DNA from: Candidatus Woesearchaeota archaeon B3_Woes
Lineage (GTDB): Archaea; Nanobdellota; Nanobdellia; Woesearchaeales; B3-WOES
NCBI GenBank assembly: GCA_005222965.1
Contig: NJBG01000001.1
Location: forward strand, 146,323-210,322
Length of the DNA stretch: 64,000 nt
Reading direction: 5' to 3'
The notes under the pieces were generated by a model that searched no databases, was not told the origin of the DNA, and saw only the letters and a program-made list of their open reading frames with translations. Within the stretch, counting starts at the first letter, position 1, and every line of letters starts with the position of its first letter. The position numbers and the translations under genes are program-made. Below are positions 1 to 64,000 of the stretch, piece after piece.

Positions 1-139
1 TAGTTCCAACTTTAGCTGGTTTTTCATTTATTAAAACTTCTCCACTAATAATCATAGGTAATTTTGGAGGTTCAGCAGAACTAACAAAATTTAATAAAAG
101 AAAAAATATAAAAAATATAAAAAATATTTTTATTTTCAT
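1..139 (-). CDS. Secreted or membrane-anchored protein, N-terminal fragment (partial)
   Basis: The reading frame starts with ATG at 139 and runs off the left edge of the window after 46 codons. The first 20 residues are a Lys-Ile-Phe-rich hydrophobic stretch ending around FVSSAEPP, which looks like a signal peptide or N-terminal anchor; the visible mature part reads PPKLPMIISGEVLINEKPAK. This is the kind of start seen in DPANN extracellular proteins with beta-sandwich domains, but no family can be named from so little. It lies 11 nt downstream of the large surface-protein gene on the same strand, so the two are probably co-transcribed and may both be cell-surface proteins. Confidence 0.7.
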   Translation of the reverse strand, partial: MKIKIFFIFFIFFLLLNFVSSAEPPKLPMIISGEVLINEKPAKVGT

Positions 140-150
140 GGTCTAATATC

Positions 151-3100
151 TTAGTTTGTGTATGTTATCTCTTCAGATGTGTATAACCAATAACCTTCTC
201 CTGGTGTCATTTCTGGGAATGCGTAAGTTCTTGTTTTCAAGTTGTTCACTTTAAAGTTAGTTCCATCATATCTCAACAAAAAGGCTTGGATTACCTTTGG
301 GTTATCTTCAAAAACATAACCTATTGCATCTTCTACAAGTTGTGTCTCAGCATCCATACTCATGTGACCAATTAAGTTCCATCCTGTAAAGAATGTTCTT
401 GTTTCTGATGGTAAACATCCTTCAGCTACTCCGCACTCTTCATAATCCAAAGGAACTTCTTCTCCGTTTGACTCAACCCAATAACCGGTTCCTGGATCTA
501 TTGCTGTTGGTTCAACCCAATTACTTCCTTGTGTATCATAAGTCCATACTAAGTTACCGAATGGTGTATTATCCACTAATGTTTTTGGAATTGAGATTAA
601 ATTCCAACCATCACTAAGGTGCATTATAAAGTTAACAGTTTTAATAGTATATCCTAAACTTGTTGTGTCTTTCCCTACCACATCTATTGTTGTTATATAA
701 TATGTTATTTCTCCAATCTCTCCTAGAGCATTAATATTTACACACCATTTGTCATCAATTACTTCATCTTCTGTCATTGATGATTCTCCTTCAAGATCAT
801 AGTATAAGACAGCACTTGCAACATCACTTCCAGCATCTGTTATTGTAGCACAAATTTCTATTGACTCTTCAACTACTGTAATGAGGTCACCAGTTACATC
901 AGTTATTTCAGGAGCTGTTGTATCAAGCACAATTGTATCTGAAGCTTGTCCTGTATTTTCAGCTAAATCTGTTGCAATAACAGTCACAGGGTTTTCACCT
1001 TCTACTATTAACTCAATTGTAGCTGAATAAGTATTCTCAACAATATCTGCTCCAACACCATTTACAGTTATTGTGTCTATATTTAATTCTGTAAAAGTTC
1101 CTGTAATTTCCTGAGTATTCACATTAGTAGGAGTAATTACAGAATCAATATTTATAGTTGGACTTGTCCAGTCAATGCTAAATGTTCTTTCAACAGTATC
1201 TCCTTCATTACCTACCTTGTCAATAGCTAATGCTTCTATTTTACAAGTATCTATTCCTTCGTTTCTACAATCTGCTTCTGGACTAACACTTAATGTTATA
1301 GGCTCTGAACATGGTCTTGAACCTAAATTTTTTGTTACTGGCCAAGAATTTCCATCATAACTTCTGATTCTATATTTACATATTTCTAATCCTGAAACAC
1401 CAGTATCAGGAGCTTGACCAAGTTCGTCAGAATCTATCAAACTAACTTCAAAAGCTTCGTCCTGCAAAGAGCTAGCATCTGGTGAAACGATTTCTGTTTC
1501 TGGACCTGTTGTGTCAACATTGAAATCCTCATCATAAGCCCAAGCCCATGGTTCATAAAGAACATTTTCACTTACAGAATCACAAGCATCATCTTCAGGT
1601 CCTTTTGAACAGCCCCAATAGTTGGTTTCTGCATTCAATATATATTCTGCATGAACATTGCTGACAGCACCTATGTATGTTTCTCCATCCCATGTCCATT
1701 CAGTACCATCGTTGCCGACGAAATTGTTATAGTGAGCTACATTACCCTCTCCCATATCACCACCACCACGTATTGCAAAATCATTGTTCATTATATCATT
1801 GTACTGGATGATGTTGTTGGTAGCTCCGGATTCAAGCTTGACACCGGTATGGCAGTCATGAACATCATTATATTTAACTGTTGTGCCAACAGTATTTTTG
1901 GCCAAAGCAAAAGCATTCTGGACTAATGAGATTTCATTATAGCTGAATACAATATCAGTTCCAGCATTATAAGTACCAATTCCTGTGCTCCTATATGTCT
2001 CTCCAGTATATGATAAGTCTGTTATAGTGTTGTAAGTTGCTGAACCCTTAGCACCTTCAAGGAAGAACATGCCATTAGGAACCCCTACTGAAGAGTTTCC
2101 TGGCCCGTTAATACTGTTATTGTTATAGTCAGCTGTCATTGTTCCACCAAGAGCGTATATACCTGCCCTATTATAGACTTCTACAGTGCACTCAGTTACC
2201 TCTAAGGTAACAGGATTAGTTATAGCAGCGGCAAATATGCCTGCAGTACGATCAGGTAGAGTTGGGTTTCCAATGACTGTCACAGAATCTATTGTACCAC
2301 TAGTCTCAAGGTAAACTAGACCAGCAACCCATGTAGTTGATTTACTTGGAATTAGAGAACCATCAATCTTTAGGTCTTTCACTGTAACAATACCTCCTGT
2401 GGTTTCAACAGAGACTATTGCCGACATTGAACTGGGGCTACCACCAAGCCAAGGAATACTAGTTGTAGGAGTCAATTCCACTGCAGGAGGCTGAATTATT
2501 GTAGTATCTCCAGCACCTTGAAGTGTTAGACTCTTATCAATAATAACTTGTTCATCATATATTCCTTCAGCAACATTAATTGTTTCTCCACCTTCTGCAG
2601 CACTAATTGCATTTGTGATTGTATCAAAAATTATAAATTCTTGTGGACTTGAATAATCTATATTTCCAAGAGAATCTTTTGCAGCTGCACAAACCCACTT
2701 ATGACCAATTACAGGATTTGTATCTGTATATGTATCAAAAGAGCCAGAACAACTTGTAGGATCTGTATCATGAAATTTGAATCTCATTTCAACACAATCT
2801 TCTGTAATACAATCAATTGTTGCAGTTGCACCACCCTGTTTTACTAACCAACCTTCAGGAGCTCCTGAAACACTTACAGTTGGTCCAGTTGTATCCAGAA
2901 TTATTGTGTCTGAAGCTTCTCCTATATTTCCTGCCAAATCTGTTGCAATAACAGTTACAGTATTCTCTCCTTCTACTAATAAATCAATTGTAGCTGAATA
3001 AGTATTCCCATCAATATCTGCTACAACACTATTTACTTCAATTTTATCAAGATTTAACTCAGTAAAAGTTCCTGTAATTAATTGTGTATTAACCTTAGTG

Positions 3101-3510
3101 GGGGTAATTACAGGGTCAATAGTTACAATAGGATTAGTATTATCTAAAGTAAATGATCCAGAAAAACCATTCATTTCAAAATTACTAGAATCTCTAACTA
3201 AAATAGTATATTCACCATCATCTATAGAAGTAGTATTCCATTGAAATGGGGAATTACTATATCCTCTAAAAGGTTGAATAACTTCCCATCCTCCATTACC
3301 TAAAACTATATCTACAAAATCTCCTTCAAATCCTATCGCTGTCCATTCAATATCATAAACACCTTTTACATCTTCATCAGCGATAGGTGAAGTAACTTGA
3401 ATTGAACTTATTGCACCCAAAACACTCCCACTCATCATTCCAATCATCAAAACCATCATAGAAATCAAAACTATACTTTTATTTAGAAAAAAACCTTTTT
3501 TATTATTCAT
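151..3510 (-). CDS. Large secreted surface protein: Ig-like repeats, beta-helix, GWNLI repeats
   Basis: 1119 residues. Residues 1-33 form a signal peptide (Lys-rich start, long hydrophobic core, Ala at the likely cleavage site). Residues about 126-210 and 785-870 are near-identical Ig-like units beginning with V-I-T-P-T-x-V-N-T-Q and ending with D-T-T-(G/A)-P. Between them, about 297-640, is a right-handed beta-helix-like region opening with AAEGGETINVAEGIYDEQ and rich in short Asn/Gly-containing turns. The C-terminus carries two diverged units that start with GWNLI and end with GYW(V/L). No obvious C-terminal membrane anchor is present. A GAGGGTGG Shine-Dalgarno-like site lies just before the ATG. 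Likely role: cell-surface or adhesin-like protein; ligand unknown. The architecture is common in DPANN archaea. Confidence 0.8.
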   Translation of the reverse strand: MNNKKGFFLNKSIVLISMMVLMIGMMSGSVLGAISSIQVTSPIADEDVKGVYDIEWTAIGFEGDFVDIVLGNGGWEVIQPFRGYSNSPFQWNTTSIDDGEYTILVRDSSNFEMNGFSGSFTLDNTNPIVTIDPVITPTKVNTQLITGTFTELNLDKIEVNSVVADIDGNTYSATIDLLVEGENTVTVIATDLAGNIGEASDTIILDTTGPTVSVSGAPEGWLVKQGGATATIDCITEDCVEMRFKFHDTDPTSCSGSFDTYTDTNPVIGHKWVCAAAKDSLGNIDYSSPQEFIIFDTITNAISAAEGGETINVAEGIYDEQVIIDKSLTLQGAGDTTIIQPPAVELTPTTSIPWLGGSPSSMSAIVSVETTGGIVTVKDLKIDGSLIPSKSTTWVAGLVYLETSGTIDSVTVIGNPTLPDRTAGIFAAAITNPVTLEVTECTVEVYNRAGIYALGGTMTADYNNNSINGPGNSSVGVPNGMFFLEGAKGSATYNTITDLSYTGETYRSTGIGTYNAGTDIVFSYNEISLVQNAFALAKNTVGTTVKYNDVHDCHTGVKLESGATNNIIQYNDIMNNDFAIRGGGDMGEGNVAHYNNFVGNDGTEWTWDGETYIGAVSNVHAEYILNAETNYWGCSKGPEDDACDSVSENVLYEPWAWAYDEDFNVDTTGPETEIVSPDASSLQDEAFEVSLIDSDELGQAPDTGVSGLEICKYRIRSYDGNSWPVTKNLGSRPCSEPITLSVSPEADCRNEGIDTCKIEALAIDKVGNEGDTVERTFSIDWTSPTINIDSVITPTNVNTQEITGTFTELNIDTITVNGVGADIVENTYSATIELIVEGENPVTVIATDLAENTGQASDTIVLDTTAPEITDVTGDLITVVEESIEICATITDAGSDVASAVLYYDLEGESSMTEDEVIDDKWCVNINALGEIGEITYYITTIDVVGKDTTSLGYTIKTVNFIMHLSDGWNLISIPKTLVDNTPFGNLVWTYDTQGSNWVEPTAIDPGTGYWVESNGEEVPLDYEECGVAEGCLPSETRTFFTGWNLIGHMSMDAETQLVEDAIGYVFEDNPKVIQAFLLRYDGTNFKVNNLKTRTYAFPEMTPGEGYWLYTSEEITYTN

Positions 3511-3796
3511 TTTTAAACCACCCTCATAATTTTTAATAAAAATTAAGTTATTTTCTATTTAAAAGTAGTACTTATATAAAAGCATTTATGAAATCAAAAC
3601 TATATGACAAAAAAGTAGAAATTTTTTCAGTACTGGGTTGTGACAAAAAAGAAATAATTAAAATCAACCAATTCGGGTATAAAAAAGTTCATTTTCAAAA
3701 AATTATAGTCATAAACTTTTCTATTTTGGAATAGCAAATAAATAAAAAACATAAGAATAACAACATTTAAAAGTTATATAAAAATCTATTATTATT
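3511..3796. promoter_or_regulatory. Divergent promoter region of the surface-protein and infB genes
   Basis: This gap separates two divergent genes. A TATA-like box (TTATATAAAA) at about 3773-3782 sits about 20 nt before the infB ATG, so the infB mRNA is predicted to be leaderless or nearly so. A second box (CTTATATAA, 3571-3579) read on the minus strand lies about 65 nt upstream of the surface-protein ATG and could serve that gene, whose start has a Shine-Dalgarno site. A 48-codon ORF at 3588-3734 lies here but is not supported by the promoter position. Nothing else is recognised. Confidence 0.5.
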
Positions 3797-5554
3797 ATGA
3801 AATCAACAAGAAGCCCAATATGTACTGTCATGGGCCATGTCGACCATGGAAAATCAAGTATATTAGATAATATTAGAGGCAGCGCTATTGTTAAATCTGA
3901 AGCAGGAGCAATTACCCAGGCAATTGGAGCTTCTATAATACCATTAAATACAATAAAAAATATTTGTGGTGATTTGTTAAAACAGCTAAAGATGGATTTT
4001 ACAATTCCTGGCTTACTATTTATAGATACTCCAGGCCACGCAGCATTCACAAATCTAAGAAAAAGGGGTGGAAACCTAGCAGACATAGCAATCTTAGTTA
4101 TTGATGTAAATGAAGGTATAAAACCTCAAACAATGGAAAGTATTGAAATTCTAAAACAATATAAAACCCCTTTTGTTATTGCACTTAATAAAATTGATCT
4201 AATTTCTGGCTGGCAAACCAAAAAGATAAATATCCTATCATCAATAACGCAACAATCACAATCAATACAACAAATTTTAGACAAAAAATTATATGAGCTA
4301 GTTGGAAAACTATCAGAAATTAAAATCAATTCTGAAAGATTTGACAGAGTTGATGATTATACCAAACAAATAGCAATGATACCTTGCTCTGCAAAAACAG
4401 GAGAGGGAATTCCTGAATTATTAATGGTTTTAACAGGATTAGCTCAAAGATTTTTAGAGAAATGTCTTGAATGTGATGTAGATGGAAGTGCAAAAGGAAC
4501 TATCTTAGAAGTAAAAGAAGAAAAAGGCTTAGGAAAAACAATTGATGTAATTATTTACGACGGGACATTAAAAACAGGTGATACAATTGTTATTGCGGGT
4601 CTTGAAAAATCAATAACAACCAAAGTAAAAGCTTTGTTTGAACCAGTACCATTAGCAGAAATCCGTGATAAAAAATCTAATTTTAAATCAGTAAAAAAAG
4701 TTAGTGCAGCAACTGGTGTAAAAATATCTGCCTTGGATATAGATGAAGTTGTTTCAGGAATGCCTTTAAGATCCTGCCAGAAAAAAGAGATAGAAAAAAC
4801 CAAACAAGAGCTACAACAAGAAGTTAAAGAAGTTTTGATTGAAACAGACAAAGAAGGAATTGTCATAAAAGCAGATTCTTTAGGAAGCTTAGAAGCCTTA
4901 ATAAAACTACTAAAAGAAAATGAGGTATCTATAAGAAGAGCTTCGATTGGCAATATAACAAAAAAAGATATTGCAGAAGCAGAATCCAATTTTGAAAAAG
5001 ATCCTCTAAAATCAGTAATACTGGCATTTAATATTGAAGAAGGATCTGTAAATGAGAATGTAAAAATTATTTCAAGTGATATAATCTACAAAATAATTGA
5101 AGATTATGATAAATGGAAAAAAGACAAACTTCTTGAAATGCAGGAATGCCAGATAGATAAATTGATAAGACCTTGCAAAATAAAAATCATGGCTGGTTAT
5201 ATTTTCAGACAATCTAATCCAGCAATTGTTGGATCAGATATTTTAGCAGGAACTCTTAGAATAGGTATGCCCCTGATGAATTCACAGGGAAAAGAGATTA
5301 CAGAAGTAAAAAGCATTCAGGCAGATAAAGATAAACTAGAAAAAGCAGAATCAGGAAAACAAGTTGCAGTCTCAATGCCAAATGTAACTGTAGGCAGGCA
5401 GATAAATGAAAATGATGAATTATATTCTTCTATTCCGGAGGAAGATTTTAAAAAATTAAAAAATCTAAAAGAATTCTTAACAAAAGAAGAGGTTGAAGTT
5501 ATAAAAGAGATAGCAGAAATAAAAAGAAAAGAGAATGTAGTTTGGGGTGTATAA
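3797..5554 (+). CDS. infB: Translation initiation factor aIF5B (IF-2 family GTPase)
   Basis: 585 residues, typical for archaeal aIF5B. The N-terminal GTPase has the G1 motif GHVDHGKS (residues 13-20), the G3 motif DTPGHAAF and the G4 motif NKID, followed by the beta-barrel domain II, the alpha/beta domain III and a C-terminal barrel with the VGRQINENDELYS segment. It promotes ribosomal subunit joining and initiator tRNA placement on the ribosome. The ATG lies about 20 nt after a TATA box, arguing for a leaderless transcript. The gene ends immediately against the convergent small gene at 5555. No intein is present, unlike some archaeal homologues. The identification is secure. Confidence 0.96.
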   Translation: MKSTRSPICTVMGHVDHGKSSILDNIRGSAIVKSEAGAITQAIGASIIPLNTIKNICGDLLKQLKMDFTIPGLLFIDTPGHAAFTNLRKRGGNLADIAILVIDVNEGIKPQTMESIEILKQYKTPFVIALNKIDLISGWQTKKINILSSITQQSQSIQQILDKKLYELVGKLSEIKINSERFDRVDDYTKQIAMIPCSAKTGEGIPELLMVLTGLAQRFLEKCLECDVDGSAKGTILEVKEEKGLGKTIDVIIYDGTLKTGDTIVIAGLEKSITTKVKALFEPVPLAEIRDKKSNFKSVKKVSAATGVKISALDIDEVVSGMPLRSCQKKEIEKTKQELQQEVKEVLIETDKEGIVIKADSLGSLEALIKLLKENEVSIRRASIGNITKKDIAEAESNFEKDPLKSVILAFNIEEGSVNENVKIISSDIIYKIIEDYDKWKKDKLLEMQECQIDKLIRPCKIKIMAGYIFRQSNPAIVGSDILAGTLRIGMPLMNSQGKEITEVKSIQADKDKLEKAESGKQVAVSMPNVTVGRQINENDELYSSIPEEDFKKLKNLKEFLTKEEVEVIKEIAEIKRKENVVWGV

Positions 5555-5779
5555 TCACCTTATAATATCTTCAATTGGTTTTTTCTTTTGTGCTTTAGCA
5601 CTTTTCGCAGCCTTTTCCAAATCAACACCAAGACCTTTTAAATCTTTAACATGAATCTGCATAAGCTGTTCTACAATTTGCAAAATCTTCAGCATTTCTT
5701 CTCTCTCTTTTGCTAAAGTTGTTAAAGCACCTTTATGAAAACCAATTTGTTCGTCTTTTGAAACTTTTTCTTTTGTCAT
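5555..5779 (-). CDS. Small helical conserved archaeal protein (unknown function)
   Basis: 74 residues from ATG 5779; GGTGAT lies 6 nt upstream and fixes this start over an earlier non-ATG codon. The protein is almost entirely amphipathic helix (segment EEMLKILQIVEQLMQIHVKD) with a Lys/Ala-rich tail, suggesting a small coiled coil. Small helical proteins of this type recur near translation genes in DPANN genomes, but I do not recognise a named family. It is convergent with infB, the stop codons being adjacent, and it lies 42 nt downstream of the DRG GTPase on the same strand, so it may be the last gene of that transcript. Confidence 0.7.
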   Translation of the reverse strand: MTKEKVSKDEQIGFHKGALTTLAKEREEMLKILQIVEQLMQIHVKDLKGLGVDLEKAAKSAKAQKKKPIEDIIR

Positions 5780-5821
5780 GAGTATCACCAACAATAAAAA
5801 ATTAGGAGTAGTTTATAAATC

Positions 5822-6985
5822 TTATCTTATATGCAACTCCAAAACATCCTTATCTTCCAAATTTTTATCCATTTTATTGTATTTTTGACCGTCAAACTTA
5901 GCAGATTTCCCCCAAACACGTGCAAATCTAAAATTACTAACAAAATCCTTGTGCAATTTTTCGCAAATATCTCTAATACTACAGGATTTAAACATAATCA
6001 AGGGTTCTTCCATATCTGGTTTTTTCCCAACCTCTTTTAAAAAAATTCTTATCAAATCAAGTTTTTGATAAATAGCTTCTCTTAAATCCCCAATACCTTT
6101 ACCTGTTTCAGCAGAAACCACCACACAAGGTTTAATCTTTTCAGAAATTGATTTGAGAGTTAATTTATTGACCAAATCTATTTTTGTAATAACATTTAAT
6201 GATTTTGTATATATTTTATTATTCTCCAAAACATCAATAAACTGATCTAAAGTTATATCTTCCCTAAATAAAATGTCAACATTAATCATCTTAAACATTT
6301 TCATAATATCTTCAATTGTTTTCTTATTAATTTTAGTTAATTTAACTAAAGAACTCACACTAATTCCTCCTCTTTCTTTTTTTGTGATAACAACGTCTGG
6401 TTTTTTTTGATCTAATCTAATATCTGCATCATAAACTTCTTTTAACAATGATTTATATTGGTGAAGATTCTGTGCTTCAACTAAAATCATTACCAAATCC
6501 GCATTACGAAGCATTGTTAAAACCTCTTTTCCACGCCCCTTACCAGAAGCAGCTCCACCAACAACACCAGGAACATCAATAATTTGGATCTGAGCATATT
6601 TATATTTCATCAAACCAGGAACAGCAGAAAGTGTTGTAAAAGCATACGCTCCAATATCTGATTTAGCATTTGTTAGTTTATTCAATAGAGTTGATTTTCC
6701 AACAGAAGGGAATCCTAATAATACAACAGTTCCATCTCCTGTTTTTCTAACACTAAATCTATCATCCCCTCCTTTTCCCTTAGCAGAACGTTTTAAATTT
6801 TTGCCTTTTAACAAAGCTAATTTCCCTTTCAAAAGTCCTACAGCACGCTCTGTACTCTTATTAACTTTAGTTTTACTAATCTCTTTTTCAAGCTCTTGGA
6901 TCTGCTCTGGTAAATTGCTCTTTTTTCTTTCAACTACCTGAACTTCCTTTCTCTTTCCAACCTTAACCTTCTTCTTGCCTCCCAT
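5822..6985 (-). CDS. DRG/Rbg-type Obg GTPase with TGS domain
   Basis: 387 residues. A Lys-rich N-terminal helical segment (1-75) precedes the G domain with G1 GFPSVGKST (91-99), switch segment YAFTTL, G3 DVPG and G4 TKID. The C-terminal part (about 305-387) is a TGS domain ending in LEDKDVLELHIR. In archaea and eukaryotes DRG proteins bind translating ribosomes and relieve stalling; that role is inferred from the family. The insertion between G3 and G4 (S5D2L-like helical region) is present. The start codon lies opposite and upstream of a divergent glycosyltransferase gene, with about 110 nt between the starts. Confidence 0.92.
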   Translation of the reverse strand: MGGKKKVKVGKRKEVQVVERKKSNLPEQIQELEKEISKTKVNKSTERAVGLLKGKLALLKGKNLKRSAKGKGGDDRFSVRKTGDGTVVLLGFPSVGKSTLLNKLTNAKSDIGAYAFTTLSAVPGLMKYKYAQIQIIDVPGVVGGAASGKGRGKEVLTMLRNADLVMILVEAQNLHQYKSLLKEVYDADIRLDQKKPDVVITKKERGGISVSSLVKLTKINKKTIEDIMKMFKMINVDILFREDITLDQFIDVLENNKIYTKSLNVITKIDLVNKLTLKSISEKIKPCVVVSAETGKGIGDLREAIYQKLDLIRIFLKEVGKKPDMEEPLIMFKSCSIRDICEKLHKDFVSNFRFARVWGKSAKFDGQKYNKMDKNLEDKDVLELHIR

Positions 6986-7097
6986 AACGTCTGAAAAGAA
7001 AAAGCATCTTTATAAAAATATCTATTCCCTTAAAACTACCACTGTAAAGAGATTACAGATTAGAAAGATTTATAAATCATTTAAAGATTGTTTTTTT

Positions 7098-8390
7098 ATG
7101 GCAGTTAACATTCGTTTTGTAGGAACATATCACCCAAGAATTTGTGGTATTGGAACTTTTACACGTGATTCAGTTACTTCTCTATTAGATTATACAGGAG
7201 AAGTTTCATCTGTATCTGTTTCAGCAATTGATAAAAATGGAGAACAATATTTCTCTCCAGTAGATATAGTTTTTGATCAATTAAATGAAGAATCATGGAT
7301 GTTAGGAGGATTAGATAGTGTAAAGAGAGCAAAAGAAAAACCAGATCCAACAGTTGTGATATTAGAACATGAGTTTGGATTAGATGAGGATGGGACAGGT
7401 AATAATTATGTTGAACTGGCAAAACTTTACAAAGAAAATGGAATTATGACATTAGTATGGTTACATACAATCCCCTCCCAACCAACTGAATATCAGGAAA
7501 GAACACTAAGAGAACTTTCAGAATATTGTGATATGATGATTGCTCCAACCAAAAGCGGAATTGATAGACTTAATGAAGTTTATGGAATCCATTATAAATT
7601 AGGGCAAATAGATCATGGAGTCAGAGAACAAGATAAAAGTAGATTAGAAGCTAAAAAAATTTTAGAACTAGAAGATATGATAGTTCTCCTCACACCCGGA
7701 CTTCGTTCTCTTGACAAAGGATTACAATTTAGTATTCCTGCGTATGGTAAATATTTACGAGAGCATTGTTCAGAAAAAGATAGAGAGAATATTGTTTATT
7801 TAATTGTAGGTCAAGTACATCCTGAGTTTATTCTTGCTGATGGAGGGAGATATTACAAAGATTATCAGGAAATTATAAAAAAGGCTATTGAAATTGGAGA
7901 GGTTAGATACACTGAAATAAAGGATAAAAAGCATCTAAAAATTGCTGCAAGAGAAAACGATGTTGTTGTCGTTGACGCTTACCAAAGTGTAAAAGATTTG
8001 ATGGGTTATTATGCTGGGTCAGATATGATACCTTTACCTTATCTTAATATGGAACAAATGCTAAGTGGAATATTAGCAGACGCAATTGGTTCAGGAAGAG
8101 TACCTCTCTCTACCCCTTTTGATTATGCAAAAGAGCTTCTTAATCCAGAAAATAAGAGGGGAGAAGGACCGATTATTGACACTCGTCACGGAAGAGGAAT
8201 CTTAATTGACCCAGGGGAACCTTTTATAGATCAAATGCCAAAAGCAGTGAACTATCTAATTTCAAACCCAATAGAACATAGAGCAATGGAATGGCGTGCT
8301 CAAAAAAGAGGGCACAAGATGAAATGGAACAACACAGCTTGGCAAATACTAAAGATTATTAAAAATATAGAAAAAGAAAAGAATAATTAA
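7098..8390 (+). CDS. GT4-like glycosyltransferase
   Basis: 430 residues from ATG 7098. An upstream in-frame extension to 6975 exists but overlaps the divergent GTPase start, and a TTTATAAA box at about 7069 lies the right distance before ATG 7098 for a leaderless mRNA. The N-terminus VGTYHPRICGIGTFTRD is the glycine-rich donor-site loop of GT-B glycosyltransferases (compare family GT4). The C-terminal half has the TPGLRSLDKGL segment and an acidic region around PYLNMEQMLSGILADAIGSG, matching the nucleotide-sugar binding half. It probably adds a sugar to a lipid, protein or small carbohydrate; donor and acceptor cannot be read. No membrane segment is seen. Confidence 0.8.
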   Translation: MAVNIRFVGTYHPRICGIGTFTRDSVTSLLDYTGEVSSVSVSAIDKNGEQYFSPVDIVFDQLNEESWMLGGLDSVKRAKEKPDPTVVILEHEFGLDEDGTGNNYVELAKLYKENGIMTLVWLHTIPSQPTEYQERTLRELSEYCDMMIAPTKSGIDRLNEVYGIHYKLGQIDHGVREQDKSRLEAKKILELEDMIVLLTPGLRSLDKGLQFSIPAYGKYLREHCSEKDRENIVYLIVGQVHPEFILADGGRYYKDYQEIIKKAIEIGEVRYTEIKDKKHLKIAARENDVVVVDAYQSVKDLMGYYAGSDMIPLPYLNMEQMLSGILADAIGSGRVPLSTPFDYAKELLNPENKRGEGPIIDTRHGRGILIDPGEPFIDQMPKAVNYLISNPIEHRAMEWRAQKRGHKMKWNNTAWQILKIIKNIEKEKNN

Positions 8391-8431
8391 AAATAATAAA
8401 ATTTATAAACAACCTCATTCTAACAAATTCC

Positions 8432-8989
8432 ATGAACATTTATGATATTGATTATAGAGAGTTATTGTATTCTCCTCTATTTTCAAAAATAATAGCAACA
8501 ATAATGATAATTTTTATTGGACTTATTATTGGAAGAACCATTGGAAAAGTTATTTACAGAGTTCTTCATGAGTTGGAAATTAACAAATCTATTAGAAAAA
8601 CAACAAAAATAAAAATTTCTTTAGAAAAAATTATCTCTAATTTTATCATGTATTTTATCTATTTTATCACACTAATAATGGCCATGACACAGATTGGTTT
8701 AACAACAACGGTTCTTAATATAATAATAGGTGCTATAGCTATTGTACTGATTATAGCTCTATTTTTTATTATAAAAGATTTTTTTCCAAATATAATCGCA
8801 GGAATATTTATACAACAGAAAAAATATATTAAAAAAGGGGAATTCATAGAAATAGATAATAAAAAAGGAAAAGTAACAAACATAAATCTAATTGAAACAA
8901 CAATAAAAACAAACAAAGGGGATATTGTATATGTTCCTAATTCATTATTATTAAAAAAAGAAATTACAAAACTAGCGAGGTCGAAATGA
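8432..8989 (+). CDS. Small MscS-like mechanosensitive channel
   Basis: 185 residues with about three or four hydrophobic segments (17-36, 65-88, 90-118) followed by a beta-domain with KKGEFIEIDNKKGKV and the family-typical end VPNSLLLKKEI. The last membrane helix runs directly into the beta-domain as in MscS. The large C-terminal vestibule domain of bacterial MscS is absent, so this is a minimal form. A TTTATAAA box at about 8401 predicts a leaderless mRNA. The stop overlaps the next start by four nucleotides (ATGA), so the Cys-repeat protein is translationally coupled. Expected role: pressure-relief ion channel in the plasma membrane. Confidence 0.85.
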   Translation: MNIYDIDYRELLYSPLFSKIIATIMIIFIGLIIGRTIGKVIYRVLHELEINKSIRKTTKIKISLEKIISNFIMYFIYFITLIMAMTQIGLTTTVLNIIIGAIAIVLIIALFFIIKDFFPNIIAGIFIQQKKYIKKGEFIEIDNKKGKVTNINLIETTIKTNKGDIVYVPNSLLLKKEITKLARSK

Positions 8990-9741
8990 AAAAAGTAAAA
9001 AAGAGTAGTAAAAAAAAGAAACAAAATTTTTTTAAATCTTATAAATATGTTTTTGCTGTAGGCATAGCAGTATTATTAATATTAGTGGTTCTAATAAATT
9101 ATGATAAACTGCCAACAAATTGTGAAGGAATACAAGATATTAATCAAAAAGATGATTGTTATGTTGAACAAGCAAAGCAAAAAGGAAGAATATCAATTTG
9201 TGATAATATCATAAGTTCTCACTTTAAAGATGAGTGTATAAGGGTTGTAGCAGCAAAGCAAAAAGACCTTGAATTGTGTAATAATATAAAAGATCCAAAA
9301 TCAGAAGCATATTGTTATGAATCAGTTGCAGAAACAAAAAAAGATGTAAGCATATGCCCAACAATAAATGATGAAACATGGTCACAAACTTGTTATCATA
9401 AACTTGCATTAATACTAGAGGATTATACTTTATGCCTAAATCTTGATGAAACAGAAAAAAGGGATAAATGTTATGAAGGTATTGCAGAAACTACACAAAA
9501 TCCAACAGTTTGCCTAGCTTTATCAGATAAAGACAAAGCAAACAATTGTTTATGGGAGATTGCTAAAGTAACAGAAGACGAAACAATATGTGAAAGTTGG
9601 GTTATAAAAGGCGGAGTAGACAAAGTAAACAAAGATTTGTGTTATAAAAACCTAGCAAGACGTAAAGATGATATAAAATTATGTGGCAACATAAATTATG
9701 ATCAAATAAAGGAAGAATGTATTAAATTATTTACAAATTAG
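8986..9741 (+). CDS. Membrane-anchored Cys-repeat protein (eight C-x11-C units)
   Basis: 251 residues. A very basic N-terminus (1-20) and one membrane helix (about 22-38) anchor a domain predicted to lie outside. That domain consists of eight tandem units of about 27 residues, each with two cysteines in a C-x11-C arrangement; unit seven has C-x16-C because of an insertion. Units typically read (I/L/V)C-x(2-3)-I...C-(Y/I), followed by a helix. Sixteen regularly placed cysteines suggest a disulfide-stapled helical repeat rod, or less likely metal sites. No family name is known to me. Coupled to the MscS gene by an ATGA overlap, so a membrane-associated partnership is possible. Confidence 0.8.
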   Translation: MKKVKKSSKKKKQNFFKSYKYVFAVGIAVLLILVVLINYDKLPTNCEGIQDINQKDDCYVEQAKQKGRISICDNIISSHFKDECIRVVAAKQKDLELCNNIKDPKSEAYCYESVAETKKDVSICPTINDETWSQTCYHKLALILEDYTLCLNLDETEKRDKCYEGIAETTQNPTVCLALSDKDKANNCLWEIAKVTEDETICESWVIKGGVDKVNKDLCYKNLARRKDDIKLCGNINYDQIKEECIKLFTN

Positions 9742-9743
9742 AA

Positions 9744-9989
9744 TTATAATTTTTCCAATAAACTTACAATATTCCAGATTTGTGTTCGCGTATACTGCTG
9801 CATATTGTTATCGCTGACTATTTCATCTAACTCATTTAAAGCTTTATTTTTTTTAATAGAATCATCAACATCTTCTTTTAAGATGTCTAGTATACCTGAC
9901 ATTTTTTCTCTTATATTTTTAGGAGTATCATCATCATTATTGATCTCTATGATGAAATCTACTGCATCTTTTAACTTAACATCTGCCAT
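9744..9989 (-). CDS. UPF0147 family protein
   Basis: 81 residues, all helical, with the family-typical IREKMSGILDILK and LDEIVSDNNMQQYTRTQIW segments. UPF0147 proteins are conserved across archaea and of unknown function. The gene is two nucleotides downstream of prefoldin beta and belongs to the L37Ae-rpoP-pfdB cluster, a linkage that recurs in archaea and points to a housekeeping role tied to gene expression or protein folding. It is convergent with the Cys-repeat gene, with two nucleotides between the stops. Confidence 0.85.
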   Translation of the reverse strand: MADVKLKDAVDFIIEINNDDDTPKNIREKMSGILDILKEDVDDSIKKNKALNELDEIVSDNNMQQYTRTQIWNIVSLLEKL

Positions 9990-9991
9990 TT

Positions 9992-10315
9992 TTATTTCAT
10001 TGCACCTAAAACTTCTTTCTGTAATTTCTGAGATTTATCTCTTATACTTGTCTCTTGTTTTTCTAGGTTTTTTAGTCTTATCTCTAGCATCTCTTTTTTT
10101 TGATTTAGATCTTTTTCTAAATCCTCTTTTTTTGCGTCAATCATCACATTAGCTACAATTTTATAAGTCTTATTAGAATCTTTTATATTTTCTAAAGCAG
10201 ATGTTACTTCGCTTAATTGCATCTGAAATTGTTGCTTTTGTACAAGAAAGGATTGTAAATTTTGTTCTAGTAATTGTAACTGTTCAATTTTTTCTTCTTG
10301 TCCTTCTTCGGCCAT
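9992..10315 (-). CDS. pfdB: Prefoldin subunit beta
   Basis: 107 residues from ATG 10315, one nucleotide after the rpoP stop; a longer frame reaching 10375 is excluded because it overlaps rpoP in another frame. Two long coiled-coil helices flank a short beta segment (NKTYKIVANVMIDAKKED), the typical beta-prefoldin plan. Prefoldin is a cytosolic hexamer (two alpha, four beta subunits) that holds unfolded proteins for the thermosome. The order L37Ae, rpoP, pfdB is a known archaeal gene string, which supports the call. Confidence 0.9.
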   Translation of the reverse strand: MAEEGQEEKIEQLQLLEQNLQSFLVQKQQFQMQLSEVTSALENIKDSNKTYKIVANVMIDAKKEDLEKDLNQKKEMLEIRLKNLEKQETSIRDKSQKLQKEVLGAMK

Positions 10316-10316
10316 T

Positions 10317-10448
10317 TTATCTTGCTTTAACCTTTGTTGTTGTTGTTCTTGGCTTAAACAACATTTTACTTCCACAATAAGGACACCTTATCCTTTTGCC
10401 TGTTAAAGATACTTTCTTATTACAATCAAAACATTTATACTTTATCAT
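10317..10448 (-). CDS. rpoP: DNA-directed RNA polymerase subunit P (Rpb12-like)
   Basis: A 43-residue gene too short for many ORF callers. ATG 10448 overlaps the L37Ae stop in an ATGA arrangement and the stop is one nucleotide before prefoldin beta. The protein starts MIKYKCFDCNKKV and has a single zinc ribbon with Cys at positions 6, 9, 22 and 25, followed by a basic tail. Length, zinc ribbon and position between L37Ae and prefoldin beta all match archaeal subunit P, which helps hold the RpoD-RpoL platform of RNA polymerase. Confidence 0.92.
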   Translation of the reverse strand: MIKYKCFDCNKKVSLTGKRIRCPYCGSKMLFKPRTTTTKVKAR

Positions 10449-10747
10449 TTTTTATCCTCTTTACTATCTGATGGTTTTTCTTCTGATTTAATAACTTTTT
10501 CTTCTTCTTTAACTGTTCTCTTTTTTCCAATAGAATAAGCTCTTCCTGCAAATTTAACTTTACATGATTTGCAAAACCAGATTCCTGCTGCTTCTCTTCT
10601 GACATTTTTTTTGCTACAATAAGGACAGATGTGTCTTCCTCTATGTCCTGACTCTATCTCAGCAACCTTTTCTTTTAAACGTCTACCATACCTAGGACCA
10701 AATCTTTTAGTCGATGATTTTTTCCGTTTTTGTTTTTTTGCTGCCAT
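10445..10747 (-). CDS. rpl37ae: Large subunit ribosomal protein L37Ae (eL43)
   Basis: 100 residues. It shows the basic N-terminus with RFGPRYGRRLK, the zinc ribbon CPYC...CKSC (about residues 42-62) and the conserved GIWFC segment. It binds 23S rRNA on the large subunit surface. The C-terminus is longer than usual, with about 25 extra residues rich in Lys and Glu. It is the first protein gene after tRNA-Pro (27 nt gap on the same strand), so the tRNA may be excised from the same primary transcript. Confidence 0.95.
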   Translation of the reverse strand: MAAKKQKRKKSSTKRFGPRYGRRLKEKVAEIESGHRGRHICPYCSKKNVRREAAGIWFCKSCKVKFAGRAYSIGKKRTVKEEEKVIKSEEKPSDSKEDKK

Positions 10748-10773
10748 TTTTCTTGATATGGGTGCTCTTAAAA

Positions 10774-10933
10774 TGGGGCTACCCGGACTTTCACCAATGC
10801 GAAAGTAGTGATCCGATTTCGCGGTTGTTTTGAACCGGGATCATCTGGTTTTTTTGTGTATCACACCCAAACCAGAAAGGCTAACCAAGTTACCCCATAG
10901 CTTAATGTTATATAATTAAAATTATATAATCCC
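10774..10933 (-). tRNA. tRNA-Pro (UGG) with three introns
   Basis: Exons, 5' to 3' on the minus strand: 10933-10931 (nt 1-3), 10901-10866 (nt 4-37), 10849-10829 (nt 38-59), 10787-10774 (nt 60-73). Removing introns of 29, 16 and 41 nt gives a perfect 74-nt cloverleaf: acceptor GGGGCTA/TAGCCCC, D-stem GGGT/GCCT with G18G19, anticodon stem TCTGG/CCAGA with loop TTTGGGA (anticodon TGG), four-nt variable loop TGAT, T-stem CCCGG/CCGGG and loop TTCAAAT; discriminator A. The introns sit at 3/4, 37/38 and 59/60. Intron 1 has a textbook bulge-helix-bulge: central helix AATG/CATT, bulges GGA and AAG, both cut after the second base. Intron 3 has central helix TTCA/TGAA with bulges AAA and AGT. Intron 2 has a relaxed motif. 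Splicing would need the tRNA endonuclease. Confidence 0.93.
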
Positions 10934-11038
10934 ATTCTAGAGGTAACTTTAAATTGTAGATAATCTTTGGTTTTTAAATCTATCGGTAATACATTGTTTT
11001 CCGACATATTTATATATTGTTCACATATACAAAAAGAT

Positions 11039-12139
11039 ATGACACTAACAGAAAAACAAAAACACGATTTGAAGAAATTTGTAAAAGAACTAGAACAACA
11101 TAGAGGTCGCCATACAGAACTGGTTAGTGTATATGTTCCTTCTGGTTATGATATAATCAAGATTATACAGCACCTTGAACAAGAAAGAGGTACTGCTTCT
11201 AATATAAAATCAGCAGCCACACGTAAAAACGTTATTACTGCTTTAGAAAAAATGATCCAGCATCTAAGATTGTTTAAAAAAACACCAGATAATGGTTTAG
11301 CAGTTTTTGCAGGAAATGTATCTGAAAGAGAAGGCCAGGAAGATTTTGAAGTATGGAGTGTAGAACCTCCAGAATTATTAAAAACAAGAATCTATAGATG
11401 TGATAAAGAATTTCAATTAGAATTACTAAGAGATATGATGGATGTAAAAGAAGTTTATGGCTTGGTAATACTTGATAGGAGAGATGCTAACATTGCTTAT
11501 CTAAAAGGAAAAACAATTGTTCCATTAAAATCAACACATTCAGAAGTTCCTGGAAAAACAAAAGCAGGAGGGCAATCTGCTGCTCGTTTTGAAAGATTAA
11601 GGGATGGCGCTGCTAAAGAACATTTCAAAAAAGTAGCAGAATATGTTAAAGAACAATTTTTAGATAATAAAAACCTAAAAGGAATTATAGTTGGAGGACC
11701 AGGACCAACAAAACACGACTGGGTTGATGGTGGTTATCTAACAGATCAGCTAAAACAAAAGATTATTGCAGTTAAAGATTTAGGTTATACAGGAGATTTT
11801 GGTTTACAGGAATTAGTTGACAAAAGCCAGGATGTTTTAGCAAACGAAGAACTTGTTTCTGAGAAAAAAATTATGCAAAGATTTTTGGATTTATTAGCAA
11901 AAAAACCAAACATAATTTCTTATGGTGAAAAAGAAGTTATGGAATTTCTAAAAACAGGTGTTGTTGAAATTATATTACTATCAGAAAAACTGGATGATAA
12001 AAAAATAGAAGAGTTTGAAGAAGAAGCAAACAAAGTTGGAACAGAGGTAAATATTATTTCAACAGAAACAAGAGAAGGGGTTCAATTAAAAGAGCTCGGT
12101 AAAGTAGCAGCTATTCTAAGATACGAACAACACCAGTAA
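11039..12139 (+). CDS. prf1: Peptide chain release factor aRF1
   Basis: 366 residues from ATG 11039, chosen because a TTTATATA box at about 11008 lies some 30 nt upstream and because archaeal aRF1 normally begins a few residues before the KKFVKELEQHRGRHTELVS segment; an earlier in-frame start at 10967 lies upstream of the box. Residues 55-58 are NIKS, the stop-codon reading motif, and 177-179 are GGQ within KAGGQSAARFERLR, the peptide-release motif. The C-terminal domain binds the recycling factor ABCE1. It decodes all three stop codons. Complete and unremarkable. Confidence 0.96.
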   Translation: MTLTEKQKHDLKKFVKELEQHRGRHTELVSVYVPSGYDIIKIIQHLEQERGTASNIKSAATRKNVITALEKMIQHLRLFKKTPDNGLAVFAGNVSEREGQEDFEVWSVEPPELLKTRIYRCDKEFQLELLRDMMDVKEVYGLVILDRRDANIAYLKGKTIVPLKSTHSEVPGKTKAGGQSAARFERLRDGAAKEHFKKVAEYVKEQFLDNKNLKGIIVGGPGPTKHDWVDGGYLTDQLKQKIIAVKDLGYTGDFGLQELVDKSQDVLANEELVSEKKIMQRFLDLLAKKPNIISYGEKEVMEFLKTGVVEIILLSEKLDDKKIEEFEEEANKVGTEVNIISTETREGVQLKELGKVAAILRYEQHQ

Positions 12140-12169
12140 ATTTATAAACAGTGGTGCCTAACTTCTTTC

Positions 12170-12643
12170 ATGTTTGTAAGATTAAAAAAAATTAAAGATA
12201 AATACTATGCCTATCACGTCCAAAACAAAAGAGTTAGAGGAAAAGTAAAACAAAAAGTAAAGGGTTATATTGGACGAGCATATTTTCCAAAAAAAACTAA
12301 TGAAAAAGATTTCTTTGAATTTGTAAACGAAAATATAAATAACTACAATAAACCATTTAAAGAAATTATTGAAGATCTAATCAAATGGGAATTTCTAAAA
12401 CACAATCTAAAAGATATTGAACTAGATAAATTTTTAATAAAAAAAGACAATAATAAAATTATTCTAAAGCTTAATGAAGGTTATTTATACGATAAAACAA
12501 TAAAAAACATGATAAAATTCCAGCCAGTTGGTGATGATGAATATATTATAGGAAAAGAATTTGCAGAAGTTTTTGTTAAAGCAGGAATAGACATTCCAAA
12601 AGAATTGTTTGTAAAATTATTTGAAAAGATTATCAAGAATTAA
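12170..12643 (+). CDS. Uncharacterised protein with transposase-like N-terminal motif
   Basis: 157 residues, basic. A TTTATAAA box at 12139-12146, overlapping the aRF1 stop region, predicts a leaderless mRNA starting at the ATG. The first 35 residues (YYAYHVQNKRVRGKVKQKV then KGYIGR) resemble the N-terminal beta module of IS1634-type transposases, but no DDE catalytic region follows. The rest is helical and Lys-rich with no motif that I recognise. It could be a domesticated nucleic-acid-binding fragment or a chance resemblance. It overlaps the convergent uppS gene by four nucleotides. Confidence 0.6.
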   Translation: MFVRLKKIKDKYYAYHVQNKRVRGKVKQKVKGYIGRAYFPKKTNEKDFFEFVNENINNYNKPFKEIIEDLIKWEFLKHNLKDIELDKFLIKKDNNKIILKLNEGYLYDKTIKNMIKFQPVGDDEYIIGKEFAEVFVKAGIDIPKELFVKLFEKIIKN

Positions 12644-13323
12644 TTACCAAATCTTCTCTGCCTTTTTTCCTTAAATTCTTTTACAATATCAAACAAATCT
12701 TGTTTTTCAAAATCAGGCCAATGTTTTTCAAGAAAGAAAAGTTCAGAATAAGTTGAATGCCATGTAAGAAAATTAGATAATCTTTGTTCTCCTGATGTTC
12801 TTATTATTAAATCAGGTGAATTTTGGATATAAAGATAATTTGCAAAACTCTCTTCATCTACTTTATCAACACCAGATTTCAAAACTTTATTTACAGCATC
12901 AACAATTTCCTCTCTTCCACCATAAGCTACACAAAAGTTTGCAATGTAATTATCATAATCTTTTGTAGCTTCCATAACTTCTTTTGCGGCTTTCTGAACT
13001 TTTTCAGGAAGCATATGAAGACGCCCTATAAATCTTATCTTAACCTTATTTTCATGAACCTTTTTGTCTTTTAATAAATCTTCTGCAGCCTTTACAAAAA
13101 TATTCATAAGAAAATCTACTTCTTTTTTATCTCTTGAAAAATTTTGTGTTGAAAAACAATATAAACTTAATTCTTTAATTTCAGCTTCTTTTGCTGCTTC
13201 AAACAATTCTTTTAGTTTATCAAAACCAGCCTTATGACCATCCCAAGGCATTAATCCCTTATTTTTTGCCCATCTACGATTGCCATCTAAAATTATTCCT
13301 ACGTGTAGTGGCTTTTCTTCCAT
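12640..13323 (-). CDS. uppS: Cis-prenyltransferase (undecaprenyl diphosphate synthase family)
   Basis: 227 residues. The N-terminal catalytic motif ILDGNRRWA holds the Asp that binds diphosphate-Mg, and the C-terminal motif RTSGEQRLSNFLTWHSTYSE is the substrate-binding signature. The family condenses isopentenyl diphosphate onto a short allylic diphosphate to build the polyprenyl carrier used for N-glycosylation and surface glycans. Length is on the short side but all motifs are present. A PopT-like DUF368 protein at 30835 could recycle the carrier made here. Confidence 0.93.
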   Translation of the reverse strand: MEEKPLHVGIILDGNRRWAKNKGLMPWDGHKAGFDKLKELFEAAKEAEIKELSLYCFSTQNFSRDKKEVDFLMNIFVKAAEDLLKDKKVHENKVKIRFIGRLHMLPEKVQKAAKEVMEATKDYDNYIANFCVAYGGREEIVDAVNKVLKSGVDKVDEESFANYLYIQNSPDLIIRTSGEQRLSNFLTWHSTYSELFFLEKHWPDFEKQDLFDIVKEFKEKRQRRFGN

Positions 13324-13414
13324 TTCTCTAAAAGGATACTGATTATTTATAAAACTTATGGATTTTTTACTCTATACTAAAGTTTTATAAACAATATAAC
13401 TAATAATCAGGGTG

Positions 13415-14047
13415 ATGGAAGAAGAAATAATAGAAGAACCGTGGTACAAAGGCCCAATAAAATGGATTATAAGCCTTTTCTTAATATTATTAATTATTTT
13501 ATGGTTTATACCTGCTTATGGAGTTAAAATTGATCCAAGGCCATCTTATATTCCAACAATAGATGAAGTTGTTGTTTCAAAAATAGAAGTTGATGAAACT
13601 CATCATAACTCAATTTCATTAGAGCTAGTTAAAGGAAGTGACCCTGTTATCAAAGAGATTGCAGATAAAATTGTTGTTAAGGCTTGTCAGAATGGTGGAA
13701 GAGTATGCCATTCAAAAGCCCTTTTTTATTTTGTAAGAGATAATTTTAATTATGTCTCTGATCCAACAGAATATGAATATATAAAAACAGCCAAAGAAAG
13801 CTTAGTTTCTGGTGGTGGAGACTGTGATGATGCATCAGTACTACTAGCAAATTTATTAGATGCAGTAGGAATTGAAACAAGATTTGTATTTATTCCAAGA
13901 CATGTTTATTTAGAAGGGTATCTTCCAGAAGCTCTAAATAGATACAAAACACAAAGTTGGGTAGTTTTAGATGCAACATGCAAAAATTGTGGGTTTGGAG
14001 AAATGCCATATCAAAATCAGAATAAAAGAAAAACCTATTTAGGATAA
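13415..14047 (+). CDS. Membrane-anchored transglutaminase-like (papain-fold) protein
   Basis: 210 residues from ATG 13415 (a GTG three bases earlier is possible). One membrane helix near the N-terminus (about 17-36) is followed by a transglutaminase-like core with catalytic Cys in GGGDCDDAS, His in PRHVYLEG and Asp in LDATC, in the right order and spacing. In archaea and bacteria such proteins are thought to be proteases or peptide-modifying enzymes acting outside the cell; the actual reaction is unknown. A TTTATAAA box about 25 nt upstream supports a leaderless mRNA. Its 3' end overlaps the convergent gene by nine bases. The call to superfamily level is firm. Confidence 0.8.
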   Translation: MEEEIIEEPWYKGPIKWIISLFLILLIILWFIPAYGVKIDPRPSYIPTIDEVVVSKIEVDETHHNSISLELVKGSDPVIKEIADKIVVKACQNGGRVCHSKALFYFVRDNFNYVSDPTEYEYIKTAKESLVSGGGDCDDASVLLANLLDAVGIETRFVFIPRHVYLEGYLPEALNRYKTQSWVVLDATCKNCGFGEMPYQNQNKRKTYLG

Positions 14048-15556
14048 AACAACTTCTTTAATAATAAAATCTGCATTATTTTTACTCTCTTCTTTTACTT
14101 CATATTTTTTTATATTAATTTTACTCTTAAACAAAGGACAATCTATAACTAAACTTTCAAACTCTCCTCCTTCGCCAGCAACATTTATTCCAATCTTTTT
14201 ATTTATTTTAACTAATTCATCTATATCTTTATCAGAAATAATCTTGCCTAACCAACTTTTATCTAAACCATCAGCAGCTATTTTTGTAAAAATAATCTTA
14301 AACTTATTTGTAATTAATTTCCTCATATAATCTTCTTGATTGATATGCCACAAAGGATTAAAACACTCTAATTTTAATTTTTTACATAACTTCTCAATTC
14401 TTATTCGCTGATAATTAGAATACAAAGCACCAGTAATTATTCCTTTAATATTATATTTTTGCTTAGCTAACTTTAAAGCAACTTCCAAATCTTTAAGCTC
14501 TTTTTCTTTCTCACCTTTAGATTTAACATACACTAATGGCAAACTCATTGAATCTGCTTGTAATTTAACAGTTTGCTTATCTGGTTTGTGATACATATAA
14601 GAAAATTCGTTTTTGGGATCAATATTTATTAAACATTTTACAGGATATCCTTTTTGTTTTATTAAATACATAGCATAAGTCGAATCCTTTCCAGATGAAA
14701 ATAAACAACCCAAACTTGGTTTTAAAAAACTAGCCAAATAATCCTTTTTAAATTTAAAATTATTTTTTCTTGCTAATCTCAAAATAGCTCTATCAACACG
14801 GCTTCCATATTGTGCTGCTCTTTTTTTTCTAAACGCTATCTCTTTATTTAAACCAATTTCATCAGCAATTTGCCTTAAGATTAACTTATTGTTCTGCTTA
14901 TTTATTTTATTTTTAACAGGAACATTCATTGCTAATGTTATTATTTTCTCTTCTAAAAAAGGTGTTAATAATTTTATTTTAAAATAATTAGACAAAGTAA
15001 AATCTCTCTCTAAATCTCTATCATACATCAAACTTAGACCATTCCAACATTCTTTTTGAATGTCTTTAGCTAATTCATGTCTTTGATAACCAGCAAAGAT
15101 TTCTTCAGATCCTAAACCAGAAAATAAATAATGAACATTATCTTTTTTTGCTTGCCCCATAGCAGCATAAACAACACTACCGACACCAACCTTAGTAACA
15201 TCACTTGTATTCAACAATTTTGTTGTTTTTCCTATCACCTTTTCTGCTTCATTTAAACTTAAATGGATTACCTTAAGTTTTAACCTCAATTCTTTTGCAA
15301 TTTTTTTAGCATACAAAACATCTTCAGAATTATCCAATCCAATAACATAACAAATAAAATCTTTTTTTAATTGTTTGCATACCAAAGCTATAAAACTGGA
15401 ATCAACACCACCTGAAAACAATACTCCAAATTTTTTATTAGGAACAAGATTCTCAATTGTTTTAAACAATTCTTTTTTTAGTATTTCTTGATCTACTTTA
15501 ACTCTAACATTCTTCACTTTCTTAATATAATTCTTCCATTCTTTTTTATTTATCAT
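14039..15556 (-). CDS. Asparagine synthase-like PP-loop domain fused to Dph6-type amidase domain
   Basis: 505 residues from ATG 15556. Two adenylating PP-loop domains are joined: an N-terminal asparagine-synthase-like domain (FSGGVDSS at about 47-54, with LFSGLGSEEIFAGYQRHELA) and a C-terminal diphthine-ammonia ligase domain (SSGKDSTYAM near residue 285, then GALYSNYQRIRIE and the GEGGEFESLV signature). The C-terminal half would amidate diphthine on elongation factor 2; dphB, an earlier pathway enzyme, is at 60008. The N-terminal half lacks the glutamine amidotransferase domain of true asparagine synthases, so its substrate is unclear. A TTTATAAA box at about 15580 gives a leaderless mRNA. 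Confidence 0.85.
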   Translation of the reverse strand: MINKKEWKNYIKKVKNVRVKVDQEILKKELFKTIENLVPNKKFGVLFSGGVDSSFIALVCKQLKKDFICYVIGLDNSEDVLYAKKIAKELRLKLKVIHLSLNEAEKVIGKTTKLLNTSDVTKVGVGSVVYAAMGQAKKDNVHYLFSGLGSEEIFAGYQRHELAKDIQKECWNGLSLMYDRDLERDFTLSNYFKIKLLTPFLEEKIITLAMNVPVKNKINKQNNKLILRQIADEIGLNKEIAFRKKRAAQYGSRVDRAILRLARKNNFKFKKDYLASFLKPSLGCLFSSGKDSTYAMYLIKQKGYPVKCLINIDPKNEFSYMYHKPDKQTVKLQADSMSLPLVYVKSKGEKEKELKDLEVALKLAKQKYNIKGIITGALYSNYQRIRIEKLCKKLKLECFNPLWHINQEDYMRKLITNKFKIIFTKIAADGLDKSWLGKIISDKDIDELVKINKKIGINVAGEGGEFESLVIDCPLFKSKINIKKYEVKEESKNNADFIIKEVVLS

Positions 15557-15606
15557 AATCAACGAGTAAAACAGTAACCTTTATAAATGCCTTCTTTTTC
15601 CTCTAA

Positions 15607-15656
15607 ATTGAATATTTCCCGTGGACTATCTGTTTAGGGATGATAGGAGGGTACAA
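15607..15656 (+). promoter_or_regulatory. Structured leader of the L1 operon, candidate L1 autoregulation site
   Basis: Between the predicted transcription start (TATA-like box 15580-15587, shared with the divergent Dph6 fusion) and the L1 ATG the leader can pair CTATC (15626-15630) with GATAG (15642-15646), with CCC (15618-15620) able to meet GGG (15637-15639). The 3' arm overlaps the strong Shine-Dalgarno AGGAGGG (15645-15651), so folding would hide it. Archaeal L1 is known in Methanococcus to repress its own mRNA by binding a mimic of its 23S rRNA site. That this leader is such a mimic is inference. Confidence 0.4.
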
Positions 15657-16382
15657 ATGGAAAAGAATGATTTTATCAAAGCATTAAAAAAATCAAAAGA
15701 CAATTCTCCTAAAAGAAAATTCAAACAAAGTTATGATTTAATTATAAACTTAAGAAATCTGGATCTTAAAAAAACAGAAAATCAAATAGATAATTTTATA
15801 CAGTTACATTATGATAGGGGCAAAAAGGTAAAAATATGCGCTCTAATTGGATCAGAACTAAAAGCAACAGCCAAAGAAGAGTGTGATATGGCTATTGAGC
15901 TTATAGATTTCGATAAATATGCAAAAAACAAAAAATTAACTAAAAAACTAGCTCAAGATTATGATTTCTTTATTGCTCAGGCAAACATTATGCCAAAAGT
16001 AGCAGCAGCATTTGGTAAGATATTAGGTACAAAAGGAAAAATGCCTAATCCAAAAGCAGGGTGTATTGTGCCTCCAAATGCAAATCTAAAAGCAGTAGTT
16101 GCAAAGCTGCAAAATTCAGTCAGAGTACGTGTAAATATTTCTCCTTTATTCCAATGTAGAATTGGTAAAGAGGATACTCCAGAAGAACATCTTATAGATA
16201 ATGCTTTTGTAATATACAATTCAATGATTCATTCCCTACCAGGAGAAAAAAATAACATTAGAAGTGTTTATTTAAAATTAACAATGGGCCCTTCTATTAA
16301 AATTGGTACAGAAACAGTAGAAGAAGCTCCTAAAGAAAAGAAAAAAGAAGCAAAGGTAGAAGACAAAAAACAAAAAGATTAA
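15657..16382 (+). CDS. rpl1: Large subunit ribosomal protein L1 (uL1)
   Basis: 241 residues from ATG 15657, which is preceded by AGGAGGG at the right spacing; a longer frame to 15621 lacks such support. The two-domain L1 fold is recognisable, with the segments GTKGKMPNPKAG and VPPNANLKAVV of the hinge and RNA-binding surface. The last 25 residues are a Lys/Glu-rich tail beyond the usual end. L1 binds 23S rRNA at the E-site stalk. It heads the operon L1-L10-L12, with one nucleotide between L1 and L10. Confidence 0.95.
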   Translation: MEKNDFIKALKKSKDNSPKRKFKQSYDLIINLRNLDLKKTENQIDNFIQLHYDRGKKVKICALIGSELKATAKEECDMAIELIDFDKYAKNKKLTKKLAQDYDFFIAQANIMPKVAAAFGKILGTKGKMPNPKAGCIVPPNANLKAVVAKLQNSVRVRVNISPLFQCRIGKEDTPEEHLIDNAFVIYNSMIHSLPGEKNNIRSVYLKLTMGPSIKIGTETVEEAPKEKKKEAKVEDKKQKD

Positions 16383-16383
16383 A

Positions 16384-17793
16384 ATGGCTCACGTAGCAGA
16401 CTATAAGAAAAAAGTTGTAGATGGTTTTGTTAAACTAATCAAAGAATATCCTATAGTCGGTGCTATAGATGTGGAAGGTATGCCAACTGCTCAGCTTCAA
16501 AAGATGAGGGAAACACTAAGAGAAAACGATGTTGTCTTATTAATGTCAAAAAGAAGGATTATGAAAATAGCTTTGGAAAAAGCCAAAGAAGAAAAAAAAG
16601 GTATTGAAGAGTTAGAAAAAAATTTACAAGGAATGCCTGCTTTAATATTTTCAAAAGTAGATTCTTTCAAACTATATAAATTATTAAAACAAAGCAAGAG
16701 CGAAGCTCCTGCAAAACCAGGCCAAATAGCTCCAAAAGATATTGTAGTTAATGCTGGCAAAACCAACTTCTTACCTGGTCCAATCATTAGTGAATTAAGT
16801 GGTGTTGGAATTAAATCAGGAGTTGAAGACGGAAAAGTGGCTATAAAAGAAGATTGTGTTGTATGTAAAGAAGGCGAAACAATAAACGCACAACTTGCAG
16901 GACTTTTAACAAGATTAAACATTAAACCAATGGAAATTGGGTTAAACTTAGTAGCATCTTTTGAAAAAGGGGTTATCTTCAAGAGAGATGTTTTAGATAT
17001 TGATGAAGAAAAATTCTTATCAGATATAACAAAAGCAGCATCAGAATCATTTAACTTAAGTGTTGAAGCAGGTTATATAACAAAAGAGAATGTTGATGTA
17101 ATCATAAACAATGTTTTCTATAGTTGTAAAGCGCTTGCAGAAGAAAGCAAGTTTATGGCAGATGTTGTTGTAGAAGATATGTTGGCACAAGCAGAGCAAG
17201 GTGCAAAATCACTACAAGCAGAAGCAAAAGTAGAAGTTACTCAAGCCAAAGAAGAACCAAAAGCAGAAGAGAAACCCTCTGCTGTTGAAAAACCTAAAGA
17301 GGAAAAACCTCCTGAAGAAGTAGAAACACCAGCAGAGAAAAAGGAAGAAGAGCTTTTAGAAAAAGAAAAAGAGATTATTGAAGAAGAGAAAAAGCTTGAA
17401 GAACCTAAAGATGAAGAAAAGCCTGCTGTTGAAAAAGAAGTTGAAGAAGCTGTAAAAGAGGAAGAGGAGAAAAAACTTGAAAAAGAAAGAATTGATACTG
17501 AAAAAGAAATCGAGAAAGTAGAGAAAGAAAAAGAACCAACAACAGACGAAAAAATAGCAAAGATGGTTCAATCACAACAAAAACATGCTTCTGGTGAAGA
17601 TAAAAAAGAAAGTGCAGAAGCACTTATTGAAGAAGTAGAATCCAAAGTCGATAAAGAGAAAAAAGAAATAGAAGAAGTTGAAAATATTGTAGATCAATTA
17701 AAAAAAGGTAAGTCTATAAAACCACAAGAAGATGATAAAGTTCCTAGTGCTGCTGAACTAGCAGCTAAAAAACAAAAAGAATCTCAAGATTGA
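16384..17793 (+). CDS. rplP0: Large subunit ribosomal protein L10 (P0) with long charged C-terminal extension
   Basis: 469 residues against about 280-350 in most archaea. Residues 1 to about 270 show the rRNA-binding domain, the insertion domain (FLPGPIISELSGVGIKSG) and the helical spine that binds L12 dimers. Residues about 275-450 are a highly charged stretch of Glu and Lys with few other residues, likely a long helix or disordered arm. The usual archaeal end (acidic hinge then MGFGLFG-like tip) is missing; instead it ends with KVPSAAELAAKKQKESQD. Together with L12 it forms the stalk that recruits translational GTPases. Confidence 0.93.
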   Translation: MAHVADYKKKVVDGFVKLIKEYPIVGAIDVEGMPTAQLQKMRETLRENDVVLLMSKRRIMKIALEKAKEEKKGIEELEKNLQGMPALIFSKVDSFKLYKLLKQSKSEAPAKPGQIAPKDIVVNAGKTNFLPGPIISELSGVGIKSGVEDGKVAIKEDCVVCKEGETINAQLAGLLTRLNIKPMEIGLNLVASFEKGVIFKRDVLDIDEEKFLSDITKAASESFNLSVEAGYITKENVDVIINNVFYSCKALAEESKFMADVVVEDMLAQAEQGAKSLQAEAKVEVTQAKEEPKAEEKPSAVEKPKEEKPPEEVETPAEKKEEELLEKEKEIIEEEKKLEEPKDEEKPAVEKEVEEAVKEEEEKKLEKERIDTEKEIEKVEKEKEPTTDEKIAKMVQSQQKHASGEDKKESAEALIEEVESKVDKEKKEIEEVENIVDQLKKGKSIKPQEDDKVPSAAELAAKKQKESQD

Positions 17794-17811
17794 AAATAGG
17801 AGGAAAACAAA

Positions 17812-18129
17812 ATGGAATATATATATGCAGCAATGTTGCTTCATAAAGCAGGTCAAAAAATCGAGGAAGCTTCTGTTAAAAAAGTATTAGAATCAGCAGG
17901 AGTTAAGCCTGATGAAGCTAGAGTAAAAGCTTTAGTAGCTGCTTTAGACGGAGTTAATATTGATGAAGCCATAAAAAAGGCTGCTGTACCTGTTGCTGCT
18001 GCATCTGCTCCTGCAGAAGGAGGAGACAAAAAAGCAGAACAAAGTGCAGAAAAGAAAGAAAAAGCTAAGAAAGAAGAAGAAGCATCATCTGAGCAGGCAG
18101 CTGCTGGTTTGGGTGCATTATTCGGATAA
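17812..18129 (+). CDS. rpl12: Large subunit ribosomal protein L12 (P1/P2 type)
   Basis: 105 residues. The N-terminal dimerisation and L10-binding domain ([17 protein letters not shown]) is followed by an Ala/Glu/Lys-rich hinge and the conserved hydrophobic tip GLGALFG that binds translational GTPases. AGGAGG precedes the ATG by the right distance. It lies 18 nt after L10 in the same operon, and a T-rich terminator follows the stop. Complete. Confidence 0.95.
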
Positions 18130-18131
18130 AC

Positions 18132-18150
18132 GCTTTTTTTATTTTTTTTA
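18132..18150 (+). terminator. T-rich terminator after the L1-L10-L12 operon
   Basis: Directly after the L12 stop are two runs of seven or eight T separated by one A (18134-18149). U-rich tracts without a hairpin are the usual archaeal intrinsic terminator. The next gene starts at 18176. Confidence 0.65.
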
Positions 18151-18175
18151 AAAATGCCAGAGAACGTGAGCGGAC

Positions 18176-19063
18176 ATGCTATCGAAAGAAGAACAGAAAG
18201 AATTATTTAGAAAGAAATCTAAACTAAATGAAGAAATAAAAGGTTTAAGAAAAGAACTTAACCAAATAAATGATAAAAAAGAGTCTGCTTTTGATAAAAA
18301 AGAAAAAGTAACTGGTTCTATATCAAATCTGATTAATAGAGTTAAATCTTCTAAAAGTCAGAGGGATAAATTAACTAAGGAAGTTAAAGAAGTCAAGGTA
18401 AATAGGCAAAAGTATAATGATAAAATAAAAAAAGAAATATATCAGATAAAAGAATTGAACAAAGAGAAAAAGAGAATACAAAAAAAATACAACATAAAAG
18501 AGGATCCTTCTTCTATAAAAAGAGATATTGACGCTTTAGAAAGTAAAATTGAAACAGAAGTTATGAGTTTTGATAAAGAAAAGAAATTTATGAAAAATAT
18601 AAAAGATTTAAAGAAAAAATATGAAAAAGTAAAAATTGTTTCTGATGTCTTTGATAAAATTCATGAAGTTGATAAAAAAATAAAAGAGTTAAGAAAAGAA
18701 TCAAATGATAAACACAAAGAAATACAAAAAAAAGCTCAACAATCTCAATCTAAACATGAAGAACTTATTGAAACAAGCAAAGAAATAGATGATCTAAAAG
18801 GCAAAGAAGAAGAAACTTATAAGAAATTCTTTGATACAAAGAAAAGATTTACTGAGATAAATGATCAACTAAAAGAAAAACTAACAGAAATTAGCAAAAT
18901 AAACGAACAGTTAAAAAAATATAATAATGAAGTAGTTAAAACAAAAAAAGATGCTGTAAATAAAAGCCTAAAAGAAAAAGCAGCAGTAGTTGAAGAAAAA
19001 ATAAAAAACAAGAAAAAGTTAACAACAGAAGACTTACTAATTCTACAAGGCTCTGAAAAATAA
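18176..19063 (+). CDS. Conserved archaeal coiled-coil protein (COG1340-like)
   Basis: 295 residues, nearly all predicted coiled coil with dense Lys/Glu heptads and no enzymatic motif. Proteins of this length and composition are widespread in archaea and are sometimes filed under COG1340; their role is unknown. The start lies 46 nt after L12, beyond the T-rich tract, so it may be expressed by read-through or its own weak promoter. The neighbourhood with stalk proteins suggests, but does not prove, a ribosome- or chromosome-associated structural function. Confidence 0.7.
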   Translation: MLSKEEQKELFRKKSKLNEEIKGLRKELNQINDKKESAFDKKEKVTGSISNLINRVKSSKSQRDKLTKEVKEVKVNRQKYNDKIKKEIYQIKELNKEKKRIQKKYNIKEDPSSIKRDIDALESKIETEVMSFDKEKKFMKNIKDLKKKYEKVKIVSDVFDKIHEVDKKIKELRKESNDKHKEIQKKAQQSQSKHEELIETSKEIDDLKGKEEETYKKFFDTKKRFTEINDQLKEKLTEISKINEQLKKYNNEVVKTKKDAVNKSLKEKAAVVEEKIKNKKKLTTEDLLILQGSEK

Positions 19064-19118
19064 ATTCAAAAGATTTAAATACGTCCCTGATTGGTTACTA
19101 ATCAAAAGAGGTGTGAAT

Positions 19119-21506
19119 TTGGCTAAATCAAATAAGATTATTCTATGGTTTAAAGAACTAGGCATAAAAGACGTAAAGTATGTAGGAGGTAAAAACGCAT
19201 CTCTTGGAGAGATGTATCAAAAACTAACCAAAAAAGGAGTTAATCTTCCAAACGGTTTTGCGGTTACTGCTTATTCTTATCAATACCTTATCAAATATAA
19301 TAAACTAGACAAAGAAATCAGAAAAACACTAAGAGGTTTAGATACTTCAAATATTAGAGACTTAGCTGAAAGAGGTAAACAAGTTAGAAACTTAATTTTA
19401 AATGCAGAATTTCCAGAAAAATTAACAAAAGAAATAGAAAAAGCGTATGATAAATTGTGCAAAGAGTATGGCCAAAACACAGATGTGGCTGTGCGTTCAT
19501 CAGCTACTGCAGAAGATTTACCAGATGCTTCTTTTGCAGGCCAGCAAGAGACCTATCTCAATATAAGAGGAAAAGAATCCCTGATAAAAGCATGTAAAAA
19601 ATGTTTTGCTTCTCTATTCACTAACAGAGCCATTTCTTATAGGGTAGATAAAAAATTCAACCACTTTAAAGTCAGCCTAAGTATTGGCGTTCAAAAGATG
19701 ATTAGAAGCGACAAAGCATCTAGCGGAGTAATGTTTTCAATAGATACTGATTCCGGATTTAAGGATGTAGTTTTAATAAACGCAGCATATGGCTTAGGTG
19801 AAAATGTTGTAAAAGGAACTGTTAATCCTGATTCTTATTATGTGTTTAAACCAACTTTGTTAAAAGGTTTTAAACCTATAATCGAGAAAAAAGTTGGTGA
19901 AAAAAAATTAAAAATGATTTATACAAATAATCAGAGGAATCCTACTAAAAATATAAAAACTTCTGAAAAAGAAAGAAAATCATTTGTTCTTAATCAAGAC
20001 GAGTTGTTAAAATTAGCAAACTGGGGGTGTCTAATTGAACAACACTACAAAAAAGCAATGGATATAGAATGGGCAAAAGATGGAATAACAAAAAAATTAT
20101 ACATAGTACAGGCAAGACCTGAAACAGTTCAAAGTCAAAAAAATATTAATGTTTTAGAAGATTATGAAATGATTAAAAAAGGTCCAATTATTACAATAGG
20201 ACAAAGCGTTGGTTCAAAAGTTGGTTCTGGTAAATCAAATATAATAACAAATGTAAGAGATATTAATAGATTCAAAAAGGGGGAAGTTTTAGTTACAGAA
20301 ATGACAGATCCTGATTGGGAGCCAATAATGAAGATTGCTTCTGCTATTGTCACAGAAAAAGGGGGCAGAACCTGTCATGCGGCAATTATCTCCCGTGAAT
20401 TGGGTGTTCCTTGTGTTGTTGGAACAAACAATGCTACTAAAAAAATAAAATCAAAAGAAAATATTACTGTAAGTTGTGCAGAAGGAGAAAAAGGATTTGT
20501 CTACAAAGGAATTATTCCTTTTAAAGTAAATAGAATAAATGTAAGAAAACATAAAAGACCTAAAACAAAAATAATGATGAATGTAGGAAACCCAGAACAA
20601 GCTTTTGAATTTTCTTTTATACCAAACGACGGTGTAGGATTAGCTAGAGAGGAGTTTATCATAAACGAATACATCAAAATCCATCCAAAAGCGCTTATTA
20701 ATTTTTCAAAAATCAAAGATAAAAAAACAAAACAAAAAATAGAGAGCATGACTTATGGTTACAAAAACAAAACAGAGTTTTTTGTAAATAAACTAGCCCA
20801 AGGGGTTAGTATGATTGGAGCTGCATTCTATCCAAAAGATGTTATTGTTAGATTATCTGATTTTAAATCAAACGAATATGCTAATTTAATTGGCGGAAAA
20901 GAATATGAACCAATAGAAGATAATCCAATGCTTGGTTGGAGAGGAGCTTCAAGATATTATTCTGATTATAAAGATGCTTTTGCATTAGAATGTAAAGCAA
21001 TGAAAAAGGTTCGTGAAGAATTTGGATTAAAAAATGTAAAACTAATGGTTCCTTTTTGCAGAACAGTGGAAGAAGGTAAAAAAGTTCTAGAAGAAATGAA
21101 AAAAAATGGATTAACAAGAGGAAAAGACAACCTAGAAATTTATGTAATGTGTGAAATTCCTTCAAATGTTATACTAGCAGATGAATTTTCTGAAATATTT
21201 GATGGATTTTCAATTGGTTCAAACGATCTAACACAATTAACCCTAGGTCTAGATAGAGATTCAGAACTAGTTAGCAGTATTTATGATGAAAGGAACATGG
21301 CTGTAAAAAAATTAATTGCTTTGGTAATATCTAAAGCAAAAAAGAATAATAAAAAGATAGGAATTTGCGGCCAGGCACCCTCTGATTTCCCTGAATTTGC
21401 TCAATTTCTAGTTCATTGTGGTATTGATTCTATAAGTCTAAACCCAGACACAGTTGTCAAAACAACATTAGCAATATTAAAAGAAGAAAAGAGAATTAAT
21501 TCTTAA
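19119..21506 (+). CDS. ppsA: Phosphoenolpyruvate synthase
   Basis: About 795 residues. The start is a TTG at 19119, five bases after GAGGTG; a GTG at 19113 in the same frame overlaps that Shine-Dalgarno site and is less likely. Domains in order: N-terminal ATP-binding domain (VGGKNASLGEM, VRSSATAEDLPDASFAGQQE), central phosphohistidine domain with GGRTCHAAIISRELGVPCVVG (His that carries phosphate), and C-terminal PEP-binding barrel (SIGSNDLTQLTLGLDRDS, then GQAPSD). It converts pyruvate, ATP and water to PEP, AMP and phosphate, or runs in reverse in some archaea. With glpX, fba and pgi in this window it supplies gluconeogenesis. Confidence 0.93.
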   Translation: MAKSNKIILWFKELGIKDVKYVGGKNASLGEMYQKLTKKGVNLPNGFAVTAYSYQYLIKYNKLDKEIRKTLRGLDTSNIRDLAERGKQVRNLILNAEFPEKLTKEIEKAYDKLCKEYGQNTDVAVRSSATAEDLPDASFAGQQETYLNIRGKESLIKACKKCFASLFTNRAISYRVDKKFNHFKVSLSIGVQKMIRSDKASSGVMFSIDTDSGFKDVVLINAAYGLGENVVKGTVNPDSYYVFKPTLLKGFKPIIEKKVGEKKLKMIYTNNQRNPTKNIKTSEKERKSFVLNQDELLKLANWGCLIEQHYKKAMDIEWAKDGITKKLYIVQARPETVQSQKNINVLEDYEMIKKGPIITIGQSVGSKVGSGKSNIITNVRDINRFKKGEVLVTEMTDPDWEPIMKIASAIVTEKGGRTCHAAIISRELGVPCVVGTNNATKKIKSKENITVSCAEGEKGFVYKGIIPFKVNRINVRKHKRPKTKIMMNVGNPEQAFEFSFIPNDGVGLAREEFIINEYIKIHPKALINFSKIKDKKTKQKIESMTYGYKNKTEFFVNKLAQGVSMIGAAFYPKDVIVRLSDFKSNEYANLIGGKEYEPIEDNPMLGWRGASRYYSDYKDAFALECKAMKKVREEFGLKNVKLMVPFCRTVEEGKKVLEEMKKNGLTRGKDNLEIYVMCEIPSNVILADEFSEIFDGFSIGSNDLTQLTLGLDRDSELVSSIYDERNMAVKKLIALVISKAKKNNKKIGICGQAPSDFPEFAQFLVHCGIDSISLNPDTVVKTTLAILKEEKRINS

Positions 21507-22194
21507 TTAAAACTTCTTTAAAAAAACCATCAACACTTTTTTTCATATCATCAATTTCTTTTTGTTTGTATGAAGTTATATTCTTAAATCTATTTTCTAT
21601 CATATCTCTATTTGATCTAAAATTCTGTAAAATATATTTTTTAGAACCCTTTAGCAATTTTCCTATCTTCAAAATATTCTCTTTTGTTATCAACCCAGGA
21701 ACAACAGTAGTTCTAAACTCATAGTCAATCTCGGATTTTTGGATTAGTTTGATTGATTTTTTTATTTGATTAATATCAACATTAACACCAACAACATTTT
21801 CATAATCCTCTAAACTTGTCTTAACATCCATTGCAATATAATCTAATAATTTATTATCAATCAATCTCTTAATCATAGCAGGATTATAACCATCTGTATC
21901 TAGTTTAACTAAAAATTCTTTTTCTTTGATTTGAGAAATAAAAGAAGGCAAATCTGTATAAAGAGTAGGCTCCCCACCAGTTATACAAACACCATCAAGC
22001 CATTTTTTTCTTTTTTCTAGAAAAGATAATACTTCATCTTCTTTTATTGTTTTAAGATCTTTAGAATGAAGAACTAAATCTGGATTATGGCAAAATCCAC
22101 ATCTAAAATTGCACCCGCCTACAAAAATTGTAGCAACACCATAAGGCTCAAAATCTATCAAAGACATTTTTTGAAGCCCTTTTATGAGGACCAT
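21496..22194 (-). CDS. nrdG: Anaerobic ribonucleotide reductase activating protein (radical SAM)
   Basis: 232 residues from ATG 22194, one nucleotide after the stop of the glutaredoxin-like gene. The radical SAM cluster motif C-x3-C-x2-C is present (Cys 28, 32, 35, in GGCNFRCGFCHNPD), followed by the GGEPTL segment that contacts SAM. It resembles the NrdG2 branch (longer, with a full C-terminal half) rather than the short E. coli form. It generates the glycyl radical on NrdD and is the third gene of the nrdD operon. Its end overlaps the convergent ppsA by 11 bases. Confidence 0.9.
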   Translation of the reverse strand: MVLIKGLQKMSLIDFEPYGVATIFVGGCNFRCGFCHNPDLVLHSKDLKTIKEDEVLSFLEKRKKWLDGVCITGGEPTLYTDLPSFISQIKEKEFLVKLDTDGYNPAMIKRLIDNKLLDYIAMDVKTSLEDYENVVGVNVDINQIKKSIKLIQKSEIDYEFRTTVVPGLITKENILKIGKLLKGSKKYILQNFRSNRDMIENRFKNITSYKQKEIDDMKKSVDGFFKEVLIKN

Positions 22195-22195
22195 C

Positions 22196-22441
22196 TTAGA
22201 CCAAACTCTTGTTTTCAATTACCCTTTTTATTTCGTCAATAGAGCGTGCTTCACTCTTAAACTCTTCGCCTTCAAAAAAAAGAACAGTAGGCACAGAATT
22301 TATATTAAATTTTTGTGCTTGTTCTAATCCTTCAGGTTGTGAAGCATCAATCTCTTCTCCTTCCATGTCAACGTTTTTCATAAATTCCTTTACAGTTGGG
22401 CAGTTTGGGCACATTGGTGTAAAAAACAATTTATATTTCAT
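22196..22441 (-). CDS. Glutaredoxin/NrdH-like thioredoxin-fold protein
   Basis: 81 residues of thioredoxin fold with the redox motif CPNC at positions 11-14 and the cis-Pro segment NSVPTVLFFEGEE. It lies two nucleotides after nrdD and one before nrdG, so it is likely the dithiol reductant for one of them, as NrdH serves other reductases. Whether it reduces NrdD directly or uses formate-independent electron supply is not visible. Complete. Confidence 0.88.
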   Translation of the reverse strand: MKYKLFFTPMCPNCPTVKEFMKNVDMEGEEIDASQPEGLEQAQKFNINSVPTVLFFEGEEFKSEARSIDEIKRVIENKSLV

Positions 22442-22442
22442 C

Positions 22443-24710
22443 TTAATCTGGATTTTTAATCTTTAAAACAGGTTCAATTTTACTCTTAAAATCTGAATCA
22501 AGGCTTTTTTGTTCACAATACTCTTCTCTAAATTTGAATTCTTCTGCTTTGCCTCTGTTCCATTGTTTTATTGGTCTGAAATAACCAACAATCCTGCTAT
22601 AAACCTCATTTTCGCCTCCACACTCTTTACACTCGTAAACCTCTCCTTTAGTATAACCATGTTTAGAGCATATCGAAAAGGTAGGTGTTATTGTAAAGTA
22701 AGGTAGTTTTGTATTATATGCAATTTTTTTGACTAATCTTTTGCATGATTCTCCACTGTTCATCTTTTCTCCTAAAAATGTATGGAAAATTGTACCTCCA
22801 GTGTATAGTGACTGTATTTTGTCTTGATGTTCTACTGCTTCAATTGCATCATCTGTATGATCAACAGATAATTGTGTTGAATTAGTCAAGAAAGGTTCAT
22901 CCTTTCCAGAAGTTATAATCTTATCACCATATAGTTCTTTGTCGAGCCTTGCAAATCTATAAGCTGTACTTTCAGCAGGTGTTGCTTCTAAATTATACAA
23001 ATTTTTTGTTTCGTTCTGGAATTCTTTTAATTTACCCCTCATAAAGTTCATTACTTCAATTGTAAAGTTTACTCCTTCTTCACTTTCAATACCTTTACCT
23101 ACGAAGTTTAAACAACATTCATGCATTCCACATATACCAATCGTGCTAAAATGATTGTCAAATGTTCCAAGGTATCTTTTTGTGAAAGGCATTAAACCAT
23201 TTTCTAAGTTTTTATCAACAACCTTTCTTTTTGTTTCTAAGCTGATCTTTCCTAATTCCATATAATGACTTAATTTGTCAAAGAACTCTTCTTTGGTTTT
23301 GTTCTCATAACCAAGTCTGTTCATATTTATTGTTACAACGCCAATTGAACCTGTTGAATCTCCTGGACCCCACATTCCTCCTGGCCTATTCATTAGCTCA
23401 TTTTGATCCAGATTTAATCTGCAGCACATTGCTCTTATAGACTTAGGATCTAGGTTGCTTCCAATATAGTTTTGGAAATATGGTGTACCATACTTTGCAG
23501 TTAAATCAAACAATAAATTTGATGTTTGATCATTCCAATCAAAATCTTTTGTTAGATTATATGTTGGTATTGGGAATGTAAATATTCTGCCGTTTGCATC
23601 TCCCTCTAACATTACCTCAATAAATGCCTTATTGATCATATCCATCTCTTTTTGACAGTCTCCATAAGTAAAGTCCTGTTCAACTCCTCCAACAATAGCT
23701 TTATCATTTTTCAGATCTTCAGGAGCCTTCCAATCAAAGGTTAGGTTTGAAAAAGGATATTGAGATCCCCATCTAGATGGTATATTCAAACTAAATACTA
23801 ATTGTTGTATAGCTTGCTTTACCTGTTTATAGGTTAAATTATCAGTCTTAATAAAAGGAGCTAATAGAGTGTCAACAGATGAAAAAGCCTGAGCACCTGC
23901 AAACTCCATTTGTAGACATCCAATAAAATTAACCATTTGATGTACAACAGTACTCATGTGCTTTGCTGGTTTACAATCAACTTTATTTGCTACTCCTCCA
24001 AAACCTTTTAATAACAAGTTCTTTAAAGACCAACCAGCACAATAACCAATTACACCATGGCTTAAATCATGGATATGCATATCTCCTTTTTTATGTGCTT
24101 CTGATACCTGAAGAGAATATAATTCATTCAGATTATAATTTTTCATAACCTCTCCTGCAGTATACAATAATAATCCTGAAAAAGAATAAGATTCATTACT
24201 ATTCTCTTTTGTATCCCACTTATTCTGATCAAGATATGTACTAATTACTTTTTGAACATTAACAAAAGTAGTTTTACCATCTCTTAGTTTTTTATGTTGA
24301 TCTCTGTAAAGAATATATGATTTTGCTGTTTTTGAATGTCCTTCCTCAACCAGAACCTTCTCAACAATATCCTGAACTTCTTCTACACTAGGGATATCTT
24401 CATTGAATTTTTGTTTGACAGTTTCAATAACTTTCTTACTTAATTTTTTTGATTCATCTTTATCAGAACCACCAACACTTTTAGCAGCCTGAAAAATAGC
24501 ATTAGTTATTTTATCAGTACTAAAATCAACAACCTTTCCATTTCTTTTTCTTATTTTAGCAATAAGGTGGTCTTCTACAATTTGTTCATATGTTGTAAAT
24601 CTATTTCCGCAATCATTACACTCTCTTCTTCTTCTATTCTTTAAAGAATCTTCAGAAGATCTCTTATCAATCACTTTTAATTTCTCAGAAGAACATTTTG
24701 GACATTTCAT
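22443..24710 (-). CDS. nrdD: Anaerobic ribonucleoside-triphosphate reductase with N-terminal NrdR-type zinc ribbon
   Basis: 755 residues. Residues 1-45 are an NrdR-like zinc ribbon: Cys 3, 6, 31, 34, VIDKR at 13-17, four consecutive Arg at 26-29, RFTTYE at 37-42, all at the spacing of the NrdR repressor as I recall it. An ATP-cone follows (about 48-140, with IRKRNGKVVDFSTDKI). The rest is the NrdD catalytic barrel, with an early HIHDLSHGVIGYCAG segment, a C-terminal zinc site (CSKHGY...CKECG) and the glycyl radical at about Gly 709 in RIVGYFRPIKQW. Normal NrdD has an ATP-cone but no such zinc ribbon; the standalone repressor has ribbon plus cone. The protein may therefore be both enzyme and dNTP-sensing DNA-binding repressor. 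AGGAGG precedes the ATG. Confidence 0.93.
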   Translation of the reverse strand: MKCPKCSSEKLKVIDKRSSEDSLKNRRRRECNDCGNRFTTYEQIVEDHLIAKIRKRNGKVVDFSTDKITNAIFQAAKSVGGSDKDESKKLSKKVIETVKQKFNEDIPSVEEVQDIVEKVLVEEGHSKTAKSYILYRDQHKKLRDGKTTFVNVQKVISTYLDQNKWDTKENSNESYSFSGLLLYTAGEVMKNYNLNELYSLQVSEAHKKGDMHIHDLSHGVIGYCAGWSLKNLLLKGFGGVANKVDCKPAKHMSTVVHQMVNFIGCLQMEFAGAQAFSSVDTLLAPFIKTDNLTYKQVKQAIQQLVFSLNIPSRWGSQYPFSNLTFDWKAPEDLKNDKAIVGGVEQDFTYGDCQKEMDMINKAFIEVMLEGDANGRIFTFPIPTYNLTKDFDWNDQTSNLLFDLTAKYGTPYFQNYIGSNLDPKSIRAMCCRLNLDQNELMNRPGGMWGPGDSTGSIGVVTINMNRLGYENKTKEEFFDKLSHYMELGKISLETKRKVVDKNLENGLMPFTKRYLGTFDNHFSTIGICGMHECCLNFVGKGIESEEGVNFTIEVMNFMRGKLKEFQNETKNLYNLEATPAESTAYRFARLDKELYGDKIITSGKDEPFLTNSTQLSVDHTDDAIEAVEHQDKIQSLYTGGTIFHTFLGEKMNSGESCKRLVKKIAYNTKLPYFTITPTFSICSKHGYTKGEVYECKECGGENEVYSRIVGYFRPIKQWNRGKAEEFKFREEYCEQKSLDSDFKSKIEPVLKIKNPD

Positions 24711-24711
24711 T

Positions 24712-24768
24712 TTATACCTCCTTAAGTGATAAGATGAAACAAAGAAATTTTAATTTCGCATGTTTCAT
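24712..24768 (-). CDS. Possible 18-residue leader peptide upstream of nrdD
   Basis: In the nrdD leader, GAGGTG (plus-strand 24778-24783) precedes two ATGs. The one at 24768, with nine-base spacing, opens an 18-codon frame (MKHAKLKFLCFILSLKEV) that covers the nrdD Shine-Dalgarno and stops one nucleotide before the nrdD ATG, a layout for translational coupling. The other ATG at 24775 gives a 17-codon frame but sits only two bases after the site. A stem-loop (ATGAAAC with GTTTCAT, inner GAAATT with AATTTC) lies within the frame. Expression is not shown. Confidence 0.35.
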   Translation of the reverse strand: MKHAKLKFLCFILSLKEV

Positions 24769-24829
24769 TTTTCATTTCACCTCGTTTTCAGTATCTTTTA
24801 TCTTAACTAGAATATTTTAGTAGATGTAG

Positions 24830-24911
24830 CTTATATATAAAACTTTGTAACAACTGTCTGATAAACACAAGATATTGTAGTCTTTTTTATGAAAAACACA
24901 ATATATTGTGG
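24830..24911 (-). promoter_or_regulatory. nrdD promoter with tandem NrdR-box-like palindromes
   Basis: TATA box at 24830-24842 (minus strand GTTTTATATATAAG), predicted start near 24805, about 95 nt before the nrdD ATG. Upstream of it are two 16-bp near-palindromes: ACACAAGATATTGTAG (24865-24880) and ACACAATATATTGTGG (24896-24911). The second matches the bacterial NrdR-box consensus acaCwAtATaTwGtgt at 15 of 16 positions and the first at 13. They are spaced 31 bp start to start with a 15-bp linker, the three-turn spacing of known NrdR operator pairs. The rest of this 414-bp gap up to 25124 is AT-rich with only a TTTAAATA box about 25 nt before the RelA-like gene. Confidence 0.7.
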
Positions 24912-25124
24912 TACACAATTTATATTAAAAACTAGAAAAAGCCATATTTACTAAAATAAAGCCCATATTTAAAGATTTAGCAATTCAAAAATCGATTATA
25001 AAAAACATATAATTAACAATTATTTTCAATATTGTAAATATAAAAAGTTTAATATATTTTGTAACTACTTAATAGTTATTAAAAAATAGAAACATTTAAA
25101 TATGATAATGACGATGCTGTTTCT

Positions 25125-26480
25125 ATGAATGCTGTACTAAATCCAGTAGATTTGAATATTGCACTACATAGAGCACTAGGTAGTGTTTTTACTAGTAGCG
25201 ATTACATCATTCGTACATTTGAAGATATCTTAAAAAGTTATCCATTAAAAAGAATTGAATCCATGAAACAAGGAGAACTAGAAAAGGTTCTTTATAGGCT
25301 TTCTCAAAGAAAAGGTGTGCAAGAAATGCAGGAAAGCATTAATACAGATATTCAACATGGACAGGAAAAAATTGATTCAGCTGTATATGGAATAATTCTA
25401 CAAAACCTAGAAAACGCAGGAATTATATCCAAAGATGAATTAAGTAGTGTTAATGATTTTTGTGATCAGGAAATTGTAGCTTATTCATGTCCAACCAGCC
25501 AGGATCCTAACAAAGTATTGGCAAGAGGACAATTTCCTCTAGAAATGAGTTTAGATGAAGCAAGATTTACACCAAATAATGTTTTTTATAGTGGTGAAGG
25601 CCTAGAATGGAAAATAAGACCTGGAGAAAAACCAAATTTGATTCTTGAGGAAGGTGCTATGTTAAAAGAAGGTGGAAGATTTTTTGTTTTTGAAGAACAA
25701 GCAACTACTAAAAGATCTCATCAAATAGTTAGAGAAATTACTCAATACCTGGTAGATCATTACCCTGCAAAAGAAGGTTTAAAAAATAATTACCCAAGCA
25801 TACAAAAAAAATTAGTTCGTGCATTAAGACCTATGTTTCCTTCTGTAGAGGATGAAGAAGGAAGAATAAACCATCAAAAACTAGTTAAAATATTTAGACA
25901 AGCGAAAAGAAGAAATATTGATTTAAATGATTATGTTAAACAAGGAGATAGAATACTTACAGAAACATTGATGAAGAGTATAGAAGAAATTGTTCCAGCA
26001 CCATATTCTGCTGTAAAAACAAGGGTTAAATCAAGAGAAACAGCTTTTCATAAAATTATAGAATCTATTTATGATCTAAGAAGCGATGGACATAAAGGTG
26101 GCGCAAAAGAATTTAAAGATTTGTATGGTATTAGGATCATACTTCCAACAATAGATGATATCTTTGTATATGTTAATCAGCTTAAAAGATCAGCAGGCGT
26201 AGAAGTCGTTACAGATAGAGAAGGAAACTCACTAGAAAAAGATCATGTTACATTTCCTAAACCAAACAAATATCAATCTTACCATCTACCAATAAAGTTT
26301 GCAGGTACACTTTATGATATACAAATAAGAACTCATGAAATGGATGAAAAAGCAGAAAGAGATATTCAACAAGCGCACCATGTTTACAAAAACATTAAAA
26401 AAGATCCACTTGATTCTACTTCCCTAAACGTAAGAAAAGTAATTAGTACTTGTTTAGGATTGCCTCTTCCTTGTGAATAA
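25125..26480 (+). CDS. RelA/SpoT-like nucleotidyltransferase domain protein
   Basis: 451 residues. The C-terminal third (about 290-430) shows the (p)ppGpp synthetase signatures: SAVKTRVKSRETAFHKI (ATP-binding Arg/Lys), FKDLYGIRI (Mg-binding Asp), FPKPNKYQSYHLPIKF (G-loop with the stacking Tyr) and YDIQIRTHEMDEKAE. All are in family order. The N-terminal 290 residues are helical with no HD hydrolase motif and no TGS or ACT domain. It could make (p)ppGpp or (p)ppApp, or act as a toxin that pyrophosphorylates tRNA, as some small members do. The gene stands alone with its own promoter, divergent from nrdD; no antitoxin-like partner is obvious, though a small wHTH gene follows. RelA/SpoT domains are uncommon in archaea. 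Confidence 0.83.
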   Translation: MNAVLNPVDLNIALHRALGSVFTSSDYIIRTFEDILKSYPLKRIESMKQGELEKVLYRLSQRKGVQEMQESINTDIQHGQEKIDSAVYGIILQNLENAGIISKDELSSVNDFCDQEIVAYSCPTSQDPNKVLARGQFPLEMSLDEARFTPNNVFYSGEGLEWKIRPGEKPNLILEEGAMLKEGGRFFVFEEQATTKRSHQIVREITQYLVDHYPAKEGLKNNYPSIQKKLVRALRPMFPSVEDEEGRINHQKLVKIFRQAKRRNIDLNDYVKQGDRILTETLMKSIEEIVPAPYSAVKTRVKSRETAFHKIIESIYDLRSDGHKGGAKEFKDLYGIRIILPTIDDIFVYVNQLKRSAGVEVVTDREGNSLEKDHVTFPKPNKYQSYHLPIKFAGTLYDIQIRTHEMDEKAERDIQQAHHVYKNIKKDPLDSTSLNVRKVISTCLGLPLPCE

Positions 26481-26520
26481 TAAGAAAACATTTATATAAA
26501 ACTAAATTAGATTAAATTCT

Positions 26521-26841
26521 ATGCCAAAAGGAAGGCCAGTCAAAAGCAAAGTAAGAGACAATATTATTGAGCTGCTCTATTTTCTCAAGCACGCCTATGG
26601 TTATGATATTTACAAACGCTACATAGAAATTTTTCCAAGAACAACTATGAGGAATATTTACTATCATCTTAAAAAAGGTCTAGCTCTAAAAGAATTTGCA
26701 ATAGAAAAAATAGAAAAAGAAAAAGGAGAGTATAGCTGGGGAGGAGAAGCAGAAAAGATCTATTACAAACTAGGGCCTAACGCAAATCCAAGAATGGATA
26801 AAAGAATAAAAAACTCTCTTGAAAGGAGAAAAATTATTTGA
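26521..26841 (+). CDS. Winged-helix transcription regulator (PadR-like)
   Basis: 106 residues. A basic start (MPKGRPVKSKVRDNI) is followed by a winged-helix domain with the recognition-helix segment TTMRNIYYHLKKGLALKEF. Homologues with this opening are frequent in DPANN archaea. A TTATATAAAA box about 25 nt before the ATG predicts a leaderless mRNA. It follows the RelA-like gene by 40 nt on the same strand but has its own promoter. Targets are unknown. It overlaps the convergent methyltransferase gene by eight bases. Confidence 0.75.
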   Translation: MPKGRPVKSKVRDNIIELLYFLKHAYGYDIYKRYIEIFPRTTMRNIYYHLKKGLALKEFAIEKIEKEKGEYSWGGEAEKIYYKLGPNANPRMDKRIKNSLERRKII

Positions 26842-27493
26842 TTTTCTTAAAAAAACCAATCAGACTAAAAGCCTCTCTTTTTGTTAAAAAACTTTTGCCA
26901 ATAATTCTTTTCCAGACAATCTTTTGGGTTTTTTTCTTATCAGAAGTAGAAAATTTTATCTTACCAAGGGCTTTATTAATATTCTCTAAAAGAATTTCTT
27001 TATCTTTCAAAGAAGCCAATTCATTTAATGTATTTTCCTTATTAAACAATTCATAAAACAAAACAGCACAAGAGTGAGAAATATTCAAAGTAGAATATTT
27101 CTTTGAAGTTGGAATTGTTACAACAAAATCAGCTGATAAAATTTCTTTATTACTTAAACCAGAACTCTCAGGACCAATCAACAAACCAATCTTCTTATTA
27201 ACAGGAATAATAGATGATAATTGAGCAGGAGTTAGAGGAGACCTAGGATTATAAGAAGTGCCTCTAATAGCAGTTGTAGCAATTAAGTAATCCATTTTAG
27301 GGATTTTCTTAACAACTCTAGCTTTTTTAAGAATTGATTGTGAATGTTTCGCTCTATTCCTAGCTTCCTGACTTAAATGATTACATTTAGGATCAACTAA
27401 AATCAAATTTTTTAAATCAAAATTAGCCATTACTCTAGAAACTGCACCAATATTTCCAGGATTTTCAGGTTTAACTAAAATTACATTTAACAT
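26834..27493 (-). CDS. SPOUT RNA methyltransferase, TrmJ-like
   Basis: 219 residues from ATG 27493; an upstream TTG would overlap the previous gene. The SPOUT fold is shown by the start NVILVKPENPGNIGAVSRVM, the middle motif LLIGPESSGLSNKE and the knot motif LNISHSCAVLFYEL. These match TrmJ, which 2'-O-methylates position 32 of tRNA, although related enzymes methylate rRNA. It follows the site-2 protease gene by four nucleotides on the same strand. Complete. Confidence 0.85.
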   Translation of the reverse strand: MLNVILVKPENPGNIGAVSRVMANFDLKNLILVDPKCNHLSQEARNRAKHSQSILKKARVVKKIPKMDYLIATTAIRGTSYNPRSPLTPAQLSSIIPVNKKIGLLIGPESSGLSNKEILSADFVVTIPTSKKYSTLNISHSCAVLFYELFNKENTLNELASLKDKEILLENINKALGKIKFSTSDKKKTQKIVWKRIIGKSFLTKREAFSLIGFFKKIK

Positions 27494-27497
27494 AGAA

Positions 27498-28679
27498 TTA
27501 GAATAATCCAAATTGCTTTAAATAAGTTGTGACTATGCCAACTAAAATCAAAAATACAAATAAAGAGTTAATAGTTCCCCAAATTTTAATTGCTTTTTTC
27601 TTGTCTTTAATTGAATCTTGTAAAGCTATCAACAACATCTTTGCACCATCTGTTATATACACAGGAAGCAAATTAATAAGTCCAATAGATATATTTAACA
27701 TCCAAAGCCAAATAAATAATCCTTTAAACCATGTAAAAATTTTAAAGATTGTTTCAAAACCTTGTTTAGGTTCTGTTTTATTTCTTATTCTATTAACTCC
27801 AATAAAACCTTTACTAGGGTTATCAGGATGAGCAACAGTAACAAGAGAATATGTCTTATTTCCACTTCCTAAATAGACTGTTTCATTAACACTAATACAA
27901 ACACCCATCTTTTCAAAAAAACTGTTATAGTTTGTAACTTTTTCACCATCAAAAGAGTCTATTAAAGTTCCACTTTCAATAACAGATGCAGGATAACCTT
28001 CTTTTGTATCAAAAGTAAAACCAATTGGTTCTGTTATTCTATTTTCTATAGGCACAAAAACGAATATGAGTAACACTAAGAAAATAAAGGCAAACAAGAC
28101 ATTTGAAATAGGTCCTGCTGAAAGAATAGAATACTGAACATGAGATTTTCTTTTAGCCATCTCCTTTTCATTAGGTTCTACAAATGCTGCAGGGATTATT
28201 GGCAACAACATACATAAAAAAGCAAATCCGCTTGATTTAACTTTTATATTGTGAGCACGAATAACAACACCATGAGCAAATTCGTGAACAATAGCCAAAA
28301 CAAGTATTGATATTATAAAATAAAAAAAGGACAAATATCCTACACCAGGAATTGTAGTTCCTGGTAAAACCAATGCCATTCCTGTTTCAGTAACCTTTGG
28401 AGCAAGAAAAAATTTAAGCATAGATATTAATATTACTAAAGATATAACAATTAAACCAACAAAACCAAATCCAATACAAACATAACCAAATAACTTCACT
28501 AAATTTCTATGTTTTGAAGAAATTCTGTCCATCCATTTTAATCCAAAATTAGTTCTATACAAAACAAAATAAAACAAAGGATAAAGTAATTTCTGAACAG
28601 TAATTTGTTTTCTCTTAAAAATCAAAAATATTGTAATAAGAACAACGAACACAATAAATGCAGTATAATCAAAATTCAT
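27498..28679 (-). CDS. Site-2 protease family (M50) intramembrane metalloprotease
   Basis: 393 residues from ATG 28679; a longer frame overlaps L40e. Multiple membrane segments enclose the zinc motif HEFAHG, and a late LLPVYITDGAKML segment supplies the third zinc ligand (Asp). A PDZ-like insert (VIESGTLIDSFDGEKVTNYN) lies between, as in bacterial RseP-type proteases. It cleaves membrane-bound substrates within the bilayer; the target is unknown. It is the downstream neighbour of L40e, aIF5A and the histone, probably one transcript. The call is firm to family level. Confidence 0.87.
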   Translation of the reverse strand: MNFDYTAFIVFVVLITIFLIFKRKQITVQKLLYPLFYFVLYRTNFGLKWMDRISSKHRNLVKLFGYVCIGFGFVGLIVISLVILISMLKFFLAPKVTETGMALVLPGTTIPGVGYLSFFYFIISILVLAIVHEFAHGVVIRAHNIKVKSSGFAFLCMLLPIIPAAFVEPNEKEMAKRKSHVQYSILSAGPISNVLFAFIFLVLLIFVFVPIENRITEPIGFTFDTKEGYPASVIESGTLIDSFDGEKVTNYNSFFEKMGVCISVNETVYLGSGNKTYSLVTVAHPDNPSKGFIGVNRIRNKTEPKQGFETIFKIFTWFKGLFIWLWMLNISIGLINLLPVYITDGAKMLLIALQDSIKDKKKAIKIWGTINSLFVFLILVGIVTTYLKQFGLF

Positions 28680-28684
28680 ATTAA

Positions 28685-28846
28685 TTATTTCTTTCTTAAA
28701 GTTCTTAAGGCTTTGCTGCCACACCTTTTGCAGCTTACTTTACCCTCTATCACTTTCATCATAGTTGATTTGAGTACTTTTTTACATTTCTTACATGCAA
28801 ACTTGTTTTTGAATAATCTTGCTTGTGCTTCTGGAAATCTTACCAT
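28685..28846 (-). CDS. rpl40e: Large subunit ribosomal protein L40e (eL40)
   Basis: 53 residues from ATG 28846, where GAGGT lies upstream; a longer frame to 28918 would overlap aIF5A. It begins MVRFPEAQARLFKNKFAC, typical of archaeal L40e, and has one zinc ribbon (C-x2-C...C-x2-C). The small basic protein binds 23S rRNA near the factor-binding site. It lies 61 nt downstream of aIF5A and five nucleotides before the site-2 protease. Confidence 0.9.
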   Translation of the reverse strand: MVRFPEAQARLFKNKFACKKCKKVLKSTMMKVIEGKVSCKRCGSKALRTLRKK

Positions 28847-28907
28847 TTTTATTACCTCAAGAAATAGGTAAGGCTCAAAAATTTTAATTTTTGTTGTCTC
28901 ACCATAC

Positions 28908-29306
28908 TTAATCACCACCCTTTATATCCTTCATTACTTTATCTCCAAGAACTGTCCAGTACATTACTTGTACGCCTTCAACAACTTTATCTTTTAACTC
29001 TTCTGGAATTTCCAAATCAAAGGTTTCATAACTTACATTGTCCATAACATTTGCCTTATTACCATTTACTGACAAAACCTGTGCTGTCATTTTTTCAATA
29101 ATAGGAGTATCAATATTATCATGACCTGGCATTACAATAACTCTTTTTTTCTGGTCAATTAAACCAACTGCTTCTAATCTAACTTTTGCATGGCCATGTT
29201 TTCCAGGCCTAGAAGTCTGAATACTGCTTACTTTACAAGCAGCCCCATCTATTATAACACAATCTCCTTTTTTTACTGTTCCAACTGATTTTGGTTTAAT
29301 ACTCAT
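28908..29306 (-). CDS. eif5a: Translation initiation factor aIF5A
   Basis: 132 residues with the SH3-like N-terminal domain carrying the hypusination loop SRPGKHGHAK (the Lys between Gly and His is the modified residue) and a C-terminal OB fold. The factor helps ribosomes form difficult peptide bonds and depends on deoxyhypusine synthase, which is not in this window. Its start overlaps the histone stop by four nucleotides, so both are translated from one mRNA. Confidence 0.95.
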   Translation of the reverse strand: MSIKPKSVGTVKKGDCVIIDGAACKVSSIQTSRPGKHGHAKVRLEAVGLIDQKKRVIVMPGHDNIDTPIIEKMTAQVLSVNGNKANVMDNVSYETFDLEIPEELKDKVVEGVQVMYWTVLGDKVMKDIKGGD

Positions 29307-29515
29307 CTTTGTTTTAATGCTAACTTAACATCTCCTTCCTTTACTGTTTTTCTTCCGGCATGTGAAGCCAGTCTAACAGAATTAACTGCGATTTTTTCAG
29401 TAATTTCTTCAACAACATTTTTTAAAGCAACTTTTGCTTTATCAGAAACACGATCTGCACCTGCTTCTTTTAAAACTTTACCCATTGCTGCCAAAGGCAA
29501 TAATCTTTTTGACAT
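29303..29515 (-). CDS. Archaeal histone
   Basis: 70 residues, a single histone fold with the typical LPLAAMGKVLKEAGADRVS first helix and RLASHAGRKTVKEGDVKLAL end. It wraps DNA into extended superhelical chromatin. No tail is present. It heads the histone-aIF5A-L40e string; a TTTATAAA-type box lies upstream in the gap shared with the divergent cca gene. Complete. Confidence 0.95.
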   Translation of the reverse strand: MSKRLLPLAAMGKVLKEAGADRVSDKAKVALKNVVEEITEKIAVNSVRLASHAGRKTVKEGDVKLALKQR

Positions 29516-29614
29516 AATATTTACCTCAATTTTCTATCTAGAGAGAAATTAGAACTGTTTATAAAGTTTTCTAAAACCAATAGATTTTTATACAATCAGA
29601 ATTAAAATAGCCAT

Positions 29615-30838
29615 ATGGATGTCTTAAAAGAGGTCTTAAAGGACGTAAAACCCAAGGAAGAAGATGAGATTTTGATAGATAAAAAAATAAAAGATTTTAT
29701 GTCACGAATAAAAGTAAAAGATGCTAAAATAATTTTAGGGGGAAGCGGTGCAAAATCCACATGGCTAAAAACAGCAAACGATGCTGACATATTTGTACAG
29801 TTTAATTACAATCAATACAAAGATAAAAGCGATAAACTTAGTGATATCTTAGAAAAACAACTAAAAAAATCTTTTAAAAAAATAAACAGACTTCATGGAA
29901 GCAGAGATTATTTCCAGATAATAGAAAAAGGCTTCACATTTGAAATAATTCCAATAATTGAAATAAAAAAAGCAAACAAAGCATTAAATATAACTGATGT
30001 AAGCCCCTTACATGCTATTTTTGTTAAGAAATGTATAAATAAAAAATTAGCAGATGAAATAAGACTAATGAAACAGTTCTGCAAAGCAAATAAAATATAC
30101 GGCGCAGAATCATACATAAATGGCTTTTCAGGATACATGTGCGAACTATTAGTTATCAACTACAATGGTTTTCTAAAACTACTAAAAGCGGCATCAAAGT
30201 GGAAAGATAAAGAAGTTATTGACATAAAAAAATTTTATAAAGGAAAAAATATATTTTTAGAGATGAATAAAAGCAAAACATATTCTCCAATTATAATGGT
30301 TGATCCAGTACAAAAAGACAGGAACGCTGCAGCTGCTCTAAGTTTTGAGAAATTTGATATATTCAGAAAAAAAGCAAAAGAATTTCTTAAAAAACCTTCT
30401 ACTAAATTTTTTCAAGAAAAAGAATTTGACCCAACTAAATTAAAGGATTATATAATTGTAGAGATAAAACCAATAAAAGGCAAACAAGATGTAGTAGGGG
30501 CCAAATTACTAAAAACATTTAATTTTCTAAAAAAAGAATTGTCAAAAGAAGGATTTAAAATTCAAAAACAAGGATGGGATTGGGATAAAGGCAAAAAAGC
30601 ACATTTCTATTTTAAAATCATCAAAGATGTTGACAAACTTAAAATCATAGAAGGACCTTCAACAACTATAAAAGAGCATGTCTTGAATTTTAAAAAGAAA
30701 CATAAAACTACATTTACCAAAAATAAACAAATTTTTGCTAAAGAAAAAAGAAAGATTACAAAACCAAAAGATTATGTTAAAGAACTACTAAAAAAAGATT
30801 ATGTTAAAGAGAGGGTTAAAGAAACGAATTTAAAATGA
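29615..30838 (+). CDS. cca: CCA-adding tRNA nucleotidyltransferase (archaeal class I)
   Basis: 407 residues. The N-terminal nucleotidyltransferase motif GGSGAKSTWLKTANDADIFV carries the two catalytic Asp residues. The following helical neck, body and tail domains match archaeal class I enzymes in length. It adds CCA to tRNA 3' ends without a nucleic-acid template, which is needed here because none of the three tRNA genes in the window encodes CCA. A TATA-like box about 25 nt upstream predicts a leaderless start. Overlaps the DUF368 gene by four nucleotides. Confidence 0.93.
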   Translation: MDVLKEVLKDVKPKEEDEILIDKKIKDFMSRIKVKDAKIILGGSGAKSTWLKTANDADIFVQFNYNQYKDKSDKLSDILEKQLKKSFKKINRLHGSRDYFQIIEKGFTFEIIPIIEIKKANKALNITDVSPLHAIFVKKCINKKLADEIRLMKQFCKANKIYGAESYINGFSGYMCELLVINYNGFLKLLKAASKWKDKEVIDIKKFYKGKNIFLEMNKSKTYSPIIMVDPVQKDRNAAAALSFEKFDIFRKKAKEFLKKPSTKFFQEKEFDPTKLKDYIIVEIKPIKGKQDVVGAKLLKTFNFLKKELSKEGFKIQKQGWDWDKGKKAHFYFKIIKDVDKLKIIEGPSTTIKEHVLNFKKKHKTTFTKNKQIFAKEKRKITKPKDYVKELLKKDYVKERVKETNLK

Positions 30839-31680
30839 GAAATATTTTAGAAACTTTTTTAGTTATGTTGCGTGGATTTTTTATGGGAATAGCTGACATA
30901 ATCCCTGGAGTTTCTGGCGGAACAATAGCTCTAATAACAGGTATATATTCGAAACTTATTGACACAGTAAGTAAAATTTCTGATTTTGTTTTATCTTTAA
31001 TAAAATTAGACAAAAAAAACATAAAGAAAAATTTTAAGAAAATAGATTTTTGGTTTATTCTGCCTCTAATTATTGGAATTGCATTAGCGTTTCTAATATT
31101 ATCAGGAGTAATAACCTTTATGCTTAAGAGCTACACAGCATCAACCTATTCTTTTTTCTTTGGTTTGATATTAGCATCTTCATACTTTGTCTATAAAAAA
31201 ATTAAAAAGATAAACACTAAAACAATAACATTTTTTGTAATAGGTCTAATCTTTGCTTTCTTTTTTGTTGATCTTGGTGTTACAGATAAAATAGGCCATT
31301 CCTATTCAACTCTATTTTTCTCAGGTGCTCTTGCAATATGCGCAATGATCCTTCCAGGAATTTCAGGAGCGTTTATCTTATTACTATTAGGCCAATATGA
31401 ATATGTTCTAAACATAATACACAATCTAGAAATTTTAAAAATAATTATTTTTATAATTGGAGCAGGAACAGGATTACTTTTGTTTTCTAAGCTATTAAAT
31501 TATTTGTTAAAAAAACATAAATCACCTACAATGGCATTCCTAACAGGATTAATGTTAGGTTCCTTAAGATTACCATATCAAAACATAACTCAAAATCTAA
31601 CTTCACCACTTCCCTCAATAATTATAGTTTTGATCGGATTCTTCTTAGTTATAATTCTAGAAAGTTCTTTTAACAAATAG
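30835..31680 (+). CDS. DUF368 membrane protein (PopT-like polyprenyl-phosphate transporter)
   Basis: 281 residues, about seven or eight membrane segments. Both halves carry the family motif: GIADIIPGVSGGTIALITG near the N-terminus and ILPGISGAFILLLLGQYEY in the middle. DUF368 proteins (PopT) were recently linked to returning undecaprenyl phosphate across bacterial membranes; applying this to an archaeal polyprenyl carrier is inference, supported by the cis-prenyltransferase gene in this window. It starts within the cca stop region (four-base overlap), so it is co-translated with cca. Confidence 0.85.
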   Translation: MRNILETFLVMLRGFFMGIADIIPGVSGGTIALITGIYSKLIDTVSKISDFVLSLIKLDKKNIKKNFKKIDFWFILPLIIGIALAFLILSGVITFMLKSYTASTYSFFFGLILASSYFVYKKIKKINTKTITFFVIGLIFAFFFVDLGVTDKIGHSYSTLFFSGALAICAMILPGISGAFILLLLGQYEYVLNIIHNLEILKIIIFIIGAGTGLLLFSKLLNYLLKKHKSPTMAFLTGLMLGSLRLPYQNITQNLTSPLPSIIIVLIGFFLVIILESSFNK

Positions 31681-31778
31681 AGAAATTTGTATACTAAAAA
31701 TCAAAAAATTTATATAGTCTTATTCTTAAAAGTGCTATAAGGGTGGAAATCCTTAATATTAAATAAGAGGTGTAAACC

Positions 31779-32138
31779 ATGGATAAAAAAGTAGGTGCTT
31801 ATTCCTTTACGGTTGGCGTGGTCCTAGCAGTAATCTTAGGATTGTTTTCAGCTTACCTTGGAGGGCAGGTCTCTGCAATATTGGTTTCATTACTAGTTCT
31901 TTTGGGACTCTTTGTTGGTTTCCTAAATGTAGCTGGAAAAGAAACTAAAGAATTTCTAATAGTAGCAACAGTATTAGTCATCGCTACTAGCCTAGGAGGA
32001 GCTACCGCAACTCTTGGAGGAGTTCAATATATTGGCGGATATTTAGTCGGCATCTTTACCCACATTATGGCATTTGTAGTACCAGCCGTAGTAGTTGTTG
32101 GATTAAAAGATGTAGTAAGATTAACAAAAACACCATAA
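31779..32138 (+). CDS. Small four-helix membrane protein, unknown function
   Basis: 119 residues, strongly hydrophobic with about four membrane helices and many Gly residues (for example SAYLGGQVSAILVSLLVLLG). A Shine-Dalgarno GAGGTG lies eight bases before the ATG, and a TTTATATAG box at about 31709 gives a leader of roughly 45 nt with a short TAAGG/CCTTA hairpin. A long T-rich terminator follows. The isolated, well-marked gene suggests strong expression. Such Gly-rich membrane proteins recur in Woesearchaeota-like genomes, but I know no function. Confidence 0.75.
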   Translation: MDKKVGAYSFTVGVVLAVILGLFSAYLGGQVSAILVSLLVLLGLFVGFLNVAGKETKEFLIVATVLVIATSLGGATATLGGVQYIGGYLVGIFTHIMAFVVPAVVVVGLKDVVRLTKTP

Positions 32139-32172
32139 TTTTACGTATTTTTTTTATTTTTTTATTTTTTTA
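32139..32172 (+). terminator. T-rich terminator
   Basis: Three runs of seven or eight T interrupted by single A residues follow the small membrane-protein stop. This is the archaeal U-tract terminator type without a hairpin. Confidence 0.65.
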
Positions 32173-32232
32173 AAAACACAGAAACACTTAATGATAGATA
32201 TATTCACAGAATAAATTTATAAAAAAATGGAT

Positions 32233-33009
32233 TTACTTCTCTTCTTTTGGAGCTTCTTCTTTATCTTTAGTTTCTTCTTTTACAGGCACTTCTTCTCCTT
32301 CTTTAGGTTTAGCTTCTTCTGATGGCATTAATTCCTTAATAAGCATATCAGGAATCTTTGCTTCTTTTAATTTTGCTTTGATTGCAAAAGCTTCTTTACC
32401 AGACATAGAAGATATAATTTCTTTAGCTGTAGTTTCAAACTCTTCTTTTCTCTTTTCAAACTCAGCTGTTAATTTCTTTTTCTCTTCTTCTAATTTCTTT
32501 TTATCTTCATCAGATAATTCTGTCTTTTCTTCTTTTATTTTCTGATCAAATTTTCCTTCATTAACTAATTTAATAGCATCTACAGCAGGTTGTCCTTCAA
32601 CCAATATACCCATAGAATTACATGTTCCTATAATTTCCTTAACCTTTTCCTTAAGTGATTTACCAAGTAAATTTGATTCTTTCATTTTAGAAACCTTAAT
32701 TATTTGTTCAATAAGAACATCTGCAACTTTGTCTTCTTTAGGATTTCCTGAGCCTTTTTCAATTCCAGCTTCTTTTTTTAACAAAGCAGAAGCCGGTGGA
32801 GTACCTACACTTATCTCAAACTCTTTTGTTTCTTTATCTATGGTAACTTCTACAGGAACATTCATTCCTTTGAAATTTGCAGTCTTTTCATTAATAGCAG
32901 AAACAACCTGTCCAATATTAAGACCCATTGGTCCTAAAGCAGGTCCTAAAGGAGGTGCTGCTGTTGCTTTTCCCCCTTCTACTAATACTTTTATCGACTC
33001 AGTTGCCAT
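32233..33009 (-). CDS. rpl11: Large subunit ribosomal protein L11 (uL11) with charged C-terminal extension
   Basis: 258 residues against about 160-165 in most archaea. The N-terminal domain has the Gly/Pro-rich loop (APPLGPALGPMGLNIGQVVSAIN) and the C-terminal rRNA-binding domain ends near residue 160 (GTCNSMGILVEG). The remaining 100 residues are Lys/Glu-rich, with a helical block that includes ISSMSGKEAFAIKAKLKEAKI. L11 anchors the stalk base with L10, which also has a charged extension here. It stands apart from the L1-L10-L12 operon, with its own TTTATAAA box about 25 nt before the ATG. Confidence 0.93.
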   Translation of the reverse strand: MATESIKVLVEGGKATAAPPLGPALGPMGLNIGQVVSAINEKTANFKGMNVPVEVTIDKETKEFEISVGTPPASALLKKEAGIEKGSGNPKEDKVADVLIEQIIKVSKMKESNLLGKSLKEKVKEIIGTCNSMGILVEGQPAVDAIKLVNEGKFDQKIKEEKTELSDEDKKKLEEEKKKLTAEFEKRKEEFETTAKEIISSMSGKEAFAIKAKLKEAKIPDMLIKELMPSEEAKPKEGEEVPVKEETKDKEEAPKEEK

Positions 33010-33064
33010 AGTAAGAAAAAGGTTTTTGATGTGTTTATAAAAGTATCGGAAAAGAATAAGAATA

Positions 33065-33287
33065 ATGGCTGGCCGCCAAAACCAGCCATAATCTTTAGGG
33101 TATATAGCAAATATCCTAAATAATCGAACATGAATTGATATTTGCTATATTTGAAAATCCTAACAATTTGTTCGATTTCTTAGGATTTTCATTATACCTC
33201 TTTTTCCCTTGACAACTAAAAAACATAATGGCTCCCTAAATTTGTAAAGTGTGGGGTGGTTTACAAAGAAATATATTATAGGGAGCC
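33065..33287. other. Highly structured intergenic segment with a potential long pseudoknot
   Basis: Five perfect inverted repeats fill this 223-bp gap. ATGGCTGG/CCAGCCAT (33065-33072 with 33082-33089) forms a hairpin. ATATAGCAAATATC (33102-33115) pairs with 33137-33150, and AATCGAACA (33122-33130), inside that loop, pairs with 33169-33177 outside it: an H-type pseudoknot with 14-bp and 9-bp stems. GGCTCCCTA (33230-33238) pairs with 33279-33287 and encloses TTTGTAAA/TTTACAAA (33241-33248 with 33260-33267). No ORF fits. It may encode a noncoding RNA, a double terminator, or a decayed mobile element. Confidence 0.55.
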
Positions 33288-33296
33288 TATTAATCA

Positions 33297-33710
33297 TCAT
33301 TTCTTTGTCTTAAAAGCATGAGCGGGTTTTTGAAATTCTTGCTTCCACATAAGACCTATCTTCAAAATATCATTGTAAAATTTGTCACTTAATTTATAGG
33401 TCTTTTTGTACAAGTCATAATCAATTATCCCCATGCTTTTCATTGGAGTTAATATTCTATCGTAAAATTGTCGTTTGTTATAACTCAATTTTACACGCTT
33501 TCCTTTGTATGAAGGTTCATCAATCTCTGTTTTAAAATTACCTTCATGTAATTCTGTGGCAAATAAACTCATCTCAGTTTTTGTAATCTCTTTATCATTA
33601 TCTTTGATATATTCTATAAGTGCTTTTGCTACAATAATCTGTTGCTTAGTAGCAAATATTACCTCAAATATGTCTTCAGGTAAATTAAACCGATCGAATA
33701 ATATTACCAT
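33297..33710 (-). CDS. Hypothetical protein, possible winged-helix domain
   Basis: 137 residues from ATG 33710 (a TTG lies one codon earlier). The sequence is mixed alpha/beta, with a central segment KLSYNKRQFYDRILTPMKSMGIIDYD followed by YKLSDKFYNDILKIG, which has the feel of a winged-helix unit that reads a helix then a hairpin. No family is recognised. Divergent from glpX by about 130 bp. The structured segment at 33065-33287 lies just beyond its stop and may be its 3' region. Confidence 0.65.
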   Translation of the reverse strand: MVILFDRFNLPEDIFEVIFATKQQIIVAKALIEYIKDNDKEITKTEMSLFATELHEGNFKTEIDEPSYKGKRVKLSYNKRQFYDRILTPMKSMGIIDYDLYKKTYKLSDKFYNDILKIGLMWKQEFQKPAHAFKTKK

Positions 33711-33840
33711 CAATAGTTATATAATGATACTAGTATATAAATGTTTCTATTTTGTACATTAGTATAGCTTTTCGTATACTCTTTATGTTCTTATAATTAA
33801 TAAAGTTTAAATAACAATACAATTTTCTAAATAAAATAAG

Positions 33841-34794
33841 ATGGACAAAAATCTGGCTTTAGAATTTGTTAGAATCACAGAAGCAGCAGCTATTTCTTGT
33901 GCTCGGTGCATGGGTCAAAATGATAAGATACAAGCAGATAAAATGGCAGTTGATGCTATGAGAAAACGTTTTAATTATGTTGATTTCAAAGGCAAGGTTG
34001 TTATTGGTGAAGGTGCAAAAGATGAAGCACCAATGTTATTCGACGGAGAAGAGCTTGGAACAGGTAATGGTCCTGAAATGGATATTGCGGTTGATCCACT
34101 AGAATGCACTTCAAATTTATCTAAAGGAAAACCAAACGCCATATCAGTTTTAGCAGCAGGTCCTAAAGGATCATTACTAGATGCTCCTGGAAGTTATATG
34201 GATCAATTAACTGTAGGCCCAAAAGCAAAAGGAGTAATTGATATTAAAGCTCCTATAAAAGAGAATCTTAAGAATATTGCTCAGGCACTTGGCAAAGATA
34301 TTAAAGATCTTACTGTCGTAATTTTAGAAAGAGATCGTCATAAAGAAATGATAAAAGAGATAATTAAAACAGGTTCAAGAGTAAGACTAATAGAACACGG
34401 TACAATCTCTGCTGGTGTTGCTCCTGTTGTTCCAGATTCAGGAATAGATGTTATGATGGGAATAGGTGGTGCTCCAGAAGGAGTTATAACTGCAGCAGCT
34501 CTAAAATGTATGGGTGGAGACATGCAGGGAATTTTAAAACCCCATAAACCTGAATTTAAACAACAAGCAATTGACAGAGGATTGGATTTGGATAAAGTAT
34601 ATAGTATGGATGATCTAGCTAAAGGGGATAGACTTGTTTTTGCTGCAACAGGTGTGAGCGATGGTCCTTTACTTAAAGGAGTTGTTTTTACTAATTATGG
34701 TCAACTAACTCATTCACTTGTTATGAGATCTAAATCAGGTACAATAAGATATCTTGAAACTCATCATCATGAAACAATTCCAGAAAAAAAATAA
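33841..34794 (+). CDS. glpX: Fructose-1,6-bisphosphatase class II (GlpX type)
   Basis: 317 residues of the bacterial GlpX family: VIGEGAKDEAPML, then MDIAVDPLECTSNLSKG (metal-binding Asp/Glu and the inositol-phosphatase-like fold) and MMGIGGAPEGVITAAAL. It removes the 1-phosphate of fructose-1,6-bisphosphate in gluconeogenesis. Most archaea use the unrelated bifunctional FBP aldolase/phosphatase (type V) instead, so this gene is probably of bacterial origin. It is followed by class II aldolase 17 nt downstream, making a two-gene gluconeogenic operon. A TTTAAATA box lies about 30 nt before the ATG. Confidence 0.93.
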   Translation: MDKNLALEFVRITEAAAISCARCMGQNDKIQADKMAVDAMRKRFNYVDFKGKVVIGEGAKDEAPMLFDGEELGTGNGPEMDIAVDPLECTSNLSKGKPNAISVLAAGPKGSLLDAPGSYMDQLTVGPKAKGVIDIKAPIKENLKNIAQALGKDIKDLTVVILERDRHKEMIKEIIKTGSRVRLIEHGTISAGVAPVVPDSGIDVMMGIGGAPEGVITAAALKCMGGDMQGILKPHKPEFKQQAIDRGLDLDKVYSMDDLAKGDRLVFAATGVSDGPLLKGVVFTNYGQLTHSLVMRSKSGTIRYLETHHHETIPEKK

Positions 34795-34811
34795 AATTTA
34801 GAGGTATTAAA

Positions 34812-35804
34812 ATGGTAAGCTACAAAGATCTTGGTTTGGTAAACACAAAAGAAATGTTTGATAAAGCTGTGAAAGGCGGTTATGCAGTTCCTGCTTATAA
34901 TTTCAATAATATGGAACAGCTGCAAGCCATAATAAATGGCTGCGGTAAAAGTAATTCTCCTGTAATTATACAAGTTTCTAGTGGAGCAAGAAAGTATGCA
35001 AACCAAACTCTATTAAGATATATGGCAGAAGGTGCTGTCAAAATGGCAAAAGAATTAGGTTATAATATTCCTATTGCACTGCATCTGGACCATGGAGATA
35101 CTTTTGAACTATGTAAATCATGCATTGACAGCGGTTTTTCATCTGTAATGATTGATGGAAGTGCACATTCATATGATGAAAATGTTAAGCTAACAAAACA
35201 AGTCGTTGATTATGCTCATCAACATGATGTAAGTGTTGAAGGTGAATTGGGTGTATTGGCTGGAATAGAAGATGATGTTAAAGCTGAAGAATCCACATAC
35301 ACAAAACCAGAAGATGTTGAAGATTTTGTAAAAAAAACAGGAGTAGATTCACTAGCAATCTCAATTGGAACATCACATGGAGCATATAAGTTTAGACCAG
35401 AACAATGTACTAAGAATAAAGAGGGTGTTTTTGTTCCTCCCCCTTTAAGATTTGATATTTTAGAGGAAATCGAAAAACGTATTCCTGGTTTTCCTATTGT
35501 TTTGCATGGCTCTAGTTCAGTTCTGCCAAAATATGTTGAAACCATCAATAGCAATGGAGGAAATCTAAAAGCAGCAGTAGGAATACCTGAAGATCAATTA
35601 AGGGAAGCTGCTAAATCTGCTGTCTGTAAAGTGAATATTGACTCAGATGGAAGATTGGTTGTTACTGGAATAATCAGAAAAGTTATGGCTGAAAAACCAG
35701 AGGTGTTTGATCCAAGAAAATATCTAGGACCAGCACGTGAAGAACTGATGAATATGATTATTGACAAAAATAAAAATGTTTTAGGAAGCGCTGATAAAGC
35801 CTAG
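34812..35804 (+). CDS. fba: Class II fructose-bisphosphate aldolase
   Basis: 330 residues. Zinc-site motifs include LHLDHGDTFE and, later, a GTSHGAYKF and VLHGSSSV series that bind metal and phosphate; NIDSD near the end binds phosphate. Family: bacterial class IIA/B aldolase. It interconverts fructose-1,6-bisphosphate with glyceraldehyde-3-phosphate and dihydroxyacetone phosphate. Archaea usually have class I (DhnA) aldolase, so, as for glpX, bacterial ancestry is likely. GAGGT precedes the ATG. Its stop overlaps the convergent helicase by four bases. Confidence 0.93.
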   Translation: MVSYKDLGLVNTKEMFDKAVKGGYAVPAYNFNNMEQLQAIINGCGKSNSPVIIQVSSGARKYANQTLLRYMAEGAVKMAKELGYNIPIALHLDHGDTFELCKSCIDSGFSSVMIDGSAHSYDENVKLTKQVVDYAHQHDVSVEGELGVLAGIEDDVKAEESTYTKPEDVEDFVKKTGVDSLAISIGTSHGAYKFRPEQCTKNKEGVFVPPPLRFDILEEIEKRIPGFPIVLHGSSSVLPKYVETINSNGGNLKAAVGIPEDQLREAAKSAVCKVNIDSDGRLVVTGIIRKVMAEKPEVFDPRKYLGPAREELMNMIIDKNKNVLGSADKA

Positions 35805-37687
35805 CTTTTATTATTTTCAAAAAATTCTTTTATTTCTTTTTCATAATTAGTTGTTATTCTAATATCAGTGTCAGCAAAACATTTTTTATAATTAGGCCAG
35901 GCATATCTTTCATCTAAAAAAACAATAACTCCTTTATCTTTTTCAGATCTTATACACCTTCCTGCATTCTGCATTGACCTAAGGATAGCAGGATACAAGT
36001 AACCATAATCCCATCCATTGCCAAATTTTCCATCATAATATTTGATTAGTTCTTTTGTTTCTAGATCTGGTTTTTGTAATGGAATTCCAACAACAACAAC
36101 ACACTTTAACAAATCTCCTGGCAAATCAACACCCTCTCCAAAACTTCCAGAAGCTACCCCTAATAAAACAGCTCCTTTTTTACTTTCATTTTTAAATTCC
36201 TCTAACAAATCGTATTTTCCTTCTTTGCTCAATCTAGGAATCTCTCTTATAATTCTTTTTTTGGAAAATTCTGAAAAATATTTATTTACCTGATCCATCA
36301 AAAGATAACTAGGAAGGAATATAGCTGAGTTTCCTTCAACTAAATTTGTTATATTACTGCATATTTTTGCAATTTCCTTAAACTGGTCCTCATTTCTTTG
36401 GGTAAACTTTGTTGTTGTTTTAGGAACAATCAAAGTAAGTTTATTTTTTTTAGGAAAAGGATTTTCAAACTCTTTTTGAGAAGTTTTATTTTCAGGAAAC
36501 CCTAACAAATTTTTATACATCTCTGTTGGGTTTAAAGTTCCTGACATCAAAATTGTTGAGAAAGAGTGTTCCATAACAACAGCAGAAAACAACGAAGGGT
36601 CCAAACACCTGTAACTTAATGTAATAATCTTTTTATCTTTATTTTTTATAATATCAATTATTCTCGAAAATCCTTTATCAGGGCCTTGCCAATGACTTAA
36701 GAAAGAAGAAATACTTCCAATATAACTTGATCTTTGTTTTTCTCTGATTTCATCTGCTGCAGATTCCATCTCAGATATTAATTCATCATAATCTTCAATT
36801 TCTTTAAAGAACTCTTCTTTCTCAACTAATGTTTCTGTTTCATTATTTTTTATTTTTTCTGACAATAGTTTTATTAAATGTTCAATCTCTTTTAGTTTAG
36901 GAACTAATTCATGAAACTTGAATTTTTTTGCTTCTTTGATTGCTCTATCTAAAATATATGTGCTTAATTTGTTTGTAAACAAATTTCTTATCCTGTCTGG
37001 CAAATTATGACCTTCATCAACAACAATTATAGAATCTTCTAATTTTTTTCCAATCTTATTAAAAAAGTTTTCGCTAATAGTTGGATTAAAAATATAATAG
37101 TAATCAGCAATAATCACATTTGCTTCTCTTGCCAAAATTGCTGACATTTCATAAGGACATAACTTTGATTTTCCACAAACATCAATAAGTTGTTCAGAAT
37201 GTGCAGGTGAAAGTTTCTTTAATTCAGAAATTATCTGTTTAGCTTTAATAGTTGGCTTTCCATCTTTCTTTTTTGTATTTTCATAAAACTCACATTCGTG
37301 TTTTTCTTTGACAGATTTACAATATTCATGGAATTCATTTGGATATAAATCCTTAACATGATCCTGAACACACATTGATTGTTTTCCAACCAAATCAACG
37401 ACATTGAAATTTAGATTATGTGTTTCTTTTATATGCTTTAAAGTGTCTACAGCAAGCTTGTGTTGTGTATGTCTTGATGTTAGAAAGAATATTGTCAAAT
37501 CTTTTTTGCTTAAAGCAAAACTCAAAGCAGGAGATAATGTTGCTGCAGTTTTTCCTAAGCCAGTTGGAGCATGCACAATCAAATTTTTTTGATTCTTTAT
37601 TGTATCATAAACTAAATTAACCAATTCAGTCTGGATTGGTCTTACTTTTTCATAAGGAAACAATAATTCCTTGTATTTTTCTTCCAT
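35801..37687 (-). CDS. XPD/Rad3-family 5'-3' DNA helicase
   Basis: 628 residues. Walker A is APTGLGKT (about 40-47), the Walker B box is DEGH, and helicase motifs LGVASGSFGEGVDLPG and QNAGRCIRSEKDKGV mark the second RecA domain. Four cysteines between the motor motifs (in MCVQDH, EYCKS, HECEFY and DVCGKSKLCPYE) fit the 4Fe-4S cluster of XPD-like helicases. It unwinds damaged or structured DNA in repair. Archaeal XPD proteins act without TFIIH. The gene is alone on this strand and convergent with fba. Confidence 0.92.
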   Translation of the reverse strand: MEEKYKELLFPYEKVRPIQTELVNLVYDTIKNQKNLIVHAPTGLGKTAATLSPALSFALSKKDLTIFFLTSRHTQHKLAVDTLKHIKETHNLNFNVVDLVGKQSMCVQDHVKDLYPNEFHEYCKSVKEKHECEFYENTKKKDGKPTIKAKQIISELKKLSPAHSEQLIDVCGKSKLCPYEMSAILAREANVIIADYYYIFNPTISENFFNKIGKKLEDSIIVVDEGHNLPDRIRNLFTNKLSTYILDRAIKEAKKFKFHELVPKLKEIEHLIKLLSEKIKNNETETLVEKEEFFKEIEDYDELISEMESAADEIREKQRSSYIGSISSFLSHWQGPDKGFSRIIDIIKNKDKKIITLSYRCLDPSLFSAVVMEHSFSTILMSGTLNPTEMYKNLLGFPENKTSQKEFENPFPKKNKLTLIVPKTTTKFTQRNEDQFKEIAKICSNITNLVEGNSAIFLPSYLLMDQVNKYFSEFSKKRIIREIPRLSKEGKYDLLEEFKNESKKGAVLLGVASGSFGEGVDLPGDLLKCVVVVGIPLQKPDLETKELIKYYDGKFGNGWDYGYLYPAILRSMQNAGRCIRSEKDKGVIVFLDERYAWPNYKKCFADTDIRITTNYEKEIKEFFENNKS

Positions 37688-37832
37688 AGACCACTAAAAA
37701 AAGGCAAGCTTTAAATAGCTATTTATATTTTGATTGATTAGACTAAAGAAATATATACAAGGTAAAATAACAAAAAGAAACCTTTATATATAACATATAT
37801 TTTACAGACTATATGATCGGGGGGATACAATA

Positions 37833-38105
37833 ATGGTTGAAAACAAGGCTATTTTCAATGTTTTTTTCAGAGAAAAACCAGCAATGATGTTGGTCAACTT
37901 GAAAAATGCCAAAGGATCAATCTATGCTTCATCTTTAGCCAAACAAATCGATTGCACATATTCTCATGTTGTTAAGATTCTTCAAGAAATGGAAAAAAAC
38001 GAGTTAATAAATTTTGATAAACAAGGAAGATTAAAGCTATTAACTCTAACAAAAAAAGGATCTGATGTTGCAGATCATATTGCTAACATTAAAAACGTTT
38101 TATAA
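37833..38105 (+). CDS. Winged-helix DNA-binding regulator
   Basis: 90 residues with a MarR-like winged helix: helix-turn-helix in ASSLAKQIDCTYSHVVKILQEMEKNELI, wing in FDKQGRLKLLTLTKKG. The start lies 12 nt after a GGGGG-containing Shine-Dalgarno-like site, and a TATATATAACATATATTT region upstream (about 37784-37802) is both a TATA box and near-palindromic, so the gene may bind its own promoter. Targets are unknown. Divergent from the XPD helicase. Confidence 0.78.
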   Translation: MVENKAIFNVFFREKPAMMLVNLKNAKGSIYASSLAKQIDCTYSHVVKILQEMEKNELINFDKQGRLKLLTLTKKGSDVADHIANIKNVL

Positions 38106-38110
38106 GAATT

Positions 38111-39532
38111 CTACTCAATTTTTTCTTCAATTGAATTAAGCTTTAAGACTCTTTTGGCCTCTTCTATAACATCTCTTTCTTTAGATGTCGGGATAATTGC
38201 ACCAGCAGCAGCTGCATGGCCTCCAGACTCTGCATTCTCAATATTTTTTGTTATAGTTTCTATAACCTCTTTTAGATTAACATTATTATTATTTCCAGCA
38301 ATTCTCAAAGAAACCTTTGACGTATCTTCAACTATATTTCTTGCCAAAGACATTATGAAAGTGCCTTTTTTAAGTTCATTTGATTTGGATAATATAGAAG
38401 CAACAGTTCCTGCCATAGAGACTAAGATATTTTCTTTTGCATTTATAATAATAAAGCCGTTTTCTGTAATTATATCTTTGCTCTCTCTATTATCATTATA
38501 CCATCTCATGCCTTTAACAATCTCTCTTTTGTAATTCTCGGCATTTGCAAGTGCTTTTTTCTTGGCTGTTTTATCGTTTAAACAAACACCAATTCCAATA
38601 GAAGCCTTGTTTAATCTTCCGCATGAATTTAACAGTGTAGCAAATTCCTTTGCATCTCTTAGTGACGATTCTTCTTTTTCATTATTCAACACATAAATAT
38701 TTCCAATTACATCTTCAGGATTATCCTCATCAACCCTTCTCATTATAACAGCTCCTATTAGTTTCTTTATCTCTTCATCATTTAGATGGATCATTTTTTT
38801 CCATCCTTTTTTATCTTTTGGGTTAATTCCTATCTGCTGCAAAAATTGTATTGCACCAGATTCTGAACCAGACACACCTGGAATAAAAGGATCTGAACAA
38901 TACTCTAATGTTTTATGTAATGGTTTTGTCTGCATTCCAAAAACCCTTAATCCTTTTTTTACAGTAATATGCCCTTCATCAATTGCCATTTGTAGAATAT
39001 CATTATTTAGTTTCTGAAATCCTTTATCTTCTTGGATATCTCCAATTGCTCCAATAACAGCGACATAAGCCATATCTTTTTTATTGTTTAATTTGTTTGT
39101 AAAAAGAAATGTAACTCCTGAACCAGATATTTCAGTTCCGCCATCAATACCGTGCAAATGAGGATTAACATGAACAATGTTATCATCCAACTCTGCTTCG
39201 TTGGGTGTATGATGATCCAACACAAAAACATTTTTTCCTTTTAGATGTTTATTGATTAAGTCTAATTGTCCAGCTCCTAAATCAGTAAAGAAATAATTTT
39301 TGTAATCTTCCTTGCTTATATTTTTTAGAACCTGTTCATTTAGTTGCTGAACAATTGAAATAGAATAATTTCTATTGTCATTATTTAATGCCTTAAGCAA
39401 TATTGCACATGCACATATTCCATCTGCATCTAAGTGGGATATAACTCTTATCCTCTCTTTTTTGTTTAAGGCCTTAAATTTAGCAACAGCTTCTTCTATG
39501 TTCTTTTCAAATTGTTTATAATCCTTCTCCAT
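38111..39532 (-). CDS. DHH-family phosphoesterase, archaeal RecJ/GAN-like nuclease
   Basis: 473 residues. DHH domain motifs: ISHLDADGICACAILLK (motif I), FTDLGAG, LDHHTPN (DHH motif) and AVIGAIGDIQEDKG; the C-terminal DHHA1 domain ends with ESGGHAAAAGAI, the GGGH-like motif. Archaeal RecJ homologues (GAN) bind the GINS complex and act as 5'-3' or 3'-5' exonucleases in replication. The link to S15, nine nucleotides upstream, is conserved in archaea. A full-length protein with all metal ligands. Confidence 0.9.
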   Translation of the reverse strand: MEKDYKQFEKNIEEAVAKFKALNKKERIRVISHLDADGICACAILLKALNNDNRNYSISIVQQLNEQVLKNISKEDYKNYFFTDLGAGQLDLINKHLKGKNVFVLDHHTPNEAELDDNIVHVNPHLHGIDGGTEISGSGVTFLFTNKLNNKKDMAYVAVIGAIGDIQEDKGFQKLNNDILQMAIDEGHITVKKGLRVFGMQTKPLHKTLEYCSDPFIPGVSGSESGAIQFLQQIGINPKDKKGWKKMIHLNDEEIKKLIGAVIMRRVDEDNPEDVIGNIYVLNNEKEESSLRDAKEFATLLNSCGRLNKASIGIGVCLNDKTAKKKALANAENYKREIVKGMRWYNDNRESKDIITENGFIIINAKENILVSMAGTVASILSKSNELKKGTFIMSLARNIVEDTSKVSLRIAGNNNNVNLKEVIETITKNIENAESGGHAAAAGAIIPTSKERDVIEEAKRVLKLNSIEEKIE

Positions 39533-39541
39533 TTACTACCT

Positions 39542-39997
39542 TTATTCTATGAACAATTTGATTTTATCAGGATCGTATTTCCAATCCATAGAAAGTTTCT
39601 TGTTCTGTTTGTAGTATTTTACTAATCTCTTTATCTTTGACTCTGTTAGATTTATACCGCGTTTGGCTGTTTCGTCTTTATGATTTTTTTCTAGATGTTT
39701 TCTTAACATTATTGTCCTTTTAATTAAAGCCATAAGGTCTTCTGGAATTTCTTTTGCTAATTTTTTCTCTTTTAATATTTCAGATATGCTTTTGTTTGTT
39801 ATTTTTTTAACAGAAGGAATTCCATAATTGTCTCTTAAAAACAATCCAATCTCTGATGCTGTTTTTCCTTCTTTAGCAACTTTAGTTACTAATAATTCAA
39901 CTTCTTTTTCTTTATATCTTAACCAACTTAGATTTGTTTTTCTAGTAGGTTTAACTGATTTACTTTTTCCTTTGTTTCTTGAATACATTCTTGCCAT
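39542..39997 (-). CDS. rps15: Small subunit ribosomal protein S15 (uS15)
   Basis: 151 residues, typical archaeal length with the N-terminal extension and the core helix set (EVELLVTKVAKEGKTASEIG, LKEKKLAKEIPEDLMALIKR, HRD-type turn replaced by NHKDETAKRG). It binds 16S rRNA at the central three-way junction. AGAGG precedes the ATG. Its transcript begins far upstream, and the leader contains two perfect hairpins (see 40022-40085). Confidence 0.95.
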   Translation of the reverse strand: MARMYSRNKGKSKSVKPTRKTNLSWLRYKEKEVELLVTKVAKEGKTASEIGLFLRDNYGIPSVKKITNKSISEILKEKKLAKEIPEDLMALIKRTIMLRKHLEKNHKDETAKRGINLTESKIKRLVKYYKQNKKLSMDWKYDPDKIKLFIE

Positions 39998-40021
39998 TTT
40001 AATTTTCCTCTTAAATTTTGT

Positions 40022-40085
40022 GAGAAATTAGTGATAATTTCTCCAGTATAGAGCAGCTGTGACATTAAATTGACAAGTCAATTTA
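40022..40085 (-). promoter_or_regulatory. Two hairpins in the S15 leader
   Basis: Two perfect hairpins lie in the gap upstream of S15: GAGAAATTA (40022-40030) with TAATTTCTC (40035-40043), four-base loop; and TAAATTGAC (40066-40074) with GTCAATTTA (40077-40085), two-base gap. The remaining part of this 274-bp gap is AT-rich and holds a TTTTTAAAC box near 40140 on the minus strand and a TTTATATATA box near 40238 serving the divergent gene. S15 autoregulates by its leader in bacteria; an equivalent role here is only a suggestion. No tRNA fits. Confidence 0.4.
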
Positions 40086-40271
40086 TGGCATCTTATACCA
40101 TTCTACCTCTCGATATTAAATCACAAGTAATAGGTAGTTTAAAAAGATTTTGTTTTTCATTAAATCAATAACTTGGAAGCTAGACTAACTACAAAATTGA
40201 TAATTATAACCACCATAAAGTAGTACTATACCAAAAGTTTTATATATAAGTTAATTCTAAGTGAATATAAC

Positions 40272-40967
40272 ATGAAAAGAGTCGACATTTTATATGAAGT
40301 CCAGAGAAAATTAATTGCAGACCTTGGATTAATTGTCCAAGAAGTGAGGAAAAATTATCAGGATAGACTTAATAACGCCTGGGTTTTTGATCATTTAGGT
40401 GGGTTAATAAAGAAGTTACAGCCCACAAGAGTTGAAACAATTAATTATTCAAGAAAGGATTTAGAGACAACATTAAGTGGTGCTATAGAAGAAAGGATAG
40501 GAACTATTCAAAAACACGTTCCTGAAATCAGAACAAGTGATGTTCATCAATTAATTCAAAGAGCAGGTAACTTATATGAGTTAATTTATTCAAGAGCAGA
40601 AGCAGAATTATCAAGTTTAGAATCAAAAAGCGATCAATATAACGATCCAAAAGAATTAGTGCAATCAGAATTCTACAATAATCAAGCATTTTCTAAAAAA
40701 GACGAACATCAAACATGGGTACAGGATGTTACAGAAAATTTAGGAGCAATTCTAAATTATGTCGAAGTACTAGGACAACAACTTGCAATGAAAAAGGGTT
40801 TTGGATGGAAAGCAAAATTAGCTGCAGCAAAGGTCGCTCTAAGTGGAAAACTTGGAATAAGTCTTGATCTCCCTAAATTAGCTCAAGATATTAGTATTGC
40901 AAAAGAAGCAATTTTAACAAATTATCAACAATATGAAACAAGACTAATTAAAGGAAGATATACATAA
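40272..40967 (+). CDS. Hypothetical helical protein
   Basis: 231 residues, helical throughout, no membrane segment, no motif I recognise. Segments such as ETTLSGAIEERIGTIQKHV and KGFGWKAKLAAAKVALSGKLG suggest amphipathic helices that could form a bundle. The TTTTATATATA box about 33 nt before the ATG indicates an own promoter. Codon and base use do not stand out from neighbours. The gene lies between S15 and the sugar isomerase without obvious functional linkage. Confidence 0.65.
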   Translation: MKRVDILYEVQRKLIADLGLIVQEVRKNYQDRLNNAWVFDHLGGLIKKLQPTRVETINYSRKDLETTLSGAIEERIGTIQKHVPEIRTSDVHQLIQRAGNLYELIYSRAEAELSSLESKSDQYNDPKELVQSEFYNNQAFSKKDEHQTWVQDVTENLGAILNYVEVLGQQLAMKKGFGWKAKLAAAKVALSGKLGISLDLPKLAQDISIAKEAILTNYQQYETRLIKGRYT

Positions 40968-40985
40968 TTATTTGTTATTAAAAAA

Positions 40986-41966
40986 TTATAACTTCTTCTT
41001 CAAAGTTTCAACCAATTCAACAGGTGTTGGATCAACTTTATTTCTTAAAGCCAAAAAATATGATGTCCAGTCACCCAAATAAATTGTAGAGAAAATCTTT
41101 ACTAAATCTGATGTGCTAGTTAATTCAAGTTCTAATGCAGGAACTCCGCAAGATTGCATAATCTTTTTAGTTACTTCCATTCTTTTCTTTATTCTCCTGT
41201 CATCATAATCATCTTTTATTATTATGATATAATAATCTCCATTGGGTTTTGTATATCCCATCATCTCATTATGATTTAACTCAGGAAAATAATTACAAAA
41301 AGCAGGAATCTTTGAATTTTCATTAAAATTAATCTTCCATTTATACGCTACCGCATACAATTTTTCAGAAGAATAAATAACAGGTATTTTGCCTTCTAAT
41401 TTTTCAGATAGTTCTTCTGCTTTCTTCCTATAAATGTCTTTTCCCAAAACTTCAATTAGTTTTTTAACATCATCATCTTTGTTTTCAACCAAACCGGAAT
41501 TTTGTAATATTTTTAAGATTGGAAAAAAAGAATAACCATAAGCTAACCTTGGTTGAATTCCAGACGGCATTTTTATCAAAGTTTTGTTTAGCTTCTTTGC
41601 TAATTCTGCTAATTTTCCACCAGATGTTATAACGAATATCTGACAACCCTTTCTATTTCCTCTTCTAAAAGATTCTATTGTCTCTTCTGTATTGCCAGAA
41701 TAACTTGAAATCCACAATAGTGTTTTTGAATTAACATATTCAGGCAAATCATAATTTTTATTTACCTCAATAGGAACCTTAAAATTATTAAACAAATAAG
41801 ATTTTAGAATTTCGCCAGATAAAGCACTCCCCCCCATACCGCATATGATTATCCTGTCAATATCTGTAAATTTAATATCTCCTGCTAATCTCCAGGCATC
41901 TCTTATCTGATTAGGAAACTTCTTCAAAACAGAATACATATCTTCTCTATCAAAGGATCTATCCAT
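40986..41966 (-). CDS. pgi: Bifunctional phosphoglucose/phosphomannose isomerase
   Basis: 326 residues, two SIS sugar-isomerase domains. Motifs include ICGMGGSALSGEI (phosphate-binding), SSYSGNTEETIESFR, and PELNHNEMMGY, which contains the catalytic Glu and His of the archaeal PGI/PMI family. It interconverts glucose-6-P, fructose-6-P and mannose-6-P, linking gluconeogenesis to glycan precursors. It forms the last step after PpsA, Fba and GlpX of this window. No downstream co-operonic partner is apparent. Confidence 0.9.
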   Translation of the reverse strand: MDRSFDREDMYSVLKKFPNQIRDAWRLAGDIKFTDIDRIIICGMGGSALSGEILKSYLFNNFKVPIEVNKNYDLPEYVNSKTLLWISSYSGNTEETIESFRRGNRKGCQIFVITSGGKLAELAKKLNKTLIKMPSGIQPRLAYGYSFFPILKILQNSGLVENKDDDVKKLIEVLGKDIYRKKAEELSEKLEGKIPVIYSSEKLYAVAYKWKINFNENSKIPAFCNYFPELNHNEMMGYTKPNGDYYIIIIKDDYDDRRIKKRMEVTKKIMQSCGVPALELELTSTSDLVKIFSTIYLGDWTSYFLALRNKVDPTPVELVETLKKKL

Positions 41967-42014
41967 ATCAAATAATAAATATGTTATTTATTTAAACCTT
42001 TCCATAAGAAATAA

Positions 42015-43019
42015 TCATTTCAACAAAGCACTTATTGATTCTCTATTATTCATACTACGAATAACCTTTGCAAAATAACTCGCAACAGAAACTTCTCTAA
42101 ACCACGGATTTTGTTGTTGAAAATCAGCTCCATGATAGACTGCATCAGTACTAATTACAGCTGTTAAAAACCCATCATCATAAGATTTTGCTATTTTTTC
42201 TAATGCATCTCCATTAAACAAAGGCAAACTACAAGAAGCATACACTCTCTGAGCTCCAGCATCTTTAGATGCTCTAACAGCTTCCATTATTGTTCCTGCT
42301 GTATCTATCATATCATCTACTATCAAAACATCTCTGTCCTTAACTTCTCCTATAATCTGTATCGATTTAACACTGTTATCTCCATCTCTTTTTTTATAAG
42401 AAAATACTGGTTCTACTCCTAGTTGGTTTGCATAAAGTCCTGCTCTTGTTGCTCCTCCTAAATCAGGAGCCATCACAACAATATTTCCAAAATCAAAATC
42501 ATCTGGATGAGATTTAATATAATCAACAAGAGTTTTATACGCACGCAAATTTTCAAATTTTGCTCTTCTAAAATAACCTTCAATAGCAGGATTATGTATG
42601 TCCAAAGTTATAACATGATCAGCATTAGAATCTTCAATCTCTCTTGCAACAGCAGCAGCAGTTATACTTTCCCTCCTTATTTGTTTATCTTGTCTTGCAT
42701 AAGGAAAAACAGGGACAACAGCAGTTATGTAACTTGCATCACACCTCCAAGCAGTTTCAACAGCTGTCTTCAATGCTCTTAAATTTTCATCAACAGATCC
42801 ATTTGTAGAATTCTCAACATCCTGAAAAATATAAATATCTGTTCCTCTTATACTCTCCTCTATTATTGTTTTTATTTCACTATTTGCAAATTGTATTTGT
42901 TTAGAATCAATAAATCTAACTTCTTTTTCTTTTTCTTTAAAAACTTCTAGAACTTTATTAGCAAAAGGTTCACCAGATTCACATGCTAATATGCTTAAAG
43001 TGCCTCTTGTATTTGCCAT
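42015..43019 (-). CDS. prs: Ribose-phosphate pyrophosphokinase (PRPP synthetase)
   Basis: 334 residues from ATG 43019; the upstream in-frame extension is non-homologous. Motifs: FPYARQDKQIRRESITA (ATP/ribose-phosphate binding), TLDIHNPAIEGYF, APDLGGATRAGLYA and the PRPP-binding loop VLIVDDMIDTAGTIMEA. The enzyme makes PRPP from ribose-5-phosphate and ATP for nucleotide synthesis. Its promoter shares the gap with L15e, where a symmetrical CTTTATAAA box lies at 43081-43089. Confidence 0.93.
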   Translation of the reverse strand: MANTRGTLSILACESGEPFANKVLEVFKEKEKEVRFIDSKQIQFANSEIKTIIEESIRGTDIYIFQDVENSTNGSVDENLRALKTAVETAWRCDASYITAVVPVFPYARQDKQIRRESITAAAVAREIEDSNADHVITLDIHNPAIEGYFRRAKFENLRAYKTLVDYIKSHPDDFDFGNIVVMAPDLGGATRAGLYANQLGVEPVFSYKKRDGDNSVKSIQIIGEVKDRDVLIVDDMIDTAGTIMEAVRASKDAGAQRVYASCSLPLFNGDALEKIAKSYDDGFLTAVISTDAVYHGADFQQQNPWFREVSVASYFAKVIRSMNNRESISALLK

Positions 43020-43105
43020 ATTCCCCCAATAAAAAGTAATAAGGTTTAGTTTAAATATTTTTTGTATTACCAAACACAACCTTTATAAATGACTCAGAAA
43101 ATCAC

Positions 43106-43147
43106 TTATTGAGCAATGTGGGTACTAGCTTACCTGAAGCTCAATAA
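43106..43147 (+). promoter_or_regulatory. Hairpin in the L15e leader
   Basis: TTATTGAGC (43106-43114) pairs perfectly with GCTCAATAA (43139-43147) across a 24-base loop in the 5' leader of L15e. A TATA box at 43081-43089 puts the transcription start close to the first arm, so the mRNA would begin with this stem. It could be a protein- or rRNA-mimic binding site; the function is unknown. Confidence 0.45.
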
Positions 43148-43174
43148 ATAAAAAATAAATGGAAGCGAATTAAG

Positions 43175-43696
43175 ATGGGAATGTACAAACATATAAGAAA
43201 TCTTTGGAAACAACCAAAGAAAAACATGCCTGAACTATGGCGTGAAAGATTAATAGCTTGGAGAAAAGATCCTGTAACACTAAGGATTGAAAAACCAACA
43301 AGAATTGACAGAGCTCGTTCTTTAGGATATAAAGCAAAACAAGGGTATATTGTTGTAAGGCAGAGAGTTATTAGAGGAGGTCATAAAAGACCAAAGATAA
43401 GAAAAGGTAGAAGATCAAAAAGATATCATCAAAAAAAGAATCTTGACCTATCATACCAGACAATAGCAGAAAGAAGGGCTAACTCAAAATTTCTTAATTG
43501 TGAGGTTCTTAACAGCTACTTTGTTGCACAAGATGGAAGATACTATTGGTATGAGGTAATCCTTATAGATACATCACATCCAGTTATTAAAGCTGATAAG
43601 AATATGAAGTGGATAACCAGCAACAAACAAAAAGGAAGAGTCCACAGAGGTTTAACATCCTCAGCTAAAAAATCACGTAGAAAACTAACTATGTGA
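43175..43696 (+). CDS. rpl15e: Large subunit ribosomal protein L15e (eL15)
   Basis: 173 residues. The start [14 protein letters not shown] and the middle [19 protein letters not shown] segment are typical of eL15, with a basic C-terminal tail. It binds 23S rRNA inside the large subunit and exists only in archaea and eukaryotes. The transcript has a structured leader. Only a weak GGAAG-type Shine-Dalgarno lies before the ATG. Confidence 0.95.
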
Positions 43697-43775
43697 TATT
43701 ATAACCAAAACTTTATAAAGGATTCAGAAATTATAACAAATATAGCGTTTATTATTAACGTTAGGAGGTATTAAA

Positions 43776-43976
43776 ATGGAAGAAGAACAAACAGAAAAAC
43801 CTGCTGAAGGTGAAGAAAAAGAAGAACCTCAAGAAGAAACTGCTCCTGAAGAACCATCAGAAGGTGGAGATGAAGGAGGAGATACAAGTGAGAAACCTGC
43901 AGAAGAACCTGAAGAACCAGCTGAAGAAGGTGGTGATGAAGAAAAACCTGCAGAAGAAAAACCAAAAGAAGAGTAA
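43776..43976 (+). CDS. Small extremely acidic low-complexity protein
   Basis: 66 residues made almost only of Glu, Pro, Gly, Lys, Ala, Asp and Thr, with no hydrophobic core and therefore likely disordered. It has complete expression signals: CTTTATAAAG box at 43711-43720, AGGAGG at 43763-43768 eight bases before the ATG, and a T-rich terminator after the stop, so it is very likely a real and well expressed gene. The composition resembles the charged tails on L10 and L11 of this genome. Function is unknown; a chaperone-like, DNA-mimic or counter-ion role is speculative. Confidence 0.75.
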   Translation: MEEEQTEKPAEGEEKEEPQEETAPEEPSEGGDEGGDTSEKPAEEPEEPAEEGGDEEKPAEEKPKEE

Positions 43977-43978
43977 AT

Positions 43979-43999
43979 CTTCTTTTTTTCTTTTTTTTA
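43979..43999 (+). terminator. T-rich terminator after the acidic protein gene
   Basis: Runs of seven and eight T separated by one C follow the stop codon. This is a U-tract type archaeal terminator; on the other strand it overlaps the end of the DUF1385 gene. Confidence 0.6.
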
Positions 44000-44836
44000 T
44001 AAAACTTTTTTTAGAGAATCAATCGCAACTTCTATTTGTTTTTTGGTCGGCTCTTTTGTAGTTATTCTTTGTATCCACAAACCAGGCTTATTAATCATAC
44101 TAAAAAACCAGTTCTCCTTAAACAAATCAGCTAATTTTAATATTTCATAAGATAATCCAACTATCACTGGTAAAAGGATTATTCTAAAGCCAAGTTTATA
44201 ATACCACCTAGGACTTGTAATAAAAGAAAAAACAAATATTGAAATTATCAAAACAATTATTAAAAAACTTGTTCCACACCTTGGATGATGTGTTGAAAAC
44301 TTTTTTACGTTTTCTACAGTTAATTTTTTTCCTGATTCATAACAATGGACTGTCTTATGCTCTGCTCCATGATACTGAAAAACTCTCTTTATGTCTTTCA
44401 TACGTGATATTAAATAAACGTATAACAAAAAAACCAAAATTCTTATAATTCCATCTATAACATCAAACAAGATTCCATCTTGTGAGTAAATAAGTTTTGT
44501 TAAGTAAAGTGGAAGAGCAACAAATAATAATATAGCAAAGAAAATTGCCATTAACATAGAAAACATAACTTCTGCCTTGGATATTTTCTCGTTTTCTTCA
44601 GTCTGTTGTTCAGCACTCCATATTAAAGATTCAATACCAATCTTTAGCATTGTAAATAAATTTACAATACCTCTTATGAAAAAAAGTTTAGATGCTTTGC
44701 TTTTATTTTTAATTCTTCTTCTTTTAGAGATAATTTTGTTTTTCTTCCTCACAGAAGTATTAACTTTGTTCCCACGCATCATCATAACTCCTTCGATAAC
44801 TGCCTGTCCTCCTGCTGGTTTAATTTTTTCTTTCAT
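43997..44836 (-). CDS. DUF1385 family membrane protein (YqhQ-like)
   Basis: 279 residues. The family start GGQAVIEGVMMMRG and the central YHGAEHKTVHCYESG motif are intact, together with STHHPRCGTSFL; four membrane helices lie around these (about 90-135 and 185-235). The His/Cys-rich motif may bind metal. The family is widespread in bacteria, present in DPANN archaea, and has no established function. It is followed upstream by the exchanger gene with a three-base gap, so they are likely co-transcribed. Confidence 0.88.
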   Translation of the reverse strand: MKEKIKPAGGQAVIEGVMMMRGNKVNTSVRKKNKIISKRRRIKNKSKASKLFFIRGIVNLFTMLKIGIESLIWSAEQQTEENEKISKAEVMFSMLMAIFFAILLFVALPLYLTKLIYSQDGILFDVIDGIIRILVFLLYVYLISRMKDIKRVFQYHGAEHKTVHCYESGKKLTVENVKKFSTHHPRCGTSFLIIVLIISIFVFSFITSPRWYYKLGFRIILLPVIVGLSYEILKLADLFKENWFFSMINKPGLWIQRITTKEPTKKQIEVAIDSLKKVL

Positions 44837-44839
44837 TTT

Positions 44840-45799
44840 TTAGATAACAAGTAGGTTTTTTATATATGATTGAACCATTATGAATAAAACATAAATAATA
44901 ATTAATATTACCCCTTCTTTCCAATATATCTTTTTTCCTGCTTCAATAAAAATCATAAACAAGAAAGATGCTAATATCATAAAACTTATACTTGTAAAAA
45001 ATATAACAAGATTTGTTGTTATTGGAAATATCAAAGCAGTTACACCCAAAACCAAAGTTGAGTTAGCTACAACACTTCCCATTATGTTTCCAAGGATAAT
45101 ATCCTCTTGATTTTTCTTCAATGCATGGAACCCTACAACTAATTCTGGTAATGAAGTTCCTAATGCAATTATAAACAATCCAACAAAAATTGGAGGCAAT
45201 GCTAAATCAATAGAAATCAAAGAAGCATATTTTACAGTAAATTTTGCAGAATAATAAAGGAATAATGCTGAAACAATAAACAAAAAAACATTTCCTACAA
45301 TTTCACTTCTCCCAATATGGTTATCAATTGGTTTTGTAAATTTTTTCTTTTGTTTTATTAATAATGCAGAATAAAACAAGAAGAATACTATCAAAATTAT
45401 TCCGTCTAATTTGGACAGGCTTTCTCCTATTGCCATTAAAATTAAAGGTAATAAAGATATTCCAAACATATACAAACTATCCTTCCTCACTGTTTTACTT
45501 TTTATAGCAATTCCCCGAGCAAGCAATAAAGGAATTCCTAGAATAATAGTAAGATTAGCGATATTGCTTCCAATAACATTACCTAGTGATATTTCTGGTT
45601 GTCCTGCTAAAGCAGAACTTATTCCAACAAACAGTTCTGGCAGAGATGTTGCCATACCAACTATAATAAAACTAACAACAAATTTACTCATCCTAAGAAA
45701 AGCAGCAATCTTTGATAAAGATTTAATCAAAAAAGATCCACTTACCAGAAGAACTAAACAACTTAGTGCAAACAATAAAAAATTTATCATAAACGCCAT
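44840..45799 (-). CDS. Calcium/sodium antiporter (CaCA family)
   Basis: 319 residues from ATG 45799 (a GTG nine bases upstream is an alternative). It has ten or so membrane helices arranged as two inverted repeats, each with an alpha motif: ATSLPELFVGISSALAGQ and, in the second half, LGTSLPELVVGFHALKK; GNVIGSNIANL and GNIMGSVVANS follow. The acidic residues in these motifs bind Ca and Na. It exports Ca or related cations at the plasma membrane. Transport specificity cannot be settled from sequence. Confidence 0.92.
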   Translation of the reverse strand: MAFMINFLLFALSCLVLLVSGSFLIKSLSKIAAFLRMSKFVVSFIIVGMATSLPELFVGISSALAGQPEISLGNVIGSNIANLTIILGIPLLLARGIAIKSKTVRKDSLYMFGISLLPLILMAIGESLSKLDGIILIVFFLFYSALLIKQKKKFTKPIDNHIGRSEIVGNVFLFIVSALFLYYSAKFTVKYASLISIDLALPPIFVGLFIIALGTSLPELVVGFHALKKNQEDIILGNIMGSVVANSTLVLGVTALIFPITTNLVIFFTSISFMILASFLFMIFIEAGKKIYWKEGVILIIIYVLFIMVQSYIKNLLVI

Positions 45800-45838
45800 C
45801 TCTATCACTCTCTTTTTTGTTATTTAAAAAAGTTGTTA

Positions 45839-46618
45839 TTATTTTTTGATCTTAAATGTTCCTGCAGGCAAAGCCCGGATTATATCATCCAACTCTCCTT
45901 TTATTTTGTGTTGGATTATCTTAGCTACTTTGCCTGGTTTTTCTCTACCTTGTTCTAACTCTAAAAATTCTTTGCAATGTTTTTTAACTGCTTCCAATGG
46001 ACCAGCCATAATATGTCCTTTTAAATTACCAATTGCCAAGTTTACATCATTATCAATATATTCTAATTTTCCTTTTGTAACAAATCCCCCTTTAGGAACA
46101 TACTCTCCTGCTTTTGCTTCTTTTGTTAGTTGTTCTGGTCTGGCCATAAAAGTTGGTGTTGTAGTTATTCCTAATTTAAAAGCTCTTGAAAATGTTACAG
46201 TAGCGTCTGCTGCTTCTTCAATAGTTACTTTTGATGGTTTTTTTCCTTCAGTCTTAATAACAAAAAAAGGACTTCCAATCATATCTGTATGAAAAACAAT
46301 ATCATTTTTTTCAGTATGTTTTTTAATCACAATTTCATTAGAGGTGGCATCTCTTCCTCCAATCACCAAAAAATCTTCAGAACTTAAAAACCATCTAAAC
46401 TTTTCATACCACTCTTTTTTTAACGGCTCTTTCTTTTTTTGTTTTTTTAATTCTTCTAAAACTTTGTCTTTATCTTTTTGCACTTTCTTTAATTTGATTT
46501 TACTCTCTTCTACTATATTTTTAGCTCCTTCTAACTTTTTCTTTAACTTCTTTATCTTATCGTAATAAGCAGAAGCATTTGCTTCAACTGATTTCTTTAA
46601 ATCAATCTCAACTCTCAT
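45839..46618 (-). CDS. NFACT C-terminal half (coiled coil plus NFACT-R), Rqc2/RqcH-like
   Basis: 259 residues. It begins with the DLKKSVEANASAYYDKIKKL segment that in full NFACT proteins marks the start of the middle coiled coil, and continues into the RNA-binding NFACT-R domain (WFLSSEDFLVIGGRDATSNE, HTDMIGSPFFVIK, GHIMAGPLEAVKKH). The N-terminal NFACT-N/HhH half, about 300 residues, is missing, and no second ORF encodes it nearby. Full proteins (RqcH, Rqc2) rescue stalled large subunits by adding C-terminal tails. This could be a split gene with the other half elsewhere. The TATA region upstream supports a real start. Confidence 0.85.
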   Translation of the reverse strand: MRVEIDLKKSVEANASAYYDKIKKLKKKLEGAKNIVEESKIKLKKVQKDKDKVLEELKKQKKKEPLKKEWYEKFRWFLSSEDFLVIGGRDATSNEIVIKKHTEKNDIVFHTDMIGSPFFVIKTEGKKPSKVTIEEAADATVTFSRAFKLGITTTPTFMARPEQLTKEAKAGEYVPKGGFVTKGKLEYIDNDVNLAIGNLKGHIMAGPLEAVKKHCKEFLELEQGREKPGKVAKIIQHKIKGELDDIIRALPAGTFKIKK

Positions 46619-46659
46619 CTATTATTTTGATATAATTGATTATATAAAACTTTGGTTAA

Positions 46660-46770
46660 GAAATATAGCCCAAGGCAGATTCCCACATAAGGGTTTCACC
46701 CTTATCAACCTGTGGTCTATTACTCGTTCCACTCGTAATATCCCTGAGAAATATAGCCCCAGGCAGATTC
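46660..46770. repeat. 88-bp-period partial duplication of the tRNA-Gln 3' end with hairpins
   Basis: A 23-bp direct repeat covering the tRNA-Gln 3' end and its flank occurs at 46660-46682 and 46748-46770 with one mismatch, start-to-start distance 88 bp. The 65 bp between hold the perfect hairpin ATAAGGG/CCCTTAT (five-base loop), enclosed by CCACA/TGTGG, and a weaker ATTAC/GTAAT hairpin. The outer copy lacks the rest of the tRNA, so it is a fragment, not a gene. The rest of the 46619-46866 gap holds no ORF. Confidence 0.7.
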
Positions 46771-46826
46771 GAACTGCCGTCCTCGGACCCAAAATCCGAG
46801 ATGATTGACCACTACACCATGGGGCT
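46754..46826 (-). tRNA. tRNA-Gln (UUG)
   Basis: 73 nt without intron. Acceptor AGCCCCA/TGGGGCT is perfect, the D-arm GTGTAGTGGTCAATCAT is the archaeal tRNA-Gln type, anticodon stem TCGGA/TCCGA with loop TTTTGGG gives anticodon TTG, T-arm GGCAG-TTCGAAT-CTGCC, discriminator A. CCA is not encoded. It decodes CAA and CAG; in most archaea it would be charged by the Glu-tRNA amidotransferase route, of which nothing is in this window. Confidence 0.95.
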
Positions 46827-46866
46827 GTATTATGAACAAACTAAAAATAATTTAAAAAACTATCGG

Positions 46867-47754
46867 TTATATATTAAGATTTATTCTTAAAGTAGTTGGG
46901 AATATTTTATGATTAATCTTTGCTTGAGCAGAAATGATTATATCCACCAATATCATCTTTGCATCTCCAAATATAATCTTTTCATCATCAGCTAAAGAAT
47001 TCCATTCACCATCTTCATAATTTTGAGAATTAACTAAATCAAATACTAATTCTTCAACACCATGTTTTGTTCTACCATTAGTAAAAACTATTATATAATC
47101 AAGTCCTTCAATAAAAGCTCCTAAACTATCATAAGGTACATTTTCACCAGAATATTTTTTTATAATAAAATCAAGAGCAGGCACCCCATTAAGAGTGGAA
47201 TCTACAAGCACTTCTTTTTCTGTACGAGGATGGTTTCCACCATCATAATTCACAAGAACCCATTTATCATTTATTAGATTGTAAGTAAAAGTTTCATCAT
47301 CTACTTTTTCTACATAAGTACTATCATCTGGTTTAAAAAATAAGATATCTGTTTTATATCTTACTATTTCACTTAAACCAATATTCCATACATTTTGTAA
47401 AAAAGGACCTACCACAGGTAAAGGAATTGGTTTTTCTCTTCGAATCCCAACATCTATTTGCATTTCCAAAGATTTTTCTCCTTTTGTATTTATTACCAAA
47501 TATCCTGCACTATCTTCATAAGCAGAGATATCATAGTCAAATCTCCCTGTTTCTGCTTGAGTTTGATATAAAGATCTTCCTAATAGAATATTATCAAGTT
47601 CTCTTCCTTCGCTTGTATGAGAAGCATAAGAACTAGAAGACAAGGATGGTTGAGTAGGAAGGATAGATTGAGCTTTTGCTTCACTAGGTAAAAAAGACAA
47701 AGCACCATATAGTAATGCAGAATATAGAGTTATTTTATTAGTAGCATTCATCAT
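46867..47754 (-). CDS. Secreted protein of unknown function
   Basis: 295 residues from ATG 47754, chosen because AAGGAT lies upstream. Residues 1-27 look like a classical signal peptide ending in SEAKAQS. The mature part starts with a Ser/Thr-rich linker and then a beta-rich domain (RFDYDISAYEDSAGYLVINT, SLEMQIDVGIRREKPIPLP), ending LRINLNI. No family or active site is recognised. It is divergent from leuS with its own upstream region. Possibly an extracellular or lipid-bilayer-associated protein. Confidence 0.65.
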   Translation of the reverse strand: MMNATNKITLYSALLYGALSFLPSEAKAQSILPTQPSLSSSSYASHTSEGRELDNILLGRSLYQTQAETGRFDYDISAYEDSAGYLVINTKGEKSLEMQIDVGIRREKPIPLPVVGPFLQNVWNIGLSEIVRYKTDILFFKPDDSTYVEKVDDETFTYNLINDKWVLVNYDGGNHPRTEKEVLVDSTLNGVPALDFIIKKYSGENVPYDSLGAFIEGLDYIIVFTNGRTKHGVEELVFDLVNSQNYEDGEWNSLADDEKIIFGDAKMILVDIIISAQAKINHKIFPTTLRINLNI

Positions 47755-47877
47755 TATCCTTTGTTGTCGTGTTTGTATCACTAACTATATTAGAATAAGT
47801 GAATTAATTCTTTATTTAAAAAATATTCGGTTTAATAATCAAAAAACTTTATAAACATCTAAATAAAAACTTTACCT

Positions 47878-50520
47878 ATGGTTGATTTTAATAAAATAGC
47901 CATAAAATGGCAAAAGAGATGGGAAGCTTCAAAAATATTTAATGTAAAAGAAGATCCTAAAAAGAAAAAATTTTACGTTCTAGAGATGTATCCATACCCT
48001 TCTGGGTCTGGACTACATATGGGCCATGCGAGAAACTACTGTATTGGAGATGCTTTTGCCAGATTCAAAAGAATGCAGGGATTTAATGTTCTATATCCAA
48101 TGGGATATGACAGCTTTGGGTTGCCTGCAGAAAATGCAGCCATAAAAGAAAAAAGCCATCCAAAAATATTTACTGAAAATGCAATTAAAAATTTCATAAA
48201 ACAGCAGAAAAGTTTAGGATTAAGTTATGACTGGAATCGAATGGTTGAGACTCATAAGCCGGATTACTACAAATGGGATCAATGGATTTTCTTAAAAATG
48301 TTTGAAAAAGGCATGGCCTATAAAAGAAAATCTGCTGTAAACTGGTGTCCTAAATGCCATACTGTTTTAGCTAATGAACAAGTACATAATGGAAAATGCT
48401 GGAGACATACTGAAACAGATGTAGAACCGAAAGAACTGGAACAATGGTTTTTCAAGACAACTAAGTACGCGGATGAATTATATGATGATATTAAAAAATT
48501 AACTGGCTGGGAAGAAGATGTAAAACTAATGCAGAAGAATTGGATAAACAAGAAAGAGTGGATTGATATAGAATATGATATTGATGGAACAGGTAAAAAG
48601 TTAACTGTTTCTACTACAAGACCAGATACAAATTTTGGAGCTACCTTTATTGTAATAGCACCAGAGCACCCATTGCTGTCAAAGGAAACCGGGATTGTTC
48701 CAGAGAAATATAAACGTGCTGTTGATGATTATATAGAGAAGGCCAAAAAGAAAACAGATGAAGAAAGAATTGAAGAAGGTGGGAAAAAGCAAGGTGTTTT
48801 TACAGGATTATATTGTATAAATCAATTGACAAATAAAAAGATGCCTGTGTGGGTTACTGATTTTGTTTTGATGACTGTCGGAACTGGAGTAGTTGTAGGT
48901 GTTCCTGGGCATGATATAAGGGATTTTGAATTTGCTAAAGAATATGATTTAGAAATTATAAGAGTTGTCGTTGGAAAAGACAGAGACAAAACAGAGATTA
49001 CAAGAAAAGAACAGGTCCAGGAAGAAGAAGGAACAATGATTAACTCTGGATTCTTAAATGGAATGGACATTCATACTGCAACCAAGAAAATTATGGATTA
49101 TATGGAAGAGAAAGGATATGGTAAAAGAACTATTAGATATAGATTAAGAGATTGGCTAATCTCCCGTCAAAGATTTTGGGGAACACCAATTCCAATAATC
49201 TATTGTGATAAATGCGGAGAAGTGCCTGTTCCTGAAAAAGATTTGCCAGTAAAACTTCCTGATAATATTAAATTCTCAAGTACTAAAAATCCTTTAATGG
49301 ATTACAAACCTTTTACAGATGTTAAATGTCCAAAATGTAAAGGCCCTGCCAAAAGAGAAACAGATACAATGGATACCTTTGTAAATTCTTCATGGTATTT
49401 TTTAAGGTATTGTGATCCTAAAAATGATAAAAAAATCTTTGATCCTAAAAAAGCAAACTACTGGATGCCTATTGACCAATACATAGGTGGAAGAGAACAT
49501 GCATGTATGCATCTCATCTATTTTAGATTCTATACAAAATTCTTAAGAGATTTAGGATTAATCAAATTTGATGAACCTGCTATTAATCTTTTCAACCAAG
49601 GAATGCTTCATAAAAATGGAGTTGTAATGTCAAAATCAAAAGGCAATGTTGTTCTGCCAGAAGAAGTTGCAGATAAGTATGGTATTGATACAGCAAGATT
49701 GTTCTTATTGTTTGTAGCAGGACCAGACAAAGACATGGAATGGTCTGATGAAAGTGTTGAGGGAAACTTTAGATTCTTAAATAAATTTTACAGTCTTGTT
49801 GATAAAAAAATAACTGATAAAAAAGATTCAAAACAAGAGAGCAAGATAAATAAAACAATAAAAGAATGTACATCTTATATTGAGGAGTTTAAATTTAACA
49901 TGGCCATTATATCTTTAATGGAACTAACTAATTACTTGTATGTTAAAGATGAAATTAATAAAAGCGTTTTAGAAAAATTAGTATTATTAATGGGTATTTT
50001 TACTCCTCATATTTGTGAGGAGATGTGGGAAAAACTTGGGAATAAAGAATTTATTTCTACATCTAAATGGCCTAAATTTGATAAATCCAAGATAGATGAA
50101 AAATCAGAAGCAGAAGAAGAATCAATCTCTAAATTGATTTTAGATATAAATAAAGTTTTGGAATTAGCTAAAGTTGAAACCCCTAAAAAAATTACCTTGT
50201 TTGTATCAGAGAAATGGAAATATGATTTTTTCTCTAAAATAAAAAAATCTTTGGCAAAAACAAGGGATATTGGTACGATTATTAAATCCTGTATGGATTC
50301 AGAACATAAAAAAGAAATTTCTCAATTAGTCCCTAAACTAGTAAAAAACGAATCCAGAATTCCTAAGGTTATAATTGAACAATCTTCTGAACTAAAAAAT
50401 CTTGAACAAAATAAAAAATTAGTTGAAGATAATTTCAAATGTAAAGTTGATATTGTAAAAGCAGATGATTCTCAAGGAGCTAAAGCAATACCTTCTAAAC
50501 CAGCTATTTTTGTTGAATAA
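47878..50520 (+). CDS. leuS: Leucyl-tRNA synthetase, bacterial type
   Basis: 880 residues. Class I motifs are LHMGHARNY (HIGH box) and MSKSKGN (KMSKS box). Signature YPMGYDSFGLPAENAAIKEK and the zinc ribbon IYCDKCGEVPVPEKDLPVKLP are of the bacterial/mitochondrial LeuRS type; archaeal LeuRS has a different sequence after the HIGH box and places the editing domain differently. The CP1 editing domain (TTRPDTNFGATF, GTGVVVGVPGHD) is present. It charges tRNA-Leu. An archaeal host with bacterial LeuRS implies gene transfer and replacement. A TTTATAAA box about 26 nt before the ATG predicts a leaderless mRNA, so it has been adapted to the archaeal promoter. Confidence 0.94.
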   Translation: MVDFNKIAIKWQKRWEASKIFNVKEDPKKKKFYVLEMYPYPSGSGLHMGHARNYCIGDAFARFKRMQGFNVLYPMGYDSFGLPAENAAIKEKSHPKIFTENAIKNFIKQQKSLGLSYDWNRMVETHKPDYYKWDQWIFLKMFEKGMAYKRKSAVNWCPKCHTVLANEQVHNGKCWRHTETDVEPKELEQWFFKTTKYADELYDDIKKLTGWEEDVKLMQKNWINKKEWIDIEYDIDGTGKKLTVSTTRPDTNFGATFIVIAPEHPLLSKETGIVPEKYKRAVDDYIEKAKKKTDEERIEEGGKKQGVFTGLYCINQLTNKKMPVWVTDFVLMTVGTGVVVGVPGHDIRDFEFAKEYDLEIIRVVVGKDRDKTEITRKEQVQEEEGTMINSGFLNGMDIHTATKKIMDYMEEKGYGKRTIRYRLRDWLISRQRFWGTPIPIIYCDKCGEVPVPEKDLPVKLPDNIKFSSTKNPLMDYKPFTDVKCPKCKGPAKRETDTMDTFVNSSWYFLRYCDPKNDKKIFDPKKANYWMPIDQYIGGREHACMHLIYFRFYTKFLRDLGLIKFDEPAINLFNQGMLHKNGVVMSKSKGNVVLPEEVADKYGIDTARLFLLFVAGPDKDMEWSDESVEGNFRFLNKFYSLVDKKITDKKDSKQESKINKTIKECTSYIEEFKFNMAIISLMELTNYLYVKDEINKSVLEKLVLLMGIFTPHICEEMWEKLGNKEFISTSKWPKFDKSKIDEKSEAEEESISKLILDINKVLELAKVETPKKITLFVSEKWKYDFFSKIKKSLAKTRDIGTIIKSCMDSEHKKEISQLVPKLVKNESRIPKVIIEQSSELKNLEQNKKLVEDNFKCKVDIVKADDSQGAKAIPSKPAIFVE

Positions 50521-50521
50521 T

Positions 50522-50857
50522 TTAACAAGTTGAATGAATTATAGCATTAACCTTTTTTCCTTCTTGTTTTAGTTTATTATATTTTTGGCATGCTTTTTCG
50601 CTATCTTCTATTACAAGATTAATATTTCTTTCTTTGGCCAATTCAATAACGTCTTTGTCTACATGAACATCTCTAGAAGTTCCAATCCCAATAACAACAT
50701 ATTCTGGATCATCTCCGAAAATTTCAACAATATCCTGCTGTGTTACTGTATGATGTATTATATAATGCCATGGTAATACTCTGTCTCCTATTATTTTTAT
50801 ATCTTCATAATTTTCTCCATCTATTACTATTTTCCCAAATGTAAAATTTTCTATCAT
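50522..50857 (-). CDS. MTH938/NDUFAF3-like domain protein
   Basis: 111 residues. The sequence (FTFGKIVIDGENYEDIKII, then VVIGIGTSRDVHVDKDVIELA, ending KVNAIIHSTC) matches the MTH938 fold of the DUF498 family, whose eukaryotic member NDUFAF3 assists complex I assembly. Its archaeal role is unknown. The stop is two bases from the convergent leuS stop. Complete. Confidence 0.82.
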   Translation of the reverse strand: MIENFTFGKIVIDGENYEDIKIIGDRVLPWHYIIHHTVTQQDIVEIFGDDPEYVVIGIGTSRDVHVDKDVIELAKERNINLVIEDSEKACQKYNKLKQEGKKVNAIIHSTC

Positions 50858-50930
50858 ATAATTTTATTAGTTTTCTGTATATTTATAACTTTTGAAAACT
50901 TATTTAAATTAAACAATCTTCTTGACTTTC

Positions 50931-51410
50931 ATGGTTAATCTGTTATTCATGGCAGTAATGTATTCGTCTGAAGATGTTTTTACTACAGCAAAAAAGGATT
51001 TAATTGCAAAATATAGTGATATAAAAGCAGAAAGTTCTGCTTATTCTTTTAATTTTACAAAATATTATGAAAAAGAGATGGGTTCAAACCTAAAAAAGAA
51101 ATTTTTAATATTTAACAAAGAGATTTCAAAAAAAGATTTAATTGAAATTAAACATTTTATAACAAAAATTGAAGAAAAATATTCTGATAACGGGAGAACA
51201 GTTAATATTGATCCTGGTTATTTATCTTCTAATGAATTTGTTCTAGCTACATTTAAAGGAAAAGACTTTAAAGAAAAAATAAGTGAAGATGTTTTTGTTC
51301 ATAAAATCTTAGAGTTTAAAGAAAAGAAAATAATTGAATTTTTTCACACATTTGCTGATTACAAAGTTAAAGAAAATCAGGAATTTTTATTAGCAAATAA
51401 GCCCCTGTAG
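50931..51410 (+). CDS. DUF4416-like protein, 3' end formed by a tRNA-derived repeat
   Basis: 159 residues from ATG 50931 (a TTG three codons earlier is possible). The segments SFNFTKYYEKEMGSNLKKKF, RTVNIDPGYLSSNEFVLATFKG and FFHTFADYKVKENQEF fit the DUF4416 family, of unknown function. The last codons (NKPL and stop) are read from a copy of the tRNA-Arg 5' end (51401-51418), so the C-terminus was created or reset by that insertion. A TTATTTAAAT box lies about 30 nt upstream. Confidence 0.68.
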   Translation: MVNLLFMAVMYSSEDVFTTAKKDLIAKYSDIKAESSAYSFNFTKYYEKEMGSNLKKKFLIFNKEISKKDLIEIKHFITKIEEKYSDNGRTVNIDPGYLSSNEFVLATFKGKDFKEKISEDVFVHKILEFKEKKIIEFFHTFADYKVKENQEFLLANKPL

Positions 51411-51488
51411 TAGAATGGCAAATGGTTACGCCCATTTGATATGCAATAAGCGACATTCAAAGCTAAAGCTTTGAAATCCCTTCAACTT
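51401..51488 (+). repeat. 88-bp-period partial duplication of the tRNA-Arg 5' end with hairpins
   Basis: GCCCCTGTAGTAGAATGG (51401-51418) repeats the tRNA-Arg 5' end (51489-51506) with one mismatch, start-to-start distance 88 bp. The 70 bp between form two hairpins: CAAATGG/CCATTTG with a six-base loop and TTCAAAGC/GCTTTGAA with a four-base loop. The copy lacks the rest of the cloverleaf and is not a tRNA gene. The same period and design are seen at tRNA-Gln. Between tRNA-Arg and asd (51583-51802) is another related repeat, listed separately. Confidence 0.72.
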
Positions 51489-51582
51489 GCCCCTGTAGTA
51501 TAATGGATAATATACGACCTTGCGGAGTAATATCAATCTGCACAAAAAGGTTGAGATCGGAGTTCAATTCTCCGCTGGGGCA
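51489..51582 (+). tRNA. tRNA-Arg (GCG) with one intron
   Basis: Exons 51489-51525 and 51548-51582 with a 22-nt intron at 37/38 (51526-51547). Acceptor GCCCCTG/CTGGGGC has one T-T mismatch at 6-67; D-stem GTAT/ATAT; anticodon stem CGACC/GGTTG with loop TTGCGGA (anticodon GCG); variable loop AGAT; T-arm CGGAG-TTCAATT-CTCCG; discriminator A; no encoded CCA. The intron has a relaxed bulge-helix-bulge (TTG/CAA with bulges GGA and AAA, cuts after the second base). Decodes CGC and CGU. Confidence 0.88.
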
Positions 51583-51673
51583 TAAATTTATAAGTAAAGT
51601 TAGGAACATAATGTAAGATCAAAAATAAGAATTCTCGAGATATACAAAACTATTGTTTTTATCTATTATTAGT

Positions 51674-51758
51674 AGATTATCAATAATAAACTATTGATAA
51701 TCTTATGTTATACGCAATAAATCTGAAGTCCTTTTTTCTTTTAAGGGGCAAACTTATT
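51674..51758 (+). repeat. Hairpin repeat left of asd, inverted copy at 52871-52991
   Basis: A perfect 12-bp hairpin AGATTATCAATA/TATTGATAATCT (51674-51685 with 51692-51703) is followed by GTTATACGC (51707-51715), AAATCTGAAGTCC (51719-51731) and GGGGCAAACTTATT (51745-51758). The same three blocks occur in the same order on the minus strand right of asd, so asd lies between inverted repeats. The other parts of 51583-51802 show no gene. Confidence 0.72.
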
Positions 51759-51802
51759 ATCATAATATTTTTGATTGCTAACCAACAATTCTCAGAATAA
51801 CT

Positions 51803-52822
51803 TTAATCAAACTTTTCTAAGCTACAAAGTTGCTGTGCGATTAGAGTAGCATTCAGTGCAGCACCTCTCAGGAGTTGGTCTCCACAGACAAACATTCTAA
51901 CACCATTATCAAAAACTTCTGGCTGTCTGATTCTTCCTACTTCAACTTGATAATTCCCTGAAGTGTTAATAGGCATTGGATAAATATTATTCAATGGATC
52001 ATCACAAACTTTGAGCATAGGCTCTTTATCTAAAGCAAATCTATATTCATCCAAATTTATAGGTGTATGTGTTTCAACCATAATATCTTCAGCATGAGAT
52101 CTTTCAACAGGTACTCTCACACAACCACTAGAAATTCTCACAGAATCTTCTAACCCAAGAATTTTTCGAGATTCCCAATCAGTTTTCATCTCTTCTTTTG
52201 TATATCCATTCTCTTGAAATCTATCAATATGAGGGATCACATTAAAAGGCAGAGGATATTGAAATTTACTATGTTCAACAGATTCGCCATCAAGATAATT
52301 CCTAGATTGTTCTAGCAGTTCATTTCTACCCCCATTTCCTGCGCCACTTGCAGATTGGTAAGTAGAAAAAATTATTCTTTCGATTCCAGCCATCTGATTT
52401 AATATGTGTAAAGGTATTGCTGCAATTGCAGTAGTACAATTTGGATTTGCAATTAATCTTGATGGATGCTCTCTTAACAACTCTCCATTGATTTCTGGGA
52501 TTATTAAAGGAACATTATCATCATATCTAAAAGCTGACGAATTGTCTACAACATAACAACCAGAACCCCTTGCTTTTTCCCAATTCGTTTTTGACCAATC
52601 TCCACTAATCGCCCAAAGCGCTAAATCTAAGCTAGAATAATCTGCAGTATCTGCTTTTTGAACAACAATTTTACCAAAGGGAGTTTTTAGACTTTTTCCA
52701 GCAGATTTGCCTGCATAAAGATACAGTTCATCTACTGGAAATTCCAATTTGTCAAGAACATTAATAATTTCTTGACCTACTTCTCCTGTTGCACCAAAGA
52801 TGCCAACCTTTACTTTTCCCAT
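51803..52822 (-). CDS. asd: Aspartate-semialdehyde dehydrogenase
   Basis: 339 residues. NAD(P)-binding start KVGIFGATGEVGQEI, catalytic Cys in NPNCTTA, and catalytic His in PVERSHAED are present. It resembles the bacterial USG-1/Asd branch, and reduces aspartyl phosphate to aspartate semialdehyde for Lys, Thr, Met or diaminopimelate synthesis. No aspartokinase or other pathway gene is in the window, which makes the gene look out of place in a reduced genome. It is framed by inverted hairpin repeats, suggesting that it came in as a cassette. Confidence 0.9.
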   Translation of the reverse strand: MGKVKVGIFGATGEVGQEIINVLDKLEFPVDELYLYAGKSAGKSLKTPFGKIVVQKADTADYSSLDLALWAISGDWSKTNWEKARGSGCYVVDNSSAFRYDDNVPLIIPEINGELLREHPSRLIANPNCTTAIAAIPLHILNQMAGIERIIFSTYQSASGAGNGGRNELLEQSRNYLDGESVEHSKFQYPLPFNVIPHIDRFQENGYTKEEMKTDWESRKILGLEDSVRISSGCVRVPVERSHAEDIMVETHTPINLDEYRFALDKEPMLKVCDDPLNNIYPMPINTSGNYQVEVGRIRQPEVFDNGVRMFVCGDQLLRGAALNATLIAQQLCSLEKFD

Positions 52823-52870
52823 ATAATATTGAAATGGAGGTTAGTATTTAAATATTATTATTCTTTAAAG

Positions 52871-53055
52871 AATAAGTTTGCCCCGGATTTTCTGTCTTAA
52901 TATATCACTTAGTTCTTTTGAAGGACGGACTTCAGATTTACTGTCGCTCCGTTTCACTCCGCGATTTTTTCTTGCAGAAAAAACGTATAACAGCAATCTC
53001 GATGTTATGCGAAATCGAAAGAAAGACCTAAATTAGTTAAATAGAGATGGGGCTT
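52871..53055 (-). repeat. Hairpin repeat between asd and the DMT transporter gene
   Basis: On the minus strand the segment carries AAGCCCCATCTC, GGTCTTTCTTTCGA, a CGCATAACA/TGTTATACG imperfect palindrome, CGGAGTGAAACGGAGCG and then the AAATCTGAAGTCC and GGGGCAAACTTATT blocks shared with the left side of asd. It is richer in G and C than its surroundings. Its outer part is in turn inverted relative to the repeat right of the transporter. No ORF lies in the 52823-53096 gap; a TTTATATA box near 53063 serves the transporter. Confidence 0.7.
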
Positions 53056-53096
53056 CAGCAATATTTATATACAATCCTTAGATATTTAATTATAGT

Positions 53097-53996
53097 ATGG
53101 AAACTTGGATAATTTTTGCATTAATCGCACCTGCACTTTGGGCTATCACAAATTTATTTGATAGTAGGCTAAGAAACTTTCATATTAAAGATGAATTTGT
53201 GCTAACTACTTTTGCTGGTTTTGTTGGACTACTAGCATTTCTTTTTATTCCAATATATGGATTTTCATTCCCAGGAATTTGGATTTTCATTGTTTCAATG
53301 ATTGCAGGAGTTCTATATATTTACACAATGATTCCATACTTCAAAGCATTGTCTTTAGAAGACACCTCTACCGTAATAATGCTTTGGTATATAACTCCAG
53401 TTCTTATTCCTTTCTTCGCAAGATTTTTTCTCAATGAAAATCTTTTACTTATTCAATATTTAGGATTCATCCTTATTTTATTAGGAGGTTTACTTATTTC
53501 AATAAAAAGAAATGCTCTTAAGAAGATTCATATTAGCAAGGCATTATTTATGATGTTAGCTTCAGGAATAATGCTTGATATTTATTACCTTCTTGAAAAA
53601 TATATTTATCAAAACCAATCATTTTGGAATGGATTTTTGTGGATTAGATTTGGAAGTTTTGTTGGGGCATTAACTATTTTAGCAATTCCAAAATACAGAA
53701 ATTCATTCATTCAAATGAAAAACACTTTGAATTTTAAATCTTTTAAATTGATTTTTGGAGGAGAATTGCTAAATCTAATAGCCCTTGTTTCCATTGGATT
53801 TGCATTGAGTTTAGGTTCAGTTAGCTTAGTAATATCATTAACAAACTTCCAACCATTATTCTTAATTGTATTTATCATCCTATTGTCAAAATTCTTTCCA
53901 AAATTATATAAAGAAAAATTATCCAAGAAAATTATATTTGTTAAAGTAATAGCTGTTGCATTATTGATATTAGGATTGTATCTTATTGTTATGTAA
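53097..53996 (+). CDS. EamA/DMT-family transporter
   Basis: 299 residues with ten membrane helices in two EamA repeats; the start METWIIFALIAPALWAITNL and the second-half segment NLIALVSIGFALSLGSVSLV are typical. Such permeases export or import small metabolites such as amino acids or nucleotide sugars; no substrate can be named. The TTTATATA box about 34 nt before the ATG is archaeal. The stop codon is inside the right-hand inverted repeat, and both ends lie in inverted repeats, so it may be a mobile passenger. Confidence 0.88.
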   Translation: METWIIFALIAPALWAITNLFDSRLRNFHIKDEFVLTTFAGFVGLLAFLFIPIYGFSFPGIWIFIVSMIAGVLYIYTMIPYFKALSLEDTSTVIMLWYITPVLIPFFARFFLNENLLLIQYLGFILILLGGLLISIKRNALKKIHISKALFMMLASGIMLDIYYLLEKYIYQNQSFWNGFLWIRFGSFVGALTILAIPKYRNSFIQMKNTLNFKSFKLIFGGELLNLIALVSIGFALSLGSVSLVISLTNFQPLFLIVFIILLSKFFPKLYKEKLSKKIIFVKVIAVALLILGLYLIVM

Positions 53997-54120
53997 GCCC
54001 CAACTCCTTGATTCTTTGTTTTGATGTATCGCATTCGCTCTTTAGATGAACGGTCTTTCTTTCGACTCAAGGGGACGCTGCGCTTTCAGGCTAAAGCCCT
54101 TACCCCCATATAACACAAGC
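53995..54120 (+). repeat. Hairpin repeat right of the DMT transporter gene
   Basis: AAGCCCCAACTC (53995-54006) and GGTCTTTCTTTCGA (54052-54065) are inverted copies of sequences at 53044-53055 (one mismatch) and 53015-53028 (perfect). Further hairpin potential: CCTTGA/TCAAGG and GGGCTTTAGCC-type arms. The 12-mer includes the transporter stop codon. The gap to the next gene at 54180 holds only a TTTATAAA box near 54150. Confidence 0.68.
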
Positions 54121-54179
54121 TAACGCAACAATGCATCATTTAACATAGCTTTATAAACCAACCAATATTTTAAGTTACT

Positions 54180-54533
54180 ATGAGAGACTTCAAAAAAGGT
54201 AGATCTGATAGAAAACCTAGAAGATCTAGTAGAAGGGACGATTCTGACGAAGGAGGAGACTTTAAGAGCTTTAGAGCAAGAAAATCATCCGGAAGATCAG
54301 GTAGAAGGGATTCTTCTAGAAGAAGTTCAAGAATAGAAATGCATGAAGTCGTTTGTGACAAATGCGGCGAAAAATGCGAAGTTCCTTTCAAACCAACTTC
54401 AAGTAAACCTGTTTATTGTAGTGATTGTTTTACAAAAGAAGATGGAAGATCATCGAGAGGTAAATCTTCAAACGGACTTGATGAAGTAAACAAAAAGCTT
54501 GATAAAATTATGAAAGCATTGAAAATCGAATAA
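54180..54533 (+). CDS. Arg/Ser-rich zinc-binding protein
   Basis: 117 residues. Residues 1-50 are rich in Arg, Ser, Lys and Asp in RS-like runs (RKPRRSSRRDDS), followed by a zinc motif with CDKCGEKCEVPF and YCSDCF (C-x2-C...C-x2-C), and a short helical C-terminal tail. The zinc motif is of the kind common in DPANN and CPR small proteins. The basic RS-like half suggests RNA or DNA binding. TTTATAAA box about 26 nt before the ATG. Function unknown. Confidence 0.75.
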   Translation: MRDFKKGRSDRKPRRSSRRDDSDEGGDFKSFRARKSSGRSGRRDSSRRSSRIEMHEVVCDKCGEKCEVPFKPTSSKPVYCSDCFTKEDGRSSRGKSSNGLDEVNKKLDKIMKALKIE

Positions 54534-54537
54534 AATT

Positions 54538-54969
54538 CTAATCAAAATAATCCTCATAACAAAAATTTTTACTAAAAGAATTCCCTTCATAAGAACAAAC
54601 TCCTTTCTCCTCGATAATATTATTATCTAAAAAATCTCTAAATTTGTTGATAAGACTATTACAATCAGAACATCTCTTAAAATGAGTTTCAATCTCAATC
54701 CTAAACTCTTTCTCACTCATTTTAATAATTTTAGAAGGAACAGAAGATTTTTCAAGAAAATCCTTATAAATATTATCAACAAATCTGTTATCTGAAATAG
54801 CGTCAGAAAGTTTTAAATTAAGCGCACATTTCTTAGGAGACGTAGAACTTACTATTTCACGATTAATAAGCATACAATTACCTTTCTTTAACTTAACTTC
54901 CTTCTCTTGTTTTTTCCTTAAAAGATTAGCAGGAAGTTTTAAACTACCATCTTTATTAAATTCAACCAT
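54538..54969 (-). CDS. Hypothetical protein with Cys/His metal-site candidate
   Basis: 143 residues. The N-terminus has a SLKLPANLLRKK segment that resembles the start of AbrB-like or ribbon DNA-binding proteins. The middle is helical, and the C-terminal part holds THFKRCSDCNSLINKF, an H-x4-C-x2-C zinc candidate. I do not recognise the family. It lies 15 nt after the YkgJ-family gene on the same strand, so they are probably co-transcribed, and it is convergent with the RS-rich gene. Confidence 0.62.
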   Translation of the reverse strand: MVEFNKDGSLKLPANLLRKKQEKEVKLKKGNCMLINREIVSSTSPKKCALNLKLSDAISDNRFVDNIYKDFLEKSSVPSKIIKMSEKEFRIEIETHFKRCSDCNSLINKFRDFLDNNIIEEKGVCSYEGNSFSKNFCYEDYFD

Positions 54970-54984
54970 AAAAGAATGATTTAG

Positions 54985-55359
54985 CTATTGTTTAAAAGAG
55001 TTTTTATATTTATTAATATCTTTAATCATTCCTTTAAAATCTTTTTTCTTAGAATTACAAAAAAAAGCCCTGCAAGCTTTAGGTCGAATTGAATGTATTG
55101 AACATTTGCCTTTCACAAGGGAATCGGAGATTCCATGTGCCCCAGAAATCTTTGATTTCTGTGGTTTCAAATAAATGCAGCTGCCATTTTCCTGCTGTTT
55201 AATTATGTTTGCACCGCACAATTCTGCTTCTTCAAAATCATCAACTAAACCAAACTCTTCAAACTGGGTTTTATAATTACCAGAATTATATTCTTCTTTA
55301 TTTAAATTTATTAAGAATAATTTGCAACAAATTCCGCATTCAAAACAACTATCTACCAT
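54985..55359 (-). CDS. YkgJ-family cysteine-cluster protein carrying an in-frame 51-nt insertion
   Basis: 124 residues. The Cys cluster typical of the family is present: CFECGICCKLF near the start, and GKCSIHSIRPKACRAFFC at the end, likely binding metal or an Fe-S cluster. Between CIYLKP and KGKCS is a 17-residue stretch (QKSKISGAHGISDSLV) encoded by a double-hairpin element. This stretch has no counterpart in the usual tight spacing of the family. The function of YkgJ proteins is unknown. TATA-like AT-rich promoter upstream. Confidence 0.8.
   Translation of the reverse strand: MVDSCFECGICCKLFLINLNKEEYNSGNYKTQFEEFGLVDDFEEAELCGANIIKQQENGSCIYLKPQKSKISGAHGISDSLVKGKCSIHSIRPKACRAFFCNSKKKDFKGMIKDINKYKNSFKQ
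55114..55164 (-). repeat. 51-nt double-hairpin element inside the YkgJ-family gene
   Basis: Read on the coding strand: CAGAAATC-AAA-GATTTCTG, then the spacer GGGCACAT, then GGAATC-TCC-GATTCC, flanked by CCACA and TTGTG ends. It is translated as 17 codons. It aligns without gaps, in the same reading frame, with the element in dphB at 60197-60247. Confidence 0.75.
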
Positions 55360-55398
55360 AATAAAAAAAATTTAATTAAAAAGATTATTTAAGCATGA

Positions 55399-55590
55399 TT
55401 ACTCTTTGTTAACATTTACTGCTTTTGGTCCTCTATCTCCTTCTTCAACGTCAAAAGTAACTTGATCATTTTCATTTAAGTTTAATCCTTCTTTTAATCC
55501 TGTTTGATGTACAAAATATTCTTTTCCATCTTCACCAGCAATAAATCCGAATCCTTTTGAATTATTGAAAAATTTTACTGTTCCATTCAT
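55399..55590 (-). CDS. Cold shock domain protein
   Basis: 63 residues, a single cold shock domain starting MNGTVKFFNNSKGFGFIAG with RNP1 (KGFGFI) and RNP2 (YFVHQ). It binds single-stranded RNA or DNA and probably acts as RNA chaperone. The bacterial-type protein is found in only some archaea. GGGGGTGA lies upstream of the ATG and overlaps the end of a 44-residue zinc protein gene, so the two are co-translated. Confidence 0.92.
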   Translation of the reverse strand: MNGTVKFFNNSKGFGFIAGEDGKEYFVHQTGLKEGLNLNENDQVTFDVEEGDRGPKAVNVNKE

Positions 55591-55594
55591 ATTT

Positions 55595-55729
55595 TCACCC
55601 CCTTTTATTTATTTCTTTATTATACTTTGCTTGACATTTTTTGCAGTAATTAATTTTTGATTCACCTTTATTTACTACAAATCTATCTCTACATAATCGA
55701 CAAAATTTTATTATTTTATATTCTACCAT
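55595..55729 (-). CDS. 44-residue zinc-ribbon protein
   Basis: A very small ORF from ATG 55729: MVEYKIIKFCRLCRDRF then a turn and YCKKCQAKYNKEINKRG. Two C-x2-C knuckles 23 residues apart form a zinc ribbon, and the protein is strongly basic. Its stop lies four bases before the cold shock ATG and its last codons are the Shine-Dalgarno site of that gene. The tight coupling supports a real gene, perhaps RNA-binding. The stretch upstream (55730-55890) is AT-rich with an AAAATATAAATG promoter-like box. Confidence 0.7.
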   Translation of the reverse strand: MVEYKIIKFCRLCRDRFVVNKGESKINYCKKCQAKYNKEINKRG

Positions 55730-55890
55730 CTTATTACCAAAGACATTCGTTTTTATTGTCTTTTATCATTTATATTTTTTACAGAAACAGTTTAATTGTT
55801 TTATTTTAACTAATATCAAATTGTTCTGAATAATACACTTTAAAACCCTTCTGTCTTTTTAAATGTTTCTATATTATTATAACTTAGAAA

Positions 55891-56022
55891 TCACTCTTTT
55901 TTAGGCTTAATTCTAACTTTTTTTGTATGATGAAACTTATTACTAATACATTCAATTTCTTTTACCTGATACTTCTCAGGGTGTTTTATATTATACGCTG
56001 TCCATCTTTTGCTTTTTGACAT
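55891..56022 (-). CDS. Small basic protein, unknown
   Basis: 43 residues from ATG 56022: MSKSKRWTAYNIKHPEKYQV and a Lys/His-rich rest, ending KVRIKPKKE. A CTTTATAAT box lies 15-20 nt upstream. The frame remains open upstream to 56097, but that part overlaps the ligase and starts with TTG, so the shorter form is preferred. Strong positive charge suggests nucleic acid binding. No family is recognised. Confidence 0.45.
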   Translation of the reverse strand: MSKSKRWTAYNIKHPEKYQVKEIECISNKFHHTKKVRIKPKKE

Positions 56023-56059
56023 CTTATACTGAGGAATTATAAAGCCTTTAAAAAGCTTA

Positions 56060-57808
56060 CTAATTTCTTTTTTTCTGTTTAAAATAGAAATCCTCAACTT
56101 CCTCTAATGTTACTATATCTTCTGCAGATCTCTCCATATTCCTTAATCTTAAAACTCTTGGAAACCTTAGAGCATAACCTGAAGAATAAGTAGGAGACTT
56201 CTGAATTTCCTCATAAGCAACCTCAACAACAATCTTTGGTTTAAGTTTCACAACCTTCCCTTTCTGACTTATAACTAAAGGCTCTAATAATTTTGTTAAT
56301 TGATCAAAGGTAACCCCTTCTGATTTTTCTTTTATTCCAGTACCAACCTTACCAATTCCAACAAAATTTCCATTCTCATCTAAACAAGCTAATCTAAAAC
56401 TAGAAAACCATTTTGCGCGCTTTCCCTCTCCACACTCTGCCCCTGTTATAACCAAATCCATTGGCTCTTCTGCTTCCTTCATCTTTACCATATTACCAAC
56501 TCTAGCACCAGGCTTATAGGGAGCATCTAATTTTTTCAGCATCAAACCTTCATTACCTTCTTTTAAAGATTGTTTGTAAAATTTATTAACATCATCTTCA
56601 TTATTAACAATTTGACATTTAGACAAAACAATTTTTTTAGGAACAGGCTTTACTATCTTCTCAAGCAAGGCCCTTCTATTCTTAAAAGGCTCTTTAATCA
56701 TATTCTTATCATTGTAATACATACAATCAAAAATATTAAGCTCAACTGGAAATTTTTTTGCTATGTGCTCAATATCATACTTTCTTCTAATTCTCTGAGA
56801 AATACTTTGAAAAGGAAGATACTCTCCAGTCTTAGAAGAAAACCCAACAGCTTCTGAATCAAGAATAAAACTATCTCCTTTTACATGCTCTTTAATATAT
56901 TTAACAACCTCTGGAAACTGTTTTGTTACATTTTCAAGATTTCTTGTAAACAGTAAAATTTTGTCTTTATCTTTATGCACCTGTATTCTAAAACCATCAT
57001 ACTTATACTCTGCTTGTGCAGGAACATCAACCCTTTCCAAAGCAGATTTTGCATCTTTTTCTTTTGGACCAAGCATAACTTTTATTGGAATTCCGACATT
57101 TAATCCAATGCTTTTTATTTTTCCTTCCTTAACCATTTTAGCTACTAAGCTAAAATCATTTGACATATCGTATGCTTCCTGAACTAGATTACTATATTTA
57201 TTATACTCCTCTCTATCCTCAACATCAATACTTTTTTCTTTCTCATTATACTTAACCTTTGCTTCTGGAAAATAAGCCCAGACAATAGAATCCCTTAAAG
57301 TTCCTGTAGCTGTTCCAACTCTTAGTTCTTCTAATAATGTCCTTATAATATACTTTGCTTCTAATGGTTTTGCAGAAGTCAATAATTCAGCTATAAGTCC
57401 TACTTTCTTATCAACAGTTCCAAGCCCATCTAATGTTGCTAACTTGCTAATATTATCAAAAACCTTTTTTACAGCCAAACTCTTAGAAAACAAAGCAACC
57501 TGCTTTTTTTGTTTTATCAGATTTTCAGCAACATTACCTAAATCTCCTATTCTTGCCCATTCTTTCTCAATTTTACTAGCATCTATTCCAGTTGCTTTAT
57601 TAATAGCCTTTAAGACTAATCTTGAAGCAACACCAATTTTTCTCTCATCCCACTGAGGAAAAACTCGTCCTTGTAATAAAAGAATTGTTGTATGTAATTC
57701 TTCTTCATTAATTTTTTTTAAGAATTCTGAAATGATAAATGTCTTTTCTAATCTTTTTGTTGTTGATTCTAATTTTTGATAAACCTCAACTAGCTTAATA
57801 TATTCCAT
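56060..57808 (-). CDS. lig: ATP-dependent DNA ligase
   Basis: 582 residues with an N-terminal DNA-binding domain, an adenylation domain with the active-site motif EYKYDGFRIQVHK (Lys is adenylated), downstream nucleotidyltransferase motifs (DSEAVGF, EGLMLKKLDAPYKPG) and an OB-fold domain ending with LRFPRVLRLRNMERSAED. It seals nicks in DNA replication and repair. Length and layout are typical of archaeal Lig I. Divergent from the nitroreductase gene. Confidence 0.95.
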   Translation of the reverse strand: MEYIKLVEVYQKLESTTKRLEKTFIISEFLKKINEEELHTTILLLQGRVFPQWDERKIGVASRLVLKAINKATGIDASKIEKEWARIGDLGNVAENLIKQKKQVALFSKSLAVKKVFDNISKLATLDGLGTVDKKVGLIAELLTSAKPLEAKYIIRTLLEELRVGTATGTLRDSIVWAYFPEAKVKYNEKEKSIDVEDREEYNKYSNLVQEAYDMSNDFSLVAKMVKEGKIKSIGLNVGIPIKVMLGPKEKDAKSALERVDVPAQAEYKYDGFRIQVHKDKDKILLFTRNLENVTKQFPEVVKYIKEHVKGDSFILDSEAVGFSSKTGEYLPFQSISQRIRRKYDIEHIAKKFPVELNIFDCMYYNDKNMIKEPFKNRRALLEKIVKPVPKKIVLSKCQIVNNEDDVNKFYKQSLKEGNEGLMLKKLDAPYKPGARVGNMVKMKEAEEPMDLVITGAECGEGKRAKWFSSFRLACLDENGNFVGIGKVGTGIKEKSEGVTFDQLTKLLEPLVISQKGKVVKLKPKIVVEVAYEEIQKSPTYSSGYALRFPRVLRLRNMERSAEDIVTLEEVEDFYFKQKKRN

Positions 57809-57897
57809 GTTACTCTATAACATTAATTAATATATAAAGGTTTAGGCCAAAAAATTTATATACTTATCTACTTAAATTTAACATAAAAGAGGCAAAT

Positions 57898-58536
57898 ATG
57901 GAAACAGAGGACTGTATTATAACCAGAAGAAGTATTCGAAAATTTAAGAATGTCAAAATTGACATGGAAAAGATAGGAAAAATACTAGAAGCTGGAAGAG
58001 CAGCTCCTTCTTCAGGAAATCTCCAAAACTGGAGATTTATTATGGTTGATGATGAGGATAAAAAAAAGGCAATAGCAGAAGCCTGTTTTGGACAATATTG
58101 GATAGCTACTGCGCCAATCGTCATTGTTATTTGCAGCAAACCTTTGTCAGCTAAAAGGCACTATGGTATAAGGGGGGAAAGATTGTATTCAGTACAAAAC
58201 TGTGCTGCAGTTGCAGAAAACATGCTTCTAATGGCTCATGATCAAGGGTTAGGTGGGTGTTGGATTGGTGCTTTTGAAGAAGATAAAATTAAACCTTTAT
58301 TAAAAATAATAGATGAAGCAAGACCCCAAATCATTATCCCTATAGGATATCCTGATGAAGAACCCTTAATTCCATCAAAATTTAGATTGGATAATGTAGC
58401 TTACTGGAATGAATGGTGGGGAAGAGTAAAAGATGTTGATGTTTTCCTAGGATTTACCACAAGTGCTCAAATTAAGAGGGGAGTTAATAAAGGCAAGGAA
58501 ATTCTCGAGAAGGCGAGGAAAAAAATACAAAAATAG
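57898..58536 (+). CDS. Nitroreductase-family flavoprotein
   Basis: 212 residues. The FMN-binding start TRRSIRKFKNVKID, the middle RAAPSSGNLQNWRFI and the later AVAENMLLMAHDQGLGGCWIG segments are those of the nitroreductase superfamily; IIPIGYPDE follows. It uses FMN and NAD(P)H to reduce nitro groups, quinones or flavin. The natural substrate is unknown. GAGG lies before the ATG; a TTTATATA box lies about 40 nt upstream. Confidence 0.88.
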   Translation: METEDCIITRRSIRKFKNVKIDMEKIGKILEAGRAAPSSGNLQNWRFIMVDDEDKKKAIAEACFGQYWIATAPIVIVICSKPLSAKRHYGIRGERLYSVQNCAAVAENMLLMAHDQGLGGCWIGAFEEDKIKPLLKIIDEARPQIIIPIGYPDEEPLIPSKFRLDNVAYWNEWWGRVKDVDVFLGFTTSAQIKRGVNKGKEILEKARKKIQK

Positions 58537-58629
58537 TTAATTATATTCTATAAACTATATTTTCAAGTTTAGAAATGTTTAAATATTATAATAGTCAATA
58601 ATAAGAAATATAATAATAACCTTGTTTTT

Positions 58630-58722
58630 TTGGCGAAAAACTCGGGTTATTAAGCGTGTATATTTTCTTGGCGAAAAGTTTTGTTAGTCCAAAGTGCGTA
58701 TGCTTTTAGTACCTGTTGGCGC
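58630..58722 (+). repeat. Three TTGGCG repeats in the ftsZ upstream region
   Basis: TTGGCGAAAA occurs at 58630-58639 and 58668-58677, and TTGGCGC at 58716-58722. Between the copies similar follow-up sequence recurs (GCGTGTATATTTT and GCGTATGCTTTT). They lie 110-210 bp before the ftsZ ATG in a 303-bp gap without ORF. They could be operator sites for a cell-cycle regulator. A TATATA box and GGGG-type Shine-Dalgarno follow nearer to ftsZ. Confidence 0.5.
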
Positions 58723-58839
58723 AGATATTAAAAAACACCTTTTTCTAGAGATAGTAATAAAAAACTCAAATATAAATATTTCGATACTGGAATATATAGG
58801 TTTGGGGATATATAAAAAAGAAAAAGGGGTTGATACCAA

Positions 58840-59907
58840 ATGGATTTTATCGTTGAAAATGCAGTAAAGAACTCGGATGAGAAAAAATTTGAAAACTTAG
58901 TAGGCCAAGCAAATATAAGGGTTGTCGGAGTAGGAGGAGCAGGCAACAATATGGTAAGTTGGTTGTATAAAAAAGGTATAAAAGGAGCTGAAATAGTGGC
59001 TTGTAATACAGACCAACAACACCTAAATATTACTGAAGCTGATAAAAAGTTTGTAATAGGAAAGGAAATCACAAGAGGATTGGGATGTGGAGGTTATCCT
59101 GAAAAAGGAGCTGAAGCTGCACAGGAAAGCTTACAAGAGATAAAGGATGCTTTGAAAAGCACAGATATGGCTTTTGTATGTGCTGGTGAAGGTGGAGGAA
59201 CAGGAACAGGGGGCGCTCCAATTGTAGCTCAAATTGCTAAAGATTCTGGTGCTATTGTCATTGGAACAGTCACAATGCCTTTTAAAATTGAAAGAGCAAG
59301 AGTAGATAAAGCAGAATTTGGATTACAGCAATTAAGACAAGCATGTGACACTGTAATTGTAATTGATAATAATAGATTAGTAAATATTGCAGGAAATCTA
59401 CCTATACAACAAGCATTTGCTGTTGCTAATGAATTGATCTCAACAATGATCAAAGGAATAGTTGAAACAATAGCAGTTCCTTCATTAGTTAACCTTGATT
59501 ATGCAGATGTTAAATCTATTATGACAAACGGAGGCGTAGCTGCTATAGGTGTAGGAGCATCCGATACCACAAATAAAGTAGAAGAAGCTGTAAAAGGGGC
59601 ATTAAGCAATCCTTTACTTGATATAGATTATAAAGGTGCAACAGGAGCTTTAATCCATGTACACGGTGGAACAGATATGACTCTTGATGAAGTTAGCAAA
59701 GTAGGAGAAATGGTAACTGAAACATTAGATGATGAAGCAAATGTCATCTGGGGAGCAAGAGTTAGTGAAGACATGAAAGGAAAACTAACAGTAATGACAA
59801 TAATAACTGGTGTAAAAAGTCCATGGATCCTGGGTAAAGTGGATTACTCTCAACCAACCCCTCAGGCTCAAGAAATTAGTGACGAGCTAGGAATAGAAAT
59901 AATTTGA
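58840..59907 (+). CDS. ftsZ: Cell division GTPase FtsZ
   Basis: 355 residues. GTP-binding elements: VVGVGGAGNNMVSWLYKKG, the tubulin signature GEGGGTGTGGAP, and the T7 loop region with NLDYADVKSIMTNGG, whose Asp supports GTP hydrolysis. The C-terminal tail is short, ending SDELGIEII; it may bind an anchor such as SepF. It polymerises into the division ring. The gene has a long upstream region with repeats and is followed by a hairpin terminator, so it is probably a single-gene transcript. Confidence 0.96.
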   Translation: MDFIVENAVKNSDEKKFENLVGQANIRVVGVGGAGNNMVSWLYKKGIKGAEIVACNTDQQHLNITEADKKFVIGKEITRGLGCGGYPEKGAEAAQESLQEIKDALKSTDMAFVCAGEGGGTGTGGAPIVAQIAKDSGAIVIGTVTMPFKIERARVDKAEFGLQQLRQACDTVIVIDNNRLVNIAGNLPIQQAFAVANELISTMIKGIVETIAVPSLVNLDYADVKSIMTNGGVAAIGVGASDTTNKVEEAVKGALSNPLLDIDYKGATGALIHVHGGTDMTLDEVSKVGEMVTETLDDEANVIWGARVSEDMKGKLTVMTIITGVKSPWILGKVDYSQPTPQAQEISDELGIEII

Positions 59908-59921
59908 GTCTTAGGTATTTC

Positions 59922-59969
59922 TTGCCTATGCTTTACCACCCCCAAGAATTAAGCATAGGCAATTTTTTT
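59922..59969 (+). terminator. Hairpin plus T-run terminator after ftsZ
   Basis: A perfect 12-bp stem TTGCCTATGCTT (59922-59933) with AAGCATAGGCAA (59951-59962), 17-base loop, is followed by seven T. This looks like a bacterial intrinsic terminator, while most other ends in this window show only T-runs. Confidence 0.78.
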
Positions 59970-60007
59970 ACTAATATTTATAAATAGATTAGAGTTTAAC
60001 TCGTTCT

Positions 60008-60787
60008 ATGACACTAAACATAATAGGCATTGGTCTGGGTGATGAAAAAGATATTACCTTAAAGGGCCTTGAATTAGTTAAAAAATCTGACTTAATCTAT
60101 TTAGAAAAATATACTTCTAAACTTAATTGTGATTTGTCTAAACTTGAAGAATTATATGGGAAAAAGATTATACTAGCTAATAGAGAGCTAGTTGAATGTC
60201 AGGAAACGAAGTTTCCTGAGCATGATCGGAAATCAGGATTTCCGACAAACAAAAATGAAATTATTGAAAACTCTAAAAACAAAGAGGTTGCTTTTTTAGT
60301 TATAGGTGATGTTTTTGGAGCAACAACCCATATTGATATTCTGCAAAGAGCTAAAAAAGAAGGGATTAAAGTAAATATTGTTCATAATACTTCTATTTTG
60401 AATGCTGTTAGTGAAACAGGATTATCCCTTTATAATTTTGGAAAAGTTACTTCAATCCCTTTTGAAAATAAAGATGTTGTCTCTCCAATAAAAGTTTTAG
60501 AAGACAACCAAAAATCAGGCCTTCATACACTGTTTTTGCTTGATCTTAAGCCTGATGAGGAAAAATTTATGTCTGTAAACACAGCAATTGAATATTTAAT
60601 AAAAAATAAAATTGATGCAAATACTTTATCAATAGCTTGTTGTGGTTTAGGCTCTGAAAAACAAATTATTAAAGCTGGTAAATTAAAAGACTTAAAAGAA
60701 AAGAAATTCAATATCTATCCTCAATGCTTAATAATCCCAGGAAAACTACATTTCATTGAAGAAGAATACTTAAAACTATTCATCTAA
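60008..60787 (+). CDS. dphB: Diphthine synthase, carrying an in-frame 51-nt insertion
   Basis: 259 residues. It starts MTLNIIGIGLGDEKDITLKG, with YLEKYTS, GDVFGATTHIDI and the later CCGLGSEKQIIKAG and LIIPGKLHFIEEEYL as in the DphB/Dph5 methyltransferase. It methylates the diphthamide precursor on elongation factor 2 with SAM. Between NRELVE and KNEIIENSKN is a 17-residue insert (CQETKFPEHDRKSGFPT) absent from the Pyrococcus protein as I recall it. It is encoded by a double-hairpin element. The insert falls in a loop region, so the enzyme may remain active. TTTATAAA box about 27 nt before the ATG, leaderless. Confidence 0.92.
   Translation: MTLNIIGIGLGDEKDITLKGLELVKKSDLIYLEKYTSKLNCDLSKLEELYGKKIILANRELVECQETKFPEHDRKSGFPTNKNEIIENSKNKEVAFLVIGDVFGATTHIDILQRAKKEGIKVNIVHNTSILNAVSETGLSLYNFGKVTSIPFENKDVVSPIKVLEDNQKSGLHTLFLLDLKPDEEKFMSVNTAIEYLIKNKIDANTLSIACCGLGSEKQIIKAGKLKDLKEKKFNIYPQCLIIPGKLHFIEEEYLKLFI
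60197..60247 (+). repeat. 51-nt double-hairpin element inside dphB
   Basis: TGTC, then the hairpin AGGAAAC-GAA-GTTTCCT, a spacer near GAGCATGATC, the hairpin GGAAATC-AGG-ATTTCC and GACA at the end. TGTC/GACA are terminal inverted repeats. Length 51 nt, translated as 17 codons without stop; gapless counterpart in the YkgJ-family gene at 55114-55164. Confidence 0.78.
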
Positions 60788-60827
60788 ATACAAAAAAAGA
60801 AAAATATTTTTAGTATTTTCAGTTTAA

Positions 60828-61703
60828 TTAACTATAAAGTTCTTGTACTCCTGCAATATCTCCAGCTTCTAAAGTTCTTTTCTTGGTTTCGCCGTAACTT
60901 GCATAGCCATACATTGTTTGTTCTGAGCATTCGCTTGTGTATAAATCGCCTAATCCAACACTATGCCCTAGTTCATGTGTGGCTATATTCTCAAAGTCCA
61001 TCTTGCCTGCTTCTCCTATACCCCAGTCAAAGTCTACATCATCAAATATCATGTCCCACTCAACAAGCTCTCTGAATGGTGGTGGTCCACCGAATATTCC
61101 CCAAACAATTGTTATTGCTATTGCATTTTCATAGCCAACATCTGCAAAATACACTTCGTTCTTGTTATCTGGACTTTCTAAATCTGCTCCGTCAACAATT
61201 CCTGTGGTTTCATCACCAAGAATTTCAACTCCGGCTGCTGTCTCCCATTTTCCAACATCACTAGCAAAGTTGCTTGTTACAAAAATTCCATCTAATCCTC
61301 TTGTATTCACTGGATTAACTATATAAGGTTCGATTGTTCTCCACTTTGTTCCTTTTGCCAGGAAACCATAACAAGAGCTTGTATCTGGTGTTGGTTCTTC
61401 TCCTCCGCCTGTGCAGTCAGCACAAGATGCATCTTCCCATCCTTGGCACACACCGTCATTATTACATCCAGTTTGTTTTCCAAATCCTTTTTTGTAATCT
61501 ATGAAAGCATATCCTTCTACAACTCGTCCGTGGTCTATTGCTTTCCCTAGACTAAAAACTCCAGGAGCAACTTCTACAGCATGTGAAGGTATAGCTATTA
61601 TTCCCTGTCTGTGTTGTGGTGCGAAATCTGGTTTTACTGCTAACACTAGGGCTACTGAAAACACTAATGCTATAAATCCCACTAATATTAAATGTTTTTT
61701 CAT
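60828..61703 (-). CDS. Secreted matrixin-like metalloprotease
   Basis: 291 residues. A signal peptide (1-22, ending LVLAVK) is followed by a short Cys-rich insert (CNNDGVCQGWEDASCADC, 80-97) of unknown fold, then the catalytic domain with zinc motif HELGHSVGLGD at 243-253 (three ligands in HExxHxxGxxD form) and the later met-turn candidate QTMYGYASYG. Secreted zinc protease; substrate unknown. AGGAGG lies before the ATG. Similar exported matrixins are seen in DPANN genomes and may act on surface or host proteins; that is inference. Confidence 0.85.
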   Translation of the reverse strand: MKKHLILVGFIALVFSVALVLAVKPDFAPQHRQGIIAIPSHAVEVAPGVFSLGKAIDHGRVVEGYAFIDYKKGFGKQTGCNNDGVCQGWEDASCADCTGGGEEPTPDTSSCYGFLAKGTKWRTIEPYIVNPVNTRGLDGIFVTSNFASDVGKWETAAGVEILGDETTGIVDGADLESPDNKNEVYFADVGYENAIAITIVWGIFGGPPPFRELVEWDMIFDDVDFDWGIGEAGKMDFENIATHELGHSVGLGDLYTSECSEQTMYGYASYGETKKRTLEAGDIAGVQELYS

Positions 61704-61803
61704 TATTACCTCCTATTAATCTTTAAGTAGTAATTGATATATGTATTTAAATATTTCTATATTTAAAGATATTAATAGAAGTAGCTAAATTTTTTGATGA
61801 AGA

Positions 61804-62250
61804 TTAGGATTCTAGATTATGGGGAAAGTCCCTTGTTATTTCTTCTAATTTACTTTCATCAATATATATCATATCTGTTTGTTCATGATAAGTGGTAGAA
61901 GTTGGATGTTCTGTTTCTGACATAAGTCTTAGTACAGCGTTTATCCTTGACATATCATTATAAGCCTCAATAAGACCAGAAATTTCGCTTTCTAATCCAT
62001 CAACTTTTTCCAATTTTGGTACTAATAATTGTAGTCTAAGCATAGACTGTGTTAAACAATTAATTATATAGTGATTTACAGCAACAATTGTTTGCTGATA
62101 TGTAGAAACTACAGCATCTTCTCTTTCTTGTTTCACAGCTTTAGTTATTTCTTCCCTTATATCTTCTGGAAGATTCTCTAAAATTTCTAGAGTGTCATCT
62201 GAAATTGAATATAGGCTATCTTTATTTGCATCCTTTTTTGTTCCTGTCAT
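61804..62250 (-). CDS. Hypothetical helical protein
   Basis: 148 residues, helical, acidic at the N-terminus (SISDDTLEILENLPEDIREE). A central amphipathic helix (LRLQLLVPKLEKVDGLESE) suggests oligomerisation. No motif or family is recognised. The next gene upstream is the HD protein at 62327, same strand, 76 nt gap. The gap 61704-61803 is empty. Confidence 0.6.
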   Translation of the reverse strand: MTGTKKDANKDSLYSISDDTLEILENLPEDIREEITKAVKQEREDAVVSTYQQTIVAVNHYIINCLTQSMLRLQLLVPKLEKVDGLESEISGLIEAYNDMSRINAVLRLMSETEHPTSTTYHEQTDMIYIDESKLEEITRDFPHNLES

Positions 62251-62326
62251 TTTTTAAATAATTAATCATACAGAGATTAAAATCTCTCTTTGTTTTGCTT
62301 TTTTTCAAAATTAATAATTTTTGTTT

Positions 62327-62938
62327 TTATTTATATCCAAGAAGTTCTTTAATTTCCCTGATATGCCTTTTTTTTCCTTCTTGTCTCAATTCCCTTGCTG
62401 ATTGTGTGAAATAATGATGTCGCTCTAAAAAAACAATAAGACCTTCATACCATTCTTTTGGTGTTTTTTGAATACCATGTTTTGCTAACTCCAGTCTTAA
62501 TAATTCTGTTTTAATATAGAAATCTTCTCTTCCAAGGTTGTCTAAATCTGCATCGCACATTATTTCTTCTAATTTTGTTTTTGGATTTTGAAGTATTCCT
62601 GTTGCCATTATTTCTGTTGCCATTATAATACCAGAAATAACCTCTATGTCTTGCGGACTGTAACCAAAATTTGGCAATGACTTTCTTGCAATCTCTACTC
62701 CAATTGGTTCATTATTTTGATATTGTTCCAAAAATCCCATATCATGACATAATCCACCTGTTTTTAGTAAAATAAGTTTTTCCCCTGATACGCCTTCTAA
62801 TCTAGCATACCTCTCAATTGCTGGCAATACATCATCTCTGGTATGGGGTAAACCATGAAAAAAGAGATCTGGTGAAAGTTCTCTTTCTAATCTTCCAAAT
62901 ACATATTTCTCTGCTGCAGCATAATCTGGTTTTATCAT
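62327..62938 (-). CDS. HD-domain phosphohydrolase
   Basis: 203 residues. The HD motif is CHDMGF, with a preceding HGLPHTRDDVLPAIERY (first His) and a later DADLDNLGREDF (Asp). This is the HD superfamily order H...HD...D, seen in metal-dependent phosphohydrolases acting on nucleotides or cyclic nucleotides. The substrate is unknown; hydrolysis of the product of the RelA/SpoT-like protein at 25125 is a thought without evidence. The gene stands alone. Confidence 0.82.
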   Translation of the reverse strand: MIKPDYAAAEKYVFGRLERELSPDLFFHGLPHTRDDVLPAIERYARLEGVSGEKLILLKTGGLCHDMGFLEQYQNNEPIGVEIARKSLPNFGYSPQDIEVISGIIMATEIMATGILQNPKTKLEEIMCDADLDNLGREDFYIKTELLRLELAKHGIQKTPKEWYEGLIVFLERHHYFTQSARELRQEGKKRHIREIKELLGYK

Positions 62939-63187
62939 GATATTGTAATTTATAACTACTGATAAATAGTATACTGTATTTAAATCTTACGAAATTATAG
63001 AACTTTCTTTAAATGCTTCTCATTAACACTATAACTCTTATTACTTTCATCTTTACTTTAAGTTTAAATATTCTTAATAATTTTATTGCATCCCTATTTT
63101 AAAATAATAAAAAACGAAAGGTTTAAATAGAACTTGTTATAATATTTGTCATTGATTAATGGTAACAGTATAGAAAAGGAAAGTAAA

Positions 63188-64000
63188 ATGGTTATGGAAA
63201 ATACAGAATACAAATTGCACCAATTAGGGCAACTTGTAGCTCAACCAACACAAAGCGGTATAGAACTTTCAAGCCAAGATTTGGAAGACTTAAATACATT
63301 ACTAGAGGATGGACTAAAACACCCCCTTCTTAGTGTAAATCAGCATGCTTTAGATTTAATAAGTAATGGCATAAAAAATGAAGTATTTGGAGATAGAAGT
63401 AATAGAGATCTATGGGGAAATTTAATAACTAGTCTTGAAGAAATAGCCCAGCATTCTCGTCATCTAAAATTAAGGGAAGATACATTAAGATGCCTAGCAC
63501 TTTTCCCATTAGAAATGCAGCAATACTTAGGCATTGATTTTCCAACTGATTTAAATGGAATGAGTTCTGAAATAATTAATGAAGTTTACAGAAGTAGTTA
63601 TGAGCCTAATATATTCTATACTGAAAGTGGTGAATTTAGGGAAAAAGCAAAAGAACATACTGAAAAAGAAGGAGGGAGTATTCATGACATTAATAGTAGA
63701 GGATGTTTTTATTCAGATGTTTTTAAACAGTGTTTAGTTCATCCTTATATTAACCAATTTTTTAAAGAACAAAGAGATAATACAATATATCCATTTATGA
63801 GATTAAGGTATTTTGAATATATATTACATGAAGTAACCCATGGATTAATTGATTCTGTTCAGAAAGATGAAAAAATTTTGTCCCCGGCTTTGGAAGAACA
63901 TGTCACTTCATTATCTGCACACCAAATAACAGCAGATTATGCATATAAAATAACTAGGGGAAGAATAATCCCAAAATTATATGATGCTTTTGTTAGAAAT
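63188..64000 (+). CDS. Putative zincin (HEVTH) protein, N-terminal part (partial)
   Basis: The frame starts at ATG 63188 and stays open to the window end (271 codons seen). The first 200 residues are helical and acidic, with segments LSSQDLEDLNTLLEDGLKHP and NRDLWGNLITSLEEIAQHS. Residues 214-218 are HEVTH, followed by GLIDSVQKDEKILSPALEEH: a zinc-binding HExxH helix with a downstream Glu candidate ligand. It is not secreted (no signal peptide). A TTTAAATAG box lies about 60 nt upstream and GGAAAG just before the ATG. Function unknown. Confidence 0.68.
   Translation, partial: MVMENTEYKLHQLGQLVAQPTQSGIELSSQDLEDLNTLLEDGLKHPLLSVNQHALDLISNGIKNEVFGDRSNRDLWGNLITSLEEIAQHSRHLKLREDTLRCLALFPLEMQQYLGIDFPTDLNGMSSEIINEVYRSSYEPNIFYTESGEFREKAKEHTEKEGGSIHDINSRGCFYSDVFKQCLVHPYINQFFKEQRDNTIYPFMRLRYFEYILHEVTHGLIDSVQKDEKILSPALEEHVTSLSAHQITADYAYKITRGRIIPKLYDAFVRN

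What the first reader, a model, noticed from the sequence alone, without database searches (positions are those of the whole stretch)
10774..10933. tRNA-Pro(UGG) gene interrupted three times, including an acceptor-stem intron at 3/4
Seen: only removal of introns at 3/4 (29 nt), 37/38 (16 nt) and 59/60 (41 nt) gives a full cloverleaf with a seven-bp acceptor stem, the UGG anticodon and a consensus T-loop TTCAAAT. Each junction lies after the second base of a three-base bulge. Intron 1 has central helix AATG/CATT whose first arm includes leader bases upstream of nucleotide 1, so splicing at 3/4 depends on the 5' leader and should precede 5' end maturation. Known: archaeal tRNAs may carry several noncanonical introns, mainly reported for Thermoproteales. 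Inference: three introns in one tRNA of a DPANN-like archaeon imply an endonuclease with broad specificity.
Basis: partly seen in the sequence, partly recalled or inferred. Interest (0 to 1): 0.88.

Follow-up and report, generated by a model that had tools for sequence, protein, structure and literature searches.

The report
Thrice-interrupted proline tRNA with leader-dependent splicing
In a tiny archaeon of the Woesearchaeota group, the gene for the only proline tRNA we could find is broken by three small introns, one sitting in the very first stem, where cutting it out appears to need a partner helix formed by RNA upstream of the tRNA; it matters because it fixes an unusual order of tRNA maturation and shows that an ordinary-looking splicing enzyme can live with oddly placed introns.

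Summary
In detail: on the minus strand, 10933 to 10774, lies a tRNA-Pro(UGG) gene with introns at 3/4 (29 nt), 37/38 (16 nt) and 59/60 (41 nt). Standard tRNA models miss it; the spliced sequence is called tRNA-Pro(tgg). Comparison settles the 3/4 intron: 21 more tRNA-Pro(UGG) genes have it, 20 across many families of the same order (Woesearchaeota) and one in another order of the class. In all 21 loci tested quantitatively the bulge-helix-bulge (BHB) central helix is fully paired, in about nine sequence versions. New here: the 5' leader is complementary not just to nt 5-7 but to the D-arm (13 bp in the window), its promoter box lies about 15 nt further upstream than in relatives without the intron, and three intron-less relatives keep a leader remnant. 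Folding predicts that this helix excludes the acceptor stem until the intron is removed, so 3/4 splicing should precede 5' maturation. A broad-specificity endonuclease is not supported: the order has a single EndA without the Crenarchaea-type loop, and motifs are mostly canonical; only positions are unusual. 3/4 introns and three-intron tRNAs are already reported in Thermoproteales, so this is a new variant of a known kind. No RNA data were available.

The parts
10931..10933 (-). tRNA-Pro(UGG) exon 1, nt 1-3 (GGG)
   Evidence: pairs with 70-72 CCC; contiguous GGGGCTA in relatives without the 3/4 intron
10902..10930 (-). intron 1 at 3/4, 29 nt, hairpin TTATATAA/TTATATAA, 3' end CATTAA
   Evidence: BHB AATG GG|A ... 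CATT AA|G; conserved with compensatory change in 21/21 loci
10866..10901 (-). exon 2, nt 4-37 (rest of acceptor 5' strand, D-arm, anticodon UGG)
   Evidence: model R1 hit 60.4 bits, only credible one in the genome
10850..10865 (-). intron 2 at 37/38, 16 nt (canonical position, relaxed BHB with one G-A mismatch)
10829..10849 (-). exon 3, nt 38-59
10788..10828 (-). intron 3 at 59/60, 41 nt
   Evidence: TTCA/TGAA central helix; 84 homologous 59/60 introns in the order, 75 with 4/4 pairs
10774..10787 (-). exon 4, nt 60-73 (3' T-stem, acceptor 3' strand, A73)
10934..10936 (-). leader nt -3 to -1 (AAT), 5' part of the BHB central helix together with G1
   Evidence: pairs with CATT of intron 1; covaries across 20 distinct rows
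10937..10949 (-). leader helper segment AAGTTACCTCTAG, complementary to nt 5-17a (13 bp, U8 bulged)
   Evidence: MFE of pre-tRNA; stronger leader pairing than in 115 genes without the intron
10971..10978 (-). TATA-like box TTTAAAAA, about 41 nt (centre) upstream of G1
   Evidence: median 47.5 nt in 3/4 genes vs 33 nt in others
10445..10747 (-). downstream gene, ribosomal protein L37Ae-like (own reading of the ORF), an apparently conserved neighbour of this tRNA in many relatives
   Evidence: ORF list and similar downstream reading frames seen by eye

Best explanation
This is a working, single-copy tRNA-Pro(UGG) gene with three BHB introns removed by the ordinary archaeal pathway (EndA cleavage, RtcB joining). 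The 3/4 motif cannot form from the tRNA alone: leader nt -3 to -1 with G1 make one strand of the central helix, and a leader segment pairs with nt 5-17a (acceptor nt 5-7 and D-arm) as the exon-side helix. That leader:D-arm helix excludes the acceptor and D stems, so EndA must cut intron 1 while the 5' leader is still attached, plausibly as soon as about 18 nt of the tRNA body are transcribed. Joining nt 3 to nt 4 lets the acceptor stem form, displaces the leader, and allows RNase P and 3' processing. The 37/38 and 59/60 introns have self-contained BHBs and can be removed independently. Shown by sequence: exons, introns, motif conservation, covariation, leader length, gene content. Inferred: cleavage, order of steps, co-transcriptional timing.
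For: Exact cloverleaf after splicing. 3/4 intron in 22 tRNA-Pro genes. In 21 unique loci tested, 21/21 perfect central helices of about 9 sequence types; 20-row alignment 92% cells paired, 52 double-change cells, 0/500 shuffles, slid controls 19-46% paired. Leader duplex with nt 5-20: median -13.1 vs -7.9 kcal/mol in 115 genes without the intron, Mann-Whitney p=1e-9. Promoter box 47.5 vs 33 nt from G1, p=4e-8. Remnant leader in intron-less G001, G196, G271. In the window acceptor-stem probability 0.00 unspliced, 0.97 all spliced; leader:D-arm pairs 12.8 to 0.1. EndA, RtcB and RNase P RNA present. Proline codons abundant in window ORFs.
Against: No RNA evidence. The energy model puts the strict BHB register 2.1 kcal/mol above the optimum, in the window and as median, and central-helix probability is low (0.03 in the window). 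Leader pairing with own versus swapped D-arms is not stronger (-13.3 vs -13.0), because the D-arm hardly varies, so the helper helix rests on complementarity rather than covariation; L194 lacks it. In several relatives the leader helix is predicted to persist after splicing. Genes sampled are related, so the p-values overstate independence.
Confidence: 0.85

Rival explanations
1. The gene is a pseudogene or a degenerate copy, and an intact tRNA-Pro(UGG) serves the cell.
For: Assembly 96% complete in 4 contigs; the tRNA family model misses the gene.
Against: No other tRNA-Pro-like 5' half even at E<=10; the two weak hits do not look like tRNA and L228 lies in coding-like sequence. All exon pairs are intact and the structure is shared by 21 other genes with compensatory changes.
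Confidence: 0.03
2. There is no 3/4 intron: the encoded 5' end TAA-GCTA is matured and nt 1-3 are replaced by 3'-5' polymerase editing (Thg1-like protein), as in some mitochondria, whose 5' editing also affects nt 1-3 (own knowledge).
For: The unspliced acceptor mismatches exactly nt 1-3; ARAGORN even calls such a tRNA if introns 2 and 3 are removed.
Against: GGG lies upstream in all 21 analysed loci with a covarying central helix; contiguous GGG in relatives; no Thg1 family match above cut-off in the genome (best 14.3 bits, cut-off 29.2).
Confidence: 0.03
3. The 3/4 intron is real, but the leader:D-arm complementarity is a by-product of ancestry and composition; only leader nt -6 to -1 matter.
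For: No gain over swapped D-arms; individual shuffle tests are mostly weak (median z -1.3); L194 lacks the helix.
Against: 20 of 21 loci have it, with a strong contrast to 115 genes without the intron, and leaders are longer; A15 genomes carry U opposite it (L030, L065).
Confidence: 0.2
4. Trans-splicing: exon 1 (nt 1-3) and the rest come from separate transcripts.
For: Split tRNAs exist in Nanoarchaeum and Crenarchaeota with BHB formed by leader sequences (PMC3218864).
Against: Exon 1 lies 29 nt upstream on the same strand with a promoter box above it and a closed hairpin intron.
Confidence: 0.01

Closest known systems
3/4 introns of Thermoproteales tRNAs (Sugahara 2008, cited in PMC4090602)
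   Same: same insertion point in the acceptor stem; by geometry their BHB must also use leader bases
   Different: different phylum (DPANN class) and, by the literature, a heterotetrameric enzyme with specificity loop there; here a single-gene EndA without that loop, and a leader:D-arm helper helix. Whether Thermoproteales leaders have such a helix was not tested.
Three-intron tRNA-Pro(UGG) of Pyrobaculum islandicum (PMC4090602)
   Same: same isoacceptor, three BHB introns including 37/38
   Different: its noncanonical positions are 25/26 and 56/57, here 3/4 and 59/60
Split tRNAs of Nanoarchaeum equitans and others (PMC3218864)
   Same: BHB assembled with leader sequence outside the mature tRNA
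   Different: cis intron here; N. equitans lacks RNase P and tRNA leaders (PMC3491384), this genome has RNase P RNA and this gene a long leader

Membership tests
tRNA-Pro(UGG) | full cloverleaf with UGG anticodon after splicing | tested here: met
archaeal BHB tRNA introns | 4-bp central helix, two 3-nt bulges, cut after second bulge base | tested here: met
   perfect at 3/4 and 59/60; one mismatch at 37/38
archaeal BHB tRNA introns | excision and exon joining in the cell | not testable with these tools
   no RNA data
homotetramer (alpha-4) type EndA | single gene with N- and C-terminal domains, no second subunit | tested here: met
homotetramer (alpha-4) type EndA | oligomeric state | not testable with these tools
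   inferred from gene count only
broad-specificity EndA with CSL | loop insertion before the LSLIE motif as in Aeropyrum | tested here: not met
   absent in own and 29 relatives, as in M. jannaschii
broad-specificity epsilon-2 EndA with ASL | three-unit fused subunit with ASL | tested here: not met
   194 aa, one PF01974 domain; the ARMAN-2 chain is 395 aa

The most novel reading that the evidence does not exclude
The 5' leader works as a built-in folding guide: it locks the 5' part of the nascent tRNA in a non-cloverleaf hairpin that is the substrate of the splicing enzyme, and intron removal switches the RNA to the cloverleaf. This makes intron removal a compulsory first step before 5' processing, in a lineage with an EndA that lacks the known specificity loop.
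Probability: 0.5. Interest if true: 0.7.

Novelty: new variant of a known kind. Interest (0 to 1): 0.52.

Why it matters
It extends acceptor-stem tRNA introns from Thermoproteales to a DPANN lineage, shows them conserved with covariation and absent in some close relatives, ties them to a longer leader pairing with the D-arm, and weakens the usual link between unusual intron positions and specificity loops in the splicing enzyme. It also shows why standard tRNA models can miss tRNA-Pro in such genomes.

Tried and rejected
Two first parsers of the homologues failed through fuzzy shifts and a too strict loop length and were replaced. Of the loose-pattern phylum hits, four of the five inspected are not tRNAs (L233, L234, L236, L238); L235 is real. 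Thg1 editing, pseudogene and split-gene readings rejected as above. Swap control for leader pairing was negative and is reported. Literature search for Woesearchaeota tRNA introns found only a paper on rRNA group I introns. Sugahara 2008 itself was not read; its content is cited through PMC4090602.

Full report
Check of the observation. The gene lies on the minus strand of the window, 10933 down to 10774. Removing 10902-10930, 10850-10865 and 10788-10828 gives GGGGCTATGGGGTAACTTGGTTAGCCTTTCTGGTTTGGGACCAGATGATCCCGGTTCAAATCCGGGTAGCCCCA, which ARAGORN calls tRNA-Pro(tgg). Unspliced it is found neither by ARAGORN nor by Rfam RF00005, even at E 1. A model of nt 4-37 (R1) finds one credible copy in the genome at E up to 10.

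The 3/4 intron is real by comparison. First hits showed the same layout in G033, G006 and G017. A GTDB-wide scan with the signature AAGCYRTGGGGTARCTTGG gave 12 archaeal loci, all on MAGs named Woesearchaeota, Nanoarchaeota or (SM23-78) Euryarchaeota, plus four bacterial chance hits. R1 hit 241 of 288 genomes of the order; I fetched 100 more loci and parsed them. Twenty-one unique loci, the window included, carry the intron, in about 11 families; a 22nd, L235, is in another order of the same class (its central helix was read by eye only). The 21 were tested quantitatively: all have 4 of 4 central pairs, in versions such as AATG/CATT, TACG/CGTA, CATG/CATG, CACG/CGTG, TGCG/CGCA and TGTG/CACA, with bulges GG|A or GG|T and AA|G, TA|G or AT|G. 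The pair count on 20 distinct rows gives 92% paired cells and 52 cells with changes on both sides, against 73% and 17 in shuffles; the central helix is 100% paired with double changes at 3 of 4 pairs.

The leader. By geometry the 3/4 motif needs leader nt -3 to -1. The window leader also holds AAGTTACCTCTAG, the complement of nt 5-17a with U8 bulged. Corresponding segments (AGCTGCCC, AAGCTACC, AGCTATCCC, GTTGCTCC and so on) stand in 20 of 21 loci. Pairing energy with nt 5-20 has median -13.1 kcal/mol, against -7.9 in 115 tRNA-Pro genes without the intron (p=1e-9). Own versus swapped D-arms do not differ, since the D-arm is nearly invariant. The TATA-like box lies a median 47.5 nt from G1, against 33 nt (p=4e-8). 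With a box A about 27 nt upstream of the start (reported for N. equitans CRISPR promoters, PMC3491384) the predicted window transcript starts near -18, just including the helper segment. G001, G196 and G271 lack the intron but keep leaders with a complement to the D-arm, best read as intron loss, though an ancestral state before gain is not excluded. Folding: in the window, acceptor-stem probability is 0.00 with intron 1 present and 0.97 after full splicing, while leader:D-arm pairs fall from 12.8 to 0.1; relatives vary. The strict BHB costs 2.1 kcal/mol over the model optimum in the window and as median.

The other introns. In the order, 84 introns at 59/60 (75 with 4/4 central pairs, TTCA/TGAA and TTCG/CGAA covarying at nt 57) and 36 at 37/38 (24 with 4/4) were measured. 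Inner helices at 59/60 are often weak. The window's 37/38 intron has one mismatch.

Machinery. EndA is a single 194-aa protein with both domains, closest among solved structures to N. equitans alpha and M. jannaschii EndA. No second subunit is found; nearly every genome of the order has one match. The Crenarchaea-specific loop is absent in it and in 29 relatives. RtcB and RNase P RNA are present. The co-evolution view links diversified intron positions to enzymes with CSL or ASL (PMC12397907); this lineage has the positions without the CSL, though mostly with canonical motifs.

Known background. Introns at 3/4 are reported for certain Thermoproteales, and a three-intron tRNA-Pro(UGG) for Pyrobaculum islandicum (PMC4090602); three is the reported maximum (PMC4033280, PMC8450103). 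I found no report for Woesearchaeota in the open library, which misses most subscription papers.

Verdict. Real gene, real 3/4 intron, new variant of a known kind. The new and testable part is the leader helper helix and the order of processing it implies.

Noticed in passing
L022 1501-1598 (own genome): tRNA-Asn(GUU) with an apparent T-arm intron at 53/54, central helix CGGC/GTCG.
   Followed up: partly
L029 (own genome, C1:82814-82870): tRNA-Val(UAC) 5' part ends in the T-loop, suggesting a further T-loop intron.
   Followed up: no
window 51488-51583 (+): ARAGORN reports a four-base anticodon; looks like tRNA-Arg(GCG) with a 37/38 intron.
   Followed up: partly
L115 and L173: tRNA-Pro(UGG) of relatives with an intron at about 53/54 in place of 59/60.
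   Followed up: no
L058, L191, L194: tRNA-Pro with an extra insert in the D-loop; L058 and L194 also have the 3/4 intron.
   Followed up: no
L027 (own genome): Interrupted tRNA with a long insert holding box C- and D-like motifs, perhaps tRNA-Trp with an intron-borne C/D guide RNA.
   Followed up: no
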